Assembly (NCBI RefSeq): GCF_000828635.1
Contig: NZ_AP012547.1
Coordinates: 1-64,000, forward strand
DNA length: 64,000 nucleotides
Direction: 5' to 3'
From: Sulfuritalea hydrogenivorans sk43H
GTDB taxonomy: Bacteria; Pseudomonadota; Gammaproteobacteria; Burkholderiales; Rhodocyclaceae
Each line of letters starts with the position of its first letter. The first letter of the stretch is position 1. Position numbers and translations under genes: made by a program. A model generated the notes under the pieces. It was not told the origin of the DNA. It did not search any database and was given only the letters and a program-made list of their open reading frames with translations. This document shows, piece after piece, positions 1-64,000 of this stretch.

Positions 1-100
1 AGCTAGAATGCGTCTCCAATTGAAGCAAGTGGCTAACAAAAAAAGCTTCGCATTCAGATTACATCCCGCCGCCTTTCGCACCGAAATCTATCCAAGCGCA

Positions 101-1471
101 ATGAATGAATTCTGGTCCGCCTGTCTGAACCGCTTCGAGCAGGAGCTTCCTGCACAGCAGTTCAACACCTGGATAAAAGGTCTGCGGCTGGAACGCGACG
201 AAGCCGGCCCCACCCATTTCCGACTGATCGCTCCGAACCGATTCGTCATGCAATGGGTGCGGGAACGCTATCTGGCCCAGATCGAAGCGTTCGGGCTGGA
301 GTTTTTTTCCGCCCCGGTCAACATAAGTCTTCGCGTGGCCGACACTGTTGCCGACATTCCCGTCCCGACAGAGAACACCGAATCGGCTCCGTCACCGACA
401 GCGCCGGTCGCACCCGCAGTCTCCGCCAGGCCAACCAATGCCGAGTACGAAAAGACCCGGCTCAACGCGGATTTCACTTTCGATACCCTGGTCACCGGCC
501 GCGCCAACGATCTGGCTCGCGCTGCCGCCCAGCAAGTCGCCATGAATCCCGGGGTTTCCTACAACCCGCTGTTCATATACGGAGGGGTCGGCCTGGGCAA
601 GACCCACCTGATCCACGCCATCGGCAATTCGATCTACGCCGCCAATCCAACCATGGAAGTGCGCTATGTTCATGCGGAAGATTATTTTTCCGACGTGGTG
701 CGCGCCTTCCAGCAGAACTCCCGTGAAGCATTCAAGCGCTACTACCGCTCCCTTGACCTGCTGCTGATCGACGACATCCAGTTTTTCAACCGGAAGGACC
801 GGACGCAGGAAGAATTCTTTTACGCCTTCAACGCGCTGATCGAGGCAAAGAAGCAGATCATCATCACCTGCGACACCTATCCGAAGGATGTCCAGGGTCT
901 CGAAGAACGGCTGGTGTCGCGTTTCGACTGGGGCCTTACGGTTGCCATCGAACCCCCTGAGCTGGAAATGCGCATCGCCATCCTCAAGAAGAAGGCGGAA
1001 GCGGAACAGATCAGTGTTTCCGACGAAGTATCCTTCCTGATCGCGAAAAACCTTAAATCAAATGTGCGCGAGCTCGAAGGCGCGCTCAATCGCGTCGTCG
1101 CCTACGCCCGCTTCCACGGCCGCGACATCAGCCTTGATGTCGCCAAGGAAGCCTTGCGCGACATCATCGGTGCGACAAACCGCCAGATATCCCTTGAACT
1201 GGTGCAAAAAACCGTGTCCGACTTCTACAAGATCAAGGTCGCCGACATGTACTCGCAGAAACGCACCCGCGCCATTGCCCGACCCCGACAAATAGCCATG
1301 TGGCTGACTCGCGAACTCACCTCCCACAGCCTGCCTGAAATCGGCGAAGCGTTCGGCGGCCGCGACCACACCACGGTAATGCATGCTTGCCGTACTATCA
1401 TCGACTTGCGCGGAAAGGACACCAGACTCAACAACGACCTGCATGTCCTGATGCAAACCATCAAAGGTTGA
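101..1471 (+). CDS. dnaA: Chromosomal replication initiator DnaA
   Basis: DnaA binds 9-bp DnaA boxes at the origin, unwinds it as an ATP-bound oligomer and recruits the helicase. The protein has 456 residues, normal for proteobacteria. An N-terminal domain I (MNEFWSACLNRFEQELP) is followed by a Ser/Pro/Thr-rich linker, the AAA+ domain with Walker A GGVGLGKTH and Walker B LLIDDIQFF, and a C-terminal domain IV with the signature GGRDHTTVMHACR. The frame stays open upstream to position 8, but family members begin at MNEFW, so I place the start at 101. It is the first gene of a dnaA-dnaN-gyrB array, with perfect DnaA boxes just downstream, which suggests the gene also marks oriC and is autoregulated. 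The assignment is certain; only the start is a choice. Confidence 0.98.
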   Translation: MNEFWSACLNRFEQELPAQQFNTWIKGLRLERDEAGPTHFRLIAPNRFVMQWVRERYLAQIEAFGLEFFSAPVNISLRVADTVADIPVPTENTESAPSPTAPVAPAVSARPTNAEYEKTRLNADFTFDTLVTGRANDLARAAAQQVAMNPGVSYNPLFIYGGVGLGKTHLIHAIGNSIYAANPTMEVRYVHAEDYFSDVVRAFQQNSREAFKRYYRSLDLLLIDDIQFFNRKDRTQEEFFYAFNALIEAKKQIIITCDTYPKDVQGLEERLVSRFDWGLTVAIEPPELEMRIAILKKKAEAEQISVSDEVSFLIAKNLKSNVRELEGALNRVVAYARFHGRDISLDVAKEALRDIIGATNRQISLELVQKTVSDFYKIKVADMYSQKRTRAIARPRQIAMWLTRELTSHSLPEIGEAFGGRDHTTVMHACRTIIDLRGKDTRLNNDLHVLMQTIKG

Positions 1472-1680
1472 AGTGTGAGCAACGCTATCCAACAACATAT
1501 TGAAAAATTGTGGATAAGCCGCGTTCCTCATCAACACATCAAAAAGCACCCACAATCATCCACAATCAAATCAGGCAGTTTTCGACCAGCTTATTAACAA
1601 TATAATTCTCTGAATTTGATGGAAAATAAACCCTTATCCACAGCAAACAGTCTCCCTTATTAATCATAAGAGATCTATAT
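1472..1680. other. Probable replication origin (oriC) between dnaA and dnaN
   Basis: This gap holds two perfect DnaA boxes: TGTGGATAA at 1509-1517 (reverse orientation) and TTATCCACA at 1634-1642. A one-mismatch box, TCATCCACA, lies at 1556-1564. Between the boxes, about 1575-1630, the sequence is strongly AT-rich compared with the GC-rich surroundings and would suit a DNA unwinding element. Origins commonly lie next to dnaA, so this is a good oriC candidate. The dnaN promoter must also lie here. The rpmH-dnaA side is outside the window, so a second or bipartite origin there cannot be excluded. Confidence 0.7.
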
Positions 1681-5269
<3,589 letters not shown>

Positions 5270-5288
5270 TCCGGATTTTTGCTTCTTG

Positions 5289-5319
5289 CCGGCCGGGGAT
5301 TCAGTTCCCTGGCCGGTTT
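5289..5319 (+). terminator. Probable intrinsic terminator after gyrB
   Basis: An 11-bp stem (CCGGCCGGGGA pairing with TCCCTGGCCGG, one G-T pair) closes a 6-base loop about 20 bases after the gyrB stop. The downstream T-tract is short (TTTG), so termination may be partial. Confidence 0.55.
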
Positions 5320-5385
5320 GCCTTGGCGAAACGAGAATTGGAAGCCGCCGCCAGGGATGCATTGGTGCAACGCAGCAGTTTTGCC

Positions 5386-5413
5386 TTGACAAATGCGCCG
5401 CGCCCCCTAAAAT
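5386..5413 (+). promoter_or_regulatory. Strong sigma-70-type promoter upstream of the SLT transglycosylase gene
   Basis: A perfect -35 hexamer TTGACA (5386-5391) is followed by a 16-bp spacer and the -10 hexamer TAAAAT (5408-5413, five of six matches). It faces the transglycosylase gene at 5640. The expected transcript start is near 5420, about 220 bases before the start codon. Confidence 0.6.
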
Positions 5414-5639
5414 TCGCCTATTGCAGTGCACCAACTGTTTGCTTGAGGATTTTCAGCATCAGAAACAGTTGCACCACCGTCCATCCCTTATAGCTTCGAG
5501 TCTCTTTGTTTCGGCTCGCGAGCACAGGGAAATTCAAACCCGGCGCCTTACCCCAGTGGTCATTTGAGCGTCGGAATCCGTACCACCCCAATCAACAGCA
5601 GGAGTTTCATCTCGTACTGACATCAGTAAAGGAGAAATC
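5414..5639 (+). other. Long untranslated leader before the SLT transglycosylase gene
   Basis: About 220 bases separate the promoter at 5386-5413 from the start codon. I see no convincing coding sequence, tRNA or known riboswitch here. A strong ribosome binding site (AAAGGAGAAA, 5629-5638) sits at its 3' end. The stretch could carry a regulatory structure or a small RNA, but nothing in it proves that. Confidence 0.35.
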
Positions 5640-6326
5640 TTGACTACGTCTTTCCCGCAAAAGTATTCGCTGGCGCGTGGCGCCGCTACCTTCCTGAATT
5701 ATCTGCACCTCGATGCACTTGTAACCGCTCTGGTTTTTGTATTTGTCCTGGTTGTCGGCGTCACCAGCAATTTCAGTGTCACGCGCTCGATCCGGCTGGC
5801 GCTTCCCGAATTCACCCTGTCGTCCGAAGAAACCCCCGCGCCTGCCGCGCCTGCGGCACAAGTCCTGACGCCGGCCCTGGCGGCCGCCCTCGATCATGTG
5901 GTCCAGCGCTATCGGGTAGCTCCGGAAGCCCTGCTCCCGGTGTTTGCAGCAGCCCAGGCAGCGGCTCGCGAACGCCGGCTGGATCCCATGCTGATCATTG
6001 CCGTGATCAGCGTCGAATCCGGTTTCAATCCATTTTCCCAGAGCGTCATGGGGGCGCAGGGTTTGATGCAGATCATTCCGCGCTACCACCAGGACAAGCT
6101 GCCGAAGACCGCGCCGGCGCAGCCCTTCCTCGATCCGGTGACGAACGTTCGAATTGGCGCCCAGATCCTGCAGGAAGCCATTCGGAGGCAGGGTGGATTA
6201 ATCGAAGGCCTGCAGTATTACGCCGGGGCGACCGACGACGGCGAGCGGGGCTACGCAAACAAGGTGCTTGCCGAAAAACTTCGCCTGGAACAGGCTGCGC
6301 GCCGCAAGGACGCGGCGGGCGCCTGA
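5640..6326 (+). CDS. Membrane-anchored lytic transglycosylase (SLT domain)
   Basis: This protein probably cleaves peptidoglycan glycan strands, forming 1,6-anhydro-muropeptides, from the inner membrane facing the periplasm. It has 228 residues. One membrane segment (about residues 24-45) is followed by a Pro/Ala-rich linker and an SLT-type lysozyme-like domain. That domain carries the catalytic Glu in ISVESGFNP and the downstream GAQGLMQIIP motif. The start is TTG at 5640, chosen because a strong AAAGGAG site lies just upstream and no in-frame ATG precedes the membrane segment. The gene appears monocistronic behind the promoter at 5386. The enzyme class is well supported; the biological role is not visible. 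Confidence 0.85.
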   Translation: MTTSFPQKYSLARGAATFLNYLHLDALVTALVFVFVLVVGVTSNFSVTRSIRLALPEFTLSSEETPAPAAPAAQVLTPALAAALDHVVQRYRVAPEALLPVFAAAQAAARERRLDPMLIIAVISVESGFNPFSQSVMGAQGLMQIIPRYHQDKLPKTAPAQPFLDPVTNVRIGAQILQEAIRRQGGLIEGLQYYAGATDDGERGYANKVLAEKLRLEQAARRKDAAGA

Positions 6327-6428
6327 AACCCGGCGAGTGGCCGGATTACGCGATTCGAATTGCCATTGCCAAAATAGTGGCTATGCTTGAAGGGCAGGCT
6401 GCAGTGGCCTGCAATTCTGAAAAAGGGG

Positions 6429-6860
6429 ATGGAAGTGTCCGCGCCAAGCAGGGTCGTTGATGTTGCGCCCGTAAAATCAACGGAGTTTCCGGCAAATACG
6501 GGCGGATTCTCCGGCAAGTCAGTCGAGATCATGCGTCGGCAGCTGGTCGACGCCCAGGTTGAAGTCCTGCGGATGTATCTTGAGAAGCGGTCCCAGGAGC
6601 AGTTGCTGGACGCGCTGGATCGGCTTATCGAGTGCACCCGCGCCAGTTTCCGCGAAGAAGAGGCGCTGATGGATTGCTTTGCGCCCGATCCCGATCCCGT
6701 GCACAGGGAAATGCATGGCCGGGTGCTTGCCCGGTTGATGGCGTTGCGCAACAGCGCGCTTGATTTCGACCGTGGTCGCCTGCTTGCACAACTGATTTTC
6801 ATTGATCGCGAACTGACCTCGCATATTTCGGACGTCGCGCCGATCCCGGAATGCCACTAG
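6429..6860 (+). CDS. Degenerate hemerythrin-like protein
   Basis: A 143-residue protein with a helical, hemerythrin-like pattern in its second half: FREEEALM, then HREMH, then a closing SHISD. Bacteriohemerythrins bind O2 at a di-iron site held by five His, one Glu and one Asp. Here the Glu, the HxxxH pair and the last His/Asp can be seen. The two N-terminal His ligands are not present: the first helix has no His, and the His before the EE pair is Ser. Iron or O2 binding is therefore doubtful, and a sensing or structural role is possible. ATG 6429 has AGGGG directly next to it; GTG 6435 would have better spacing. An open frame upstream to 6387 uses TTG. Confidence 0.5.
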   Translation: MEVSAPSRVVDVAPVKSTEFPANTGGFSGKSVEIMRRQLVDAQVEVLRMYLEKRSQEQLLDALDRLIECTRASFREEEALMDCFAPDPDPVHREMHGRVLARLMALRNSALDFDRGRLLAQLIFIDRELTSHISDVAPIPECH

Positions 6861-6876
6861 CGGAAAAGCGTGCCGG

Positions 6877-8328
6877 ATGACGACCTCATCCTTCCAGCGT
6901 TCCCTTCCGCCCGTGCAAACCGTTGACGACACCGAGTCGATGTCGTCCTTCGATCGACTGCCGCTGGCGCCGGCCACATTGGCCAATCTGCAGCAATTGG
7001 GCTACCGGCGGATGACGCCGATCCAGGCCGCCAGCCTGCCGCTGGCGCTGGCAGGTCGCGACCTGATTGCGCAGGCCAAAACCGGCAGCGGCAAGACAGC
7101 GGCTTTCGCGCTTTGCCTGCTGGCCAAGCTGAACCCGAGGCGTTTCGCGGTACAGGCGCTGGTGCTCTGCCCGACGCGGGAGCTTGCCGATCAGGTGACC
7201 CAGGAAATCCGTCGCCTGGCGCGCGGCGAAGACAACATCAAGGTGCTGACCCTGTGCGGCGGCAGCACCATGCGGCCGCAGATCTCCAGCCTCGAACACG
7301 GCGCCCATGTCGTGGTCGGCACGCCGGGCCGCATCATGGATCACCTGCAACGCAACACCCTCGACCTCACCGCGCTCGATACGCTGGTGCTGGACGAGGC
7401 CGACCGCATGCTCGACATGGGCTTCTTCGACGATATCGCCTTCGTCGCCAAGGCCTGCCCCAGGAATCGCCAGACGCTGCTGTTTTCGGCCACCTATCCC
7501 GAAGGCATCGCCAGCCTGAGCCGCCAGTTCCTGCGCAATCCCGAGCAGATCACGCTGCTCGAACAGCATGCCGACACCAAGATCCGCCAGCGCTTCTACG
7601 AGGTGGAGCCCGATCAACGGCTGGCTGCCGTCGCGCTGCTGCTCAGGCATTACCGGCCGGTCAGCACCCTCGCCTTCTGCAACACCCGGCAGCAATGCCG
7701 CGAGCTGTTGCAGGTGCTGCGCGCCGAAGGCTTCGTCGCCCAGGCCCTGCACGGCGAACTCGAGCAGCGCGAACGCGACCAGGTGCTGATCCAGTTCGCC
7801 AACCGCAGCTGCTCGGTGCTGGTCGCCACCGACGTCGCCGCGCGCGGCCTCGACATCGAACAGCTCGAAGCGGTGATCAACGTCGACGTCACGCCGGACA
7901 CCGAAGTACATGTCCATCGCATCGGCCGTACCGGCCGGGTCGATCAGGAAGGCTGGGCCTTCAGCCTGGTCAGCGGCAACCAGATGGCGCGGGTGGACAA
8001 CATCGAGAAGGAACTTGGCCACGAGATCGAATGGCATTCCATGAGCGAACTGCAGGCGGCACCGGGCAAGCCGTTGATGCCGCCGATGGCGACGCTGCTG
8101 ATCCTCGGCGGGCGCAAGGAAAAAATCCGCGCCGGCGACGTGCTCGGCGCCTTGACCGGTGACGCAGGCTTCAGCAAGGAGCAGGTCGGCAAGATCAACG
8201 TCACCGACACCGCCACCTATGTCGCCGTCGCGCGCGGCATCGCGAAAGAGGCGCTGCGCAAGCTGTCGGCCGGCACCATCAAGGGCAAGAAGGTCAAAGT
8301 GCATTTGCTGCAGGACGCGGCAGGCTGA
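6877..8328 (+). CDS. dbpA: DEAD-box ATP-dependent RNA helicase DbpA
   Basis: DbpA unwinds a specific hairpin of 23S rRNA during large-subunit assembly. The protein has the Q motif (MTPIQAASLPLAL), motif I AKTGSGKT, motif Ia PTRELADQV, DEAD box VLDEADRMLDMGFF, SAT motif, and HRIGRTGR. It ends with the DbpA-type RNA-binding domain, where the characteristic GGRKEKIRAGDVLGALTGD is clear. That C-terminal domain separates DbpA from RhlE or RhlB. Similarity to known DbpA begins near the second ATG at 6940 (MSSFDRL), so the first 21 residues may be untranslated. It lies 16 bases after the hemerythrin-like gene and heads a run with the two following genes. Confidence 0.93.
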   Translation: MTTSSFQRSLPPVQTVDDTESMSSFDRLPLAPATLANLQQLGYRRMTPIQAASLPLALAGRDLIAQAKTGSGKTAAFALCLLAKLNPRRFAVQALVLCPTRELADQVTQEIRRLARGEDNIKVLTLCGGSTMRPQISSLEHGAHVVVGTPGRIMDHLQRNTLDLTALDTLVLDEADRMLDMGFFDDIAFVAKACPRNRQTLLFSATYPEGIASLSRQFLRNPEQITLLEQHADTKIRQRFYEVEPDQRLAAVALLLRHYRPVSTLAFCNTRQQCRELLQVLRAEGFVAQALHGELEQRERDQVLIQFANRSCSVLVATDVAARGLDIEQLEAVINVDVTPDTEVHVHRIGRTGRVDQEGWAFSLVSGNQMARVDNIEKELGHEIEWHSMSELQAAPGKPLMPPMATLLILGGRKEKIRAGDVLGALTGDAGFSKEQVGKINVTDTATYVAVARGIAKEALRKLSAGTIKGKKVKVHLLQDAAG

Positions 8329-8390
8329 TCGCCGTTACCTGCCCGCGAAGCGGAATCCCAGGTACGCAGAGCGACGCCCACAGACTCTCC

Positions 8391-8960
8391 ATGTCCGACT
8401 CCGCGGCTCGCCACGACGCAATCATCGCCGCCACCCGCAACTGGCTGGAGCGTGCGGTGATCGGCCTCAACCTCTGCCCCTTCGCCAAGGGCGTGCACGT
8501 CAAGGGCCAGATTCGCTACGTCGTCAGCACGGCACAGAATGACAACGACCTGCTCGACGATCTCGAGCGCGAACTGAAATTCCTTGTCGACGCCGCGCCG
8601 GAAGACGTCGACACCACCCTGCTGATCACACCCGACGTTCTCGCCGACTTCGGCGACTTCACGAACTTCCTCGATCTGGTCGAAGTCGTGCTGCGCACCC
8701 AGGGGCTCGGCGGCGTGCTGCAGGTAGCGAGCTTTCATCCGGATTACGTGTTTGCCGATGCGGAAGCCGACGACATCGCCAACCACACCAACCGCGCGCC
8801 CTACCCGACGCTGCACCTGATTCGCGAAGCCAGCCTGGCGCGCGCCACGGCCGCCTTCCCCGATGCCGCCGATATCTACGAGCGCAACATCGAAACCCTG
8901 CGCCAACTGGGGCACGAAGGCTGGCGCGCGCTCGATGTCGATGCGCCGGCGAAGCCATAG
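8391..8960 (+). CDS. DUF1415 family protein
   Basis: A 189-residue soluble protein that matches the DUF1415 family in length and in motifs such as WLERAVIGLNLCPFAKG near the N-terminus and FHPDYVFAD plus NRAPYPTLHLIRE in the middle. No enzymatic function is established for the family that I know of. It lies between dbpA and arfB on the same strand, only 2 bases before arfB, so the two are probably co-transcribed. There is no signal peptide or membrane segment. Confidence 0.85.
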   Translation: MSDSAARHDAIIAATRNWLERAVIGLNLCPFAKGVHVKGQIRYVVSTAQNDNDLLDDLERELKFLVDAAPEDVDTTLLITPDVLADFGDFTNFLDLVEVVLRTQGLGGVLQVASFHPDYVFADAEADDIANHTNRAPYPTLHLIREASLARATAAFPDAADIYERNIETLRQLGHEGWRALDVDAPAKP

Positions 8961-8962
8961 CC

Positions 8963-9379
8963 ATGCCGACCACGCAAGCCGAATCCCTGCTGCGCGAAGA
9001 CGAGGTCGAAATCACCGCGATTCGCGCCCAGGGCGCGGGCGGGCAGAACGTCAACAAGGTATCGAACGCCGTGCATTTGCGCTTCGACATCGGCGCCTCC
9101 TCCCTGCCCGACGAGCTCAAGGCCCGCCTGCTGCAAATGCGCGACCAGCGCATCAGCGCCGACGGCATCGTGGTAATCAAGGCGCAGCAGTTCCGCAGCC
9201 TGGAACGCAACACGTTCTCCGCGCTGGAGCGACTGCGCGAGCTGATCGCCCAGGCCGCCTTCATCCCGCGCCCGCGCCGCGCCACCAAGCCAACGCGCAA
9301 TTCGCAGAAACGCCGCGTCGATAGCAAGGTCCTGCGCGGCAAGGTGAAGGCCCAGCGCGGGCGCGTCAGCGACGCCTGA
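8963..9379 (+). CDS. arfB: Alternative ribosome-rescue peptidyl-tRNA hydrolase ArfB
   Basis: ArfB releases peptides from ribosomes stalled on truncated mRNAs. The 138-residue protein carries the release-factor GGQ motif (GAGGQNVNKVSNAVHLRF, Gln28), which hydrolyses the peptidyl-tRNA bond. Its C-terminal tail is strongly basic (RPRRATKPTRNSQKRR and onward), the part that enters the empty mRNA channel. Length and layout match the ArfB/YaeJ family and not the longer RF1/RF2. It starts 2 bases after the DUF1415 stop. Confidence 0.93.
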   Translation: MPTTQAESLLREDEVEITAIRAQGAGGQNVNKVSNAVHLRFDIGASSLPDELKARLLQMRDQRISADGIVVIKAQQFRSLERNTFSALERLRELIAQAAFIPRPRRATKPTRNSQKRRVDSKVLRGKVKAQRGRVSDA

Positions 9380-9498
9380 ACCCGCCGGCAACTGTTGCGG
9401 CCGGGTGAAACAGTTTGTTGCAATTCGGCATTGAACCAATCGGCGCCGGCCCCATCTACACAAGCGTGCCGACATTCAATCGTGCAACGGAGCCGAAC

Positions 9499-9558
9499 AT
9501 GCAAGCCAATGCAATCCTGAAATTTCTCGCCGATTCCCGCCGCTACCTCGGCCGGTAG
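9499..9558 (+). CDS. Putative 19-residue leader peptide
   Basis: An ATG with a well-placed GGAG (9489-9492) starts a 19-codon frame, MQANAILKFLADSRRYLGR, ending in TAG at 9556-9558. Two stable hairpins (9574-9604 and 9606-9631) follow at once, and the next gene starts at 9706. This is the layout of a transcription attenuator. However, the peptide is not enriched in one amino acid; it has three Arg, three Leu and three Ala. The case rests on the Shine-Dalgarno site, the position and the hairpins. It could instead be a true small protein or chance. Confidence 0.4.
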   Translation: MQANAILKFLADSRRYLGR

Positions 9559-9573
9559 GCCCTCTTTCCCCCT

Positions 9574-9634
9574 GGCGGCTGGTTTCCTCCTCCTTCCAGC
9601 CGCCCGAAGGCCCCGCGCTTGTGGGGCCTTCGCC
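9574..9634 (+). terminator. Tandem hairpins; second resembles an intrinsic terminator
   Basis: The first hairpin is a perfect 9-bp stem GGCGGCTGG (9574-9582) with CCAGCCGCC (9596-9604), separated by a pyrimidine-rich loop. The second, one base later, is a perfect 9-bp stem GAAGGCCCC (9606-9614) with GGGGCCTTC (9623-9631), followed by GCCTTT. The U-tract is weak, so this could be a leaky terminator or attenuator between the leader peptide and the gene at 9706. Confidence 0.5.
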
Positions 9635-9705
9635 TTTACGGAGGACGCGAGGCTAGACGCGAACCTTCCAGCCTTTCTTCAGTCCGGAAACCACTGGAGC
9701 CACAA

Positions 9706-9903
9706 ATGACCGACCGCACCATGAGCCTTATGGATGTTCTCGCCCCTCCCGGCAACGACTGGTTGCGGGAGCTTTCCCGGCGCAAGACCGATCTCCCGGC
9801 CGGCGTGAAAATCGTGCGTTTCAGCGAAGCGGACGACGATCTGGGCGAAGACGGCGAAGCGACGGGTGGAACAACGCGACGCCGCAAGCACGCGGCCGCC
9901 TGA
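9706..9903 (+). CDS. Small hypothetical protein downstream of the leader peptide
   Basis: A 65-residue protein starting MTDRTMSLMDVLAPPGNDW at ATG 9706, with GGAG 7 bases upstream. It has no membrane segment. The middle is acidic (SEADDDLGEDGE) and the end is basic (TRRRKH). I do not recognise a family. The frame is open further upstream to 9619, but that part overlaps the hairpin region. It sits alone between arfB and the convergent AbiE operon, and expression could be gated by the hairpins at 9574-9634. Confidence 0.45.
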   Translation: MTDRTMSLMDVLAPPGNDWLRELSRRKTDLPAGVKIVRFSEADDDLGEDGEATGGTTRRRKHAAA

Positions 9904-9978
9904 GGGGCTGCGCCCGCTCAGGCTGCGGAACTGCTACCGTAGCGTTTTCCGGACCAAGGCGGAAGCGTTCATGTTTTC

Positions 9979-10899
9979 CTAGAGAGCGTCCAATACACGT
10001 TCCAGATTGCCGATCGCACCGCGATGCTTGTCCGGCGTCATCTGTGCGAGATTTTGCAGCTTCCAGCGAATCGCCGGCAATTCGGGCGCATGCGCCACGC
10101 CAAGCAGTTCCCATTTCGGTTCGCGTCGCTTGAAGGAAACCAGAAAATCTCTTTCACGCTCGCCCAGCCGGCCATGCAAGGCGGCAATCAACTCGGCACG
10201 AGCCTGTTCCAGTTCCTCAAGCGTGACAGGCTCCGAGGTCATCCCGACAAACTGGCGCTCGAACAAGTCTGCCAGTGGTTTGAGCGTCGGATTCAGCACC
10301 CGCGCAATCGAGCCGTCGTGACTGATCAGATACACCAGAAAGGCACGGAACAACGCATCGTCTATCCCTTCCTTTGCCAGGAGCAACTTCACATCGAACA
10401 AATCCCGCGGATGCTGACGGTCCAGGGCGGCGACGATCTTCCCCGCGTAGAGGTCGGCAAAGGAAACCACGGGCACTTCGGCAAAACCAAACTCGGCTTC
10501 GGCGCTGCCGACAATGCGCCGCATGGATTCCGGATACACCGTACCGCGCGATACCGGCGACACCTCGATCTTGATCTCCGCGGCGCCGTCCGCGACCAGC
10601 AAGCCATAGGCCAGGCTCTCCTGGCGCTTGCCGGCGCGTACCCTATAGCCATAGGGGCGCCCCGTCAGCCCATCCGAGATTCGGCGCAGGGCTGCATCGA
10701 TCTCCTGCAGCGCTGCCGCGCGATCTCCCGTCGGCAGAAACGCGAGATCGATATCCACCGAAAGGCGAGGCATGTCGCGCACGAACAGGTTGATCGCCGT
10801 TCCGCCCTTGAGCGCGAAACAGGCCTCCCTGCCGACCATCGGCAGCACGCTCACCAGCAGGCGAACCTGCCGGGAATAGGGGCTATCGAACTTGATCAT
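9979..10899 (-). CDS. AbiEii-type nucleotidyltransferase toxin
   Basis: The toxin half of a type IV AbiE system; AbiEii proteins are nucleotidyltransferases that block growth, in some cases by modifying tRNA acceptor ends. The 306-residue protein has the expected N-terminal motif set: LKGGTAINLF followed by MPRLSVDIDLAFLP, with the paired Asp residues that bind metal. Downstream is the family's helical C-terminal half. It is transcribed after the AbiEi antitoxin gene and overlaps it by 17 bases, which suggests translational coupling. Such pairs give phage abortive infection or stabilise mobile DNA. The family call is firm; activity is inferred. Confidence 0.88.
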   Translation of the reverse strand: MIKFDSPYSRQVRLLVSVLPMVGREACFALKGGTAINLFVRDMPRLSVDIDLAFLPTGDRAAALQEIDAALRRISDGLTGRPYGYRVRAGKRQESLAYGLLVADGAAEIKIEVSPVSRGTVYPESMRRIVGSAEAEFGFAEVPVVSFADLYAGKIVAALDRQHPRDLFDVKLLLAKEGIDDALFRAFLVYLISHDGSIARVLNPTLKPLADLFERQFVGMTSEPVTLEELEQARAELIAALHGRLGERERDFLVSFKRREPKWELLGVAHAPELPAIRWKLQNLAQMTPDKHRGAIGNLERVLDAL

Positions 10900-11734
10900 C
10901 GAGATCCGCCGGCAGCGTGATCAGATACTTCGCATGCAGCTTTCCGCCGGGTGCCAGCATGCGCTTGCCCGTGCCCAGATCCACCTTGCTCAAGTCCAGA
11001 TGCGCCAGCCATTGATGTCGATGCCGCTCCGCCAGAGCAAGGAACAGCCGCTTCACCTTCACGCTGGCGCAAGCCTGCAGCAGCGCAGCCATACGCGCCG
11101 GGCGCAGATGCGCCATGCCCTGCATCAGCACATCGGCCTCATGGACCGACTCCTTCGCCGGCACATCCTGCAGCACTTCCAACATTGCGCGTTCGTCCGA
11201 GGCATACAACAGTTCCCAATCCCAGGCCCCCCATGTCATTTGCTGCAGGCCAAGAGCCGCCAACTGCCCCGAATGAAGCGGCTCGCCGTGGAAATCGACC
11301 AATTGCCCCTGTGCGTCGCGTCGCGCGCGCAAGTTGCCGAACATGGCATCGTTGCGCACGACAAAGTGCTCCTGCAATCCAAGCTTGTTCACCCAGGCGG
11401 GCAATACGTCGGGGCCATAGAGGAAGATCGTTTCCGTCCCGCTCATGCGGACGTAATGCCCAAGGCCGCGATGGACCAGCGCCGTCCGGCCGCCGACATG
11501 CGCGAAGCTGCCCGCCAGAAACTGCAGGCTGGCCACCACATGCTGCCACTTCAGCGGCGGGCCCGGCCGGCGATAAACGCCGCGCGCCGGCGAGCTCAGC
11601 CACCCGCTCTGGACATACCTGGACAATAGCGCGCGGGAATATCCCTGCTTCTCCAGCCAGGAGGTCGGCGCCAGCAGGCCTTCATCCAGCAAGTCCTGGA
11701 GTTGGTTTATCTTCGATGATTTATGCTCACCCAT
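10883..11734 (-). CDS. AbiEi-type antitoxin and autorepressor
   Basis: The antitoxin partner of the AbiEii toxin. The 283-residue protein begins with a helix-turn-helix domain (WLEKQGYSRALLSRYVQSGWL, about residues 28-48) typical of AbiEi antitoxins that repress their own operon. A larger C-terminal domain follows, starting around GVYRRPGPPLKW. ATG 11734 is preferred to the upstream TTG at 11743. No Shine-Dalgarno site is visible before it, and a candidate promoter (TTGCCG 11770-11765, 17-bp spacer, TATTTT 11747-11742) would start the transcript at the start codon. Palindromes upstream are candidate operators. Confidence 0.82.
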   Translation of the reverse strand: MGEHKSSKINQLQDLLDEGLLAPTSWLEKQGYSRALLSRYVQSGWLSSPARGVYRRPGPPLKWQHVVASLQFLAGSFAHVGGRTALVHRGLGHYVRMSGTETIFLYGPDVLPAWVNKLGLQEHFVVRNDAMFGNLRARRDAQGQLVDFHGEPLHSGQLAALGLQQMTWGAWDWELLYASDERAMLEVLQDVPAKESVHEADVLMQGMAHLRPARMAALLQACASVKVKRLFLALAERHRHQWLAHLDLSKVDLGTGKRMLAPGGKLHAKYLITLPADLDDQVR

Positions 11735-11736
11735 GA

Positions 11737-11821
11737 TTTGCAAAATATCAGGCTATACAAACTTCGGCAAGTTTATTTTTCTCCGGATATGCAAGCATAT
11801 AGTTTGCAAAAGTGGATCGGA
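11737..11821 (-). promoter_or_regulatory. AbiE promoter region with palindromic candidate operator
   Basis: The region upstream of AbiEi holds a perfect inverted repeat, ATATGC and GCATAT with a 2-base spacer (11787-11800). It also holds two copies of TTTGCAAAA, at 11737-11745 and 11813-11821, on either side. A minus-strand promoter may be TTGCCG with TATTTT 17 bases on. AbiEi proteins are known to bind inverted repeats in their own promoters, so these are plausible operators. Confidence 0.4.
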
Positions 11822-11845
11822 TCAAACCTGCTATGAAGAGATACA

Positions 11846-11870
11846 AAAGTCGGCGCCGGCGATACGGCGA
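11846..11870 (+). repeat. Dispersed 25-bp GC-rich repeat, intergenic copy
   Basis: One member of a repeat family found across this window. The family consensus is a 15-base head AAAGTCGGCGCTGGC and a 10-base tail GGNACGGCGA. This copy has head AAAGTCGGCGCCGGC and tail GATACGGCGA. It lies between the AbiE operon and the Fic gene. Confidence 0.65.
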
Positions 11871-12035
11871 GATGTGCCGGAGTAGTTCCGGTTTCCCCGG
11901 TTCGGGTGTAGTTGCCGGCTTGGCTTAAGGGCAGCCACGTGTACGCGCTGGCCGCCGGAACTTTGGGCTCCATGAACGGCGGCCAATCCAGCGGCTATGG
12001 CAGAATGGGTGTAAATGGGTGTAGTATTGGTGCCC

Positions 12036-13085
12036 ATGATCCGCTCCGACGCCATCCAGATAACTCCCGAGATCCTGAGCCTCATCGCCGGCATCGATGA
12101 ATTCAAGGGTGCTTGGCGCGCGCTCGGCACCCTCGCGCCGGACCGGCTTTCCGCATTGCTCCGCGTCGCCACCATCGAGAGCATCGGCTCGTCCACCCGC
12201 ATCGAGGGCAGCCGGCTGTCGGACCGTGAAGTCGAGCGCTTGCTGTCCAAGCTGCAGATCAAGTCCTTCGCCACCCGCGACGAACAGGAAGTGGCGGGCT
12301 ACGCCGAGGTCATGGAGCTGATCTTCTCGTCCTGGCAGGACATCGCGCTGACCGAGAACCACATCAAGCAACTGCACCGTGATCTGCTGACCTGGAGCGA
12401 GAAAGACGCCAGGCATCGAGGCAACTACAAGACCTCCACCAACAGCGTGGTCGCCTTCGACGAGAACGGCAAACAGTTGGGCGTGGTGTTCGAAACCGCC
12501 ACGCCCTTCGACACGCCGCGCCTGATGACCGAGCTGGTCGCGTGGTTCAACGGCGAGCGCGCCGCCGCGCGGCTCCACCCGCTGCTGCTCATCGGCATCT
12601 GGGTCGTGGTGTTTCTGGAGATCCACCCCTTTCAGGACGGCAATGGCCGTCTGAGCCGGGTGCTGACCACGCTGCTGTTGCTGCAGGCCGGCTACGCCTA
12701 TGTGCCCTACAGCTCGCTCGAAAGCGTGATCGAGCAGAGCAAGGAAGCCTACTACCTCGCGCTGCGGCAGACGCAAGGGACGATCCGGACCGAATCTCCG
12801 GACTGGCAGCCATGGCTGGTCTTTTTCCTGCGTGCGCTGGCCGAGCAAGTTCGACGCCTGAATCGCAAGGTGGAGCGCGAAAAGATCGTGCTGGCCGCAT
12901 TGCCTGAACTCTCGCTGCAGATCGTCGAGTTCGCGAGGGAACATGGGCGCGTGACGATGGGGGATGCGATGCGGCTGACCGGCGGCAATCGCAACACGCT
13001 CAAGCAACACTTCCGGGCTTTGGTGGAGCAAGGCCACCTCAGCCAGCACGGCGCCGGTCGGGGCGCCTGGTACGGGTTGCGATAG
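12036..13085 (+). CDS. Fic-domain protein (AMPylation-type, class II)
   Basis: Fic enzymes transfer AMP or other nucleotides onto target-protein hydroxyls. The 349-residue protein has the full Fic motif HPFQDGNGRLSR with catalytic His197. It also has an N-terminal inhibitory motif (Ser53 with Glu57-Gly58 in SSTRIEG), which makes it a self-inhibited class II Fic. A C-terminal helix-turn-helix-like segment (MGDAMRLTGGNRNTLKQHF) suggests DNA binding, as in many chromosomal Fic-wHTH proteins. ATG 12036 is preferred; the frame is open to 12015. The gene stands alone between the AbiE and HEPN/MNT pairs. Just upstream, at 12005-12022, ATGGGTGTA occurs twice in tandem. Confidence 0.9.
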   Translation: MIRSDAIQITPEILSLIAGIDEFKGAWRALGTLAPDRLSALLRVATIESIGSSTRIEGSRLSDREVERLLSKLQIKSFATRDEQEVAGYAEVMELIFSSWQDIALTENHIKQLHRDLLTWSEKDARHRGNYKTSTNSVVAFDENGKQLGVVFETATPFDTPRLMTELVAWFNGERAAARLHPLLLIGIWVVVFLEIHPFQDGNGRLSRVLTTLLLLQAGYAYVPYSSLESVIEQSKEAYYLALRQTQGTIRTESPDWQPWLVFFLRALAEQVRRLNRKVEREKIVLAALPELSLQIVEFAREHGRVTMGDAMRLTGGNRNTLKQHFRALVEQGHLSQHGAGRGAWYGLR

Positions 13086-13164
13086 ACCTGCCCGGAAACC
13101 CTCATTCCCTTGTCGCTCAGCACGTTGCAGTAGTTTCAGAGTTACTGGACGAGGGTGGAGGCGT

Positions 13165-13584
13165 TCAAAGGGAAGGCAGCGACTCCAGTCGTTCCGCCAC
13201 CTTGCGGCAGGCGGCAATCAGGTCGGCGACCAGACGCTCATCGACATTGAAATCGCCTTCGTACTCGCCCAGGTTGCGCACGTCGTGGCATTTCGCCAAT
13301 ACACGCCAGACTTCCGGGCCGAGCCCAAGCGTATGCGGCAGCAATTGAAAAACAATGTAGCGGTTGGTCGAACGATAGCCGTGGCGACGCAAGGCAGCGA
13401 GGCAAAGCGCATGGGCAGCGTTGTAAGCCAGATCGAATCGGCCCTCGAGCGACAGCCCCGCGAACTCCGCGTCCTTCAGCCTGACCAGACCGAAGCGGCA
13501 CAGACCGGCGAACTCCTTTGCGTCCGGCGGTTCCGCCTTCAGCGGCTTGCCGAAGCCGGTCAGGTTCTCAAATGGCGAGGTCAT
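13165..13584 (-). CDS. HEPN-domain protein (toxin half of an HEPN/MNT pair)
   Basis: A 139-residue all-helical protein encoded directly after an MNT nucleotidyltransferase, overlapping it by 17 bases. HEPN proteins in such pairs are RNases that the MNT partner silences by adding AMP to a tyrosine. Here the signature region reads CHDVRNLGEYEGDF. Arg and a following Tyr are present, but the His of the usual RX4HXY motif is not visible at the expected place. The protein may be a variant RNase or have lost activity. The pairing and order are the strongest evidence for the call. Confidence 0.7.
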   Translation of the reverse strand: MTSPFENLTGFGKPLKAEPPDAKEFAGLCRFGLVRLKDAEFAGLSLEGRFDLAYNAAHALCLAALRRHGYRSTNRYIVFQLLPHTLGLGPEVWRVLAKCHDVRNLGEYEGDFNVDERLVADLIAACRKVAERLESLPSL

Positions 13585-14179
13585 CGTCGCCGCCGATCAG
13601 CCAGAGCTTGGGTTGCGCCAGCACCCGTGTGACGAAAGCGCTGTCGCCGGCCACGCGCTTAGCCAGTTCCTTGCGGGTCATCAGGGTCGGATTCACCGGG
13701 CGGCCGAGCCGGGCGCCGACATCCTCCAGCACCGCGAAGACATCGGCGTAGCCCAGCGTGTCGCTGATCAGCATCAGGTCGATGTCGCTTGCCGCCGTGT
13801 CCTGTCGCTTCGCCACCGATCCATAGACGAAGGCCGCAGCGATCTTCTTCGCCAGCGGCGCCAGCGCCTCGCGCAGGGGCTCGGCCAGACCAACCGTCTT
13901 CTGCGCAATGCCGCACAGTTCGGCATAGATCGGCGAATCCGGGTTGGCCCGGTAGTGCTTCTGGTTGCCCAGCGGATGCATCGTCACCAGCCCGCTCTGG
14001 GCCAGCCGCGCCAGCTCGCGCTGAACCGCGCCCGAGCCGGCACCGGTGAGCCCGATCAGCTCCGTGGCGTAGAAACTGCGCTCCGGCTGGCCGAAGATCA
14101 GGCCCAGCACCCGCTGCTGCGTGCCCGAAAACAGGGCATCGGCGAGGCTGGTCTGTGTGGAAGGCGCTTTGTTGTTCAT
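13568..14179 (-). CDS. MNT nucleotidyltransferase with N-terminal winged helix (antitoxin)
   Basis: A 203-residue protein with two parts. An N-terminal winged-helix DNA-binding domain (about residues 12-75, including YATELIGLTGAGSGAVQREL) precedes a minimal nucleotidyltransferase domain with GSVAKRQDTAASDIDLML, the GS and paired Asp residues of the MNT family. It should AMPylate and neutralise the HEPN partner, and the winged helix probably represses the operon. I chose ATG 14179; ATG 14185 is also in frame. No Shine-Dalgarno site precedes either. A promoter with two palindromes lies immediately upstream and would give a nearly leaderless message. Confidence 0.82.
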   Translation of the reverse strand: MNNKAPSTQTSLADALFSGTQQRVLGLIFGQPERSFYATELIGLTGAGSGAVQRELARLAQSGLVTMHPLGNQKHYRANPDSPIYAELCGIAQKTVGLAEPLREALAPLAKKIAAAFVYGSVAKRQDTAASDIDLMLISDTLGYADVFAVLEDVGARLGRPVNPTLMTRKELAKRVAGDSAFVTRVLAQPKLWLIGGDDDLAI

Positions 14180-14221
14180 GCCCATTTTGGGAATATTAAT
14201 GCCCAGAATGGGCATAGTCAA
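14178..14221 (-). promoter_or_regulatory. HEPN/MNT promoter with operator filling the -35/-10 spacer
   Basis: On the minus strand, -35 TTGACT (14221-14216) and -10 TAATAT (14198-14193) are exactly 17 bases apart. The whole spacer is the perfect inverted repeat ATGCCCA-n3-TGGGCAT (14215-14199). A second, near-perfect copy lies at 14178-14194, centred 21 bases away (two helical turns), over the transcript start and start codon. This is a textbook layout for autorepression, most likely by the winged-helix MNT protein. Confidence 0.7.
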
Positions 14222-14229
14222 TGATTGTG

Positions 14230-14254
14230 AAAGTCGGCGCTGGCGGGACGGCGA
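14230..14254 (+). repeat. Dispersed 25-bp GC-rich repeat, at the break of the DUF599 remnant
   Basis: A perfect consensus copy, head AAAGTCGGCGCTGGC and tail GGGACGGCGA. It lies exactly where similarity of the DUF599 pseudogene to its family ends, and just upstream of the HEPN/MNT promoter. Confidence 0.75.
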
Positions 14255-14564
14255 CCATCGCCTGCACCCGCTCCACCGCGCCGAGGCTGCTGATCAGGCC
14301 GGCGATGATGAACAGCGTGGTGGTGATGAACAGGTTGTCGCTGCGCATCACCGTCTGCAACACCACCGTGTCGGCGATCCGGTTTTCCCGCTCCAGCACC
14401 CGCCGCATTCAGCGCAGCCGGTATTCGTGCAGCACGCTGGCCAGCTCGCGCGTGCCCCAGCGGCGATGGTCCGCGTACCAGGCGTAGCCGACCCAGCAGA
14501 GAAAGAACCAGCCCAGCGCCAGAATGTCGGGCAGCGGCAAGATCGACGTATGGGTGAAGGCCAT
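14255..14564 (-). pseudogene. DUF599 membrane-protein remnant with an internal stop
   Basis: From ATG 14564 the frame reads MAFTHTSILPLPDILALGW, then a hydrophobic segment and YADHRRWGTRELASVLHEYRLR. A TGA stop (14411-14409) interrupts it, after which the same frame continues MRRVLERENRIADTVVLQTV and a second membrane segment ending LGAVERVQAM. DUF599 proteins have these pieces in one chain, with Trp where the TGA stands, so a TGG-to-TGA change is likely. DUF599 proteins are usually well over 200 residues. This one stops matching after about 100, at the repeat copy 14230-14254, so the 3' half is gone. Confidence 0.65.
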
Positions 14565-14698
14565 GGCGGTCCTTGTTGGGAGTGGGGAGCTTGCCGTTCG
14601 GGGTTGATTGTAGGCGCAGGGGTTGGATTCTCCGGCGGTTCGGCGGGGCAGGAGGCGTGCTTCGGGGGTGCGGGGTTGCCGTGAGTCCAGTACCCACA

Positions 14699-14723
14699 AA
14701 AGTCGGCGCTGGCGGTACGGCGA
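14699..14723 (+). repeat. Dispersed 25-bp GC-rich repeat, left flank of the defence cassette
   Basis: A perfect consensus copy (head AAAGTCGGCGCTGGC, tail GGTACGGCGA). It lies in the 237-base gap between the DUF599 remnant and the lower-GC methyltransferase/ATPase block. The rest of that gap shows only an imperfect inverted repeat (CTGAGC/GCTCAG, about 14762-14796). Confidence 0.75.
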
Positions 14724-14801
14724 TTCGATCACTCGAAGCAACCGCGCTCAATTTTCTATTCCTGAGCGCGTGGTGGCGCTCGATCACGGCTCAGGGCATA
14801 G

Positions 14802-17800
14802 TCAAGAGTCTCTGTGCAGCAGACTATAAAAAGGTGTGCCCTTAAGAACCTCCCCCAAGACATCAAACGTCTTGAATAAGCACTCGTGTACCGCGAGCGA
14901 CTTTACGCGTTCCGCCAATGGACTCGTTTCACCGCTTAGCCCCAGAGCTCCAAGTTCTTGCGGCGTAACGTTCGGCACTTTGTGGATGAACCAGGTCAAT
15001 AGCGGCTCCCTGTAGTCCGTGGCACCAGCCTTGAAGTGCTTCAGGTACTGTGATGCTAATATCACGCCCACGCCGAACTCCCGTCCTTGTAGCAAGACCT
15101 TGCGCAATACGTCGAATTCGTATCGCATGATGTTGTCTGCTTCGTCGACCAGCAAGAAGGAATCGATGACCCTCAATTGTGGACTGGCCCCGATATAAGG
15201 CCGCTTTGGTATGCGCAACATGTGTTCATAGAACATGTTCAACATGATGGCCACTAGCATGTTTTTGGACTTGTCATCCTGCCCTAGGGCATCCAGCGAG
15301 ATGATTACTATGCCATCCAAGAATTTGTCAAAGCCATCCCCGGCAATGGGTTCACGTGAAAATATTTCCATGTCGACCAAGTCGTCGATGATTGAAAGCG
15401 GCGCATCCGACTTGTTGCCTAATAGGACTTGGTAATTCGAGTGAACGTCATAAATTGTCGGCTGCCGACCAAGTAACTTGCAGTTCTCATATGCTTCGCG
15501 TACGGCTCGCTTGAGCTGTTGCCGCTGCACTGGGCCAATTCCTGTGTAGATCTTGTCCAATACGTCCGAAAAGAACTTGAACCTGTCCAGCCATGGCGTC
15601 ATGGACTCGCCCGCCCCTGCCACATCAAATAGGTTCAATGGCAGGTGATGCGGTTTCACCACCTTCGCCCCAACCGCTTTTACGAAATCCTCGGAGCTAT
15701 AGTCCTTCTTGTAGTCAAAGATCAATACCCTTGGCGTCACGCCTTGGTTGTCTTTTCCACTCTTTGCGATCTGGTAGACCAACGACTTCAGCAATTGGGT
15801 CTTGCCTGTCCCCAGATCCCCAACTACGCCGACGTTCAATTGGTTCAGCCTCGTATCACTGAGGTTGACGCGTCGAGTTTCGGGACGGAAGCCATCCACT
15901 GTTTCACCTATCAACACCTCAATACCGGAGCTCGCCTTGCCTGGGTGGCTAACACCCTCTGGGCTTTCTGGGCCTGTAGCCTGTGGCGGTGTCGTTGTTG
16001 ATGGAGTGCCCTCGGGTTCTGTTGGTTCGGAAACCCCATCAGGCTCCGGAAGTTCTTCGCCGCTGTCTGTGGCCGACGGACTTTCCTGCTTGCTCGCAGC
16101 GTCCACGTTATCAGGCGTGGGCGCCGACTTTGGCGGGGGAATTTCGGCTGCGCCAGCAGCCTTCAGGGCGGCCGGGAACATTCCCCAATCACCCAGTCCT
16201 GCCCCTATCGCCGCATAGATGGACGGAGTGTCGTCCTTGACCACCGACGCCGCGTCACTATGGCCAAGGACGATGGTCTCCTTGAATCCGTCGCCATCCG
16301 TATCACGGGGGCCACTCGAAGTTGATCCGTCGATGACGATTAGTCGACCATGCTTGTCAATTTCCAGGGCCGTTTCATCCGAAAGGATCGCCTCCACTAC
16401 GCGGGCATGGTAGCCAGACCATTTGGACCCCTGTTTTGCAACGTGCGACTGTTGGCTGTAGACCCTAAAGCCAAAACCGATCATGGATGTGAGCAGGTGT
16501 TGGAAGGCTAGCTTCCACATCGATAGGTCCGGATCCAGTGCCCGCTTCCTAAGCTCCCCAAATAGGTCAGACAGTGACTTTGACTGGCCTAGTGCGTCTT
16601 GGCACGCCGCGACCGGCATTGGCCCGTTCGCGCTGCGATACTTGACCTCAACCGCAGTCAACTTCATGGAAACTCGGGATTCAGACAAACGTATGCCAAC
16701 GACGATAAGGTCTGGCCGCTGGTTTGATTCCTTCCCAACGGCATGGGTCAAGTCGTCCAAATATCCCTTGAATGGGTCAATCGGAATGACAAGGAGGAGC
16801 TGCGTCTCCAAATCCGACTCAACCAAGGTCGGCAGCAAACCCTGGCCCGCCATCTGGTTTATCCGAAACTCGTCCTGCAAGACGCGCGAAGCCACGAACA
16901 AGCCCAAGTCTCCGCTCGCCCCAGAATGCCCACTGGAAAGGCCCCGCACCGTCGGAATGCCCCGGCGTGCGACTTCAAGGATCGCCTCGTCCAACCTCGA
17001 GTCACTGATCTCCTCGCAGCCTGGGAGGCGGCATAGCACTAACCTAAGGGTTTCGCGATCCAGGTCCTTGATCCCAGACAGCAGGTAATAGCCGTTGCTA
17101 TCACCGGCACGACTGGAATAGGAAGGTAGGTCATAGTCCCACAGGTATGTACCCTCCAGCCATCCGCCAAGGAAGCAGGCAGGATCAATCGCTGACGAGG
17201 AAACTGCAGCGTAGTCAGCGTTGGCTTCCGTCAATACTTTTTTGATCGCATTGACGCTTGGGGCGAACGTATAACCGATCTTCGAGGGTCCAACGTTCTC
17301 TAGCCTAACGATGGCAGCCATCGTCTTGTCCGCTAGCCCATCCCCGCTTGGCGGCGTGGCGTATCCAGTGCGCGATTCACTGAGGAAGGCGCCAGAGCCG
17401 GCCTTGAGTTGTTGGCGAACGCGATATCGGATCAGGCCACCAAACCCAATTGGTGAGCCAACCTTGGTGCTATCGCATCCCTCACTGGATGTCTCAAGCT
17501 GGGCAATTATCCCTAGGTCTGGGCGAATTCCCGAGTCTCCAGTCCCATACCACCTCACGGAATTACCGGTGTCCTCAGCAAGGTTGGAGATTTCGGCGTC
17601 ATCTGGCCGTGCCGAATCGTCCCGTCCGTCCAGGATTTGGATGTGCCTTGGGCCAAGCGACCTTAGCTGCATCGCTGGCTCATCGGAAGCACCAAATGCC
17701 TTGCGACACCATGAAACCAAGCCCTCGTTGCAAGCGCTATTCTGCCCCGCCGCGCTAGTCACAAGGACATTCAGTACCGGTTTTGCTACAAGCATGGCTG

Positions 17801-20342
17801 ATACGTCACCTAGGGCACGGTGGACTTGAGACACGCTAAAACCACTTGCAACGCCCCCAACGAGGATCCCTAGTTCGCGATCAAACGGCGCCCTGCCCGC
17901 AAGCCTGGGCAACCGGTCAAGGCGCTCTGAGTTCCACAATACGGACCAGTAGTCGGAACTACATTCCACCGAAAGGAACGGTCGTCCCTTGATGTCACCC
18001 GACGCGGTGATGAGGGGAAGGACTATCGAATCGGGGACTGCATCAGGATCCAAAATGCTTGCGGCCGGGCAAGGAAGCTTCCTGGCAGCTTGGAACAAGG
18101 TACGCTGGGCCAAGCAATGCCATGCGAGCCTGATTGGGTGTAGTGGCGAAACCAAGATCGCATAGGGCTCAGGTACCAAGGTCGCGCCATCCGACTCGAA
18201 CTCGGTCAAGATCGATAGGTCAATCCAAGCTGCAACGCTTGGTTCCGCCTCCAGCCATTCGAGGTACGAACGAACGTAACCCTCAACCGTTTCGGCGAAC
18301 CCGGCATCGTTTGCAAGCCATTCCCCAAGCTTTGCGGCCTCAACCAGTCCGTTGCCGTCCTTCCCTCGAACTCGCGCCGCCAAGTCTTGCCGACACTCAA
18401 GGAACTGTGCGGGCGGCTGGAAGGCGCTGGGCTCTGGCCTCGGGTCATGTAGGAACGCCCCCTTGGAAAGGATTGTGTCCTGTTGTGAACCCCAGTCACG
18501 GGCCCTCCAATCACTTGCGTAATCCGCCGCCAATGCCAACGGATAGAACGAATGGGCAATCTGGTCTTGGTCAAGCATCCAGCCCTCAAGATCCGTGCAA
18601 CGTAGGTGCCGATTGACATGCACGTCCGTTGTCGCCCTCCGATGCCGGTTCATACGTATGAGGCGCTCAAACTCACTTCCGCAATGGTCAGGGGTGGAAT
18701 CCTCACAGGTAAGGTAAATGCGGACCGTGGCCTCCGGCTCGCCATCACGCTGTATTACTATGTCGTAAAAGCAATCAGCAGTCGCATCAACTTCAAAACC
18801 GTACGTTGTCTCCGAGGCCTTCGCTATTGGAGACGTCCTTTCCTCGGCAACCCCGCCACTCTCATCACTACCACTGGCGGTGTCGCCAACCGAGACGCCC
18901 AACCCCACATATACGTCAAGGTAGTGGCGGCCTTGGCCATTTAATGTCAGTGAGGTCTCATACGTGACCTTGGTCTTCTTGTCGCGGGAAGCCTTGGGGG
19001 CAGCAATCTTTGATGCCGTCCTCGAATAAACGATGAACCCTGGCTTCCAGGTGCTTAGCGAAATAACCCGGACGCTACCTTTCTTGAACCCCACCGCTTC
19101 GGCAGAATATCGAAGCTGGCTGCCATGCACGGGTAGCACGTCGTCGACAAGTCTACTGGCGCCAGAAACTGCCAATCGCCAATCCCGCTTGTTGGCAACT
19201 GCTCCTTCCCGAACTACGCTAACGTCTACCGGCGCCTCGCGTGCTTCTGGAAGGGAAACTTCAAGCTCCACGTCCGAGAGAACTACGGCGTTAATTCCCC
19301 GCGCAACTGGAATGATCGAATTCACACACTCGATCTTGATTGCTCCCCGAGGTCGATCAGACGTGTCTTCGAGTAACCGTTTCCACTTTTCGACGGTTAG
19401 GTAGGACCACCAATGTGGGGGCTCCCCAATTTCGTCACCCTGGAACGGAGCATAGAAATATTGGGGGGCGCGGGGAAAGGCAGTTGGGCGATCACACTTT
19501 TGGACAAGGTGGTCGCGGACCACATTAAGCGGTGGCAGGTCATCGGGCTCTGCATTTGCGCAAATGCGCTCAAAGCCGCCCGTGAAACCTGCGTCCTCCA
19601 TGTCACCAGCGAGGTCGCCGAGGACCCCAATTTGTTCACCCGCATCGACAAAGCCATCGTCCATGGGGGGGAATCCACAAGCCAAGCTCAGTGACGTCCC
19701 AAATGGGACGCTAGGGTCCGATATGGACCATATCCGGGACAAGACGGCCCACGCGCCTCGCCGGTCGACGCTGTGGCGGTGGGCCTCGTCCGCACCCTTG
19801 GCAGACTCCTCAACGAGGCGATGGGCATCATGCCTCTGCTCCGCTGAAGTCCACGGATGTCGATCAAGTGCGTCGTCGATCAGTTTCTGGATGAACTGGT
19901 CGTTTAGCCAATCCGAGATCGTTGCCGTTGCGGAATTGCTTGCCGCCGCAAGCCCAAACTCATCGCTCGCCGACGACAAGGACAAGCTAACCTGCCGTCC
20001 CCCTGGGGCAAGCAACGCAACAAAGCTTGGGCTCTGGGAATTCCGTACGGATAGCAAGTGGCTCGGCTCACATTGGCCAGACGCGCCAACAGCCGGGTTG
20101 TGCTGGCCTGGCGGCAACTGATCGAGTTGAAGCAACACGGGCAGGAGCATCAGCTGCCCATTTGGTAGGGCAACTTCAATTCCGCCCTCGTCCGCCAGAA
20201 GCTGCAATACCTCAAGCATCAGGTCATGTGGCGGGCCATGGAAAACGGTGCGGAACTCGGCTGTCGCTCCTTGCAGGTCCGCCACTTGGTTCCGAACACG
20301 ATCCCTGATCCGACTAGCAAGCTCCTGGGCTATTCGCTTCAC
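14802..20342 (-). CDS. Giant HerA/FtsK-type ATPase, DptH-like
   Basis: An 1846-residue protein, last gene of a four-gene coupled cassette. The C-terminal third is a HerA/FtsK/VirB4-like motor ATPase: Walker A GDLGTGKTQ (Lys1514), FDYKKDY soon after, Walker B FLLVDEADN (Asp1733-Glu1734) and a sensor ILASQ near 1760. Residues about 1397-1469 are a Pro/Ser/Glu-rich linker. Before it lies a possible PD-(D/E)XK nuclease core, RPDLIVV (Asp1211) then AVEVKYR (Glu1232, Lys1234). The first 1200 residues I do not recognise. Size, order and ATPase type resemble DptH/DndH of phosphorothioate-dependent restriction, but no dnd modification genes are here. It overlaps the upstream gene by 4 bases (ATGA). 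Codon use is less GC-rich than neighbours. Confidence 0.6.
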   Translation of the reverse strand: MKRIAQELASRIRDRVRNQVADLQGATAEFRTVFHGPPHDLMLEVLQLLADEGGIEVALPNGQLMLLPVLLQLDQLPPGQHNPAVGASGQCEPSHLLSVRNSQSPSFVALLAPGGRQVSLSLSSASDEFGLAAASNSATATISDWLNDQFIQKLIDDALDRHPWTSAEQRHDAHRLVEESAKGADEAHRHSVDRRGAWAVLSRIWSISDPSVPFGTSLSLACGFPPMDDGFVDAGEQIGVLGDLAGDMEDAGFTGGFERICANAEPDDLPPLNVVRDHLVQKCDRPTAFPRAPQYFYAPFQGDEIGEPPHWWSYLTVEKWKRLLEDTSDRPRGAIKIECVNSIIPVARGINAVVLSDVELEVSLPEAREAPVDVSVVREGAVANKRDWRLAVSGASRLVDDVLPVHGSQLRYSAEAVGFKKGSVRVISLSTWKPGFIVYSRTASKIAAPKASRDKKTKVTYETSLTLNGQGRHYLDVYVGLGVSVGDTASGSDESGGVAEERTSPIAKASETTYGFEVDATADCFYDIVIQRDGEPEATVRIYLTCEDSTPDHCGSEFERLIRMNRHRRATTDVHVNRHLRCTDLEGWMLDQDQIAHSFYPLALAADYASDWRARDWGSQQDTILSKGAFLHDPRPEPSAFQPPAQFLECRQDLAARVRGKDGNGLVEAAKLGEWLANDAGFAETVEGYVRSYLEWLEAEPSVAAWIDLSILTEFESDGATLVPEPYAILVSPLHPIRLAWHCLAQRTLFQAARKLPCPAASILDPDAVPDSIVLPLITASGDIKGRPFLSVECSSDYWSVLWNSERLDRLPRLAGRAPFDRELGILVGGVASGFSVSQVHRALGDVSAMLVAKPVLNVLVTSAAGQNSACNEGLVSWCRKAFGASDEPAMQLRSLGPRHIQILDGRDDSARPDDAEISNLAEDTGNSVRWYGTGDSGIRPDLGIIAQLETSSEGCDSTKVGSPIGFGGLIRYRVRQQLKAGSGAFLSESRTGYATPPSGDGLADKTMAAIVRLENVGPSKIGYTFAPSVNAIKKVLTEANADYAAVSSSAIDPACFLGGWLEGTYLWDYDLPSYSSRAGDSNGYYLLSGIKDLDRETLRLVLCRLPGCEEISDSRLDEAILEVARRGIPTVRGLSSGHSGASGDLGLFVASRVLQDEFRINQMAGQGLLPTLVESDLETQLLLVIPIDPFKGYLDDLTHAVGKESNQRPDLIVVGIRLSESRVSMKLTAVEVKYRSANGPMPVAACQDALGQSKSLSDLFGELRKRALDPDLSMWKLAFQHLLTSMIGFGFRVYSQQSHVAKQGSKWSGYHARVVEAILSDETALEIDKHGRLIVIDGSTSSGPRDTDGDGFKETIVLGHSDAASVVKDDTPSIYAAIGAGLGDWGMFPAALKAAGAAEIPPPKSAPTPDNVDAASKQESPSATDSGEELPEPDGVSEPTEPEGTPSTTTPPQATGPESPEGVSHPGKASSGIEVLIGETVDGFRPETRRVNLSDTRLNQLNVGVVGDLGTGKTQLLKSLVYQIAKSGKDNQGVTPRVLIFDYKKDYSSEDFVKAVGAKVVKPHHLPLNLFDVAGAGESMTPWLDRFKFFSDVLDKIYTGIGPVQRQQLKRAVREAYENCKLLGRQPTIYDVHSNYQVLLGNKSDAPLSIIDDLVDMEIFSREPIAGDGFDKFLDGIVIISLDALGQDDKSKNMLVAIMLNMFYEHMLRIPKRPYIGASPQLRVIDSFLLVDEADNIMRYEFDVLRKVLLQGREFGVGVILASQYLKHFKAGATDYREPLLTWFIHKVPNVTPQELGALGLSGETSPLAERVKSLAVHECLFKTFDVLGEVLKGTPFYSLLHRDS

Positions 20343-21856
20343 AGGCTTGCTCCGAGCCTTGCAGCAGAACTGAAGGGGGGAATCATCAACATTCCGGATT
20401 CCGCGTCTGGGCTGTCCAATACGAGCCCCAACATTCGAAGCTTCCGGCCAAGGTCACTTCCGCTCATGTTGTCTAGGTCGACTTGTATGCCATACCATTC
20501 GAGGTGGTCGCTAAGCCTTTGGACCGACCGTGGTCCGGCTGCCTCGCGAAGGCAGCAATGGACCATGGCCAACAAAGCGACTGGGCCAAGCGAGACAACC
20601 CATGGTGCATTTCGGGCTTCGCCCCGCTTCCGCAGGAAATAGCTTTGGTCGTACCCGCGAAGGCTCTCGTCAGACGTCTGGCGCTGCCCAAGCGTGTGAC
20701 GAGCGAATTCGATGAGGTTTGATCCGATTCCCTTCTTGCATGCGATTGCCCTTGCCTCCCTGTCGGTGACCTCGGTATGGATCGCCAACACTTTGGCCTC
20801 GAGTAGGGGCCCACGATTCAGCTCAATCGTTGCCAAGAGCGCCAACAAGTCAGCAGACGAGCTGAGCCGCCTCGTGGAAGTACCGAGTTCCTCCAATGCC
20901 CACAAGACGACGTTCAGGCCAACGCGCGCGGTCAAGTAGCCGGACGCATACTCCTTGACGATGGGGACCGCTGGGTTTCCATAGGCTAGGCACCGTGCAT
21001 CTCCATTTAGGATCTTCCGCCGGACCTCTTCCTCGCTCGCTGGCGCAGGCTGCCCACCGAGTATGTCCCGGACGGTGCGCCACAACTTTTCATTAACGTT
21101 GCACAGCCAGACTACATGCATGACCGAGCCAAGCCGAATGACTGCCTCTAGCAAGCTGACCCATTGCCGCCTTGTCATGCTCCCCTTCGCGTCCATCGTT
21201 GCCTCTAGGTCACGTACGAACTGCCGCGCGGGATACCTAAGGAAATCCTTGTCTGTCTCTGGTAGGCTTGCAGCAAGGTCGATTGGGTTTGCTACCCACT
21301 TGCGCGCATTCTTTCCACGGCGCTGGAACTCCTCCTGAAGCCAGCGCGCCCATACGTCATCCCCCGCGGTGACCGACAGGGCATCAAACAACTTACCCCA
21401 CGTTGCCTTGGCAGCGGCGTCGGATTCGCTTCCAAGGCAAATCATCCTTTGTATCAACTGGCCAGGATTCCAAGAGTTCCCTGCCAGGCGCGCCGACCCA
21501 GAGTAGAGGGCGACGTCAGGGACAACGGGGCAAAGCTGGAGGAATCGCTTTGACGATTGGTTCGGCTGCTTTGGGCTTTCGAGTACCCCATGGAGGACTG
21601 TCCTCCATGTATCCGGCCTGATCCTTCCTGGCTCAAATTTCTTGGTCTTCGCCGCCTGGCCAAGGCGATCGAACTCCCGCCCGGCCTTCGGAACCTCCGT
21701 CTCTGGATATCCGCCAAACCCGACCGCGCGATATAGCGAAGCCACGACGACCTCCGCTGTCGAAAACTCTGGCGCGGGACGGATGTTGAATGCGGACGAA
21801 TCGTACGCAGCATGGGATGACTTCCATGGACTATCGCGCAGTTGTTGCATGGTCAT
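20339..21856 (-). CDS. Unknown cassette protein in the DptG position
   Basis: A 505-residue protein with no signal peptide, membrane segment or NTP-binding motif that I can see. It lies between the two ATPase genes and overlaps both by 4 bases (ATGA), so the three should be made in fixed ratio. By position and size it matches DptG/DndG, but I cannot confirm homology from sequence alone. Recognisable conserved-looking segments include RKRGEARNAPWVVSLGPVA near the C-terminus and LQLCPVVPDVALYSGSARL near residue 108. The second ATG, six bases in (MQQLRDS), is an alternative start. Confidence 0.4.
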   Translation of the reverse strand: MTMQQLRDSPWKSSHAAYDSSAFNIRPAPEFSTAEVVVASLYRAVGFGGYPETEVPKAGREFDRLGQAAKTKKFEPGRIRPDTWRTVLHGVLESPKQPNQSSKRFLQLCPVVPDVALYSGSARLAGNSWNPGQLIQRMICLGSESDAAAKATWGKLFDALSVTAGDDVWARWLQEEFQRRGKNARKWVANPIDLAASLPETDKDFLRYPARQFVRDLEATMDAKGSMTRRQWVSLLEAVIRLGSVMHVVWLCNVNEKLWRTVRDILGGQPAPASEEEVRRKILNGDARCLAYGNPAVPIVKEYASGYLTARVGLNVVLWALEELGTSTRRLSSSADLLALLATIELNRGPLLEAKVLAIHTEVTDREARAIACKKGIGSNLIEFARHTLGQRQTSDESLRGYDQSYFLRKRGEARNAPWVVSLGPVALLAMVHCCLREAAGPRSVQRLSDHLEWYGIQVDLDNMSGSDLGRKLRMLGLVLDSPDAESGMLMIPPFSSAARLGASL

Positions 21857-23955
21857 CGCTCATCCTCCCAGCGAACGAGGAATGCAGCGAGTTCCCTTAC
21901 GATGACGTCGTCACGCAGCCCAATCCGAATCTCGCCTTCCTCAAGCAATTCCTCGTCCCGAACGATTTGCCCGGAAAGCCGGGCCCTCGTCGTATCCAAC
22001 ATTGCTACAACTGGGCGTGGAAGGGAAGATGTAGTCATCCCACGCCGCAAGTTCCGGACGGACTTGAAGAGCTCATAGGTAAGTGGGATCGACTGTGTGC
22101 CAGCTCCTGAACCCACCGTCAGGAAGCGAATTGCGGAATGTGGCCGATCCCCATTGGGGATATCGCGTGCCTTCACCTTCTGCCGAGGAGTTGTCAATAT
22201 TGCCCTACGTTGCATCGGCGGGAGCGGCTCCCCAAAGGTCGTATTGAGGGTTACGACGAATCGGTCCTTTTCGTTGAGGAGCCCCTCGACTTGCTTGACT
22301 GCATCATGCAACAACTGGGGATCGCCGCCTAAGACCCTTTCGAATTCACGAAGGATCTCGGCATCCCTCACTGCTGCCGAGCGCAAGCCAATGGAACGCC
22401 GGACCATGCGACATGCAAAGTCCCTTACCAAGGACTGGACCCTAGAGGCGACCATGGGCCTACGCTTCACGATGTCGGGATCAGACAATTTTTCATCAGC
22501 TTCCACGAGCCTGCGCAACAAATCAGCCTCAAGGACAGTGAGGCATCGATATTTTCGGATATAGGAAAACCCCTCACCAACCGATTGGCTGAATCGAGTA
22601 TCGATTTCCCGGAGACGGATCTTGGTGTTGGAACTTACATCCACCTCCATGTCGGGATCCGCAATGGCTGGGTCTAAGAGTTCTCCCAAGGCCGCGAGCT
22701 GGGCGTCAAGCGTCGCCGGGACCGATATAGCTGACCCTCGATTGAGGAAGTGGTAGAGCCCCATTAGCGTCGGATGGCTATCTAACTGGAGCTCCTTAAG
22801 GTCCGCCCTCAAACTACGTAGGCCAGTGTGTGGCCACCGACCAAACAGGGAATGCTGGTATTGCGAAGCAACCAAGATGAAGGGAACGCTCAATCGCAAT
22901 GAATCAGGCTTTCCGGAAGCTGATTTCCCAAGCTCAACCAATCGCGCGGCCCTAGAACACGGGTCCTCTGCTTTTTTTGCTTCGGAGGCTGGTACGCCTG
23001 CGAGCAAATATGAGGTTAAGGAAAATAGGTCACGAAAGCTCCAGCGCTTGCCACTCGCGAGTTCATACCATCGCAAGACCCGAAGTAGTGACGACCTATA
23101 GGGATCAGAGGAAAGGAGTGATCGGCTCAGACAAAACGGACACCTATCCCCGGCCGCACATGCGCCCTCCTTCGGCCAAAGGGATGGATTCGTAGCCGCT
23201 GACAACACCTGCATTGCTGGCGAGCCTGATCCACCGTGGACTGGGCTGCCACCCAATAGGGTTTCAACATCCATCGGCCAAACCCCAAAGGCTGGATAGC
23301 CGTCAAGCGGCCAACACCCCGGAGTATCTAGGCCGACGCCAACTGACTGAACGATTGCTTCGAGGACCATTCGCACCTCGTCCTGCCCGCCATCAGTTGC
23401 GGCGATCAAGGCATCGTCCAAAATACCTCGGTTAATGCAGGCCAAGTAGACTTGGTTTGGGTCGCCGAAAAGTAGCTTCCGCAAATCCCCAATGAGCAGG
23501 TCCGCCGGGGCCTTCTCAAGTGCATCATCCCTAACGGAGGCGTCCTGGACAATGGCCAGATGGTAGGGATGCCGGCCATTCGAAAGGCTGGTGATGTCGC
23601 CTACCGCGTGGCGCGGGGTACTGCCGTCCTCGCGGAGGAACTGGGACTTTAGTGCGTCGACTAACGCCCCTGAAAGTCCGAGGTCAGCATCTAGGTTCTT
23701 GATTGTGAATTCAATTGCTTCGGTCTTTCCGTTGCCCGGTCCACCAACCAATAAGATGATGCGGGGAGTTCCCTCCAAGCCAGAAGCTATGGCCTTGCAC
23801 CATCCGCCGAGGCGGGCCAATAGCGGCGTAAAGACAACGTCGCCGGTCGGCCTACCGCCAGCCGAATGGAATAGGCGACGGACCCCTCCCGATTTGTGTC
23901 CCGCCCAATCCAACAAACCAGCGGGCAGGGATGGGGTTTCGGGAGTGGCATCCAT
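21853..23955 (-). CDS. P-loop ATPase, DptF-like
   Basis: A 700-residue protein with Walker A GGPGNGKTEAI at residues 71-81, preceded by the hydrophobic strand RIILLV. A Cys-rich segment CAAGDRCPFC near residue 265 could bind zinc. It starts 2 bases after the methyltransferase stop (TGACGATG) and overlaps the next gene by 4 bases. In DndFGH/DptFGH cassettes an ATPase of this type comes first, and the position fits. I infer that it is the F-like component of a modification-guided restriction complex. An upstream in-frame start at 23967 would overlap the methyltransferase gene and is less likely. Confidence 0.55.
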   Translation of the reverse strand: MDATPETPSLPAGLLDWAGHKSGGVRRLFHSAGGRPTGDVVFTPLLARLGGWCKAIASGLEGTPRIILLVGGPGNGKTEAIEFTIKNLDADLGLSGALVDALKSQFLREDGSTPRHAVGDITSLSNGRHPYHLAIVQDASVRDDALEKAPADLLIGDLRKLLFGDPNQVYLACINRGILDDALIAATDGGQDEVRMVLEAIVQSVGVGLDTPGCWPLDGYPAFGVWPMDVETLLGGSPVHGGSGSPAMQVLSAATNPSLWPKEGACAAGDRCPFCLSRSLLSSDPYRSSLLRVLRWYELASGKRWSFRDLFSLTSYLLAGVPASEAKKAEDPCSRAARLVELGKSASGKPDSLRLSVPFILVASQYQHSLFGRWPHTGLRSLRADLKELQLDSHPTLMGLYHFLNRGSAISVPATLDAQLAALGELLDPAIADPDMEVDVSSNTKIRLREIDTRFSQSVGEGFSYIRKYRCLTVLEADLLRRLVEADEKLSDPDIVKRRPMVASRVQSLVRDFACRMVRRSIGLRSAAVRDAEILREFERVLGGDPQLLHDAVKQVEGLLNEKDRFVVTLNTTFGEPLPPMQRRAILTTPRQKVKARDIPNGDRPHSAIRFLTVGSGAGTQSIPLTYELFKSVRNLRRGMTTSSLPRPVVAMLDTTRARLSGQIVRDEELLEEGEIRIGLRDDVIVRELAAFLVRWEDER

Positions 23956-23957
23956 CG

Positions 23958-25319
23958 TCAGGCACAAAAGGCAGGCAAAGTGGTCTTCGCCCTATCCTTT
24001 GAACGAACGTTCGATAAGGTGTTGGGCCGTACATCCAGTTCCGTCGTTACCTTGGCAAGGGTCTGCAGTATGGCCTGCCCCACAGCTCGGGCAAGGAGCG
24101 GAGGTACGGCATTTCCTACCTGTGTATAGCGCGGGCAATCCTTCTTTCGCCGCTCCCCGCCGGTTGTGTATTTGCCATGGAAGCGAAACCAATCAGGGAA
24201 TGATTGCAACCGAGCAGACTCGCGGACGCTGAGGATCCTTGGCTCGCTGTAGTGCAACACGTCATCTGGCAGGGTCGTAATGGTTGGCGCTGGTTTACTT
24301 GGCGACATTGGGACGGTGCGATGCTTTAGCATCCCTAGGCGTTCTCGGTCCGCATCACTCACAGATACACCCTTTCGACACTCGCGCAATATCGCCTCGA
24401 ATTTTTCGACGACCAAATCCCGATGGCGAGCTAGTCGTAGGCTGTCCATGGCATCCTTGGTCACTCCCTGGTTTGCCCAACGCTGGTATCTGGTAGTCGG
24501 CCCAATATAGTTCGGAATCGAAAAGCCTTTCCTAGAGCATGGATCCGCGCATTCGAGCAATGGCCTCCCGCGAATCTCTAGGTCGGATATCGCATCTTGT
24601 GCGGATAATTTTTCTGGGAAACCGAACTCATCCCTCTGCCTTAAGCCACAAGCACGGATGGATTCGATAACGCTCGAAACTCCTCCGTCCAGCCTGTTTG
24701 CTAGGGTTCGTTGCAATCCAACTACCACCAGCCTCGACCTCTGTTGTGGAACGCTATAGTCTGCCGCGTTAACGATCCACCCCTCAGCGACGTAGCCAAT
24801 GCTGTCAAGGGCCTCGACCAACTTTTGGTAGTACGATTTTGGTTTTGGGCCGGGCCGTATGCCCTGTCCGCGCTTGGTGGCACCATGTGCAATCTGCATG
24901 CCATTTACGTTTTCTAAGACGACTATCTTAGGCTGTACGTCGGACACGAACTGGACATACTGCTCAAACAGTCGATTCCTTGGGTCATTCTTGTTTCGCC
25001 GCCCAGCGAACGAAAAACCTTGGCAGGGTGGTCCTCCTGCTACTACGTCGATGGAGCCCCGCAACCGTCTAATGTCAGCCTCATGGTTTCTTAGGACATC
25101 TTCAATGGAATGGGCGCGCCTCTCCAACCATTTTGGCCAATCAAAGCGAATTGAGGTGCGGCCATTTAAGAAGTTTGCTTCAAAAGTCTTGAATGCATCG
25201 TCAGCCTTTTCGATCGCAAAGACGCCTTGCCATCCTGCCAAGGCCATTCCAAGTGAGAGTCCGCCACAACCAGAAAACAGGTCAATGAACGTCGGACTGG
25301 GAGTTCCATTTACTTGCAC
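23958..25319 (-). CDS. DNA (cytosine-5-)-methyltransferase
   Basis: A 453-residue C5-cytosine methyltransferase. Motif I is FIDLFSGCGGLSLGM (residues 11-25), motif IV is GGPPCQGFSF with catalytic Cys99, motif VI is VLENVNGM, motif VIII is PQQRSRLVVVG, and motif X is QVGNAVPPLLARAVGQAI at the C-terminus. A target-recognition region of usual size lies between VIII and IX. It heads the four-gene minus-strand cassette and is divergent from the Vsr-like gene. In the cassette it probably marks self DNA. The recognition sequence cannot be read from the protein. Codon use is less GC-biased than in the flanking core genes, suggesting transfer. Confidence 0.93.
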   Translation of the reverse strand: MQVNGTPSPTFIDLFSGCGGLSLGMALAGWQGVFAIEKADDAFKTFEANFLNGRTSIRFDWPKWLERRAHSIEDVLRNHEADIRRLRGSIDVVAGGPPCQGFSFAGRRNKNDPRNRLFEQYVQFVSDVQPKIVVLENVNGMQIAHGATKRGQGIRPGPKPKSYYQKLVEALDSIGYVAEGWIVNAADYSVPQQRSRLVVVGLQRTLANRLDGGVSSVIESIRACGLRQRDEFGFPEKLSAQDAISDLEIRGRPLLECADPCSRKGFSIPNYIGPTTRYQRWANQGVTKDAMDSLRLARHRDLVVEKFEAILRECRKGVSVSDADRERLGMLKHRTVPMSPSKPAPTITTLPDDVLHYSEPRILSVRESARLQSFPDWFRFHGKYTTGGERRKKDCPRYTQVGNAVPPLLARAVGQAILQTLAKVTTELDVRPNTLSNVRSKDRAKTTLPAFCA

Positions 25320-25471
25320 TATGTCGTCGCTCCAATCTACTTGTCATTACGCGATGTTCGTCGAATACTACCACCATCGCCTTTAGGCACGATACTAGGC
25401 GATGTGTGGGTACATTTAGGTATCAGAAGCGGTCTTGTGAAAATAATTAGCGTTATCCGACCAAGGTGTTA

Positions 25472-25936
25472 ATGCAATTGAAGGTGAAAAAGTCAAAATC
25501 GAAGCTGGTTGATCCAGCGGTCAGCTACCGAATGTCCCGGATTCGGTCGACGGAAACTGGCATCGAAGTGATCCTACGTCATGCACTGTATGCAACCGGG
25601 TTGAGGTACAGGAAAAATTATCGACATGCTGCTGGGAGACCAGATATCGCATTCGTGGGTATAAAGGTTGCCGTATTTTGTGACAGTTCTTTCTGGCATG
25701 GTCGAGATATGCGTAGCCTTGAAAAGCGCCTACGGACAAATAAGGCGTTCTGGCTAAATAAGATCAATTGCAACATTGCAAGGGACCGCCACGTTGATCA
25801 GGCCCTCAAGGCGGATGGTTGGAAGGTTTTGCGATTTTGGGACGAAGACATAGAACATCGACTGGATAGGTGCGTGAAACGAATTTACAACGAAGTGCAT
25901 AAGCGGAAAGTGCTTCTGCATCCCCAGCCGAGATGA
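25472..25936 (+). CDS. vsr: Vsr-family endonuclease, variant without the zinc site
   Basis: Vsr nicks next to T-G mismatches that arise when 5-methylcytosine deaminates, and vsr genes often accompany cytosine methyltransferases. The 154-residue protein has the N-terminal YRMSRIRSTETGIEVILR, the central GRPDIAFVGIKVAVF and the later WKVLRFWDEDI. The usual HGCFWHxH segment reads CDSSFWHGRD, so a His and the zinc-binding Cys/His residues seen in E. coli Vsr are replaced. It may therefore act as a restriction or repair nuclease with different specificity. ATG 25472 is preferred over an upstream GTG because AAGG lies just before it. It is divergent from the methyltransferase across a short shared promoter region. 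Confidence 0.8.
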   Translation: MQLKVKKSKSKLVDPAVSYRMSRIRSTETGIEVILRHALYATGLRYRKNYRHAAGRPDIAFVGIKVAVFCDSSFWHGRDMRSLEKRLRTNKAFWLNKINCNIARDRHVDQALKADGWKVLRFWDEDIEHRLDRCVKRIYNEVHKRKVLLHPQPR

Positions 25937-26010
25937 ATGTTTGCTAGCGCCACCCTCGATGACTTCCGTGGCCTTTGTTAAATTGATTTTAGAGAGCCTA
26001 TTACACTAGA

Positions 26011-26034
26011 GGCTCATAGGATGAGCCATTATTT
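26011..26034 (+). terminator. Probable intrinsic terminator after the Vsr-like gene
   Basis: A perfect 7-bp stem GGCTCAT (26011-26017) and ATGAGCC (26021-26027) with a 3-base loop is followed by ATTATTT. An overlapping alternative pairing, GAGCCT (25994-25999) with AGGCTC (26010-26015), is also possible. It lies about 75 bases after the stop and near the right edge of the lower-GC block. Confidence 0.5.
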
Positions 26035-26058
26035 ACAGATCAGGCTGCTCCGAAAATA

Positions 26059-26784
26059 TCAGGGCAGGTCACTTTCGATCGGTTTCGCGAACCCAACCTG
26101 ATCACCCGCCAGGCTGCCCTTGTGCGCCGCCATCTGGTCGCGCACGGTAATGCGCGAGTGCTTGTATTTCGGGGAACCGAATTCCGCATCGCGCTTTGCC
26201 AGTTTGTCGGTGAGGAGCACCAGCGCCACGCCGGTTCCCTGGCTGGTGGCGGCGGCGGCGAACTCGGCATCGCGCTCCTGGCGCAAGTCGCGCATCCGGG
26301 AAGAAATGCGAGCGGCCATGGCCTTGCGGAAATCCTCCATGTCACTCCGGTTCCATTCGGGATGCTGCCTGTGCGCGGCATTCAGGGCCTCCCAGACACT
26401 GGCTTTGAGGTATCCCACCAGCCACTGGGCAAACAGGGTGTCGGCCCGGTCGCCATAGAAGCCGACGCCATAGCCGAGCGCCGGATCGTAGTGCAGGCGC
26501 ACGATGGTGTCGGTGAAATTGGCGACGCCGGTACTGATGAATTGAAACCACCGCGGGCAACTCTTGGCGGGATTCTTCGGCGGGCCGTAGGCGTGAAAGG
26601 CCTCGGCCCAATCGAAATCGGTCGCCGCCTTGGTGCTGGCGATCTCGGCCTGCTCGATGCCGAATTTCCGCATCAGCGTTTCGGCCTGGGCCAGGGCGCG
26701 CTCGGCTTCGTGGTCATTGCCGCGGCCGTCCATGGCGACGGCCATCAGCTTTTGCGCTTTGCGTATCGCCTGCTCTTTATCCAT
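26059..26784 (-). CDS. DUF2786-type phage-like protein
   Basis: A 241-residue protein. The N-terminal about 45 residues match DUF2786 (AIRKAQKLMAVAMDGRGNDHEAERALAQAETLMRKFGI, shown here only by its start AIRKAQKLMA). A larger domain follows that often accompanies DUF2786 in phage and mobile-element proteins. Function is unknown; a nucleic-acid role is often assumed. ATG 26784 (MDKEQAI) is preferred to the ATG 15 bases upstream. It forms a probable pair with the next upstream gene on the same strand and may be a leftover of an integrated element. Confidence 0.65.
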   Translation of the reverse strand: MDKEQAIRKAQKLMAVAMDGRGNDHEAERALAQAETLMRKFGIEQAEIASTKAATDFDWAEAFHAYGPPKNPAKSCPRWFQFISTGVANFTDTIVRLHYDPALGYGVGFYGDRADTLFAQWLVGYLKASVWEALNAAHRQHPEWNRSDMEDFRKAMAARISSRMRDLRQERDAEFAAAATSQGTGVALVLLTDKLAKRDAEFGSPKYKHSRITVRDQMAAHKGSLAGDQVGFAKPIESDLP

Positions 26785-26831
26785 GGTCCTTCGACGCAAT
26801 GCCGGGCGTGGGCGACATTGCCGCAGGCGCC

Positions 26832-27335
26832 TTATTCAGGCCTGCGAAATCCGGCATCGATCCATGCGCTCGCACTGGCTTTGTTGAGCTTGAATCCGCT
26901 GGCCACGCGGACCCGGGCGAGTTCTTCGCCGGCGGCATCGTGGGCGGCAAGCAAGGCGTGCGGATCATCTTCGTCGGGCACGATGTCGAGCGTGACGCTG
27001 ATTCGCCCGGATGCCGCGTTGATCGTGATGTTCTGGTGGAGCGTGGCGTGAAGCTGCTGCACCTGACGCTGCCGGAATTCGCTGGCCGTCTTGACGAGGG
27101 TGTTGAATGCCAAGGTATCGAGCGGCTTAGGGTTCTTCTTGTCGCGCCCCATGGTCCAAGGGCCGACCAGGGCCGGCTCGGACTCGCCATCCAGGATCAT
27201 CTCGACGGCCCATCCCTCGTCGTCTTCGTTCTTGACCACGCGCGCGGTCCAGCCGTTGTTGCGCCAAAACCTCGCTTCCTGGATCAGATCGGGTTTATCC
27301 GCCTCGATGGCTTCGTTCGTTGTTTTCGTTGTCAT
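26832..27335 (-). CDS. Hypothetical protein, probably of mobile-element origin
   Basis: A 167-residue soluble protein starting MTTKTTNEAIEADKPDLIQ. I do not recognise the family. It is transcribed toward the DUF2786 gene 47 bases downstream, so the two likely share a promoter. The fold looks mixed, with an alpha-rich N-terminal half containing WTARVVKNEDDEGWAVEMIL and a beta-rich second half. Context (defence genes on one side, a toxin-antitoxin pair on the other) suggests an accessory origin. Confidence 0.5.
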   Translation of the reverse strand: MTTKTTNEAIEADKPDLIQEARFWRNNGWTARVVKNEDDEGWAVEMILDGESEPALVGPWTMGRDKKNPKPLDTLAFNTLVKTASEFRQRQVQQLHATLHQNITINAASGRISVTLDIVPDEDDPHALLAAHDAAGEELARVRVASGFKLNKASASAWIDAGFRRPE

Positions 27336-27384
27336 GGGCGCATTTTAGGTCCGGCCATCTGGTGCGGAACCTGGTTGAAAATCC

Positions 27385-27413
27385 TTGTCGCATGGTAACG
27401 TAGGTGTTACCAT
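27385..27413 (+). promoter_or_regulatory. HigBA-like promoter with operator in the spacer
   Basis: A perfect 8-6-8 inverted repeat, ATGGTAAC (27392-27399) and GTTACCAT (27406-27413), lies just before the toxin start. A possible -35 TTGTCG (27385-27390) and -10 TACCAT (27408-27413) are 17 bases apart. The palindrome would then cover spacer and -10, and the transcript would begin at about the GTG start codon. The antitoxin is the likely repressor. Confidence 0.55.
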
Positions 27414-27418
27414 AAGCC

Positions 27419-27772
27419 GTGAAGATCAAGCTCGAAGAATACATCCGGGAAGACGGCGCCAGTCCGTACAAGGCATGGTTTGACGGACTGGATGCACAGG
27501 CTGCTGCCAAGGTAACCGTGGCCAAGACGCGGCTCGAGCTTGGTAATACATCGAACGTGAATTGGTTCCGGGGAATCGGTGAGTACAAAATCGATTGGGG
27601 ATCTGGCTATCGCATCTACCTCGCCAAAGACGGGGAGGCGCTGATTATCCTGTTCGGCGGCAGCACCAAGAAAGCGCAGCAAAAAGCCATCGATCAGGCC
27701 GTGGCACTGCACGATGAATACAAGGCGAGGAAGAAAATTCTCGCCATCGCCAGGAAAGGAAAGAAGTCATGA
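27419..27772 (+). CDS. HigB/RelE-family toxin
   Basis: A 117-residue small basic protein of the HigB-like addiction-module killer family, expected to cleave mRNA on the ribosome. Recognisable parts are YIREDGASPYKAWFDGLD at the N-terminus, GEYKIDWGSGYRIYLAKDG in the middle and LIILFGGSTKKAQQKAIDQA near the end. That is the usual order for this family. The start is GTG at 27419; no Shine-Dalgarno site precedes it. The stop overlaps the antitoxin start by 4 bases (ATGA), and the toxin gene comes first, as in higBA-type pairs. Confidence 0.87.
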   Translation: MKIKLEEYIREDGASPYKAWFDGLDAQAAAKVTVAKTRLELGNTSNVNWFRGIGEYKIDWGSGYRIYLAKDGEALIILFGGSTKKAQQKAIDQAVALHDEYKARKKILAIARKGKKS

Positions 27773-28095
27773 CGCTGACCCGCGATTTCAAACAGACTGT
27801 CGTTGAGCGCGTTGAGCGCGATCCGGACTTCGCCAAGGCGCTTCTCGATGAAGCTGCCACGCTTTTTCTGAGTGGCGAACCTGATGCCGCTCGCCTCATT
27901 CTCCGCGACCTCGTGAATGCGACGGTTGGATTCGAAAATCTTGCCGAACTGACGCACAAACCCAGCAAGAGCCTGCATCGCATGCTGTCGCGAAAGGGCA
28001 ACCCGAGCATGGACAACCTGGCCGCTATCTTTGGCGCAGTCCGGAACTGGCTCAATGTGACGTTCGATGTGCGAGTTGTCGAAACGGCCTCTTGA
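27769..28095 (+). CDS. HigA-like antitoxin with helix-turn-helix
   Basis: A 108-residue antitoxin of the addiction-module antidote family. The middle contains a helix-turn-helix region (FENLAELTHKPSKSLHRMLS, then MDNLAAIFGAV) that should bind the palindrome at 27392-27413. The N-terminal part (FKQTVVERVERDPDFAKALL) resembles the toxin-contacting region of relatives. It overlaps the toxin gene by 4 bases. It ends 18 bases from the convergent amtB gene. Confidence 0.85.
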   Translation: MTLTRDFKQTVVERVERDPDFAKALLDEAATLFLSGEPDAARLILRDLVNATVGFENLAELTHKPSKSLHRMLSRKGNPSMDNLAAIFGAVRNWLNVTFDVRVVETAS

Positions 28096-28113
28096 TTCCA
28101 GCCAACTGACAAG

Positions 28114-29316
28114 CTACCAGAGCGTCTCCCGCTCCGCACTCGCCGATATCTTGTGGATGGTCAGATCGGTGCCGTTGAATTCGTCTTCCGCATCGAGGCG
28201 GATGCCAACGAAGGCTTTCAGCGCGCCATAGACCAGCAGGCCGCCGCCGAAGGCGATGGCGATGCCGAGCGCGGTGCCGGCGAGCTGGCTCATGAAGGCG
28301 ACGCCGCCCAGCCCGCCCAGACTTTTTGCGCCGAAGATGCCGGCGGCGATGCCGCCCCAGGCGCCGCAGAGGCCGTGCAGCGGCCAGACGCCGAGCACGT
28401 CGTCGATCTTCCAGCGGTTCTGCGTCAGCGTGAACATATAGACGAAGAGGCCGCCGGCAACGCCGCCGGTGATCAGCGCGCCCAGCGGATGCATCAGGTC
28501 CGAGCCGGCGCAGACGGCGACGAGGCCGGCCAGCGGGCCGTTATGCACGAAGCCGGGGTCGTTCTTGCCGACCACCAGCGCCACCAGCGTGCCGCCGACC
28601 ATGGCCATCAGCGAGTTCATGGCGACGAGGCCGGAGACCTTGTCCAGCGTCTGCGCGCTCATGACGTTGAAGCCGAACCAGCCGACGATCAGGATCCAGG
28701 CGCCGAGCGCGAGGAAGGGGATGGAGGACGGCGGATGCGCCGAGACGCCGCCGTCCTTGTGGTAGCGGCCGCGCCGCGCGCCGAGCAGGATTACGGCGGC
28801 CAGCCCGATCCAGCCGCCGACGGCGTGCACCACCACCGAGCCGGCGAAGTCGTGGAACTCTTCGCCGAAGCCGGCCTTGAACCAGGCCTGGATGCCGAAG
28901 GCCTGATTCCAGGCGATGCCCTCGAAGAAGGGATAGACGAAGCCGACCAGCAGGAAGGTGGCGGCCAGTTGCGGGCCGAAGCGCGCGCGCTCGGCGATGC
29001 CGCCGGAGACGATGGCCGGGATCGCGGCGGCGAAGGTCAGCAGGAAGAAGAACTTGACCATGTCGTAGCCGCTCTTCTGCACCAGGGTTTCGGCGCCCGC
29101 GAGGAAATTCACGCCGTAGGCGATGCCGTAGCCGATGAAGAAGTAGGCCAGGGTCGATACCGCGAAGTCGCAGAGGATCTTGACCAGCGCATTGATCTGG
29201 TTCTTCTTGCGCACCGTGCCCAGTTCCAGAAAGGCAAAGCCGGCATGCATGGCCAGGATCATGATGGCGCCGAGCAGAATGAACAGTACGTCGGCGGATG
29301 TCTTGAAATTCTCCAT
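28114..29316 (-). CDS. amtB: Ammonium transporter AmtB
   Basis: AmtB is an inner-membrane channel for ammonium uptake. The 400-residue protein has about eleven hydrophobic segments. The two pore histidines appear in VVHAVGGWIG and LHGLCGAWGG, and the family patterns GFAFLELG, DFAGSVVVH and GFNVMSAQ are present. ATG 29316 (MENFKTSAD) has GGAG shortly upstream; the frame is open to 29364 but the extra residues do not fit the family. No glnK gene lies beside it, which is unusual because glnK-amtB pairing is common. Two NtrC-like boxes and a sigma-54-type promoter lie upstream, so it is probably induced by nitrogen limitation. Confidence 0.93.
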   Translation of the reverse strand: MENFKTSADVLFILLGAIMILAMHAGFAFLELGTVRKKNQINALVKILCDFAVSTLAYFFIGYGIAYGVNFLAGAETLVQKSGYDMVKFFFLLTFAAAIPAIVSGGIAERARFGPQLAATFLLVGFVYPFFEGIAWNQAFGIQAWFKAGFGEEFHDFAGSVVVHAVGGWIGLAAVILLGARRGRYHKDGGVSAHPPSSIPFLALGAWILIVGWFGFNVMSAQTLDKVSGLVAMNSLMAMVGGTLVALVVGKNDPGFVHNGPLAGLVAVCAGSDLMHPLGALITGGVAGGLFVYMFTLTQNRWKIDDVLGVWPLHGLCGAWGGIAAGIFGAKSLGGLGGVAFMSQLAGTALGIAIAFGGGLLVYGALKAFVGIRLDAEDEFNGTDLTIHKISASAERETLW

Positions 29317-29358
29317 TGTGGTGCTCCCAAAGGCCAAAGGCACGAATGGAAAGCATGA

Positions 29359-29376
29359 AAGCAATGACCATTCCTG
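29359..29376 (-). promoter_or_regulatory. Candidate sigma-54 promoter of amtB
   Basis: On the minus strand, GG at 29374-29373 and GC at 29362-29361 are 10 bases apart, the defining spacing of sigma-54 promoters. The -12 element reads TTGCT, a full match, while the -24 element AGGAAT is weak. It lies about 45 bases before the start codon and downstream of two NtrC-like boxes. Confidence 0.5.
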
Positions 29377-29427
29377 CCAATAAATCAGTGATAAATCAAG
29401 AGGATCGTCCCGCGGAACACAGCATAG

Positions 29428-29475
29428 CGCACCTTTGTGGTGCGATCAGCGCAAGCTTTGCACCGCGATGGTGAG
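29428..29475. promoter_or_regulatory. Two NtrC-like enhancer boxes upstream of amtB
   Basis: Box 1, at 29428-29444, is CGCAC-n7-GTGCG, close to the NtrC consensus TGCAC-n7-GTGCA. Box 2, at 29459-29475, is TGCAC-n7-GTGAG. Their centres are 31 bases apart, the same spacing as the boxes before glnA in this window. They sit roughly 85 and 117 bases before the predicted transcript start. Confidence 0.55.
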
Positions 29476-29551
29476 AGTCGGCGCTTGCCGGCCCGCGAAG
29501 CGGCATTCCCGGCAGACAGAGTCCGCTACGGCGCTTGAAGCGCGCGGGCGG

Positions 29552-30787
29552 CTATTTTGGTGCGCTGTTCGCCCCGGTGGGCGGCTCGTAGCCGCGCGGC
29601 ATCAGCACCCACATGCGCCCCTGCTGGCGCATTTTCCCGGCCTGGTTGCCGGCGTCACTGCCGCTGCCCCAGTAGAAATCGGCGCGGACCACGCCGCGAA
29701 TGGCACCGCCGGTATCTTGTCCCAGCATTAATCGAGTGAGTGCTTGCTCGCTGTTCGGTCTTGTCGTTGCGAGCCATATCGGCGCACCGAGCGGTACATG
29801 CCGAGGATCGATCGCCAGCGAGCGTTCCGGCGTCAGGGCGAGGCCCATGGCGCCTTGCGGCCCGCTGCCTTCGACCGGCAGCTCGCGGAAGAACACCAGG
29901 CTCGGGTTGGCGTTGAGCAGTTCCGCCAGTCGGGCGGGGTTGGCTTTCGCCCAGGCCTTGATGCCCTGCATCGAGGCTTGCTCGGCCTTGAGTTCGCCGC
30001 GCTCGATCAGCCAGCGGCCGATCGAGCGATACGGGTGTCCGTTCTGGTCGGCGTAATTCAGGCGCACGCGGCTGCCATCGGCGAGCTGCACCTGGCCCGA
30101 GCCCTGGATCTGCATGAAGAACAGATCGATGGCATCGTCTATCCACAGCAAGGCCTCCGGTGAGCGCTTGCTCTCCTGCGGAGTCCATTCGGCACGGGAG
30201 TAGTAGGGAACCAGCTTGCGCCCTTCGACTCGTCCGCGCAGGCGCAGGTGCTTGAGCTCGGGGTAAAGCTCGGCCAGTTCGACGACGATCATGTCCTCGG
30301 GCGGGCCGAACACCGGGTGGGCATAGCCGCGACTTTGCTGGCGGCTGCCCTTGAGGATCGGCTCGTAATAGCCGGTGATGAGGCCCGTGCGCGAGCCGTC
30401 GGGATTGACCAGCGCCCAGGGGCGGAATTGCGCCTCGAACCATGCGCGCAGGGCGGTTGCGGATTTGTCCTCGACGCTGCGCGCGGAAGTGCAGACCGGC
30501 TGCCACTGCGCTTGCCGCTCGAGGCTGCGACAACTGGCGAGCAAGGCACCGAACACGATGCCCGGATCATCGTCGTTCCAGCCCGGCAGCTCGTTCCAGT
30601 CGGCTTCCTGCAACGGCCTTTCGGCAGGCTTGGGCGGCACCACGGGTGGGCACAGCGGACACACCGGACAGGCGGCGGATGCGGGGCAGGATGCAGCAGT
30701 CGGCGCTGGCGGGACGGCGAGCGGGGCACAGCCGGCCATGGTCAACAGCGCCAGCAGGACAATCAGGGCGGGGAAGTATCGAAACAT
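29552..30787 (-). CDS. mltA: Membrane-bound lytic murein transglycosylase A
   Basis: MltA is an outer-membrane lipoprotein that cleaves peptidoglycan strands. The 411-residue precursor has a lipoprotein signal ending LTMAGC (Cys20). It is followed by a Pro/Cys-rich linker, the MltA barrel (LITGYYEP, YADQNGHPYRSIGRWL) and the C-terminal 3D domain GQDTGGAIRGVVRADFYWG. The linker (LAVPPAPTAA) is encoded by a copy of the dispersed 25-bp repeat at 30696-30720. ATG 30787 is preferred because the signal peptide then starts MFRYFP. It is divergent from the DUF815 gene. Confidence 0.93.
   Translation of the reverse strand: MFRYFPALIVLLALLTMAGCAPLAVPPAPTAASCPASAACPVCPLCPPVVPPKPAERPLQEADWNELPGWNDDDPGIVFGALLASCRSLERQAQWQPVCTSARSVEDKSATALRAWFEAQFRPWALVNPDGSRTGLITGYYEPILKGSRQQSRGYAHPVFGPPEDMIVVELAELYPELKHLRLRGRVEGRKLVPYYSRAEWTPQESKRSPEALLWIDDAIDLFFMQIQGSGQVQLADGSRVRLNYADQNGHPYRSIGRWLIERGELKAEQASMQGIKAWAKANPARLAELLNANPSLVFFRELPVEGSGPQGAMGLALTPERSLAIDPRHVPLGAPIWLATTRPNSEQALTRLMLGQDTGGAIRGVVRADFYWGSGSDAGNQAGKMRQQGRMWVLMPRGYEPPTGANSAPK
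30696..30720 (+). repeat. Dispersed 25-bp repeat inside mltA
   Basis: Head GCAGTCGGCGCTGGC, tail GGGACGGCGA. Read with the gene on the minus strand it encodes AVPPAPT in the linker just after the lipidated Cys, where added residues should be tolerated. Confidence 0.75.
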
Positions 30788-30833
30788 GAATCTGCTAAAG
30801 TGCCATGCTTTCAAGAGCCCGCAAGCTTAACCG

Positions 30834-31718
30834 ATGTCCGACCTGACCCGCGCCCTGGCGCCATTGATGAATCGCCTCGATGCGCTGTTCGATCGCATCG
30901 AAGCTGTCCTGCCGCCCCCCTTGCCGGCGCCCGACTGGTCGGCCCCGGCTTTCCGCTGGCGCACCCGTGCGGGACGCGGCTGGCTCGAGGCGGTGAAACA
31001 ACCGCACCGCATCCGCTTCGAGGACTTGCAGGGCGTCGACGACCAGAAGCAGCGCATCGCGCAGAACACCAAACAGTTCGTGAACAAGCGCAGCGCCAAC
31101 AACGTGTTGCTGACCGGCGCGCGCGGCACCGGCAAGAGTTCGCTGGTCAAGGCCGTGCTGAACCAGTTCGCCGCCAAGGGACTGCGCCTGATCGAAGTCG
31201 ACAAGGATGATCTGGTACACCTGCCGGAAATCGTCGACCTGATCGCCGGCCGCCGCGAACGCTTCATCATCTTCTGCGACGACCTCTCCTTCGAATCGGG
31301 CGAGCCCGGCTACAAGGCGATGAAGAGCATCCTCGACGGTTCCATCACCGGCATGCCCGACAACCTGCTGGTGTACGCGACCTCCAACCGTCGTCACCTG
31401 ATGCCGGAAAAGATGTCGGAGAACCTCGAAACCAAATACAACGCCGATGGCGACATCCATCCCGGCGAGACTACCGAGGAGAAGGTGTCGCTGTCGGAGC
31501 GCTTCGGCCTCTGGCTGTCCTTCTATCCCTTCGGCCAGGATCACTACCTCGAGATCTGTGCCCACTGGCTGGGCGAGTTCGGCATGTCGGAAGCGCAGAT
31601 CGCCGCGGCGCGTGGCGAGGCCCTGCAATGGACGCTGATGCGCGGTTCGCGCAGCGGCCGCGTCGCCTGGCAGTTCGCCCGCGACTATGCCGGGCGCCAT
31701 TCCAAATCGAAGAAGTGA
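30834..31718 (+). CDS. DUF815 family AAA-type ATPase
   Basis: A 294-residue ATPase of the DUF815 family. Walker A is [12 protein letters not shown] (residues 92-103) and Walker B is [12 protein letters not shown], and the family patterns [20 protein letters not shown] and [12 protein letters not shown] follow. No defined cellular role is established that I know of. The gene is translationally coupled to the Nudix-ThiE gene: its stop TGA overlaps the next GTG start (GTGA at 31715-31718). The gene order DUF815 then Nudix/ThiE suggests co-expression. Confidence 0.9.
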
Positions 31719-32662
31719 AGCTGACCGAAGTCGCTGCCGCCGTCATCGAACAACGCGGCGCGGATGGCATCACCGAGTTTTTGTTGGGGCAGCGTGCGCC
31801 GGGAACTTTCTACCCCGGCTTCTGGGAATTCCCCGGCGGCAAGGTCGAGGCCGGCGAAACGCCGCATGACGCGCTGGTGCGCGAGCTGCGCGAGGAACTG
31901 GGCATCGAGGTCGTGCGCGCCGATCCCTGGCTGCGCCGCCAGCATGTCTATGAGCACGCCCATGTCCGGCTCAATTTCTTTCGCGTGCGCGAATGGCATG
32001 GCGAGCTGCACGACCACGTGCATAGCGCGCTGGCCTGGCAGCGCGCCGACGGCCTCACGGTTTCGCCGATGCTGCCGGCCAATGCGCCGGTACTGGCCGC
32101 GCTGGCCCTGCCGGATTTCTACGCCATCACCCATGCCGGCGAGATCGGCATCGACGCGCAGTTGCTGGCGCTGGCGCACGCGCTGGAAGGCGGCCTGAAG
32201 CTGGTGCAGCTGCGCGAGCCCAAGCTCGATGCGCCGCGCCGCGCCGCCTTCGTCCATGCGGCGGTGGACCTTTGCCACCAATACGGTGCGCGCGTTCTGG
32301 TCAATGGCGATCTTGCCTTGGCCGAAGCCGCCGGAGCGGATGGCGTGCACCTGCCCGCCGTGCAGCTGGCGGCGCAAACCCTGCGGCCGGACTTGCCGCT
32401 GGTCGCGGCCTCCTGCCATTCGACGGCGGAACTGGAACGGGCAGCCGAATTGGGTTGCGACTTCGCGGTATTCGGCCCGGTACGGGCGACCGCGACCCAT
32501 CCGGGCATTGCGGGAATCGGCTGGGACAATTTCGCTGCTGCGCTCGCCGTGCCGCCACTGCCGACTTTCGCCCTCGGCGGGCTGTCGCGGGCGGATTGCG
32601 ATGCTGCGCAACGCGCCGGCGCCCACGGCATCGCGGCGATTCGCGCCGCGTGGGAAGGCTGA
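31715..32662 (+). CDS. Fused Nudix hydrolase and thiamine-phosphate synthase-like protein
   Basis: A 315-residue two-domain protein. Residues 1-130 are a MutT-type Nudix hydrolase with the box [20 protein letters not shown] followed by ELGI (41-64); such domains remove oxidised nucleotides like 8-oxo-dGTP. Residues about 133-315 resemble ThiE ([50 protein letters not shown]), the TIM-barrel enzyme that joins thiazole and pyrimidine phosphates. Fusions of this kind are known in proteobacteria, and the ThiE part need not be active. GTG 31715 is chosen because it overlaps the upstream stop as GTGA. A dispersed-repeat copy encodes residues near 277-285. Confidence 0.85.
32544..32568 (-). repeat. 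Dispersed 25-bp repeat inside the Nudix-ThiE gene
   Basis: In minus-strand orientation the head is AAAGTCGGCAGTGGC and the tail GGCACGGCGA. It encodes AVPPLPTF directly before the conserved ALGGL of the ThiE barrel. Confidence 0.55.
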
Positions 32663-32665
32663 ACC

Positions 32666-32863
32666 TTACTCCGATTGATCTTCCGGCTTCGGCTCTTCCG
32701 TCGCCTCGATGCGATAGCTGTCGGTCGCCCAGGCAACGAAATCAATGCCCTTGCAGCGCGCCGAGCAAAAAGGCCGGTAGCGATTTTCGGCAACCCATTC
32801 GACATCCGCCCCGCATTTCGGGCAGGCGACGACGCGGTGCGCAGCGGGACTTACAGATTGCAC
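32666..32863 (-). CDS. yacG: DNA gyrase inhibitor YacG
   Basis: YacG is a small zinc protein that binds GyrB and blocks DNA binding by gyrase. The 65-residue protein has the four-Cys zinc site ([10 protein letters not shown], then [15 protein letters not shown]) and an acidic C-terminal tail ([13 protein letters not shown]), as in known YacG. It overlaps the end of zapD by 13 bases and completes the common order coaE-zapD-yacG. It is convergent with the Nudix-ThiE gene, 3 bases away. Confidence 0.92.
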
Positions 32864-33606
32864 AGCGTGAGTTCGAAGTCGACCGTCGAGTCAATCTGTC
32901 GCGGACGCTGATCCATGTCCGGCCGCAGGAAGCGGATGTTGATGGCGAACTTGCCGGCCGAAATTTCCGGCAGGCAGGGCTCGCCCTGGCTGGTCTTGAG
33001 GCGGATCAGTTGCGCGCTGCGGCCGCTGAGCATGAGCTGAAAGGCGCCGCGCTGGGCGGTCTTCTGCTCGGTGCGGCCCGAGGCCCGCAGCAGGCGCAAG
33101 ACGATCGCGAGGCCGTCGCGGATCGGCAGCATCGGCGCAATCCAGCCGCGAATGTCCTGCTGGCGCAGCGCCGGATCGCGGTGCCGCCAGTAGTGGTAGC
33201 CCGGCAGATCGAACTCGCAGACGCCGCCGGGAATCGCGGCGCGGTTCTTGATGGTCATCAGCCATTCGTTTTCGCGCAGATAGTGGCCGATCTTGCCGTG
33301 CATGGCGAGCAGCAGCGAACTGGCCTGCTCGATTTCGTAGAGCGCGCCGGAGAGGGCGTCTTCGGAAATCTCGGGGTTGTTGCGGAAGGACAGCAGGATC
33401 TGGCGCTGGCGTTCGAGCTCCTGCACCAGATCGAATTTCAGTTCGGCGCGGCCGGCGACTTCGAGGATCTCGAACAGCGTGACCAGCGCGACGTGGTGCT
33501 CCAACGGGCCTTCGGCGCTGGCGAAATGAGTGATCTTGTCGAACAGATCTTCGAGTCGCAATAGTGTCCGAACGCGCTCGCTGAGAGGATATTCGTAGGT
33601 AATCAC
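32851..33606 (-). CDS. zapD: Cell division protein ZapD
   Basis: ZapD binds the C-terminal tail of FtsZ and bundles its filaments at the Z ring. The 251-residue protein begins with the family's [19 protein letters not shown] and has an all-alpha first half and a beta-rich second half, including [14 protein letters not shown] chose GTG 33606 because the family starts right before ITYEYPL; the frame is open to 33657. It lies between coaE (54 bases upstream) and yacG (overlapping). Confidence 0.93.
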
Positions 33607-33660
33607 ACGCCAGCCGGATGGAGAAAATTCGCCAGATTGTGACCCAATTCGGTGCAAACC

Positions 33661-34275
33661 TCAACTGACATAATGCGAAAGTTCTAGGTAACGGCCATGC
33701 AGTCGCTCTATCTGCGGCGGCAAGGCGGCGAGCGCACCGTCGTTGTCGATGACATCGTCGGCCGCGGCCAGGCGTTCGGCCCGCGTTGCCTGCGCCGCAA
33801 GGATGCGTTCGATTTCGCTCCTGGCCAGGCCGTTGCGGCTCATGACGCGCTCGATCTGCGTGTTTTCCGCGCAATCGACCACGGCAATCCGGTTCACCCG
33901 CTTGCGGTAATCGCCGGACTCGACCAGCAGCGGCACCATCAGGATGGCATAGGCCGATTCGGCCGGGCGCTGCAGCAGCTGGCGTTCGCTTTCGGCGCGA
34001 ATCAGCGGATGCAGGATGGCTTCCAGGCGCTTGCGCGCCGCCGGGTCGGCAAAGACCATGGCGCGCATCGCCGCCCTGTCCAGCGCGCCGTCGGCGTTTG
34101 CCACCGTGTCGCCGAATTCGGCGCGAAGCGCGGGCATTGCCGCGCCCCCCGGCGCCGTCAGGGCGTGGGCGATGGCGTCGGTGTCGACCACCGTGATGCC
34201 GCGTTGTGCGAACAGATCGGCGACGGCGCTCTTGCCGCTGCCGATGCCGCCGGTGAGTCCGACCACATAGGGCAT
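33661..34275 (-). CDS. coaE: Dephospho-CoA kinase
   Basis: CoaE phosphorylates dephospho-CoA, the last step of coenzyme A synthesis. The 204-residue protein begins [20 protein letters not shown] with the P-loop at residues 9-16. It continues with [11 protein letters not shown], the lid region and VPLLVESG, all typical. Length is normal. It starts 5 bases after the SPOR-like gene and precedes zapD. Together with coaX at 50.8 kb, the window holds two CoA-pathway kinases. Confidence 0.96.
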
Positions 34276-34280
34276 CGCGC

Positions 34281-34919
34281 TTACGGCACGCACTCGCCGA
34301 TGACAGCATCGGCGTAGGGCTCGATCAGTTTCGGCAACTGCTGCAACAGCGTCGATGCCGGGCCGTGCGTTTCGACCCGGGCTTTCACCGCGGCTTGTTC
34401 GCGGCGATCGATGCGCGCCGACTTGATGCCGCGTTTGGTCAGTCCCTGCAGGAAAGCAGTCGCCCCGGCTTCGTTGTCGAAGCGACCGAGGATGATCTCG
34501 TGGCGGCCACCCTCCAGTGCCACGGCAGTTTGTTCCTGCACTCCAAAGCGGGTCAGCTCGGCGGCCTTTTTGTCGGCCGTCGCCTTGTTGGCAAGATCGG
34601 TGATGACGACCAGATGGAGCGCCGGTTCCGCCAGCGGCGAAACGGCCGCTTCGCTGCCGGCGGCTTCGAGGGCGGTTTTCAGCGTTTCGGCATCGGCCGT
34701 GGTCAGGCCGTTGACCACGCGGCAGGCCGCGGCTTCCTTCTTTGCCGCGGGTCCCGGTGCCTGCCCCTCGTGCACGATGCGCAGCTTCTCGGGATGCAAT
34801 TGCTGCGCGAGTCGCTGCGGTTCGTGGCCTTCGTCGGATGCGCCAAAGTAGCCCTGCGCCCAGGCGAAGAAAAGCAGGTTGGCAAAGACCAGCAGAAAGA
34901 AGAACAGCCGGATGGCCAC
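34281..34919 (-). CDS. SPOR-like membrane-anchored protein
   Basis: A 212-residue protein with an N-terminal membrane segment ([17 protein letters not shown]) that should leave the rest in the periplasm. The second half (about residues 100-165) has the size and beta-alpha pattern of a SPOR domain ([19 protein letters not shown], then [17 protein letters not shown]). SPOR domains bind denuded peptidoglycan at division septa. It is encoded with coaE and zapD, a division gene, which fits. The assignment rests on pattern, not on an exact signature. Confidence 0.6.
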
Positions 34920-34925
34920 GCCTCC

Positions 34926-36290
34926 TCAGCCGACTTTCGGCAGTCTTGCCAGCGAAGCCTGGATGGCTTCGGCCGGGTACTCGAAGTCCTGCAGCTTGCC
35001 GCCGAAGTAGCTTTCGTAGGCGGTCATGTCGAAGTGGCCGTGACCGGAGAGGTTGAAGAACAGCGTCTTCGGCTCGCCGCTGGCCTTGCAGCGCAGGGCT
35101 TCGTCGATGCAGGCGCGGATGCCGTGGGCGGATTCGGGCGCCGGGATGATGCCCTCGGCGCGGGCGAACATCACGCCGGCTTCGAAGGTGGCGGTCTGCG
35201 GCACGGCGACGGCCTCGATCAACTTTTCGTTGTACAACTGCGAGACCAGCGGCGAATCGCCGTGATAGCGCAGGCCGCCGGCATGGATGCCCGGCGGCAT
35301 GAAGTCGTGGCCCAGCGTATACATCTTCATCAGCGGGGTGAAACCGGTGGCGTCGCCATAGTCGTAGGCATAGACGCCCTTGGTCAGCGTCGGGCAGGAG
35401 GCCGGCTCGACCGCGACGAAGCGGATCTTCTGCGCGCGCTTGTCGCCCGCCGCGGCATCGCCGAGGAAGGGGAAGCTGACGCCGGCGAAATTGCTGCCGC
35501 CGCCGCAAGGGGCGAAGATCATGTCCGGATACTCGCCGAATTTCTCGAACTGCTTCTTGGCTTCCTGGCCGACGATGGTCTGGTGCAGCAGCACATGGTT
35601 GAGCACCGAGCCCAGGGTGTACTTGCTGCCTGGCGTCGTCACCGTGGCTTCCACCGCTTCGGAAATGGCGATGCCGAGGCTGCCCTGGTTGTCCGGGTCG
35701 GCCGCCAGGATGTCGCGGCCGGTCTTGGTCTGGTTGGAGGGGCTGGCGACGACTTCACCGCCGAAGGTCTGCATCATCAGGCGGCGATAGGGTTTTTGGT
35801 CGTAGCTGACCTTGACCATGAAGATCTTCACCGGCAGGCCGAACATCTGGCCGGCGAAGGCCAGCGACGAGCCCCACTGGCCGGCGCCGGTTTCGGTCAG
35901 CAGCTGCTGGGTGCCGGCGATCTTGTTGAGGTAGGCCTGCGGCACCGCCGAGTTGGGCTTGTGCGAGCCGGACGGCGAGACGCCTTCGTATTTGTAGAAA
36001 ATCTTGGCCGGCGTGCCCAGCATCTGCTCCAGCCGCACCGCGCGGCACAGCGGGCTCGGGCGCCACAGCGCGTAGATCTGGCGCACTTCGTCGGGAATCT
36101 TGATCCAGCGCTCGGCCGACATTTCCTGTTCCAGGATCGGGCCGGGGAAAATCGCCAGCATCTGCTCCGGGCCGACCGGCTTGCCATCGGGCCCGAGCGG
36201 CGGCGACGGCGGGTTCTTCAGGTCGGCGGCGATGTTGTACCAGTGGGTCGGGATTTCGCTTTGGTCGAGAACGATGCGGGTCTGGCTCAT
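34926..36290 (-). CDS. TrpB2-type tryptophan synthase beta chain-like enzyme
   Basis: A 454-residue PLP-dependent enzyme of the TrpB2 group, longer than ordinary TrpB. The PLP-binding Lys is Lys111 in SGSHKPNS; the phosphate-binding glycine loop is [10 protein letters not shown], and the N-terminal [11 protein letters not shown] is typical of TrpB2. TrpB2 proteins make tryptophan from indole and serine (or O-phosphoserine) and usually do not need TrpA, often salvaging indole. No trpA lies nearby. It is followed 6 bases later by the SPOR-like gene and preceded by speD 33 bases upstream. Confidence 0.9.
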
Positions 36291-36322
36291 GGGTTTCTCC
36301 CTGAAGTTTTTGATATGGGTGC

Positions 36323-36730
36323 TTACGGTAATGCGGATTCGGTGTTGGTGACGGCGTCGGCATCATGCCCGGCAAGGCCGCCGCGAATGACGTCGCGGCG
36401 CTTGATCCTCAGCGGCTTCAATTCGCCGCGCAGGACGTCGTAGGCGGCTTCCGCGGCAGCGCGATTATCCTGACTATAGTTGCAGACGTAAAGATCGAGC
36501 GTGACCGCATCGAGCTCCGGCCAGGTGTGGATCGCCAGATGCGATTCAGCCAGCACCAGCGCGCCGGTGGCGCCGGCGGCGGGGAACTGGTGGAAGGCTT
36601 CGGTGACGACCACCAGTCCGCCTTTGGCGCAGGCGCGGCGGCACAGATCGGCCAGCGCCTGCGCATCGAGCAGCAGGCGCCGTTCGCCTTCGCAGGCGTG
36701 GAAATCGGCAAGGATATGGAGGCCGTTCAT
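36323..36730 (-). CDS. speD: S-adenosylmethionine decarboxylase proenzyme
   Basis: SpeD supplies decarboxylated SAM, the aminopropyl donor for spermidine. The 135-residue proenzyme has the self-cleavage site in LAESHLAIHTWPE, with cleavage expected between Glu62 and Ser63, giving the pyruvoyl group. The short length is that of the Bacillus/Thermotoga type. It overlaps the end of the amine-oxidase gene by 4 bases and follows a membrane spermidine synthase. The three genes form a polyamine operon. Confidence 0.93.
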   Translation of the reverse strand: MNGLHILADFHACEGERRLLLDAQALADLCRRACAKGGLVVVTEAFHQFPAAGATGALVLAESHLAIHTWPELDAVTLDLYVCNYSQDNRAAAEAAYDVLRGELKPLRIKRRDVIRGGLAGHDADAVTNTESALP

Positions 36731-38325
36731 AGCGAGGACGCATAGGATACGCCGAGCCGGGCCAGCGTGCGCTCGGCGGCCAGCACGCCGCGAAAATTTG
36801 CCTCCTCGAACAGCGACAGGCCGGAGACATCGGCATGGGCGAACTGGATGCCTGCCCTGCCCTGCTCGAAGCTGCCGCGCGTGCCGTCCCACAAGCGGCC
36901 GGGTAGCGGGCGGATCATGGCATGGGCGTGGCGGTGGATGTCGATGCGCGTGGTCAACTCGCGGATCTCCGGGTGCGGCACCGAGAGGTCGGCCAGCACC
37001 TCGGCGGCCCATTCGTTCCTGTCCTGCAAGAGTCGGCGCCGGCGGGACGCCGATTCTTCATGCAGCGCCCGGTACCAGGTGATCACGGTCGGCCCCGGCG
37101 CGTAGCGCAGCTGCTGATGGGTGGCCACCACGTAGCCCAGCGCCGCGCTGTCGTGCAGCACGTTGTCCCAGGCCAGCGGATGGCCGGCGCGGGTTTGCGG
37201 CGCGGACGACAGCGTGAGGTTCGCCACGACCCACGGCGCGTAGTCGGCGCCCTTGATGGCGGCCAGCCATTCGGGGCGCGGCGCGGCGAACACATGCGGG
37301 ATCAGGAACAGCGGCGCGGCCCAGATCAGTTCGCGACTGACGATGCGAATGCTGCGATTTTCGGCGGCGAGGTAGACATCGCAGACGGTTTCCTTCCTGC
37401 CCTGCTCGACGCGGAACACCAATGCGTTCGGCTGCGTCCGGCCCGCGCTCGCCCGCGCCAGCCCACGCGCCAGCCAGGCGTTGCCCTCCGGCGCCGTGAG
37501 CACCTGGCCTTCGCCATCGCGGCAGGCGAAGTAGTGCAGTCCGGCCCAGGCCGAGGTCTGCGCGGCACTCGTGCCGTAATCGTCGCGGCAGGCGTAGTCG
37601 GCCAGCCAGTGCAGGCCTGGCGCGGTGTAGCCCTCTGTCAGCAGCCAGTCGCGCAGGGTGACGCGGTCCAGCGCCAGCCGTTTCGGATCGCGGCTCGACA
37701 GCGCCAGCGGCAGGGAAAACGCGCGACGGCCGGCACCGTCGCGTTTCTGGCGCAACTCGGCAACGTGGTCCTGGAAGCGGACGTACTGCGCGCGCTCCGC
37801 TTGCGGCACGCCCAGCGTCGGCCACAAGCCATCCTGCCAATAGCCGTTGGTGTAGAGCCGTTCCTGCGGCGCATGGCACAGGTATTTTTCGTCGTAGGCC
37901 GGATGCGCGGCATCCGGGTCGCCTTGCAGCACGCCAAGTTCGGCCAGCAACTGGCGCGTGGCGCGTGCTTCTCTCGGCGGTAGGGGCAGGTAGTGCGCGC
38001 CGAGCGGATGGGCCGAGACCGCGTTCCTGCCGGCGCGCGAATTGCCGCCGGCTTCGTTCTCCATTTCCAGCAGCAGGAAATCGTCGCAACCGGAGCGGGA
38101 CAGCTTCCACGCCGCCGACAGCCCGCCGATGCCGCCGCCGACGATGGCAACGGAAACCTTCCGCGTTTCGCTCGGTGGCGGGAAATCGGGCTTGCGCAGG
38201 CGATGGCCGAGCACGTCGTTGGCGCCCGAGAGCGTGCCCGGCGGCAGCGGTGGCGCGGCCTTCGAACCGCAGGCCGCCAATGTTGCCGCGGCCGACGCCG
38301 CTGCCAGAAACTCGCGTCGACGCAT
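36727..38325 (-). CDS. Tat-exported flavin amine oxidase-like lipoprotein
   Basis: A 532-residue FAD-dependent protein of the amine oxidase/FAD-NAD(P)-binding family. It begins MRRREFLAAASAAATLAACG, a twin-arginine signal with a lipobox-like Cys, so it is probably exported folded. The dinucleotide-binding motif is VAIVGGGIGGLSAAWKL, followed by LLEMENEAGGNS. Encoded between a spermidine synthase and SpeD, it may oxidise a polyamine or an aminopropylated product, which is an inference from context. The start overlaps the upstream stop (TGATG). A dispersed-repeat copy lies inside, encoding SASRRRRL near residues 425-433. Confidence 0.82.
   Translation of the reverse strand: MRRREFLAAASAAATLAACGSKAAPPLPPGTLSGANDVLGHRLRKPDFPPPSETRKVSVAIVGGGIGGLSAAWKLSRSGCDDFLLLEMENEAGGNSRAGRNAVSAHPLGAHYLPLPPREARATRQLLAELGVLQGDPDAAHPAYDEKYLCHAPQERLYTNGYWQDGLWPTLGVPQAERAQYVRFQDHVAELRQKRDGAGRRAFSLPLALSSRDPKRLALDRVTLRDWLLTEGYTAPGLHWLADYACRDDYGTSAAQTSAWAGLHYFACRDGEGQVLTAPEGNAWLARGLARASAGRTQPNALVFRVEQGRKETVCDVYLAAENRSIRIVSRELIWAAPLFLIPHVFAAPRPEWLAAIKGADYAPWVVANLTLSSAPQTRAGHPLAWDNVLHDSAALGYVVATHQQLRYAPGPTVITWYRALHEESASRRRRLLQDRNEWAAEVLADLSVPHPEIRELTTRIDIHRHAHAMIRPLPGRLWDGTRGSFEQGRAGIQFAHADVSGLSLFEEANFRGVLAAERTLARLGVSYASSL
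37029..37053 (+). repeat. Dispersed 25-bp repeat inside the amine-oxidase gene
   Basis: Head AGAGTCGGCGCCGGC, tail GGGACGCCGA. On the minus strand it is read in a third frame, giving SASRRRRL, unlike the AVPPAPT frame seen in most genes. Confidence 0.65.
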
Positions 38326-39827
38326 CAGTTCGCCTGCACCCGGCCCCACTCCCGCTCGAACACACGAACAAGGTTCTGGTTGTCGAGGCGATTCGGTTCC
38401 GCGGCTACCCGCGCCATGTCGACGGGGAAATGAAACAGCGCCGGCAGCGCGTCCGGGGTGATGAAACGCGTTGCCACCGGAATCGTCGCTGGCAACTTGT
38501 ACTCACGCCGGCCGGCGAGGATGTAGCCCCACTCGCCGAAGCTCGGCACCAGTGCGTGGTAGGGCGCGGTCTGCCAGCCGGCGGCTTCGAGCGTGGCGAC
38601 CACGGTCCAGAAACTCTCCCGCGCATACATCGGCGAGGTGGCCTGGACCACGATGCGCCCGGTTTCCGCCACATGCTGTTTCAATAGCCGGTAGAAGGCC
38701 GTCGAGTAGAGCTTGCCCAGGCTGTGGTTGGACGGATCGGGAAAATCCGCGACGACGAAATCGAACATCTCCTGCGTCTGCTCCAGCCATTGCAGGGCGT
38801 CGGCATTGATGATCGTCAGCTTCTTCGAGGCCAGCGCGTCGCCGTTGAGTTCGCGCAGCATGGGCGATTGCGAGAACAGTTCCGTCATGCGCGGATCGAG
38901 GTCGACCAGCGTGATGCTCTCCACCTGCGGGTACTTGAGGATCTCGCGCACCGCCATGCCGTCGCCGCCGCCCAGCACCAGCACTTTGCGCGCGCCGGGC
39001 AAGGCGGCCATGCCCGGGTGCACCAGCGCCTCGTGGTAGCGGTATTCGTCGCGCGAGGAAAATTGCAGGTTGTGGTTGAGATAAAGCCGCGACTCGTCGC
39101 GGAGCCGCGTGACGACGATGCGCTGGTAGGGGCTGGACTCGGCATGGACGATGTCCTCGTTGTAGAGGTTGGCCTCGGCCAGGCTGACGAATTGCCCGGC
39201 GAAACCGAAACCGACGGCAAGCAAGCCAATCACCGCGACGCATTGCACACGCAAGCTCACCATCGGCCCGATCTGGGCGCGGAACAGCCACAGCGCCCAG
39301 GCCGCGACCAGCGCGTTGAGCAGGCCGAACAGCAGTGCACTGCGCACCAGCCCCAGGTGCGGCGCCAGCAGCAGCGGGAACAGCACCGACACCGCCAGCG
39401 CGCCGATGTAGTCGAAAGTCAGCACCTGCGCGACCAGATCCTTGAACGCCACCTCGCGCTTCAGGATGCGCATGATCAGCGGGATTTCGAGGCCGACCAG
39501 GATGCCGATCAAGAGCACCAGTCCGTAGAGCGTGAAGCGGAACGGCCCCGCGTGCAGCGTGAACAAGAGGAACAGCAGCCCCGCCGAAAGGCCGCCGAGC
39601 AGGCCCACCAGCAACTCGATCTGGATGAAGCGCACCAGAAGGTTGCCGCCGACGTGCTTCGACAGCCACGAGCCGATGCCCATGGCGAACAGATAGACGC
39701 CGATCACGGTGGAAAACTGCATCACCGAATCGCCCAGCAGGTAGCTCGCCAGCGCGCCGGCGATCAGCTCGTAGGCCAGCCCGCAGGAGGCGACGATGAA
39801 AACGGAAACCAGCAGGGGACGTTGCAT
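38325..39827 (-). CDS. Membrane-fused polyamine aminopropyltransferase (spermidine synthase-like)
   Basis: A 500-residue protein with about seven membrane segments (residues 1-210) followed by a spermidine-synthase-type methyltransferase fold. The SAM-binding loop is VLVLGGGDGMAVREILKYP, with LVDLDPRM and the aminopropyltransferase DFPDPSNHSLGKLYS motif. It should transfer an aminopropyl group from decarboxylated SAM to an amine at or in the membrane. It is the first gene of the speE-like/amine oxidase/speD unit. The exact product (spermidine or a related polyamine) is not shown by sequence. Confidence 0.88.
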   Translation of the reverse strand: MQRPLLVSVFIVASCGLAYELIAGALASYLLGDSVMQFSTVIGVYLFAMGIGSWLSKHVGGNLLVRFIQIELLVGLLGGLSAGLLFLLFTLHAGPFRFTLYGLVLLIGILVGLEIPLIMRILKREVAFKDLVAQVLTFDYIGALAVSVLFPLLLAPHLGLVRSALLFGLLNALVAAWALWLFRAQIGPMVSLRVQCVAVIGLLAVGFGFAGQFVSLAEANLYNEDIVHAESSPYQRIVVTRLRDESRLYLNHNLQFSSRDEYRYHEALVHPGMAALPGARKVLVLGGGDGMAVREILKYPQVESITLVDLDPRMTELFSQSPMLRELNGDALASKKLTIINADALQWLEQTQEMFDFVVADFPDPSNHSLGKLYSTAFYRLLKQHVAETGRIVVQATSPMYARESFWTVVATLEAAGWQTAPYHALVPSFGEWGYILAGRREYKLPATIPVATRFITPDALPALFHFPVDMARVAAEPNRLDNQNLVRVFEREWGRVQAN

Positions 39828-39899
39828 GCGCGCTTGGATCGCGGTGATGGAGTGATGCGAATGTAACGCGGTTTGGCCCGCCGCGTCGAACCGAAATGA

Positions 39900-41273
39900 C
39901 TACTGCCGCGCGCCCGACCAGTTGCCACCCTGGTCCGGCATGTCCTTGACCTTCCAGGTTCCGGAAAACGCCGCCAGATCGCCCTTGAACTCGACATCGA
40001 GCGTGCCCGAACCGTACGGGTCTTTCCACTTGAAGCTGCCCTTGCCCGGCCCGAGCGCACGGAAGTCTTCCAGCGTGCCGTCGGTCTTGCCGCCGGGCTC
40101 GACGATCGTGTAGGTGCCGAACAGCTTGCCGTTCATGAAGTCGAAGCGCGTCACCACCGCGTCGGGTTGGCGCACGTTGTTGCCGATGACGCCCTTGTAG
40201 AGGCGGCCGATCTTCCGGAACCACGGCGCTTCGAGCGCTGACATCGGCACATAGCCGACGCCCTTGTCCAGCGCGACGCGATAGCGCGACAGGCTGGCGA
40301 TGCGCCCCGTCACGCGCACCCAGTCGCCCACCTTCAGCGCGGCCTGCCTGCCCTGCCCGTCCATTGCGCGGGAGACGGGCGCGGCGGACACGACCTGCAT
40401 TTCTTCCTCCATGGCCTCGATCTCGACGGTTGCCGGCGACGGCGCGCCGGAGGGTGCTGCCGGCAGCGCTTGCCCCGGCTTGAAGTAGAAATCGCCGACC
40501 AGCGACGAGGTTTCCCACGGCAGCTGCTCGTCGTTGGTGGCGCGGGCGACGTTGAGGCGCACGCGCTTGAACACGTCCTCGATGCGCAGGCCCGGCTCCT
40601 CGATCACCTTGAGGATTTCCGAGGTATACAGGCCGTTGGCGCCGTCGCCGTCCGAGGCCACCTTGCCCGGCCCGGTGGCATAGGCGATCAGCGTGCCCTT
40701 GGGCGCGTCCATCGATGCCAGGCCGCCGCTGGAACCGCGAAAGCGCCGTTCGAAGGGGTTGTTGCGGCAGGCATCGAGGATCACGATGTTGAGCCCGGTC
40801 TTCGCCGCGTCCATCTGCTCCATCACCTGCTCCGCATCCACTGCCTCGTTGCGCACGGATGCTTCGGTGCGAATCTCGGCATCGATCGGGATCAGGAAGT
40901 TGCGCCCCTTCACTTGCATGCCGTGCCCGGCATAGAACAGCAGGCCGACGCTGCCGCTTGCGAGCGACTCGCCGAATTTTGTCGTCGCGCGGTTCATCTC
41001 CCTTTGAGTGAGGTTCTCGTAGGCATGCACCTCGAAGCCGAGCGCGCGCAGCTTGCCCGCCATGGCGCGCGCGTCATTGACCGGGTTCGCCAGCGGCGCC
41101 GTCTTGTAGGCCGAGTTGCCGATCACCAGCGCCACGCGCTTTTCACTGCTGCCGGTGGCGGTACCGGTCACGCCCAGGGTACGCTCGCCGGCGGCCCAGG
41201 CGAGCAGCGGCATCAGCAGCAGCACAAGGCAACTGTTTGCGATCCAGCGTCGGAACATTCGTTGCATCCCCAT
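39900..41273 (-). CDS. Secreted caspase-family (C14) peptidase, copy 1
   Basis: A 457-residue protein. A signal peptide (FRRWIANSCLVLLLMPLLAWA) is followed by a caspase-like domain with the catalytic dyad His117 (FYAGHGMQ) and Cys169 (ILDACRNNPF). A Pro-rich linker leads to a C-terminal beta-rich domain of unknown role (VGDWVRVTGRIASL onward). Orthocaspases of this kind cut after basic residues. It differs clearly from the two caspase genes upstream. The gene lies between a CGCAGAT palindrome (41286-41344) and the membrane spermidine synthase. Starts at 41267 or 41258 are possible and leave the signal peptide intact. Confidence 0.85.
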   Translation of the reverse strand: MGMQRMFRRWIANSCLVLLLMPLLAWAAGERTLGVTGTATGSSEKRVALVIGNSAYKTAPLANPVNDARAMAGKLRALGFEVHAYENLTQREMNRATTKFGESLASGSVGLLFYAGHGMQVKGRNFLIPIDAEIRTEASVRNEAVDAEQVMEQMDAAKTGLNIVILDACRNNPFERRFRGSSGGLASMDAPKGTLIAYATGPGKVASDGDGANGLYTSEILKVIEEPGLRIEDVFKRVRLNVARATNDEQLPWETSSLVGDFYFKPGQALPAAPSGAPSPATVEIEAMEEEMQVVSAAPVSRAMDGQGRQAALKVGDWVRVTGRIASLSRYRVALDKGVGYVPMSALEAPWFRKIGRLYKGVIGNNVRQPDAVVTRFDFMNGKLFGTYTIVEPGGKTDGTLEDFRALGPGKGSFKWKDPYGSGTLDVEFKGDLAAFSGTWKVKDMPDQGGNWSGARQ

Positions 41274-41285
41274 AGCCTCGGTGTT

Positions 41286-41344
41286 ATCCGCAGATTTCGC
41301 AGATTGGCGCAGATTAATCTGTGCAATCTGCGAAATCTGCGGAT
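41286..41344. repeat. CGCAGAT palindromic repeat, compact copy
   Basis: Perfect 20-base inverted arms (41286-41305 and 41325-41344) made of tandem CGCAGATT units flank a 19-base centre that itself holds the palindrome CAGATTAATCTG. The whole can fold into one long hairpin. It lies between two caspase genes and could end transcription or be a mobile REP-like element. Confidence 0.8.
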
Positions 41345-41379
41345 TGACTGTTGTTTGCAGGTTCAGTTTCGTGCTCGTT

Positions 41380-42873
41380 CTATTTTCCCGACGTAACGAT
41401 CCGCGCCGTCTGCTCGCGCCCGTAGTAGCGCTGCGCGGCGTAGCTGACGGTTTCGGCCAGATAGCGCGTCAGCTCCTCGTTCGTCACCTTGCCGTCGCCG
41501 TTGCCGTGGGGCTTTCGGTCCGCCGCGCCGGCCATGCCCAGCAGGTAATGCTTGGTGAACAAGCCATGCGACTTGTCCTGCTCCCACGACGCGATCTGGT
41601 TGCCCGTGCCGGCGCTGATCACGGTCAGGTTGGCCGGCACGATTTCGGTCATGGCCTTCTGATAAATCGGCGATGCGTTCTTCACCAGCATGCCGGACTG
41701 CGATGCGCCGGAGAAGCAGGCTTCAAGAATCACCGTCACCGACTTGGCTGGCAGCTTGCCCAGGTTGGCGTAGAGCGTCTTCAGCGAATAGCCGGAAAGA
41801 TCGATCAAGGAGGCTGTCGCATCCACCGGCACCAGATAGCTCGACGCGCCATCGCCGCTCGGCGCGCCGTGGCCGGAATAGAAGATGAACACCTGGCTGC
41901 GCTTGGCCTTGACCCAGTTCCACAGCTTGCCCTTCGGATTGCTGTCGTTGCCGAAGGTGGCAATCAGATCGGCCAGCCGCGCATCCCTGATGAAAATGAT
42001 GTTCTCTTCCTTGACCCCCAAGGCCTGAACTGCGTAGTGCTTCATCCCTTCCGCATCGGCATAGGCCGGAATTACGTCGGGAATGTCCTTGGCGGTGGCC
42101 TTGTAGTTGGCGTTGCCGATGATGACGGCGACGTCGTCGGGGGCGGGTTTGCCGCGCGGGAAACTGACGGCAACGGGCTTGGTCGGGAATATCTCGGCGG
42201 GCGGCGCAGACACAAGAGTCGGCGCTGGCGACACGGCGATCGGCTGACGTTGTTTCGTTGAATAGCTAATCAGCTCGTTGCGAACACGCGTGTCTTGAAA
42301 CGCGGTATCCACGGCGCCTTTCAGTCCTTCGGAAAACAGGGCGATCAGGGTGGCCTCCGTTATTTGCATCAAGCCTTTTGCCGAGCCCTTGGGGACAAGG
42401 TAGTCCCGCTTCAGTACGTGGCGCTTTCGCCACGCCTCCTTCCCGGCGATTTCTGCCACGATGGAAAACGATATTGACGCAGCTCCGGGGTGGTCTCCAA
42501 ATGCCCGTTCCACTTTGGCGCTGACGTTCTCGATCTCGATCCAGATGGAGAGATCGGAATCCCGGGCGTTGTCACTCCTTGAGGGGACCACGTTGACGTT
42601 CGAGACGTGTCCAAGAAGATGCCGGGGAAGCTCGGTTTGGAGCAGCTTCCCGAAATCGATGGTTTGCTCATACACCGATGCATTGAAGCCATCCGAATAT
42701 GCTGAACCGGTCCATTGGTAGTTCGGCGCGTTTGGCGGAAGAAGTACCGAAGCATTGGCCTGGAGAATCTCCTGTCCCCACGCCAAGCCCAGGGTGAGCG
42801 ATTGGAAAATGACAGCCGCTGCAAAAGCGGCGAAGAAGCGCATTGACGCAAGCCTTTTTGTAAAAGAGCGCAT
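41380..42873 (-). CDS. Secreted caspase-family (C14) peptidase, copy 2
   Basis: A 497-residue exported protein. An N-terminal signal (FFAAFAAAVIFQSLTLGLAWG) is followed by a region of about 200 residues of unknown fold. A linker encoded by the dispersed repeat (AVSPAPTL) leads to the caspase domain with His335 (FYSGHGAPS) and Cys386 (ILEACFSGAS). Near the C-terminus, HGNGDGKVTNEEL resembles an EF-hand loop and may bind calcium, which some metacaspases need. The caspase domain is very similar to copy 3, so the pair arose by duplication. ATG 42873 is used; ATG 42843 has a better Shine-Dalgarno (AAGG). Confidence 0.85.
   Translation of the reverse strand: MRSFTKRLASMRFFAAFAAAVIFQSLTLGLAWGQEILQANASVLLPPNAPNYQWTGSAYSDGFNASVYEQTIDFGKLLQTELPRHLLGHVSNVNVVPSRSDNARDSDLSIWIEIENVSAKVERAFGDHPGAASISFSIVAEIAGKEAWRKRHVLKRDYLVPKGSAKGLMQITEATLIALFSEGLKGAVDTAFQDTRVRNELISYSTKQRQPIAVSPAPTLVSAPPAEIFPTKPVAVSFPRGKPAPDDVAVIIGNANYKATAKDIPDVIPAYADAEGMKHYAVQALGVKEENIIFIRDARLADLIATFGNDSNPKGKLWNWVKAKRSQVFIFYSGHGAPSGDGASSYLVPVDATASLIDLSGYSLKTLYANLGKLPAKSVTVILEACFSGASQSGMLVKNASPIYQKAMTEIVPANLTVISAGTGNQIASWEQDKSHGLFTKHYLLGMAGAADRKPHGNGDGKVTNEELTRYLAETVSYAAQRYYGREQTARIVTSGK
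42215..42239 (+). repeat. Dispersed 25-bp repeat inside caspase copy 2
   Basis: Head AGAGTCGGCGCTGGC, tail GACACGGCGA. It encodes AVSPAPTL in the linker between the N-terminal region and the caspase domain. Confidence 0.7.
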
Positions 42874-42875
42874 TC

Positions 42876-43280
42876 TCACCACAGCTTCGCCGCCCGCGAG
42901 CGGCGAATGTTCTTGTCCCGCGTCGCCAGCGGCAGCCGATGTGCGCGGGCCGTCGCAACGATGATCCGGTCGGCGGGGTCGCCGTGGAATCCTGCCGGCA
43001 GCCCGTCCAGCGCAAGGATCACCTCGACATCCAGCGGCAGGACGGTGACGGCCTCGGGGGCCGAGGCGGTACGCAGCCAGTGCGTCAGGGGCGAATCGAT
43101 CTTGAGCCGTCCCTTGGCAACCAGCATCTGTGCTTCCCACAGGCTGATGGCGGAAATCCCCGGCGGTGTTCCCGCGGTAGCGAGCGCGTCGAGCGCGTCG
43201 CGTTCCTTCGCCGCCAGCTCGGGCTGGCCCAGCAACCACCACAGCCAGACGTGGGTGTCCAGCAGCAGGGGCGGCTTCAT
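42876..43280 (-). CDS. PIN-domain toxin (VapC-like RNase)
   Basis: A 134-residue PIN-domain RNase. The acidic active-site residues appear in order as Asp8 (LLLDTHVWLWW), Glu49 (ISLWEAQML), Asp104 (GDPADRIIVATA) and Asp122 (LATRDKNI). It overlaps its antitoxin gene by 4 bases (ATGA). The pair lies between caspase copies 2 and 3 on the same strand, 2 bases before copy 2, so read-through from caspase copy 3 is possible. Confidence 0.88.
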   Translation of the reverse strand: MKPPLLLDTHVWLWWLLGQPELAAKERDALDALATAGTPPGISAISLWEAQMLVAKGRLKIDSPLTHWLRTASAPEAVTVLPLDVEVILALDGLPAGFHGDPADRIIVATARAHRLPLATRDKNIRRSRAAKLW

Positions 43281-43534
43281 CTCGGGCGAGCCGACGCGGC
43301 TTCAAAGTCGTTCTCCGCGATGACCGATTCTTCCGGGGCCGCCAGCAGCGAACCCTGGCCGCGCAAACGCAGCCATGCCGCCTGTCCGCGCGGGCTGGCC
43401 GCCGTCGGCACCAGGCGGGCCACCACCTTGCCGTGCCGCAGCAGGTCGACGGACGCGCCCGCCGTTTCCACCTTGCGGATGACGTCGAGGCAATGCGCCT
43501 TGAACTCGGTGACACTGACGGCGTAAGTGGTCAT
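43277..43534 (-). CDS. Phd/YefM-type antitoxin
   Basis: An 85-residue antitoxin starting MTTYAVSVTEFKAHCLDVIRK-like (shown in part: TYAVSVTEFKAHCLD), with the N-terminal DNA-binding and dimer fold of Phd/YefM proteins. A C-terminal tail should wrap the PIN toxin. ATG 43534 has GGAG 8 bases upstream, so it is chosen over the in-frame ATG 43555. The pair is the only unit in this array with an obvious accessory origin. Confidence 0.85.
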   Translation of the reverse strand: MTTYAVSVTEFKAHCLDVIRKVETAGASVDLLRHGKVVARLVPTAASPRGQAAWLRLRGQGSLLAAPEESVIAENDFEAASARPR

Positions 43535-43581
43535 TTCAGTACTCCAAATGGTCATGTGTGAAACAATAGCACATTCCCCGG

Positions 43582-45360
43582 CTACCGCCCCGCCCCGGTC
43601 GCCACCTGCGCCGTCTGCTCCCTGCCGTAATAGCGCTGCGCCATGTAGCTCATGGTGCCCTTGAGGTAGGCGGTGAGTTCGTCGGTGCCGACCTTGCCAT
43701 CGCCGTTGCCATAGGGCTTCTTGTCTGCCGCGCCGGCCATGCCCAGCAGGTAGTGCTTGGTGAACAAGCCGTGCGATTTGTCCTGCTCCCATGAGGCGAT
43801 CTGGTTGCCCGAACCGGCGCTGATCACCGTCAGGTTGGCCGGCACGACTTCGGTCATCGCCTTCTGGTAGATCGGGCTGGCGTTCTTCACCAGCATGCCG
43901 GATTGCGAGGCGCCCGAGAAGCAGGCTTCGAGCACCACGGTGACGCTCTTCGCCGGCAGCTTGCCGAGGTTGGCGTAGAGCGTCTTGAGGTTGTAACCGG
44001 AAAGGTTGATCAGCGCTGCCTGCGCATCAACCGGCACCAGATAACTGCTGGCCCCGTCCGCGCTGGGGGCGCCGTGGCCGGAATAGAAGACGAAGACATT
44101 GCTCGCCTGAGGCTTGACCCAGTTGAACAGCTTGCCCTTCGGATCATCGGCCGTGCCGAAGGTGGACACCAGGTCGATCAGTTTCGCATCCCTGATGAAG
44201 ATGACGTTCTCCTCCTTGATCCCCAAGGCCTGCACAGCGTAGCGCTTCATGCCTTCCGCGTCGGCGTAGGCCGGCACCACATCGGGAATGTCCTTGGCGG
44301 TGGCCTTGTAGTTGGCGTTGCCGATGATGACGGCGATGTCGTCGGGGTTCGCTTTGCCACGCGGGAAACTGACGGCGACCGGCTTGGTCGGGAAAGCCTC
44401 GGCGGCAGGCGCAGCGGCAAAAGTCGGCGCTGGTGCTACGGCGATTGGAGCAGGCGCGGGCTTGCCAGGTTTGGCCGGGACGGCGGCTACCGCGACAGCG
44501 GGTTGCGACTGCACCGACATCGCCTGCACCGAGCCTTCATGTATCCAGCCGATGGCTTCGCCTTCCTTCGCCACTTGCAGCCAGCCGGTGGGCAGTTTGC
44601 CGATGATCTGGACGATGCTGCCCATGCCGAGCTTGCGCACCGCGCCGCCTTTCGCTGTCGGCTTCTTGCGTACGACGCCCTCGGATTCGGCGATGCGATA
44701 GGTGGCGAGCATGGGCTGCAGGCCGGCGAAAATGTCCGGGGTGGAGGTCGCCAGCTTCGATTCGATATCCGTCACGGCGCTGCGGAAGCCTGCATCGGCG
44801 GCCAACCCACCCAGCACCATGTCGAGCATGTTTTTGAGGTGCGAACTGGCGCCGGTTTCCACCGACCGGCGAAAAGCGTTGCAACCCATGTCGGTTTGAA
44901 ATCCCAGTGACCGCGTGTCGCTCAAGGACTTGCTCCAGATCGCGCCATCGGAAGACACGATGGATGCCGTAAGTTCTATCGTGCTGTCGAACTTCATGCT
45001 CCAGGTACTGACGTTGTCCGGCTGGAAGCGCTTCAGTTCGATCTTGAGCAGCAGCCCGGAACCCAACGCATCTTCCTCGTCCGCAACGGTGCGGGCGACA
45101 CCGACATTGCCGAACAGGCTGCTCATGGCTCGCGGGGCTTCGGATTCGATGACCCGCCCGAAGTCGATGGTCTGGCGGCAGTCTTCGGAATCGTAGGCCT
45201 TTCCTGCCCAGCGATAGTTCGGTTGCTCGGGCGAGGCGGCGACAGTGAGCTGTACCGATGAAATCGCCGCTGCGAAAGACGGCTCGACTGCCAGCATGCC
45301 CAGAATGAATGCGGCTTGAAGCATCCTGATCCAGCCAAAAGGTGTCAGGTTCATATTCAT
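43582..45360 (-). CDS. Secreted caspase-family (C14) peptidase with SH3-like domain, copy 3
   Basis: A 592-residue exported protein. A signal peptide (MLQAAFILGMLAVEPSFA) is followed by an N-terminal region of about 200 residues and a bacterial SH3-like segment (KLGMGSIVQIIGKLPTGWLQ). An Ala/Pro linker containing a dispersed-repeat product (AVAPAPTF) precedes the caspase domain with His429 (FYSGHGAPS) and Cys480 (VLEACFSGAS). The C-terminus has an EF-hand-like loop GNGDGKVGTDEL. The caspase half is nearly the same as in copy 2. ATG 45354 would suit the AGGAG site better than 45360. Confidence 0.85.
   Translation of the reverse strand: MNMNLTPFGWIRMLQAAFILGMLAVEPSFAAAISSVQLTVAASPEQPNYRWAGKAYDSEDCRQTIDFGRVIESEAPRAMSSLFGNVGVARTVADEEDALGSGLLLKIELKRFQPDNVSTWSMKFDSTIELTASIVSSDGAIWSKSLSDTRSLGFQTDMGCNAFRRSVETGASSHLKNMLDMVLGGLAADAGFRSAVTDIESKLATSTPDIFAGLQPMLATYRIAESEGVVRKKPTAKGGAVRKLGMGSIVQIIGKLPTGWLQVAKEGEAIGWIHEGSVQAMSVQSQPAVAVAAVPAKPGKPAPAPIAVAPAPTFAAAPAAEAFPTKPVAVSFPRGKANPDDIAVIIGNANYKATAKDIPDVVPAYADAEGMKRYAVQALGIKEENVIFIRDAKLIDLVSTFGTADDPKGKLFNWVKPQASNVFVFYSGHGAPSADGASSYLVPVDAQAALINLSGYNLKTLYANLGKLPAKSVTVVLEACFSGASQSGMLVKNASPIYQKAMTEVVPANLTVISAGSGNQIASWEQDKSHGLFTKHYLLGMAGAADKKPYGNGDGKVGTDELTAYLKGTMSYMAQRYYGREQTAQVATGAGR
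44420..44444 (+). repeat. Dispersed 25-bp repeat inside caspase copy 3
   Basis: Head AAAGTCGGCGCTGGT, tail GCTACGGCGA. It encodes AVAPAPTF in the Ala/Pro linker, at the same relative place as the copy in caspase 2. Confidence 0.7.
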
Positions 45361-45395
45361 TTCTCCTGGTTCATTGCCGGCCAGCCGCAAACGTC

Positions 45396-45539
45396 CTATT
45401 TGTGGAACGCCCGCGCCGCGTTGGCCGAGCGCACCGGCTGGGCCTGGGCGTCGTCGGAGAACATCCTCCAGCCGAGGTACTGGCCGTAGTTGAACAGGGC
45501 AAAGGCGGCGAGGCTCAAGATCATCGCGATGCGTTGCAT
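45396..45539 (-). CDS. 47-residue single-span membrane protein
   Basis: A short gene starting at ATG 45539, which overlaps the stop of the DUF4178 gene (TGATG). It encodes MQRIAMILSLAAFALFNYG, a likely membrane span, then a GQYLGWRMF segment and a short polar tail ending AFHK. I do not recognise a family. The tight coupling to the DUF4178 gene and the clean start make a real gene likely. It may be a small subunit of the membrane system encoded upstream. Confidence 0.6.
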   Translation of the reverse strand: MQRIAMILSLAAFALFNYGQYLGWRMFSDDAQAQPVRSANAARAFHK

Positions 45540-47500
45540 CAGTCGTCCCCTCCGGAATCGCTGTCGCTATCGCCGCCGCTGTCGGCGCTGGGTTGGGTGC
45601 CGTCGGACAGGTAGTCCGCGTCCTTCCAGCGCTCGGCCTCGAAGGCCTGCACGCGGTAGCGGCTGAACAGCGGGAACAGCGCGAGGAAAACCAGCAGGAA
45701 GAAGAAATTGCTCCAGGCCGCCTGGTCGCGCATGACCTTGACGCGGTCGGCGACGGCGACCGGTTTTTCGGCGGAGATTTCCGGGTCGATGACGAAATAA
45801 TATTCGCCGGCCGGCAGGTCGCGGAACACCAGTTCGCGGGTCTTGTCGCCCTCGCTCCAGGATTCGCCGCCGTCCGAACCATGCCAGTAGGCGACGTCGC
45901 TTTGCGCCACCCAGGCGCGGCCGCTTTTCTTTTCGACCAGCGTCAGGCCGAGGCCGAGCCAGTTGTTGTCGAGGTCGGTGTCGTGGCGCAGCACGAGGTT
46001 GCGCGCGTCGCTGTCGAGCTTGAAGCTCTGGGTGGTGACGGGTTCGTCGTTCTGCGGCGTGAACACCAGGCGCTGGTCGAGCAGGGTGCGGCCGCCGAGG
46101 ATGAACACCCACAGCGCCTGGGCGACCACGGCCAGCGCCAAAAATTTCCAGAAGCCGCGGCAAACCTTGCGGTGGTTCTCCTGGCGCGGATTGGGCTGGT
46201 TCATGCCGATGCCCTTCGGCTCCGGCAGCGGCGTCTTGAGCTTGAACGCGGCCGCCACTTCCTCGGGCGGCAGATACTCGCTCAGCGACCAGCTCATTTC
46301 GTTGTGACTCGATTCGCGGCTGATCATTTTCGGCGGCGCGATGAAGTCGATGATTTCCCAGGTTTCGCCGACGCTGACCTTCCAGGTGAATTCGCCGATG
46401 ACATAGCGGGTTGCGGCGGAGCCCGCGGAGTAGCGCCGATACTTCACGGCGCCGCAAGTGGCTTCCGGCAGGCCGACCTGGTAGCGCGGCGGCTTGCTGA
46501 TCGGGCTGACCCAGTTCCAGTGTCCTTCCGATTCGACCAGCCAGCGAAAGCCTTCTTCGGGATGGTGCAACAGATATTCCTGCCAGGGATAGTCGATGCC
46601 GTCGGCGGTGATGGCGCGCTGCTGGAAGCCGATCACGGTCCAGTCCTTGCCCGCGAAGCGGCCCGTGCTGCCGAGCGGAATCAGCGGTTCGATGCGCGTT
46701 GCGGCGGCGGCCTTCTGCAAAATCTTCAGGCTCTGGTTGTCGGGTTCGAGCACGCTGAGGCAGGAGGGGCAGGCCACGCTTTGCACGGCCTTGTCGTGCA
46801 GCGTGATGGCGCCGCCGCAACTCGGGCAGGCGAGCGCCTTGAGCTTGCCGGCCGGCTTGGCGGCCGTCGCTTCGCCGCGCAGGTTGGTGAACTTGAAGGC
46901 TTCGAAGGGTAGCGATTCGCCGACGAAGAACAGCGGTGGTGTTTCCGAATAATCGATGCTGGCGAAGGCCGCCTCGCTGTCGCCCGTGGTGCGCAGGTCG
47001 ACCAGCTGCGCCGGGTAGCCTGCGCCGAAGGCGAAGGGCAGCTCGCCCTCGCCGGCGATGCACTGGGCTTCCTCGATGTCGGTGACGACAAAATCCTGCC
47101 CGGCGAGCTTCAGCTCGTCGTTGGGCATCAGCGTGGAAAATTCCGGCAGCTTTGCTTCCGGCGGCTTGAGGAAGGAAATCAGGTATTCGCCGTTGGCATC
47201 CGACAGCCAGCCGCCGCGCATGTCGTCGAACAGGATGTGCCACTCGTTCCAGATGCCCGCCGCGTAGCGCAACTGGATGCGGCCGATGACCGCGAAATGC
47301 ACGCCCTTGTAGCGGCCCTCGGTGCCGATGCGGATCGGCGAGGCGTCCTCGATGAGGTCGGCCATGCGGCCGAGGTTTTCCAGGTTGCCGCCGTGGCGCA
47401 CCAGCGTGCTGCGACAGAATTCGCAGACGCCGTGAAACGATGCCGACGACTTGAAGACGACCGGCGCGCCGCAGGTGGGGCAGTTGGCGCTGAAGGGCAT
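45539..47500 (-). CDS. DUF4178 zinc-ribbon membrane protein
   Basis: A 653-residue protein. The N-terminus has a zinc ribbon (CPTCGAP, then CEFCRST), and a second Cys pair set lies near residue 225 (CPSCGG, CPSCLS). Each is followed by a DUF4178-like beta domain (GTEGRYKGVHFAVIGRIQLRY; STGRFAGKDWTVIGFQQRA). Two hydrophobic segments near the C-terminus (FLALAVVAQALWVFILGG and FFFLLVFLALFPLFS) would anchor it, and the last residues are Asp/Ser-rich. DUF4178 genes often occur with DUF350, SPFH and polyamine genes, as here. The biochemical role is unknown. Confidence 0.8.
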   Translation of the reverse strand: MPFSANCPTCGAPVVFKSSASFHGVCEFCRSTLVRHGGNLENLGRMADLIEDASPIRIGTEGRYKGVHFAVIGRIQLRYAAGIWNEWHILFDDMRGGWLSDANGEYLISFLKPPEAKLPEFSTLMPNDELKLAGQDFVVTDIEEAQCIAGEGELPFAFGAGYPAQLVDLRTTGDSEAAFASIDYSETPPLFFVGESLPFEAFKFTNLRGEATAAKPAGKLKALACPSCGGAITLHDKAVQSVACPSCLSVLEPDNQSLKILQKAAAATRIEPLIPLGSTGRFAGKDWTVIGFQQRAITADGIDYPWQEYLLHHPEEGFRWLVESEGHWNWVSPISKPPRYQVGLPEATCGAVKYRRYSAGSAATRYVIGEFTWKVSVGETWEIIDFIAPPKMISRESSHNEMSWSLSEYLPPEEVAAAFKLKTPLPEPKGIGMNQPNPRQENHRKVCRGFWKFLALAVVAQALWVFILGGRTLLDQRLVFTPQNDEPVTTQSFKLDSDARNLVLRHDTDLDNNWLGLGLTLVEKKSGRAWVAQSDVAYWHGSDGGESWSEGDKTRELVFRDLPAGEYYFVIDPEISAEKPVAVADRVKVMRDQAAWSNFFFLLVFLALFPLFSRYRVQAFEAERWKDADYLSDGTQPSADSGGDSDSDSGGDD

Positions 47501-47525
47501 GGCCCGATTCCTCCCAGGTCGGGCG

Positions 47526-48575
47526 TCAGCCGAGTTTCTTCAGCAGCTCCGCCTTTTTCGCATCGAACTCGGCTTGCGACAGGATGCCTTTGCCGACCAG
47601 GCCGTGCAGCTTTTCGATCGAGGCGACGATTTCGTCGGCCGAGACCGGGGCCGCCGCGGGAGTCGGCGCTGGCGCTGCGGCGGCCGGGCTTGCGGCTGGC
47701 GCAGCGGCCGGATTCAGCGCGCCCGACATCGCGCCGGCGATCTGCTGGCCCATGCCGAAGCCCACACCCATGCCGGCACCGAGCCCGGCGAGGCCGCCCT
47801 CGTTCTGCGCGGCGAGCGGTATGGCTTCCGCCGTCTGGAACTGCGTGTAGGCCTGCATGCCGCCCATCATGTTCACGCCGATGCGCTTGTCGAGCATGGC
47901 CTGCAGCTCTTCGGGCAGCGAGATGTTCTGTACGTTGAGGCTGTCGAGGCTCAAGCCGTACTGCCCGAACATCGGATCGAGCTTGGCTTTCAGCGCCTTG
48001 CCGAATTCTTCCTGGTTGCCGGCCATGTCGATGAAGGGCACGCCGGATTCGCCGAAGATGTCCGAGATGTGGCCGACGATGGTGTTGCGCAGCTGGCCTT
48101 CGAGGTCCTCCGAACCATAGCGTTCCATGGTGCCGGACAGCGTGGTGTGGAAGGCCTTCGGATCGGTCAGGTGGAAGGCGTAGATGCCAAAGGCGCGCAG
48201 CCGCACCATGCCGAAATCCTTGTCGCGAATCGTCACCGGATTGGGCGTGCCCCACTTGCGGTCGATCTTCTGGCGTGTGCTGAAGAAGTACACGTCGGAC
48301 TTGAAGGGCGACTCGAACAGCTTGTCCCAGTTCTTGAGATACGTCAGCACCGGCAAGGTCTGCGTGGTGAGCTTGTACATGCCGGGACCGAACACGTCGG
48401 CCACCTTGCCTTCATTGACGAACACCGCCATCTGCGATTCGCGCACCGTCAGGCTGGCGCCGTGCTGGATTTCGAACTCGGCCATGGGGAAGCGCCAGGC
48501 CATGGTGTCGCCATCGTCCTCGGTCCACTGGATGATGTCGATAAACTGTTTCTTGATGAAATCCATGAGTGCCAT
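47526..48575 (-). CDS. SPFH-domain protein with C-terminal SHOCT motif
   Basis: A 349-residue protein related to the YdjI/virion-core-like SPFH family. The SPFH domain spans about residues 25-215 (including VRESQMAVFVNEGKVADVFGPG and TIRDKDFGMVRLRAFGIYAF). A Gly/Ala/Pro linker and a short C-terminal SHOCT-type helix pair (IEKLHGLVGKGILSQAEFDAKK) follow. SPFH proteins build membrane-associated scaffolds, and SHOCT modules are linked to oligomerisation and membrane stress. It is co-directional with DUF350 and DUF4178 genes. A dispersed-repeat copy encodes part of the linker. Confidence 0.85.
   Translation of the reverse strand: MALMDFIKKQFIDIIQWTEDDGDTMAWRFPMAEFEIQHGASLTVRESQMAVFVNEGKVADVFGPGMYKLTTQTLPVLTYLKNWDKLFESPFKSDVYFFSTRQKIDRKWGTPNPVTIRDKDFGMVRLRAFGIYAFHLTDPKAFHTTLSGTMERYGSEDLEGQLRNTIVGHISDIFGESGVPFIDMAGNQEEFGKALKAKLDPMFGQYGLSLDSLNVQNISLPEELQAMLDKRIGVNMMGGMQAYTQFQTAEAIPLAAQNEGGLAGLGAGMGVGFGMGQQIAGAMSGALNPAAAPAASPAAAAPAPTPAAAPVSADEIVASIEKLHGLVGKGILSQAEFDAKKAELLKKLG
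47659..47683 (+). repeat. Dispersed 25-bp repeat, diverged, inside the SPFH gene
   Basis: Head GGAGTCGGCGCTGGC, tail GCTGCGGCGG. It encodes AAAPAPTP in the linker. The tail is diverged, so convergence from Ala/Pro-rich coding cannot be excluded. Confidence 0.45.
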
Positions 48576-48596
48576 GAGAGTCTCCCTTGTGAGTTT

Positions 48597-49001
48597 TTAA
48601 TACGTCATGCAGGCGGCGTTTAGCAGGCCGACTGTGATGGAAAGCGCGGCGACGAAGGTCGCGGGCGCCGCGCGGCCGGCGGCGATGTCTTCCTGCAGGT
48701 TCGGCAGCGCCACGCGCGCCAGCATCCACGCCAGCAGTTGCACCGTGCCGGCGACCACGCCCCAGAACGCCAGGTCGAGCAGCGTGTCGCTGTGGGCGAT
48801 GACGTTGGCGATCGGCATGGCGAAGCCGAGCAAGGCACCCGAGAGCGAAATCGCCGCCGCCGTGTTGTTGTTGCGGATCAGCGCGACTTCGTCGTAGGGC
48901 GTGACGTACAGGTAGATGGTCACGAATACCGCGAACAGCGCGAGGGCGGTGCCGAGGTAGGCGAGAAAGTTCGGCAGCGTGGCGAGAAAGTGGGCGGGCA
49001 T
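48597..49001 (-). CDS. DUF350 family membrane protein
   Basis: A 134-residue protein with four predicted membrane segments, the DUF350 (YjfL) layout, including ISLSGALLGFAMPIANVIAHS in the middle. ATG 49001 has a strong GGAGGAG site 8 bases upstream; the longer open frame to 49190 is not needed. It is the first gene of the DUF350-SPFH-DUF4178 set and is divergent from the acyl-CoA dehydrogenase gene. Function is unknown, but such genes recur with polyamine and membrane-stress genes. Confidence 0.85.
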   Translation of the reverse strand: MPAHFLATLPNFLAYLGTALALFAVFVTIYLYVTPYDEVALIRNNNTAAAISLSGALLGFAMPIANVIAHSDTLLDLAFWGVVAGTVQLLAWMLARVALPNLQEDIAAGRAAPATFVAALSITVGLLNAACMTY

Positions 49002-49103
49002 GGAACACTCCTCCGGTCGATGGCGCATTGTCTGCCATGAGCGCGGTGCGATCAAGTGGCTTGTTTCATTGGTAAGCTGCGTTCGAAAAACGGGGAGAAT
49101 TTC

Positions 49104-50270
49104 ATGATCGATTTGCGCCAATACGGTTTCGAGGAACAGCACCAGCACATCTACGACATGGCCTGGCGCTATGCGCAGGAGCGGCATCACCCGCTGTTGC
49201 GGCGCATGGACGATGATGACTGGTTCCCGGCGGACGAGTATCGCCGGATGGGCGAGGTCGGCCTGCTCGGCACCACGGTGCCAGAGTCATTGGGCGGGCC
49301 GGGCCTCGATCTGGTCTCGCAGTTCTTCATTGGCGAAGCGCTGTCCTACTGGAACAACATGCTCGGCGCGAGCTGGGGCGCCAGCGAGAATCTCTGCGTG
49401 AACAATCTGGTCCGGAATGCCAGCGCCGAGCAGCAGGCGCGTTTCCTGCCGCGCATGCTCTCGGGCATCGGCGCCTTGGGCCTGACCGAACCGGGCGCCG
49501 GATCGGATGCGCTGGGCTCGATGAAAACCTCGGCACGCCGCGACGGCGACCATTACGTGCTGAACGGCCGCAAGATGTTCATCACCAACGGCCCGGTCGC
49601 CGACCTGTTGCTGGTCTATGCCAAAACCACGCCCGAGCGCGGCCAGCACGGCATCTCGGCCTTCGTCGTGGAAAAGGGCATGCCGGGCTTCTCGGTGGCA
49701 CAAAGCCTGAAGAAAATGGGCTGGCGCGGCAGCCCCACCGGCGAACTGCTATTCGACGACTGCCGGGTGCCGGCCGCCAACCTGATCGGCGGCGAAGACA
49801 AGGGCGTCAAGGTGGTGATGAGCGGGCTCGACATCGAGCGCGTGTTCTTCAGCGGCCATGTCATCGGCATCGCGCAGCGCGCGCTCGACCTGTCGCTCGA
49901 CTATGCCAAAACGCGCGTCCAGTTCGGCCAGCCCATCGCCGGCTTCCAGCTGGTGCAGGGCATGCTGGCCGACATGTATGCGGCGCTGGAATCGGTGCGC
50001 GCGTTTTCCTACCAGTTGCTGAAGGAAATCACCGCCGCCGGTGAAGCCGGTCGCGGCGAGATCCACAAGCGTTCCGCCGCCGCCGTGCTCCATGCCGGTT
50101 ACATGTTGAAGACGGTGCTCGACCATGCCGTGCAGATCCACGGCGGCAACGGCTTCATGTGGGAGACGGAAGTGAACTGCCTCTATCGCGCCGGCAAGCT
50201 GATCGAGATCGGCGCCGGCACCACGCAGGTGCGGCAGCTGATCATCGCCGGGGAGTTGCTGAAAGGCTGA
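49104..50270 (+). CDS. Acyl-CoA dehydrogenase, isovaleryl-CoA dehydrogenase type
   Basis: A 388-residue FAD enzyme that oxidises acyl-CoA thioesters. Family motifs are LGLTEPGAGSDALGSMKT and KMFITNGPVAD. The usual C-terminal catalytic Glu of short-chain enzymes is absent, with EIGAGTTQVRQL there instead. The isovaleryl-CoA dehydrogenase pattern is present: MSGLDIERVFF, whose Glu would be the base. The FGQPIAGFQLVQG and GGNGFMWE segments support this. It could act in leucine or related branched-chain breakdown. ATG 49104 follows GGGGAG; the frame is open to 49056. It is monocistronic as far as visible. Confidence 0.88.
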   Translation: MIDLRQYGFEEQHQHIYDMAWRYAQERHHPLLRRMDDDDWFPADEYRRMGEVGLLGTTVPESLGGPGLDLVSQFFIGEALSYWNNMLGASWGASENLCVNNLVRNASAEQQARFLPRMLSGIGALGLTEPGAGSDALGSMKTSARRDGDHYVLNGRKMFITNGPVADLLLVYAKTTPERGQHGISAFVVEKGMPGFSVAQSLKKMGWRGSPTGELLFDDCRVPAANLIGGEDKGVKVVMSGLDIERVFFSGHVIGIAQRALDLSLDYAKTRVQFGQPIAGFQLVQGMLADMYAALESVRAFSYQLLKEITAAGEAGRGEIHKRSAAAVLHAGYMLKTVLDHAVQIHGGNGFMWETEVNCLYRAGKLIEIGAGTTQVRQLIIAGELLKG

Positions 50271-50293
50271 GTCGGCGCCGGGCAGACGCCGGT

Positions 50294-50746
50294 TCAGGTG
50301 ACGAGGTATTCCACCAGCATGCCGGAAGTCTTGCGCAGGCGTCGCGAAAGCAGCCGGGCCAGGCGGAACATGAAGCGATAGGCGAGCAGCGGGTTTTCGG
50401 CCGCCATGCGGGCCATTTCGTCCGCGCTGAGTATCAGCACGGTGCAGTCGGTATCGGCCATGCAGCTCGCGGAGCGGCGTTCATGGTCGAGCAGGGCCAT
50501 TTCGCCGACCATGCGGCCGCGACCTTCGTGGCTCAGCAGGTGGTTGCCGCTCTCGCCGCCCTTGAAGATCGACAGGCGACCATCCACCAGGATCAGCATG
50601 TAGGTTCCGGGGTCGCCTTCGCTGAAAATCACCTCGCCCTGCTTCCTGGCTTCACGGGACAGGTAGCGGGCAATCAGCTTGAGCTCGGGATAGGCAAAAT
50701 CCTTGAACAGGTCCAGTCCGTCCAGGGTATCGGCAATGTCCATCAT
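50294..50746 (-). CDS. Cyclic nucleotide-binding domain protein without DNA-binding domain
   Basis: A 150-residue protein made almost entirely of one cNMP-binding beta-barrel (EVIFSEGDPGTYMLILVDGRLSI, MVGEMALLDHERRSASC), ending in a helix rich in Arg/Leu. It lacks the helix-turn-helix of Crp/Fnr regulators, so it probably acts through a protein partner. It follows the acyl-CoA dehydrogenase gene in the opposite orientation (convergent, 23 bases apart). Confidence 0.82.
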   Translation of the reverse strand: MMDIADTLDGLDLFKDFAYPELKLIARYLSREARKQGEVIFSEGDPGTYMLILVDGRLSIFKGGESGNHLLSHEGRGRMVGEMALLDHERRSASCMADTDCTVLILSADEMARMAAENPLLAYRFMFRLARLLSRRLRKTSGMLVEYLVT

Positions 50747-50818
50747 GATGTATGCGCCTCTCTTCGCAATGTCGTAAATCCGTTGGCTTGCCAGCCGTGA
50801 TGCGCATGCCGGCGCATT

Positions 50819-51529
50819 TCAGGCATTCATTCGGCCGTAGCGTGCCAGACCTTCCAGAACCAGATTGTCGACCAGGCGGCACGGCAGGCTCATGTGCGGT
50901 GCCAGCTCGGCCGCCGCGCCGCCCGAGAGCAGGCACGGCGCTTCGCTGCCCAGCGTGGCATGCAGGCGTTCGATGGCGCCCAGCGTGGCGTGGATGGCGC
51001 CGCTGACGATGGCATCGTCGGTGTTGGTCGGCCGCGCCCGGTAATGGCCGGCTGCGTGCGGCAGGTCGGCGGTATTGCGCGCCAGCGACGCGCGCATCAG
51101 CGCCAGGCCGGGCAGGATGAATCCGCCGCGAAACACGCCGTCGCCGTCCAGCGCGTCGATGGTGGTCGCCGTGCCGGCCATCACCACCAGGGCCGGCCCT
51201 TCGTGCAGGCCGCGCGCCGCGATCAGGGCGGCCCAGCGATCGGCGCCGAGTTGTTGCGGCTTGTCGTAGCCGTTCTTCACACCGCAGGCGGCGTGGGTGC
51301 TGGCGAGCCAGTCGAGCGGGATGCCGAGTGTTGCCGCGAGGCCTTCGATGCGCCGCCGCATGGCGTCACCCGCCACGTTGCAGGCCACGATGCGTTCCGG
51401 CGCCGCGGGCAGCGTTGCCGCGAGACCCTCCAGGGCGTCGTGGCCAGCCGCTTTCTGCACGCGCCAGCCGCGGCCGTCGAAGATGCCATATTTGAGGCGC
51501 GTGTTGCCGGCATCGAGGCAGAGAAGCAT
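50819..51529 (-). CDS. coaX: Type III pantothenate kinase
   Basis: CoaX phosphorylates pantothenate, the first step of CoA synthesis. The 236-residue protein has the N-terminal phosphate loop LCLDAGNTRLKYGIF, the central YDKPQQLGADRWAALIAA and the AGTATTIDAL motif of this ASKHA-fold enzyme. It follows birA by 5 bases, a common betaproteobacterial pairing (birA-coaX). Confidence 0.95.
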   Translation of the reverse strand: MLLCLDAGNTRLKYGIFDGRGWRVQKAAGHDALEGLAATLPAAPERIVACNVAGDAMRRRIEGLAATLGIPLDWLASTHAACGVKNGYDKPQQLGADRWAALIAARGLHEGPALVVMAGTATTIDALDGDGVFRGGFILPGLALMRASLARNTADLPHAAGHYRARPTNTDDAIVSGAIHATLGAIERLHATLGSEAPCLLSGGAAAELAPHMSLPCRLVDNLVLEGLARYGRMNA

Positions 51530-51534
51530 GATCG

Positions 51535-52311
51535 TCAGGCGGGGCGCAGCGAGACTTCGCCGGACAGGATGCGTTCGACTCGGCCATCGACGTCAAGCAA
51601 AAGGGCGCCGTCGGTATCGACACCGCGGCAGATGCCTTCGCGCGGCGGGCCGAAGTCGCCCGACAGCGTGACGCGGGCGTCCTGATGGGCGTGGTGGGCC
51701 AGCCACCGCGGGCGAATCGCGGCGAAGCCGGCCGTGGCGAAGGTTTCCAGCGTGAGCAGCAGTTCGCCGAGCAGGGCGGCATACAGGTCGTTCGCATCCG
51801 GAGCGGCGCCACCGGCGGAAAGCGCGGCCGATGCGGCACGCACCTCGTCCGGCATGCCGGCCGGCAGTCGCAGGTTGATGCCGATGCCGATGACGGCGGC
51901 ATGCGGTGCGCCGGGCACCAGTTCGACCAGGATGCCGCCGAGCTTGCGGCCCTCCTTGAGGATGTCGTTGGGCCATTTCAGCGCCGTCCCGCCAGCGCCG
52001 ACTCCGCGCAGCGCGCGCGCCACGGCAACGCCGACGGCAAGGGACAGCCCGGCTGGCGCGGTGCCCGGCGCGAAACGCCAGAGCAGCGAAAACGTCAGGC
52101 TGTCGCCGGGGCTGGCGAACCAGCTGCGGCCGCGCCGGCCGCGCCCCGCGGTCTGCTCTTCGGCGATGACCACCGTGCCGGATGGCGCGCCGGATTCGGC
52201 GCGAGCGAGCAGGACCGCATTGGTCGAATCGCAACTGGGCAGGACATCGATATCGAAGCGGCGCGCGGCGTCCCCGAGCTTGGCGGCAATGGCGGCGATG
52301 GTGACAGGCAT
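51535..52311 (-). CDS. birA: Biotin-[acetyl-CoA-carboxylase] ligase, catalytic domain only
   Basis: BirA joins biotin to carrier proteins. The 258-residue protein has the catalytic domain with DSTNAVLLARAESG, QTAGRGRRGRSW and LKWPNDIL, then a C-terminal domain. It lacks the N-terminal winged helix of E. coli BirA, so it should not act as a repressor. A dispersed-repeat copy encodes VGAGGTA directly before LKWPND. It is transcribed with coaX. Confidence 0.93.
   Translation of the reverse strand: MPVTIAAIAAKLGDAARRFDIDVLPSCDSTNAVLLARAESGAPSGTVVIAEEQTAGRGRRGRSWFASPGDSLTFSLLWRFAPGTAPAGLSLAVGVAVARALRGVGAGGTALKWPNDILKEGRKLGGILVELVPGAPHAAVIGIGINLRLPAGMPDEVRAASAALSAGGAAPDANDLYAALLGELLLTLETFATAGFAAIRPRWLAHHAHQDARVTLSGDFGPPREGICRGVDTDGALLLDVDGRVERILSGEVSLRPA
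51981..52005 (-). repeat. Dispersed 25-bp repeat inside birA
   Basis: In minus-strand orientation the head is GGAGTCGGCGCTGGC and the tail GGGACGGCGC. It is read in a different frame from other genic copies, giving VGAGGTA next to the active-site KWPND motif. Confidence 0.7.
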
Positions 52312-52390
52312 GCGGGTTTCCTGTGACGACGGGCGCCCGATGGCGCGCCGGGAATGACCGGCCCGACTATAACTCTAGAAAAAGCAGTTG

Positions 52391-52530
52391 ATCCGCAGAT
52401 TTCACAGATTTTCGCAGATGGATCAACACGTTTGGCACGCCTTGTCCATCCCCCATCGGGTTTGTCGGCGATTACCTCCAACCCTATGAAGTACCGCGTT
52501 TTAATCTGCGAAAATCTGCGTCATCTGCGG
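52391..52530. repeat. CGCAGAT inverted repeat, expanded copy
   Basis: A left arm (52391-52419) of three CGCAGAT/CACAGAT-type units and a right arm (52503-52530) of three ATCTGCG units in inverse order flank 83 bases. It fills most of the 245-base gap between birA and ntrC, where I see no gene. Compare the compact copy at 41286-41344. Confidence 0.75.
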
Positions 52531-52556
52531 AAAATAGGATAACCGAAGCGGGCTGT

Positions 52557-53981
<1,425 letters not shown>

Positions 53982-54047
53982 GGTCTGCCGCCGGGCAGCC
54001 CCAAGGCAGACCCGCAAAAAGCCTGCGAGCGAAGCGAGGCACTGTCA

Positions 54048-54068
54048 CCCCTTCTCCTGGAGAAGGGG
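54048..54068 (-). repeat. Perfect hairpin between ntrB and ntrC
   Basis: CCCCTTCTCC (54048-54057) and GGAGAAGGGG (54059-54068) form a perfect 10-bp palindrome around a single T. It lies in the gap between ntrB and ntrC and could tune read-through or message stability. No T-tract follows on the minus strand. Confidence 0.5.
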
Positions 54069-54087
54069 CTGGGGGAAAAGTTGTTCA

Positions 54088-55167
54088 TCATTCTTCCTTG
54101 CTCTTGTTCTTGCGTGTAATCGGCAGGATCAGCGAAAAGCAGGTATGGCCGGGCCGCGACGTCACTTCAATGGTGCCACCGTGTTGCTGGACAAAGCTCT
54201 GGGCGATGGTCAGTCCGAGACCGCTGCCGTTTTCCCGGCCGGATACCAGCGGATAAAAGATCTTGTCGCGAATCTCTTCCGCAATTCCCGGGCCGTTGTC
54301 CATCACTTGCAATTCGAGTGCCAGCTGATGGTGCTTCTTCGCCAGCGTCACCTGGCGCGCGGCCCGGGTGCGGAAAATGATTTCGCCCTTGCCGTGCATT
54401 GCCTGGGCGGCATTGCGCGAGATGTTGAGGATGGCCTGGATCAACTGTTCGCGGTCGCCGGTGATGTCGGGCAGCGAGGTGTCGTAGTCGCGGCGGACGG
54501 TGACATCGTGGTATTCGGCATGGATCAGCCGCCGCACCCGTTCGAGGATTTCGTGGATGTTCACCAGGGCCGGCTGCATCACGCGATGCGAGGACAGCAG
54601 GCGTTGCATCAGGTCCTGCAGGCGATCGGCTTCGGCAATGATGACTTGCGTGTATTCCTTGAGCGGCTCGCTGGCGAGTTCGCGTTCCAGCAACTGGGCG
54701 GAACCGCGAATGCCGCCGAGCGGATTCTTGATTTCGTGCGCCAGGTTGCGCACCAGTTCGCGATTGGCCTGCTGCTGCTGGGCGAGCTGCTCCTCGCGCG
54801 CGGCCTTGAGCTGCTGGTCGATCGGACGGACTTCCAGCAGCAGGCGCGCGCTGCCGGTTTCCACCGGCGTCACCGTGCAATCGACATGCAGCTCGACGTT
54901 CTGCGCCCGCTTGATCAGGATGTTGTGGCCGGTGTAGCTCCAGTTGTTCTTCAGCGCGCTGTCCAGTGCGGCGACGAGTTCGGGCGGCTCGCCCACCAGC
55001 TTTTGCAGCGGCTGGCCGAGCAGCTGGCGCGAACTGACGGCGAACAGGTTTTCCGCCGCCGGATTGACGTGGCGGATGACCAGTTTGGCGTCGATCAGCA
55101 CCACGGCGGAGGAAAGCAGGTCCAGTCCGCTGAAGGCGTTGAATGTTTCGGTGGTGTTTGCGTTCAT
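54088..55167 (-). CDS. ntrB: Nitrogen sensor histidine kinase NtrB
   Basis: NtrB (GlnL) phosphorylates or dephosphorylates NtrC in response to PII proteins. The 359-residue cytosolic kinase has an N-terminal PAS domain (AVVLIDAKLVIRHVNPAAENLF), the H-box NLAHEIKNPLGGIRG with His144, and an ATPase domain with NISRNAAQAM, MDNGPGIAEE and GSGLGLTIAQ. ATG 55167 (MNANTTETF) is chosen; an in-frame ATG at 55194 is also open. It is the third gene of the glnA-DUF4124-ntrB-ntrC order. Confidence 0.95.
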   Translation of the reverse strand: MNANTTETFNAFSGLDLLSSAVVLIDAKLVIRHVNPAAENLFAVSSRQLLGQPLQKLVGEPPELVAALDSALKNNWSYTGHNILIKRAQNVELHVDCTVTPVETGSARLLLEVRPIDQQLKAAREEQLAQQQQANRELVRNLAHEIKNPLGGIRGSAQLLERELASEPLKEYTQVIIAEADRLQDLMQRLLSSHRVMQPALVNIHEILERVRRLIHAEYHDVTVRRDYDTSLPDITGDREQLIQAILNISRNAAQAMHGKGEIIFRTRAARQVTLAKKHHQLALELQVMDNGPGIAEEIRDKIFYPLVSGRENGSGLGLTIAQSFVQQHGGTIEVTSRPGHTCFSLILPITRKNKSKEE

Positions 55168-55222
55168 CACGGAGGATGTGTGCAAGAAGCGCACCAGTCG
55201 CTGATTCGTGTTGGGCTGCGGG

Positions 55223-55663
55223 TCAGCGCAGGTTGCCGAGTTCTTTCTTCAGTGATTCGACGTTTCGCTCATGCAATGCGAGGGTGTCGCGCAGGGGCTG
55301 GAGCTTGTCGACGGGCTGGTTGCCTGCCTCGGCCAGGGCTTTCCTGGCCTTTTCCGCATTCTGCAATTCGGTGGCGAGTTCCTTGTCGAGAATGGCCCGC
55401 CGGTCGCCGTCGCGAGCCTTCTGCTCGCTGCCGGAAACCCGGGGGAAATCGCCGGGCGTCGGCGTCGCGGCGGCACGCGGCCTGGCTCCGTTGCCGCTCG
55501 GCGCCGAAACGGGGGACTGGTGCGAGAGCACGATGCAGCTTTTCTTCGGGGCTTTCTGGTTGGTATACAGCACCACGCCGGAATCGTCCGTGCACTTGTA
55601 AAGCGTATTGGCCGCCGCGGCCAGCGGCAGCGCCAGGCAGAGAACCAGGAGAGCTTTCTTCAT
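55223..55663 (-). CDS. Periplasmic DUF4124 protein
   Basis: A 146-residue protein with a signal peptide (ALLVLCLALPLAAAA). A DUF4124 domain follows (TLYKCTDDSGVVLYTNQKAP), then a Pro-rich stretch and a C-terminal coiled-coil region (DKELATELQNAEKARKALAEA onward). DUF4124 genes commonly lie between glnA and ntrB in betaproteobacteria. The function is unknown. Confidence 0.85.
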   Translation of the reverse strand: MKKALLVLCLALPLAAAANTLYKCTDDSGVVLYTNQKAPKKSCIVLSHQSPVSAPSGNGARPRAAATPTPGDFPRVSGSEQKARDGDRRAILDKELATELQNAEKARKALAEAGNQPVDKLQPLRDTLALHERNVESLKKELGNLR

Positions 55664-55688
55664 GGTGCCGAGTGTATGTCAATTGCAG

Positions 55689-55723
55689 AAAAAAATGGAC
55701 GGGCAGCGCCCGTCCATTTTTTT
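55689..55723. terminator. Bidirectional intrinsic terminator between glnA and the DUF4124 gene
   Basis: A perfect 10-bp stem ATGGACGGGC (55695-55704) and GCCCGTCCAT (55708-55717) with a 3-base loop is flanked by A-runs on one side and T-runs on the other. It works on either strand. It should end most glnA transcripts and let only some read into ntrBC. Confidence 0.85.
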
Positions 55724-55763
55724 GTTGCTTGCGGCGGATGAAGCATCCGCCACGGAGGATTCA

Positions 55764-57173
55764 TCAAATCGAGTAGTACATGTCGAACTCGACCGGATGG
55801 GTGGTCATGCGGAACTTGGTGACTTCTTCCATCTTGAGGTCGATGTAGGCATCGAGCATCTCGTTGCTGAACACGCCGCCACGGGTGAGGAACTCGCGGT
55901 CCTTGTCCAGGTACTCCAGCGCCTGCTCCAGCGACGAACAGACGGTCGGAATCTTGGCATCCTCTTCCGGCGGCAGGTCGTAGAGGTTCTTGTCGGCGGG
56001 ATCGCCGGGGTGGATCTTGTTCTGCACGCCGTCGAGGCCGGCCATCATCAGCGCGGTGAAGCACAGATAGGGGTTGGCGCCCGGATCGGGGAAGCGGGTT
56101 TCGATGCGGCGGGCCTTGTCCGAATGCACGTAGGGGATGCGGATCGAGGCGGAACGGTTGCGGGCCGAGTAGGCCAGCTTGACCGGAGCTTCGAAGCCGG
56201 GGACCAGGCGCTTGTAGGAGTTGGTCAGCGGGTTGGTGATGGCGTTCAGGGCGCGCGCATGCTTGATCACGCCGCCGATGTAGTACAGCGCGAACTCGGA
56301 CAGGCCAGCGTAGCCGTTGCCGGCGAAGAGGTTCTTGCCGTCCTTCCAGATCGACTGGTGCACGTGCATGCCGGAGCCGTTGTCGCCGACGATGGGCTTG
56401 GGCATGAAGGTCGCGGTCTTGCCGTAGCTGTGGGCGACGTTATGCACGATGTACTTCAAGAGCTGGGTCTGGTCGGCGCGGCGCACCAGTGTGTTGAACA
56501 CGGTGCCGATTTCGTTCTGGCCGGCGGTGGCGACTTCGTGGTGATGCACCTCGACGGGCACGCCGCAGGCTTCGAGCAGCAGGCACATCTGGGCGCGCAT
56601 GTCGTTGAAGCTGTCGACCGGGGGCACGGGGAAGTAGCCGCCCTTGACCGTCGGACGGTGGCCGGTGTTGCCGTTCTCGAACTTCTCGGCGGACGACCAG
56701 GCGGCCTCTTCGGAGTAGATCTTGACGTGGGCGCCGGACATGTCCACGCCCCACTCGATGCTGTCGAAAATGAAGAACTCGGGCTCGGGGCCGAAGTAGG
56801 CGGTGTCGCCGATGCCGGAGGACTTGAGGTAGGCCTCGCCGCGCTTGGCGATCGAGCGCGGATCGCGGTCATAGCCCTTGCCGTCGGCCGGCTCGACCAC
56901 GTCGCAGGTCAGTACCAGCGTGGTCTCGTCGAAGAAGGGGTCGATGTAGGCGCTGTTGGCGTCGGGCATCAGCTGCATGTCGGAGGCCTGGATGCCTTTC
57001 CAGCCGGCGATCGAGGAACCGTCGAAGGCGTGGCCGTCTTCGAACTTGTCCATGCTGAAGGCGGAAATCGGCACGCCGACGTGCTGTTCCTTGCCGCGGG
57101 TGTCGGTAAAGCGGAAGTCGACGAAACGGACTTCCTTCTCTTCGACCAACTTGAGTACGTCCTGGGGGGTCAT
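55764..57173 (-). CDS. glnA: Glutamine synthetase, type I
   Basis: GlnA makes glutamine from glutamate, ammonia and ATP. The 469-residue protein is a standard type I-beta enzyme. It has the latch at the N-terminus ([22 protein letters not shown]), the metal and ammonium residues around GYFPVPP and [14 protein letters not shown], and the adenylylation Tyr in [10 protein letters not shown]. The start is ATG 57173. Upstream are a sigma-54 promoter and two NtrC boxes, and downstream a strong terminator. Control by both NtrC and adenylylation is therefore expected. Confidence 0.97.
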
Positions 57174-57239
57174 GGTGCTCTCCTAAAATGAATGGCAATG
57201 CCGTGAATTCGATTCCGTCAAGCGGTGCAGCACCCTGAT

Positions 57240-57255
57240 AGCAGTTAACGTGCCA
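57240..57255 (-). promoter_or_regulatory. Sigma-54 promoter of glnA
   Basis: On the minus strand TGGCAC (57255-57250), a 5-base gap and CTGCT (57244-57240) match the -24/-12 consensus TGGCAC-n5-TTGCW at all but one base. The invariant GG and GC are 10 bases apart. The start codon lies about 65 bases downstream. Confidence 0.75.
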
Positions 57256-57317
57256 TTCGCGTCACGAAAGGAAGCGATTGTGCCACAAGTCTTTTTGCTT
57301 CTCGATACCTCAATCGG

Positions 57318-57365
57318 CGCACCAAAACCGTGCCGCCGCAATACCAAATGCACTATGTTGGTGCA
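57318..57365. promoter_or_regulatory. Two NtrC enhancer boxes upstream of glnA
   Basis: One box, at 57349-57365, is TGCAC-n7-GTGCA, a full match to the NtrC half-sites. The other, at 57318-57334, is CGCAC-n7-GTGCC. Their centres are 31 bases apart (three helical turns) and lie roughly 97 and 128 bases before the predicted transcript start, like the E. coli glnA enhancer. The distal box overlaps the stop codon of the CDF transporter gene. Confidence 0.75.
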
Positions 57366-58522
57366 ATCCTCTGATTTATCCGGACAGCGCTGAACCAGGC
57401 GTCGCCGGGCAGGGCCGCATCCACACGGTGTTTGATGGCGGCCAGCCTGCTTGCGTCGGCATAGCCGGGAGGCAGAAAGACCTCTGCCTCGACACGGTTG
57501 CCGAGGTAATGCAGGGTGGTGTGTTCGAACTCCGGCGGATCGGCGTCGAGCAGCTCGCGCAAATGGGCGAGCAGGACGGCCCGCTCCGGTAGCTGGATCG
57601 CGGCGTTGCCCAGCAGGTCGTTCTCGGCATCGACGTGAACCAGCACGTCGAGCACTTCCGGGTGAAGGGCCAGCACGCGCTGGCGCACCGACTCGGCGAC
57701 GCGGTGGCCTTCGGACACGCTGATGCGGGGATTGACCTGCACGTGGGCATCGACCAGCACCTGGTGCGCCATGCGCCGGGTCCGCAGTTCATGCATGCTG
57801 AGCACTCCGGAGGTGCTGGCGATGGTGTGGCGGATCGCGTCCACTTCCTCGGCCGAGAGGCCGGTATCGATCAGTTCCCGAATCGCTTCCCAGCCGAACT
57901 TGAGTCCGGCGCGCACGATCATCGCGCCGACGATGATCGCCGCCACGGCGTCGGCAAAGTTGAAGCCGATCAGCGCACCGGCGATGCCCGCCGCCACGAC
58001 CAGCGAGGAAAGCGCGTCGGCGCGGGCATGCCAGGCATTGGCCACCAGCATCGGCGAGCGCAGGCGCTCGGCTTTCGCCAGCATGTAGCGGAACAGGCCT
58101 TCCTTCGCCGCCAGCGTGAACATCGCCGCCCACATGGCGGCGACGCCGACCGGCGGTGCGCTGCCGATATCCTGCAGGCGGCCCGCCGCGGCGATCAGGA
58201 TGCCGCCGCCAGTGCCCGCCAGCAACAGGCCCAGCACCAGCGAGGCCGCCGTTTCGAAGCGGCCGTGGCCGTAGGGGTGATCGGCGTCGGCGGCTTCCGC
58301 GCCCTTGCGGTTGGCGAACAGCACGAAGCCGTCGGCGACGATGTCGGACAGCGTGTGCATGGCGTCCGCGATCAGGCTTTGCGAGTGGGCAATGAAACCC
58401 ACCACCAGCTGCATCGCGGTCAGCATGATATTGACGGCAACGCTGACCCAGGTGATGCGCTGGCCTTCGGCGAAGCGCGCATCGTCCTTCGACTGCAAAT
58501 TTTCGACAGGGGTGTCGGCCAT
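57353..58522 (-). CDS. Cation diffusion facilitator (CDF) transporter
   Basis: CDF proteins export divalent metal ions (Zn, Fe, Co, Mn, Ni) by proton exchange. The 389-residue protein has about six membrane segments and the metal-site motifs IADAMHTLSDIVAD and HPYGHGRFE in the first half. A cytoplasmic C-terminal domain (HVQVNPRISVSEGHRVAE and VLVHVDAEND) follows. That domain is longer than usual, by about 90 residues. The metal cannot be told from sequence. The stop lies inside the NtrC enhancer of glnA. Confidence 0.88.
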   Translation of the reverse strand: MADTPVENLQSKDDARFAEGQRITWVSVAVNIMLTAMQLVVGFIAHSQSLIADAMHTLSDIVADGFVLFANRKGAEAADADHPYGHGRFETAASLVLGLLLAGTGGGILIAAAGRLQDIGSAPPVGVAAMWAAMFTLAAKEGLFRYMLAKAERLRSPMLVANAWHARADALSSLVVAAGIAGALIGFNFADAVAAIIVGAMIVRAGLKFGWEAIRELIDTGLSAEEVDAIRHTIASTSGVLSMHELRTRRMAHQVLVDAHVQVNPRISVSEGHRVAESVRQRVLALHPEVLDVLVHVDAENDLLGNAAIQLPERAVLLAHLRELLDADPPEFEHTTLHYLGNRVEAEVFLPPGYADASRLAAIKHRVDAALPGDAWFSAVRINQRIAPT

Positions 58523-58607
58523 CTTGTCCGTGTGGGTTTCGCGGGAGATTGGGGAAAGCTATACTCCCAACCCCTGCATTCTATCCCGCCACTTCTGACG
58601 CCTTGCC

Positions 58608-59060
58608 GTGGGACGCCTAACCGAAATTCTCCAGCTGGCGCAGTCGCGCGCCCGCGAGCTGAACCTGCCTTACGAAGGTGCGCTGACGCCTGCCGAGGCG
58701 CATGAACTGCTGCAACTCGCGCCGGCGGCGCGGCTGGTCGATGTGCGCACCAAGGCCGAGCTGGACTGGGTCGGCCGCGTGCCGGGCGCCATCGAAATCG
58801 AATGGCAGGATTATCCCGCCAAGCAGCTCAACGCGCATTTCATCCAGATACTGAAGCACAGCGTGGTCACGGAATCCCTGCTGCTGTTTCTGTGCCGCTC
58901 GGGCCAGCGTTCCAGCGCGGCGGCGAAAGCCGCCACCGAGGCGGGGTTTCCCGACTGCTACAACATCCTCGAAGGTTTCGAGGGCAACAAGGACGCCAAC
59001 GGCCAGCGCAATCGCAGCGGCGGCTGGCGCCACGCCGGACTTCCCTGGAATCAAGGCTGA
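58608..59060 (+). CDS. Rhodanese-like sulfurtransferase
   Basis: A 150-residue single-domain rhodanese. The active-site loop is FLCRSGQRSSAAA with Cys96, and LVDVRTKAELDWVGRVPGA is the typical N-terminal half. It carries persulfide sulfur for transfer or detoxification. The start is GTG 58608, and nadA starts 11 bases after the stop. The pairing with nadA, an iron-sulfur enzyme, hints at sulfur delivery, but this is only an inference. Confidence 0.87.
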   Translation: MGRLTEILQLAQSRARELNLPYEGALTPAEAHELLQLAPAARLVDVRTKAELDWVGRVPGAIEIEWQDYPAKQLNAHFIQILKHSVVTESLLLFLCRSGQRSSAAAKAATEAGFPDCYNILEGFEGNKDANGQRNRSGGWRHAGLPWNQG

Positions 59061-59071
59061 GACTCGTCATC

Positions 59072-60169
59072 ATGCAAACCGCCACAATTTCCTTCGACCG
59101 CTTCAACACCCTCGCCGACCGCGCCGCCGGCGAGCGCATCCGCGCCGCGCGCGCCAGGCTCGGCGACAAGGTGGTGCTGCTCTGTCACCATTACCAGCGC
59201 GCCGATGTCTATGCCCACGCCGACATCACCGGCGATTCGCTGAAACTTTCCCGACTGGCCTCGCAGTCCGACGCCGAGAACATCGTTTTCTGCGGCGTGC
59301 ATTTCATGGCCGAAGTGGCCGACATTCTTTCGCGCCCCGAACAGGTTTCCATCCTCCCCGACCTCGCCGCGGGTTGCTCCATGGCCGACATGGCCAGCCT
59401 GGCCAAGGTCGAGCGTGCCTGGCGCGAACTATCGGCGGTGCTGGATCCCGACCAGAAAGTCACGCCGGTCACCTACATCAATTCGGCCGCCGACTTGAAG
59501 GCTTTCTGCGGCGAGCACGGCGGCATCGTCTGCACCTCGTCCAACGCCACAAAAATTCTGCAATGGTCTTTTGCCCAGCGCGAGAAGGTGCTGTTCTTCC
59601 CCGACCAGCATCTCGGGCGCTGGAGCGGCTACAAGATGGGCATCCCGCTCGACGACATGGTGATCTGGAATCCCGACCTCGAATTGGGCGGCCTCACGCG
59701 CGAACAGATCGCCAAGGCGAAGATCATCCTCTGGCACGGCTACTGTTCCGTGCACCAGATGTTCCAGCCGAAGGACATACTCAAGTTCCGCAACCAGCAT
59801 CCCGATGGATTTGTCATTTCGCATCCCGAGTGCAGCTTCGAAGTCTGCAAGCAGTCCGATTACATCGGCAGTACCGAAACCATTTTGCAGACGGTGAAGG
59901 CGGCGCCGCCCAACACGCGCTGGCTGGTGGGCACCGAGCTCAACCTGGTCGAGCGGCTGGCGGAGGAAGTCAAGCACGAAGGCAAGATCGTGCAGTTCAT
60001 GGCCGGCACCATCTGCATGTGCTCGACCATGCAGCGCATCGATCCGCAGCACCTGGCGTGGACGCTGGAAAACCTGGCCGAGGGCCGCGTGGTCAACCAG
60101 ATCAAGGTGCCCGCACACGAGGCGAAGCTGGCCAAGATTGCACTGGAGCGCATGCTCGCCGTGTCGTGA
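59072..60169 (+). CDS. nadA: Quinolinate synthase
   Basis: NadA condenses iminoaspartate with dihydroxyacetone phosphate to make quinolinate for NAD. The 365-residue protein shows LLCHHYQRADVYAHAD, GVHFMAEVA, the iron-sulfur Cys in AAGCSMADMA, a second at HPECSFEVC and a third near GTICMC. These match the [4Fe-4S] enzyme. ATG 59072 (MQTATISFDRF) fits the family start. No nadB or nadC lies beside it. Confidence 0.96.
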   Translation: MQTATISFDRFNTLADRAAGERIRAARARLGDKVVLLCHHYQRADVYAHADITGDSLKLSRLASQSDAENIVFCGVHFMAEVADILSRPEQVSILPDLAAGCSMADMASLAKVERAWRELSAVLDPDQKVTPVTYINSAADLKAFCGEHGGIVCTSSNATKILQWSFAQREKVLFFPDQHLGRWSGYKMGIPLDDMVIWNPDLELGGLTREQIAKAKIILWHGYCSVHQMFQPKDILKFRNQHPDGFVISHPECSFEVCKQSDYIGSTETILQTVKAAPPNTRWLVGTELNLVERLAEEVKHEGKIVQFMAGTICMCSTMQRIDPQHLAWTLENLAEGRVVNQIKVPAHEAKLAKIALERMLAVS

Positions 60170-60196
60170 GCGCCGACTTTCCGTCGCGGTGTCCCC

Positions 60197-61534
60197 TCAT
60201 GCGCCGAGGCGCAGTGCTTCGTCGGCCCAGGTGAGCGCCTCGGCCGAGGCTGTTTCGATCTCCGCCAGCGGGATTGCCAGTTGCGTGGCGAGACGGTCGA
60301 CCGCTTCGACGCGCCCCTTTTCGACGGCAATCGCCAGCATCAGGTAGCGTCCCAGCGGCCCTTCGCTTTGCAGCAGCACGTCGCGCATCGCGGCCGACAG
60401 GTGCATGTGCTCCACCACCCTGGCCATGGGCACGCCGAGCAGGCTGTCGAGCAGCGACAGCAGGCCGACCAGGAACAGCTCATCGCATTCGGCCTTGCCG
60501 TGGCGGCCGTGCCCGATCAGTTCGAGGAAGCGGCCGCGGGAAAGCGCCAGTTCGAGCAGCACCTCGTCGCGCGGCGAACCGGTGCCGGCGCGAAAAACGC
60601 CGATCGACAGCCAGCGGTAAAGCTGTTCGCGTCCCAGCACCATGATCGCCTGATCGATGCTGGTGACTGGCTGCGGCAGCCCCAGCAACGGCGAATTGGC
60701 CATCGCCACAACTTTCACGGTGACGCCCGGATCGCGTTTGGCCAGTGTCGCGATGTCGGCCAGGTCCGCGTCGCGGCGCAACAGGTTGAGCATTTCGATG
60801 AGGACCAGGCGGCTCTGGCTGATTTCGCCGGTCTGCTGCTCCTCGTCGGGGCAGACGGTGAATGACCCCGCGCAGTATGCCGCGCCGAGTGAAACGCAAT
60901 AGCGGCGCTCCGGCCAGCTGCCGACGTTTTCGACCAGCAGTTCCAGTTGCGGATGGCGTTGCCGGAGCGAGGCGACCGCCTGTTCGAAGCCGGGCAGCGC
61001 GTAGGCGGAAAAATCGATCAGCAACAGGTCGACCAGCGTGCCGAGGCAGTCATTCGCGGATGGGCTGTCGGCCATCGCCAGGGCCACCCGGGCGCCGGCG
61101 GACCGGATTGACATGGCAGCGTCGCGCCAGTGGTCGATATGCGCCGGATCATCGGACCACTCCAGCAGGAAAGTCGTGCGCGGACCGATCAGCGAGCGGA
61201 AATCAAGATTGAGCCAATCCAGCGGTTGAACCGGAATCAGCGCGAGGCGCCGTTCGGCGAATGCGGCAATGTTGTTGGCGCGCAGCACGTCGAGTGTGGC
61301 GCGCGCGTGCGGCCGGTGCGGCGAATCCGGCACCCGGGCGGCGAACCGATAGCCGGCGATGCGCGTCTTGGCGTCGATGATTTCGTCGCGCTGAAGCACC
61401 ACCGGGGGAGTTTCCCTGGGCGGCGCGGTGAATGACGGCGCATCCGGCGGCAGCGGCTTCGGCGCGCGGCCGAAGGGGTCGTCGTTGATTTGCGGTGATC
61501 GCCGTTGTCCGAACAAACGCCCGATGAAACCCAT
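60197..61534 (-). CDS. EAL/HDOD (YuxH-like) signalling protein
   Basis: A 445-residue protein with a degenerate EAL domain (about residues 45-240) that lacks the EAL catalytic signature, followed by an HDOD domain (about 245-430; SRLVLIEMLNLLRRDADLADI, VVAMANSPLLGLPQPVTSIDQAI). YuxH-type proteins bind signals or partners and do not usually hydrolyse c-di-GMP. ATG 61534 (MGFIGRLFGQRR) is chosen; the frame is open to 61618. It is divergent from ycaO across 188 bases in which I see no other gene. Confidence 0.85.
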   Translation of the reverse strand: MGFIGRLFGQRRSPQINDDPFGRAPKPLPPDAPSFTAPPRETPPVVLQRDEIIDAKTRIAGYRFAARVPDSPHRPHARATLDVLRANNIAAFAERRLALIPVQPLDWLNLDFRSLIGPRTTFLLEWSDDPAHIDHWRDAAMSIRSAGARVALAMADSPSANDCLGTLVDLLLIDFSAYALPGFEQAVASLRQRHPQLELLVENVGSWPERRYCVSLGAAYCAGSFTVCPDEEQQTGEISQSRLVLIEMLNLLRRDADLADIATLAKRDPGVTVKVVAMANSPLLGLPQPVTSIDQAIMVLGREQLYRWLSIGVFRAGTGSPRDEVLLELALSRGRFLELIGHGRHGKAECDELFLVGLLSLLDSLLGVPMARVVEHMHLSAAMRDVLLQSEGPLGRYLMLAIAVEKGRVEAVDRLATQLAIPLAEIETASAEALTWADEALRLGA

Positions 61535-61722
61535 GATGTACAACTCCCGGGAAAGAAGACCGGCCCGACAGACAGCCCGTCGTCCACGCATTATCGCTCG
61601 GCGCGCGGACATGAACATGGACGGACGCGGGACACACCGCTATGCTGTGCGCCTGCCCGGCGCGTCACCACGAGCAAGCGCGTTGTTTCGCACCCCACCA
61701 GCGGCATCGAACGGACATTTTC

Positions 61723-63435
61723 ATGCAAACAGAAAGCTACATCGCCGGCAAGGACGCTTCCCTCGAATCGTCCATCGCCACCATGCAGGGCAAGCTGGAA
61801 GCGCTCGGCTTCCATGTCGAGGAACGTTCATGGTTGAATCCGGTGGATGGCGCCTGGTCGGTGCATGTGCGCGACCGCGATTGCCCGCTGCTGTTCACCA
61901 ACGGCAAGGGCGCCTCGCGGCTGGCCGCGCTGGCGAGCGCGCTCGGCGAGTTCTTCGAGCGGCTGTCCTGCAACTACTTCTGGACGCACTACTACCTCGG
62001 CGACCAGTTTGCCAACCGCGACTTCGCCCACTACCCGCGTGAAAAATGGTTTCAGCCCGGCGCCAATGGCGAATGGCCGGAACAGTTGCTGACGCCCGAA
62101 CTGCGCGCGCTCTACAACCCCGACGGATCGATCGACGCCAATGCGCTGGTGGACCTCAATTCCGGCGACGCCGAGCGCGGCATCTGCGCCCTGCCCTACG
62201 TGCGGCAACGCGATGGCGAGACGGTCTGGTTCCCGGTCAACATCATCGGCAACCTGTACGTCAGCAACGGCATGTCGGCCGGCAACACCGAGATGGAAGC
62301 GCGCACCCAGGCGTTGTCGGAAATCCTCGAGCGCCACATCAAGTTCCGCATCATCAGCGAAGGGCTGTGCCTGCCCGACGTTCCCGACGAGGTGATCGCG
62401 CGTTATCCGCGCATCGAAGCCGGCATCCGCGGCTTGCGCGAGGCCGGCTTCGGCATCCTGGTCAAGGACGCGTCGCTCGGTGGCGAATACCCGGTGATGA
62501 ACGTCACGCTGCTGCATCCCGAGGACCAGGGCTGCTTCTCCAGCTTCGGCGCCCATCCGCGTTTCGAGATCGCACTCGAACGCGCGCTGACCGAGCTGCT
62601 GCAGGGCCGCGGCCTCGATGCGCTGGCCGGCTTCCCCGAGCCCGGTTTCGACCTCGACGAAATCGCCGCCTCGCCCAACATCGAGATCCACTTTGTCGAT
62701 TCCAGCGGCATCATCAGCTGGAACTTCCTGAGTGGCACGCCGGATTTCGAATTCGTCGACTGGAACTTCAGCAATACCACGGCGGAGGATTACCAGTGGC
62801 TGGTGGAACGGATTCATCGCTCCGGCCACGACATCTACATCGCCGACTTCACGCACCTCGGGGTCTATGCCTGCCGCATCCTGGTGCCGGGCATGTCGGA
62901 GATCTATCCGCTGGACGATCTGGAGTGGGAGAACAACAGCGTCGGCAACGCCATCCGCGAAGCCATCCTGCACCTGCCGGAACTCGACGACGAAGAATGC
63001 GCCAACCTGCTGGACACGCTGAACGACCTCGACCTGCAGGACGCCCGCCCCGTTGCGGCGCTGATCGGCCTCGCCGCCGACGAGGGCTCGCTGTGGAGCG
63101 ACCTGCGCGTGGGCGAACTGAAGACGCTGCTGGCGCTGGCCATCGGCGATGGGGATGCGATCCGCGAAGGCTGCGAATGGGTGCGCCACTTCGAGCAGCT
63201 CGATCCCGCGCGCCGCCGGATCTATCGCTGCATCGAGATCCTGCTGAAACTGGGCGGCGCCGAGGGGCATCGCGGCGCACTGGAACATCTCTACGGTACG
63301 GACACCGTGGCCACCGCCGAGGCCATGCTGCGGCGGGAGCAGCGCTTTTTCGGCCTCGATACGCCGGGCATGGGGCTCGCCGGCTGCGATCTGCATCAGC
63401 GCTTGCTGGCGGCCTACGCCAAGCTACCTCACTAG
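61723..63435 (+). CDS. ycaO: YcaO-domain protein
   Basis: A 570-residue protein close in length and layout to E. coli YcaO, which helps RimO in methylthiolation of ribosomal protein S12. The ATP-binding YcaO core includes ALGEFFERLSCNYFW and EMEARTQALSEILERHIKF, with the conserved Glu residues, and YIADFTHLGVYACRI. A C-terminal helical extension with an ATPase-assembly role in YcaO follows. ATG 61723 (MQTESYIAGKDA) is chosen over an upstream in-frame start. No rimO or peptide precursor gene lies nearby, so a RiPP role is unlikely. Confidence 0.9.
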   Translation: MQTESYIAGKDASLESSIATMQGKLEALGFHVEERSWLNPVDGAWSVHVRDRDCPLLFTNGKGASRLAALASALGEFFERLSCNYFWTHYYLGDQFANRDFAHYPREKWFQPGANGEWPEQLLTPELRALYNPDGSIDANALVDLNSGDAERGICALPYVRQRDGETVWFPVNIIGNLYVSNGMSAGNTEMEARTQALSEILERHIKFRIISEGLCLPDVPDEVIARYPRIEAGIRGLREAGFGILVKDASLGGEYPVMNVTLLHPEDQGCFSSFGAHPRFEIALERALTELLQGRGLDALAGFPEPGFDLDEIAASPNIEIHFVDSSGIISWNFLSGTPDFEFVDWNFSNTTAEDYQWLVERIHRSGHDIYIADFTHLGVYACRILVPGMSEIYPLDDLEWENNSVGNAIREAILHLPELDDEECANLLDTLNDLDLQDARPVAALIGLAADEGSLWSDLRVGELKTLLALAIGDGDAIREGCEWVRHFEQLDPARRRIYRCIEILLKLGGAEGHRGALEHLYGTDTVATAEAMLRREQRFFGLDTPGMGLAGCDLHQRLLAAYAKLPH

Positions 63436-63477
63436 GAGCGATCGACAGGCCGCCCTCCTAACAGCTATTCTTCCGGC

Positions 63478-64000
63478 ATGACACTCCCGCTCTCCGTTGC
63501 CACCTGGAACATCCACAAGGGTTTTTCGCAGTTCAATCGGCGCATGATGGTGCACGAGCTGCGCGAGCGTCTGCGCGAACTGTCGGCCGACATCGTCTTC
63601 CTGCAGGAAGTGCAGGGCCTGCATCTGGGGCATGCCGAGCGGCATCCGGACTGGCCCGCGACGCCGCAGCACGAATTCCTCGCCGAGGACGTCTGGGGCA
63701 ACCACTCCTACGGCCGCAACATGGTCTATGACCACGGCCATCACGGCAACGCGATTCTTTCGCGCTTTCCCATCCTGCACGAACACAACCAGGATGTGAC
63801 CCACCTGCGTTTCGAGAAACGCGGCCTGCTGCATTGCGCGATCGAGCTGCCGCGACTGGCGCAGCCGCTGCACTGCGTCTGCGTGCATCTGTCGCTGTTT
63901 GCGCGCTCGCGGCGGCGGCAGATGGACGCGCTGGGGAGCCGGATCGAGAACCTGGTGCCGGCGGATGCACCGCTGCTGATCGCCGGCGACTTCAACGACT
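63478..64000 (+). CDS. Endonuclease/exonuclease/phosphatase family protein, partial
   Basis: The first 174 codons of an EEP-superfamily enzyme, cut by the window end. The start is ATG 63478, reading MTLPLSVATWNIHKGFSQF. Family motifs are ATWNIHKG, VFLQEVQG and the later LLIAGDFND, which carry the metal-binding and catalytic residues. The family includes nucleases and sphingomyelinases; the substrate is unknown. It follows ycaO by 42 bases and may share its transcript. Confidence 0.85.
   Translation, partial: MTLPLSVATWNIHKGFSQFNRRMMVHELRERLRELSADIVFLQEVQGLHLGHAERHPDWPATPQHEFLAEDVWGNHSYGRNMVYDHGHHGNAILSRFPILHEHNQDVTHLRFEKRGLLHCAIELPRLAQPLHCVCVHLSLFARSRRRQMDALGSRIENLVPADAPLLIAGDFND

Follow-up and report, generated by a model that had tools for sequence, protein, structure and literature searches.

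A predicted C5-cytosine methyltransferase accompanies a DndFGH/SspFGH-like module in Sulfuritalea hydrogenivorans sk43H and related loci

The restriction halves of the phosphorothioate systems, SspFGH of Vibrio and DndFGH (DptFGH), are the closest described relatives of the locus presented here. In the part of PMC8092258 considered here, SspFGH is described as toxic on its own and as damaging DNA that does not carry its sulfur mark, and the same applies to DndFGH. The considered part of PMC10853773 proposes DndFGH as a stand-alone counter-invader machine working without an inbuilt modification module. The cytosine methylases described there, for which it has already been proposed that methylcytosine takes the place of phosphorothioate in a Dnd-derived system, accompany the DndD/CxC-DndE modification core, whereas none is mentioned beside FGH in that part of the paper.

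The window analysed here comprises the first 64,000 nucleotides of the S. hydrogenivorans sk43H contig NZ_AP012547.1. It contains four minus-strand genes and one divergent gene exactly where an earlier sequence-only reading had placed them (Table 1). The genes encoding H and G as well as G and F overlap by 4 bases each. If translation of F starts at the alternative ATG located four codons after the TTG (first base 23955), the protein comprises 700 aa and is separated from the methyltransferase gene by a gap of 2 bases. The distance between the methyltransferase gene and the Vsr-like gene is 146 bases.

Table 1. Predicted genes of the cassette and domains of the H protein (positions in the window).
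Feature	Position	Strand	Remark
H, DndH/SspH-type protein	14802..20342	-	1846 aa
H C-terminal HerA/FtsK ATPase, residues 1464-1841	14820..15953	-	PADLOC, Pfam and 7es4 matches
H PD-(D/E)XK nuclease region, about residues 1200-1340	16323..16745	-	D1211, E1232, K1234
H methyltransferase-like Rossmann domain, about residues 836-1091	17070..17837	-	predicted inactive
G, DndG-type DNA-binding protein (predicted)	20339..21856	-	505 aa
F, P-loop protein of DndF/SspF type	21853..23967	-	704 aa from TTG
C5-cytosine DNA methyltransferase (Dcm-type)	23958..25319	-	453 aa
Vsr-like nuclease gene, variant without zinc-ligand residues	25466..25936	+	divergent from operon

The GC content ranges from 0.485 to 0.589 in all eleven 1-kb steps between 15 and 26 kb and from 0.594 to 0.712 beyond 28 kb, with mixed values (0.514-0.640) in the window's first 7 kb. 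F was found in none of 30 genomes of the same genus, many of which are incomplete. The cassette region looks like an acquired island. Its flanks (window 12015-13085, 13165-14221 and 26059-28095) encode a Fic protein, a nucleotidyltransferase with a small partner and a DUF2786 protein; a small gene pair in the flanks resembles a toxin-antitoxin pair, for which Pfam gave no support.

The H protein provides the clearest link to the Dnd systems. Seven PADLOC DndH models match it with E-values from 8.6e-64 to 1.8e-27, all restricted to the C-terminal ATPase, which also matches the solved DptH ATPase (7es4, E 5.9e-45), and the alignment of the family H profile with canonical DndH (hhalign) reached a probability of 100% over profile positions 1198-1826. 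H was thereby confirmed as the HerA/FtsK-type ATPase related to DptH that had been proposed from the sequence. All 62 family H proteins possess the Walker A motif and the D, E and K residues of the predicted nuclease, and in none of them does the methyltransferase-like domain contain the methyltransferase motif. The middle part of H matches only generic methyltransferase-like folds; neither BpuSI nor another type II enzyme is among the 50 matches listed for it, and Foldseek alone gave no match at E 0.001. H thus appears to share with DndH not only the ATPase but also a REase domain and a catalytically inactive methyltransferase domain.

No PADLOC, NCBIfam or Pfam family matched F or G of the window at a meaningful E-value, F being characterised only by its Walker A motif, which occurs in 70 of 70 family members. 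HMM scans failed to reveal sequence homology of these two proteins to DndF and DndG, and F and H of the window did not match the Ssp models of PADLOC either. TIGR03238 (DptF) gave nothing above its cut-off in 150 genomes. The hhalign comparison of the F and G families with canonical DndF and DndG reached only about 5% probability, weak values although the C-termini are collinear. The predicted structure of G has the DndG fold with three winged-helix domains (7exx), while Foldseek alone gave no match at E 0.001. Among distant family members, F of L077 (E 5e-8) and of L081 (E 4.6e-6) matches SspF models and H of L081 matches SspH models. The relation of all three proteins to DptFGH, as claimed by the sequence-only reading, consequently holds for H by sequence and profile and for G by predicted structure, whereas F is connected only via the SspF matches of distant members. 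The claimed agreement in gene order and protein size with the restriction half of the phosphorothioation systems was upheld, since canonical modules (four F, three G and three H proteins as reference) encode proteins of about 530-800, 440-520 and 1700-1850 aa in the order F-G-H, as in SspFGH of Vibrio (considered part of PMC8092258), where the set begins with a Walker A protein and ends with a large FtsK-type one. Two other F proteins differ at their N-terminus: that of L077 matches a PADLOC HNH model in this part, and that of L019 (12161-14734) carries an extension of about 150 residues, for which neither Pfam nor a PDB sequence search yielded a match, so that an EcoRII-N-like DNA-binding domain was rejected.

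The sequence-only call of a C5-cytosine methyltransferase was confirmed by PF00145 (E 4.7e-54) and TIGR00675 (above cut-off), and the enzyme presumably methylates DNA. The modification genes adjoin the FGH module as in SspABCD-SspFGH, but a C5-methyltransferase replaces SspABCD here. Similarly, the locus differs from DndABCDE-DndFGH in this dedicated enzyme and in the lack of dnd modification genes, which had already been noticed from the sequence. Searching reading frames of at least 90 aa at E 1e-4 with DndB, C, D and E queries from L011 and L015, which recovered L012 and the two source loci, we found no homologue in window 8001-32000 or in any of 65 FGH loci, and DndC is absent from the whole genome.

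These 65 loci were collected with a G alignment from a set holding one genome per species. The two peptide patterns used for locus finding bias the collection to G proteins with those motifs, and near copies (L043/L044, L081/L082) are included, hence not all loci are independent. A C5-methyltransferase adjoins FGH in 61 of the 65 loci; in 54 it directly precedes F on the same strand at a distance of no more than 500 bases, and in seven it occurs only downstream of H. The window and four plasmid loci (Shinella, Rhizobium, Sinorhizobium, Pseudoalteromonas) possess it in five of five cases. Conservation of the order Dcm-F-G-H beyond close strains, which the sequence-only reading had proposed to look for, was thus found, and the combination of C5-methyltransferase and F-G-H extends over Pseudomonadota, Planctomycetota, Verrucomicrobiota and Bacteroidota. 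Because the window methyltransferase has no match at E 0.001 in 60 of 120 genomes from the phylum and a match in the other 60, the presence of a C5-methyltransferase in 61 loci is not due to chance. With regard to the remaining four loci, the contigs of L071 and L075 start within G, and that of L083 ends within H, its visible upstream flank being devoid of a C5-methyltransferase. L067 (Verrucomicrobia) is a true exception, since both flanks are visible.

Several further observations were made in the collected loci. A reverse transcriptase gene and an HNH nuclease gene are found near FGH of L067. The records of Bordetella hinzii and Solimonas variicoloris (L043/L044) have identical methyltransferase regions and nearly equal scores for F, G and H, which suggests a recent transfer or a shared contig source. 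In nine plasmid loci with canonical or DndH-like genes (L010-L018) the methyltransferase profile gave no match. One of them, from a Priestia megaterium plasmid (L018, 1-10014), carries annotated DptFGH immediately 3' of an AlwI-family restriction enzyme gene and no dnd modification genes in this stretch; possibly, it represents another FGH tied to methylation. Two Vibrio plasmids (L014, 7111-10047; L016, 7312-10323) encode proteins of about 980-1000 aa that stand alone, possess a DndH-type ATPase domain and adjoin the conjugation gene mobI, with no F or G annotated nearby. L013 and L017 show a similar ATPase match.

The METHYLTRANSFERASE family tree comprised 64 FGH-linked and 32 unlinked C5-methyltransferases, the latter being 28 from other genomes and four second copies at FGH loci. 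One clade (SH-aLRT 99) unites 62 of the 64 linked enzymes and the four second copies, while the 28 from other genomes, obtained with one query in 120 genomes and placed in a quick tree with long branches, fall outside. Within this sample, the family of the clade occurs only at FGH loci. The PCQ motif is present in 62 of the 64 linked enzymes; the other two sequences are partial. L081/L082, which have the most distant FGH (G 25-26% identical), carry a C5-methyltransferase from outside the clade 10 bases after H, a different enzyme with the same chemistry. The recognition domains of 53 main-group methyltransferases are still alignable, with a mean identity of 36% at a core identity of 45-55%.

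The Vsr-like protein belongs to the Vsr family (TIGR00632, E 1.4e-33; PF03852, E 1.4e-21), so that the original call stands at family level, the window copy being an odd variant. In an alignment with 44 other Vsr sequences, it keeps the GRPD and FWH motifs of repair-type Vsr (G(K/R)PD in general) and lacks the HGC...C residues, which we take to be zinc ligands. HGC[FY]WH is present in 42 of the 44 others, L053 being altered and L058 broken off. A Vsr was detected in 41 of the 65 loci, in 37 of these just after H. The normal form at FGH loci is hence a canonical Vsr just after H, from which the window copy diverges in sequence and place. No Vsr was seen in 24 loci, six of which show less than 500 bases after H, that is in 18 of the 59 loci with at least 500 bases visible there. 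Vsr is only loosely part of the cassette. In L073, an HhH-GPD glycosylase gene (16995-17717) follows straight after H, where other loci carry Vsr, and perhaps encodes an alternative T:G repair enzyme; both proteins may serve the repair of deaminated 5-methylcytosine.

Vsr-fold proteins are nucleases. The methyltransferase and the Vsr-like nuclease could accordingly form a type II restriction-modification pair with FGH acting on its own, and the divergent orientation and missing zinc-ligand residues of the window copy would fit such two separate systems. Considering that Vsr is missing from view in 24 loci while the methyltransferase and FGH mostly stay, that it is canonical elsewhere, and that the glycosylase of L073 fits mismatch repair, this arrangement appears very improbable. 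Based on the Vsr alignment and the Vsr counts at FGH loci, we did not retain the Vsr-like gene as a candidate for the restriction nuclease. Classical type II systems likewise combine a C5-methyltransferase, frequently accompanied by Vsr, with a restriction part, which here, however, consists of three proteins forming an ATPase machine of about 3000 residues instead of being a simple endonuclease. Among the PADLOC matches of F, G and H, no Drm model (DrmA, DrmB and DrmC of DISARM) and no BREX model (PglZ, BrxC) was found at E 1, and the methyltransferase matches DrmMII more weakly than MTase_II. No exact named system was found, in agreement with the distinctness assumed from the sequence.

Trees of 58 loci (without L081/L082; strong splits of 95 or more) revealed one strong-split conflict between F and G, none between G and H and two between F and H, and pairwise identities correlate accordingly (r 0.98 for F-G, 0.99 for F-H). 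Since these trees agree, FGH is inherited as a unit. Between H and the methyltransferase, conflicts affect 22 of 41 strong splits, those of H, and 13 of 28, and the correlation of F with the methyltransferase is 0.54-0.58. A segment of H covarying with the recognition domain of the methyltransferase was looked for and not found. Judging from these conflicts and from the lack of such a segment, the tie between FGH and the methyltransferase appears to be looser than in a classic cognate pair.

Natural exchanges were observed in Pseudomonas. Between L029 and L074/L084, the methyltransferase is 94/89% and Vsr 89/86% identical, FGH only 31-32%. The upstream DNA and the methyltransferase gene of L029 and L074 share 83-88% nucleotide identity up to about 90 bases from the Dcm-F border, no DNA match occurs over F-G-H, and the match resumes about 90 bases before the end of H and covers Vsr (84%). 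L029 and L084 show the same pattern (methyltransferase 89%), with one additional 83-base match within H. In the reverse case, L037 and L040 share 85-86% identity in FGH and 34% in the methyltransferase. FGH therefore moves as a block and its partners change, while a C5-methyltransferase stays, which fits a machine that needs shielding by 5-methylcytosine and weakens the idea of strict one-to-one specificity.

One could alternatively assume that FGH is the stand-alone counter-invader machine argued for DndFGH in the considered part of PMC10853773, with the methyltransferase (and Vsr) as a companion guarding against other restriction systems or stabilising the island and exerting no control over FGH. 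This would agree with L067 and with the independent exchange of the methyltransferase. However, the near-obligate pairing with mostly one family seen only at FGH loci speaks against it, and a neighbour with no bearing on FGH would scarcely be retained through a replacement of FGH between the methyltransferase and Vsr, so that we consider this assumption unlikely. Through this pairing and this replacement, comparison lends good support to the key proposal of the sequence-only reading, 5-methylcytosine as the putative self mark that FGH recognises.

The cassette thus probably acts in a restriction-modification-like manner. The methyltransferase, in line with its enzyme class, would place 5-methylcytosine on host DNA at its motif. 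F, G and H would form one complex of the DndFGH/SspFGH kind in which, according to their families, F would be a nucleotide-binding regulator, G would bind DNA, and H would translocate on DNA by its ATPase and cut or nick it by its PD-ExK nuclease. Blocked on methyl-marked DNA, the complex would damage DNA without the mark; we infer this damage and the blocking by 5-methylcytosine because SspFGH and DndFGH behave in this way with the sulfur mark (considered part of PMC8092258). Vsr, where present, would mend T:G mismatches arising from 5-methylcytosine deamination; its presence as a cost would imply real, dense methylation. The same part of PMC8092258 reports that SspE requires phosphorothioate for its activity. 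Two opposite modes thus occur next to a single mark, and methylation might likewise activate FGH, being used to locate or license the attack. Taking into account that SspFGH and DndFGH are both reported there to attack unmarked DNA and that methylated DNA would be host DNA, such an activation seems very unlikely.

As the considered part of PMC10853773 places methylases with CxC/DndE and mentions none beside FGH, and as no paper on Dcm-FGH was recognised in the open-access literature, the cassette appears to be a variant of the known DndFGH/SspFGH machine which, so far as found, has not been described under an exact name.

The finding suggests that ordinary DNA methylation can replace sulfur as the 'self' mark, in which case FGH machines could have a methyl base instead of phosphorothioate as their mark. 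We lean slightly towards the broader view that FGH modules are mark-agnostic engines, of which a third widespread lineage reads 5-methylcytosine, with lineages swapping between the same methyltransferase and Vsr and one methyl mark shielding from machines that are 31% identical. To our knowledge, it is unsettled how FGH machines distinguish marked from unmarked DNA, and sulfur marks are incomplete and cannot easily be set at chosen positions. If the proposed function is true, a 5-methylcytosine-gated cousin would allow this question to be posed with simple methyltransferases and site-defined substrates. One FGH lineage would gain the modification partner said to be missing for FGH in the considered part of PMC10853773, and FGH would represent a restriction engine open to reuse with different marks.
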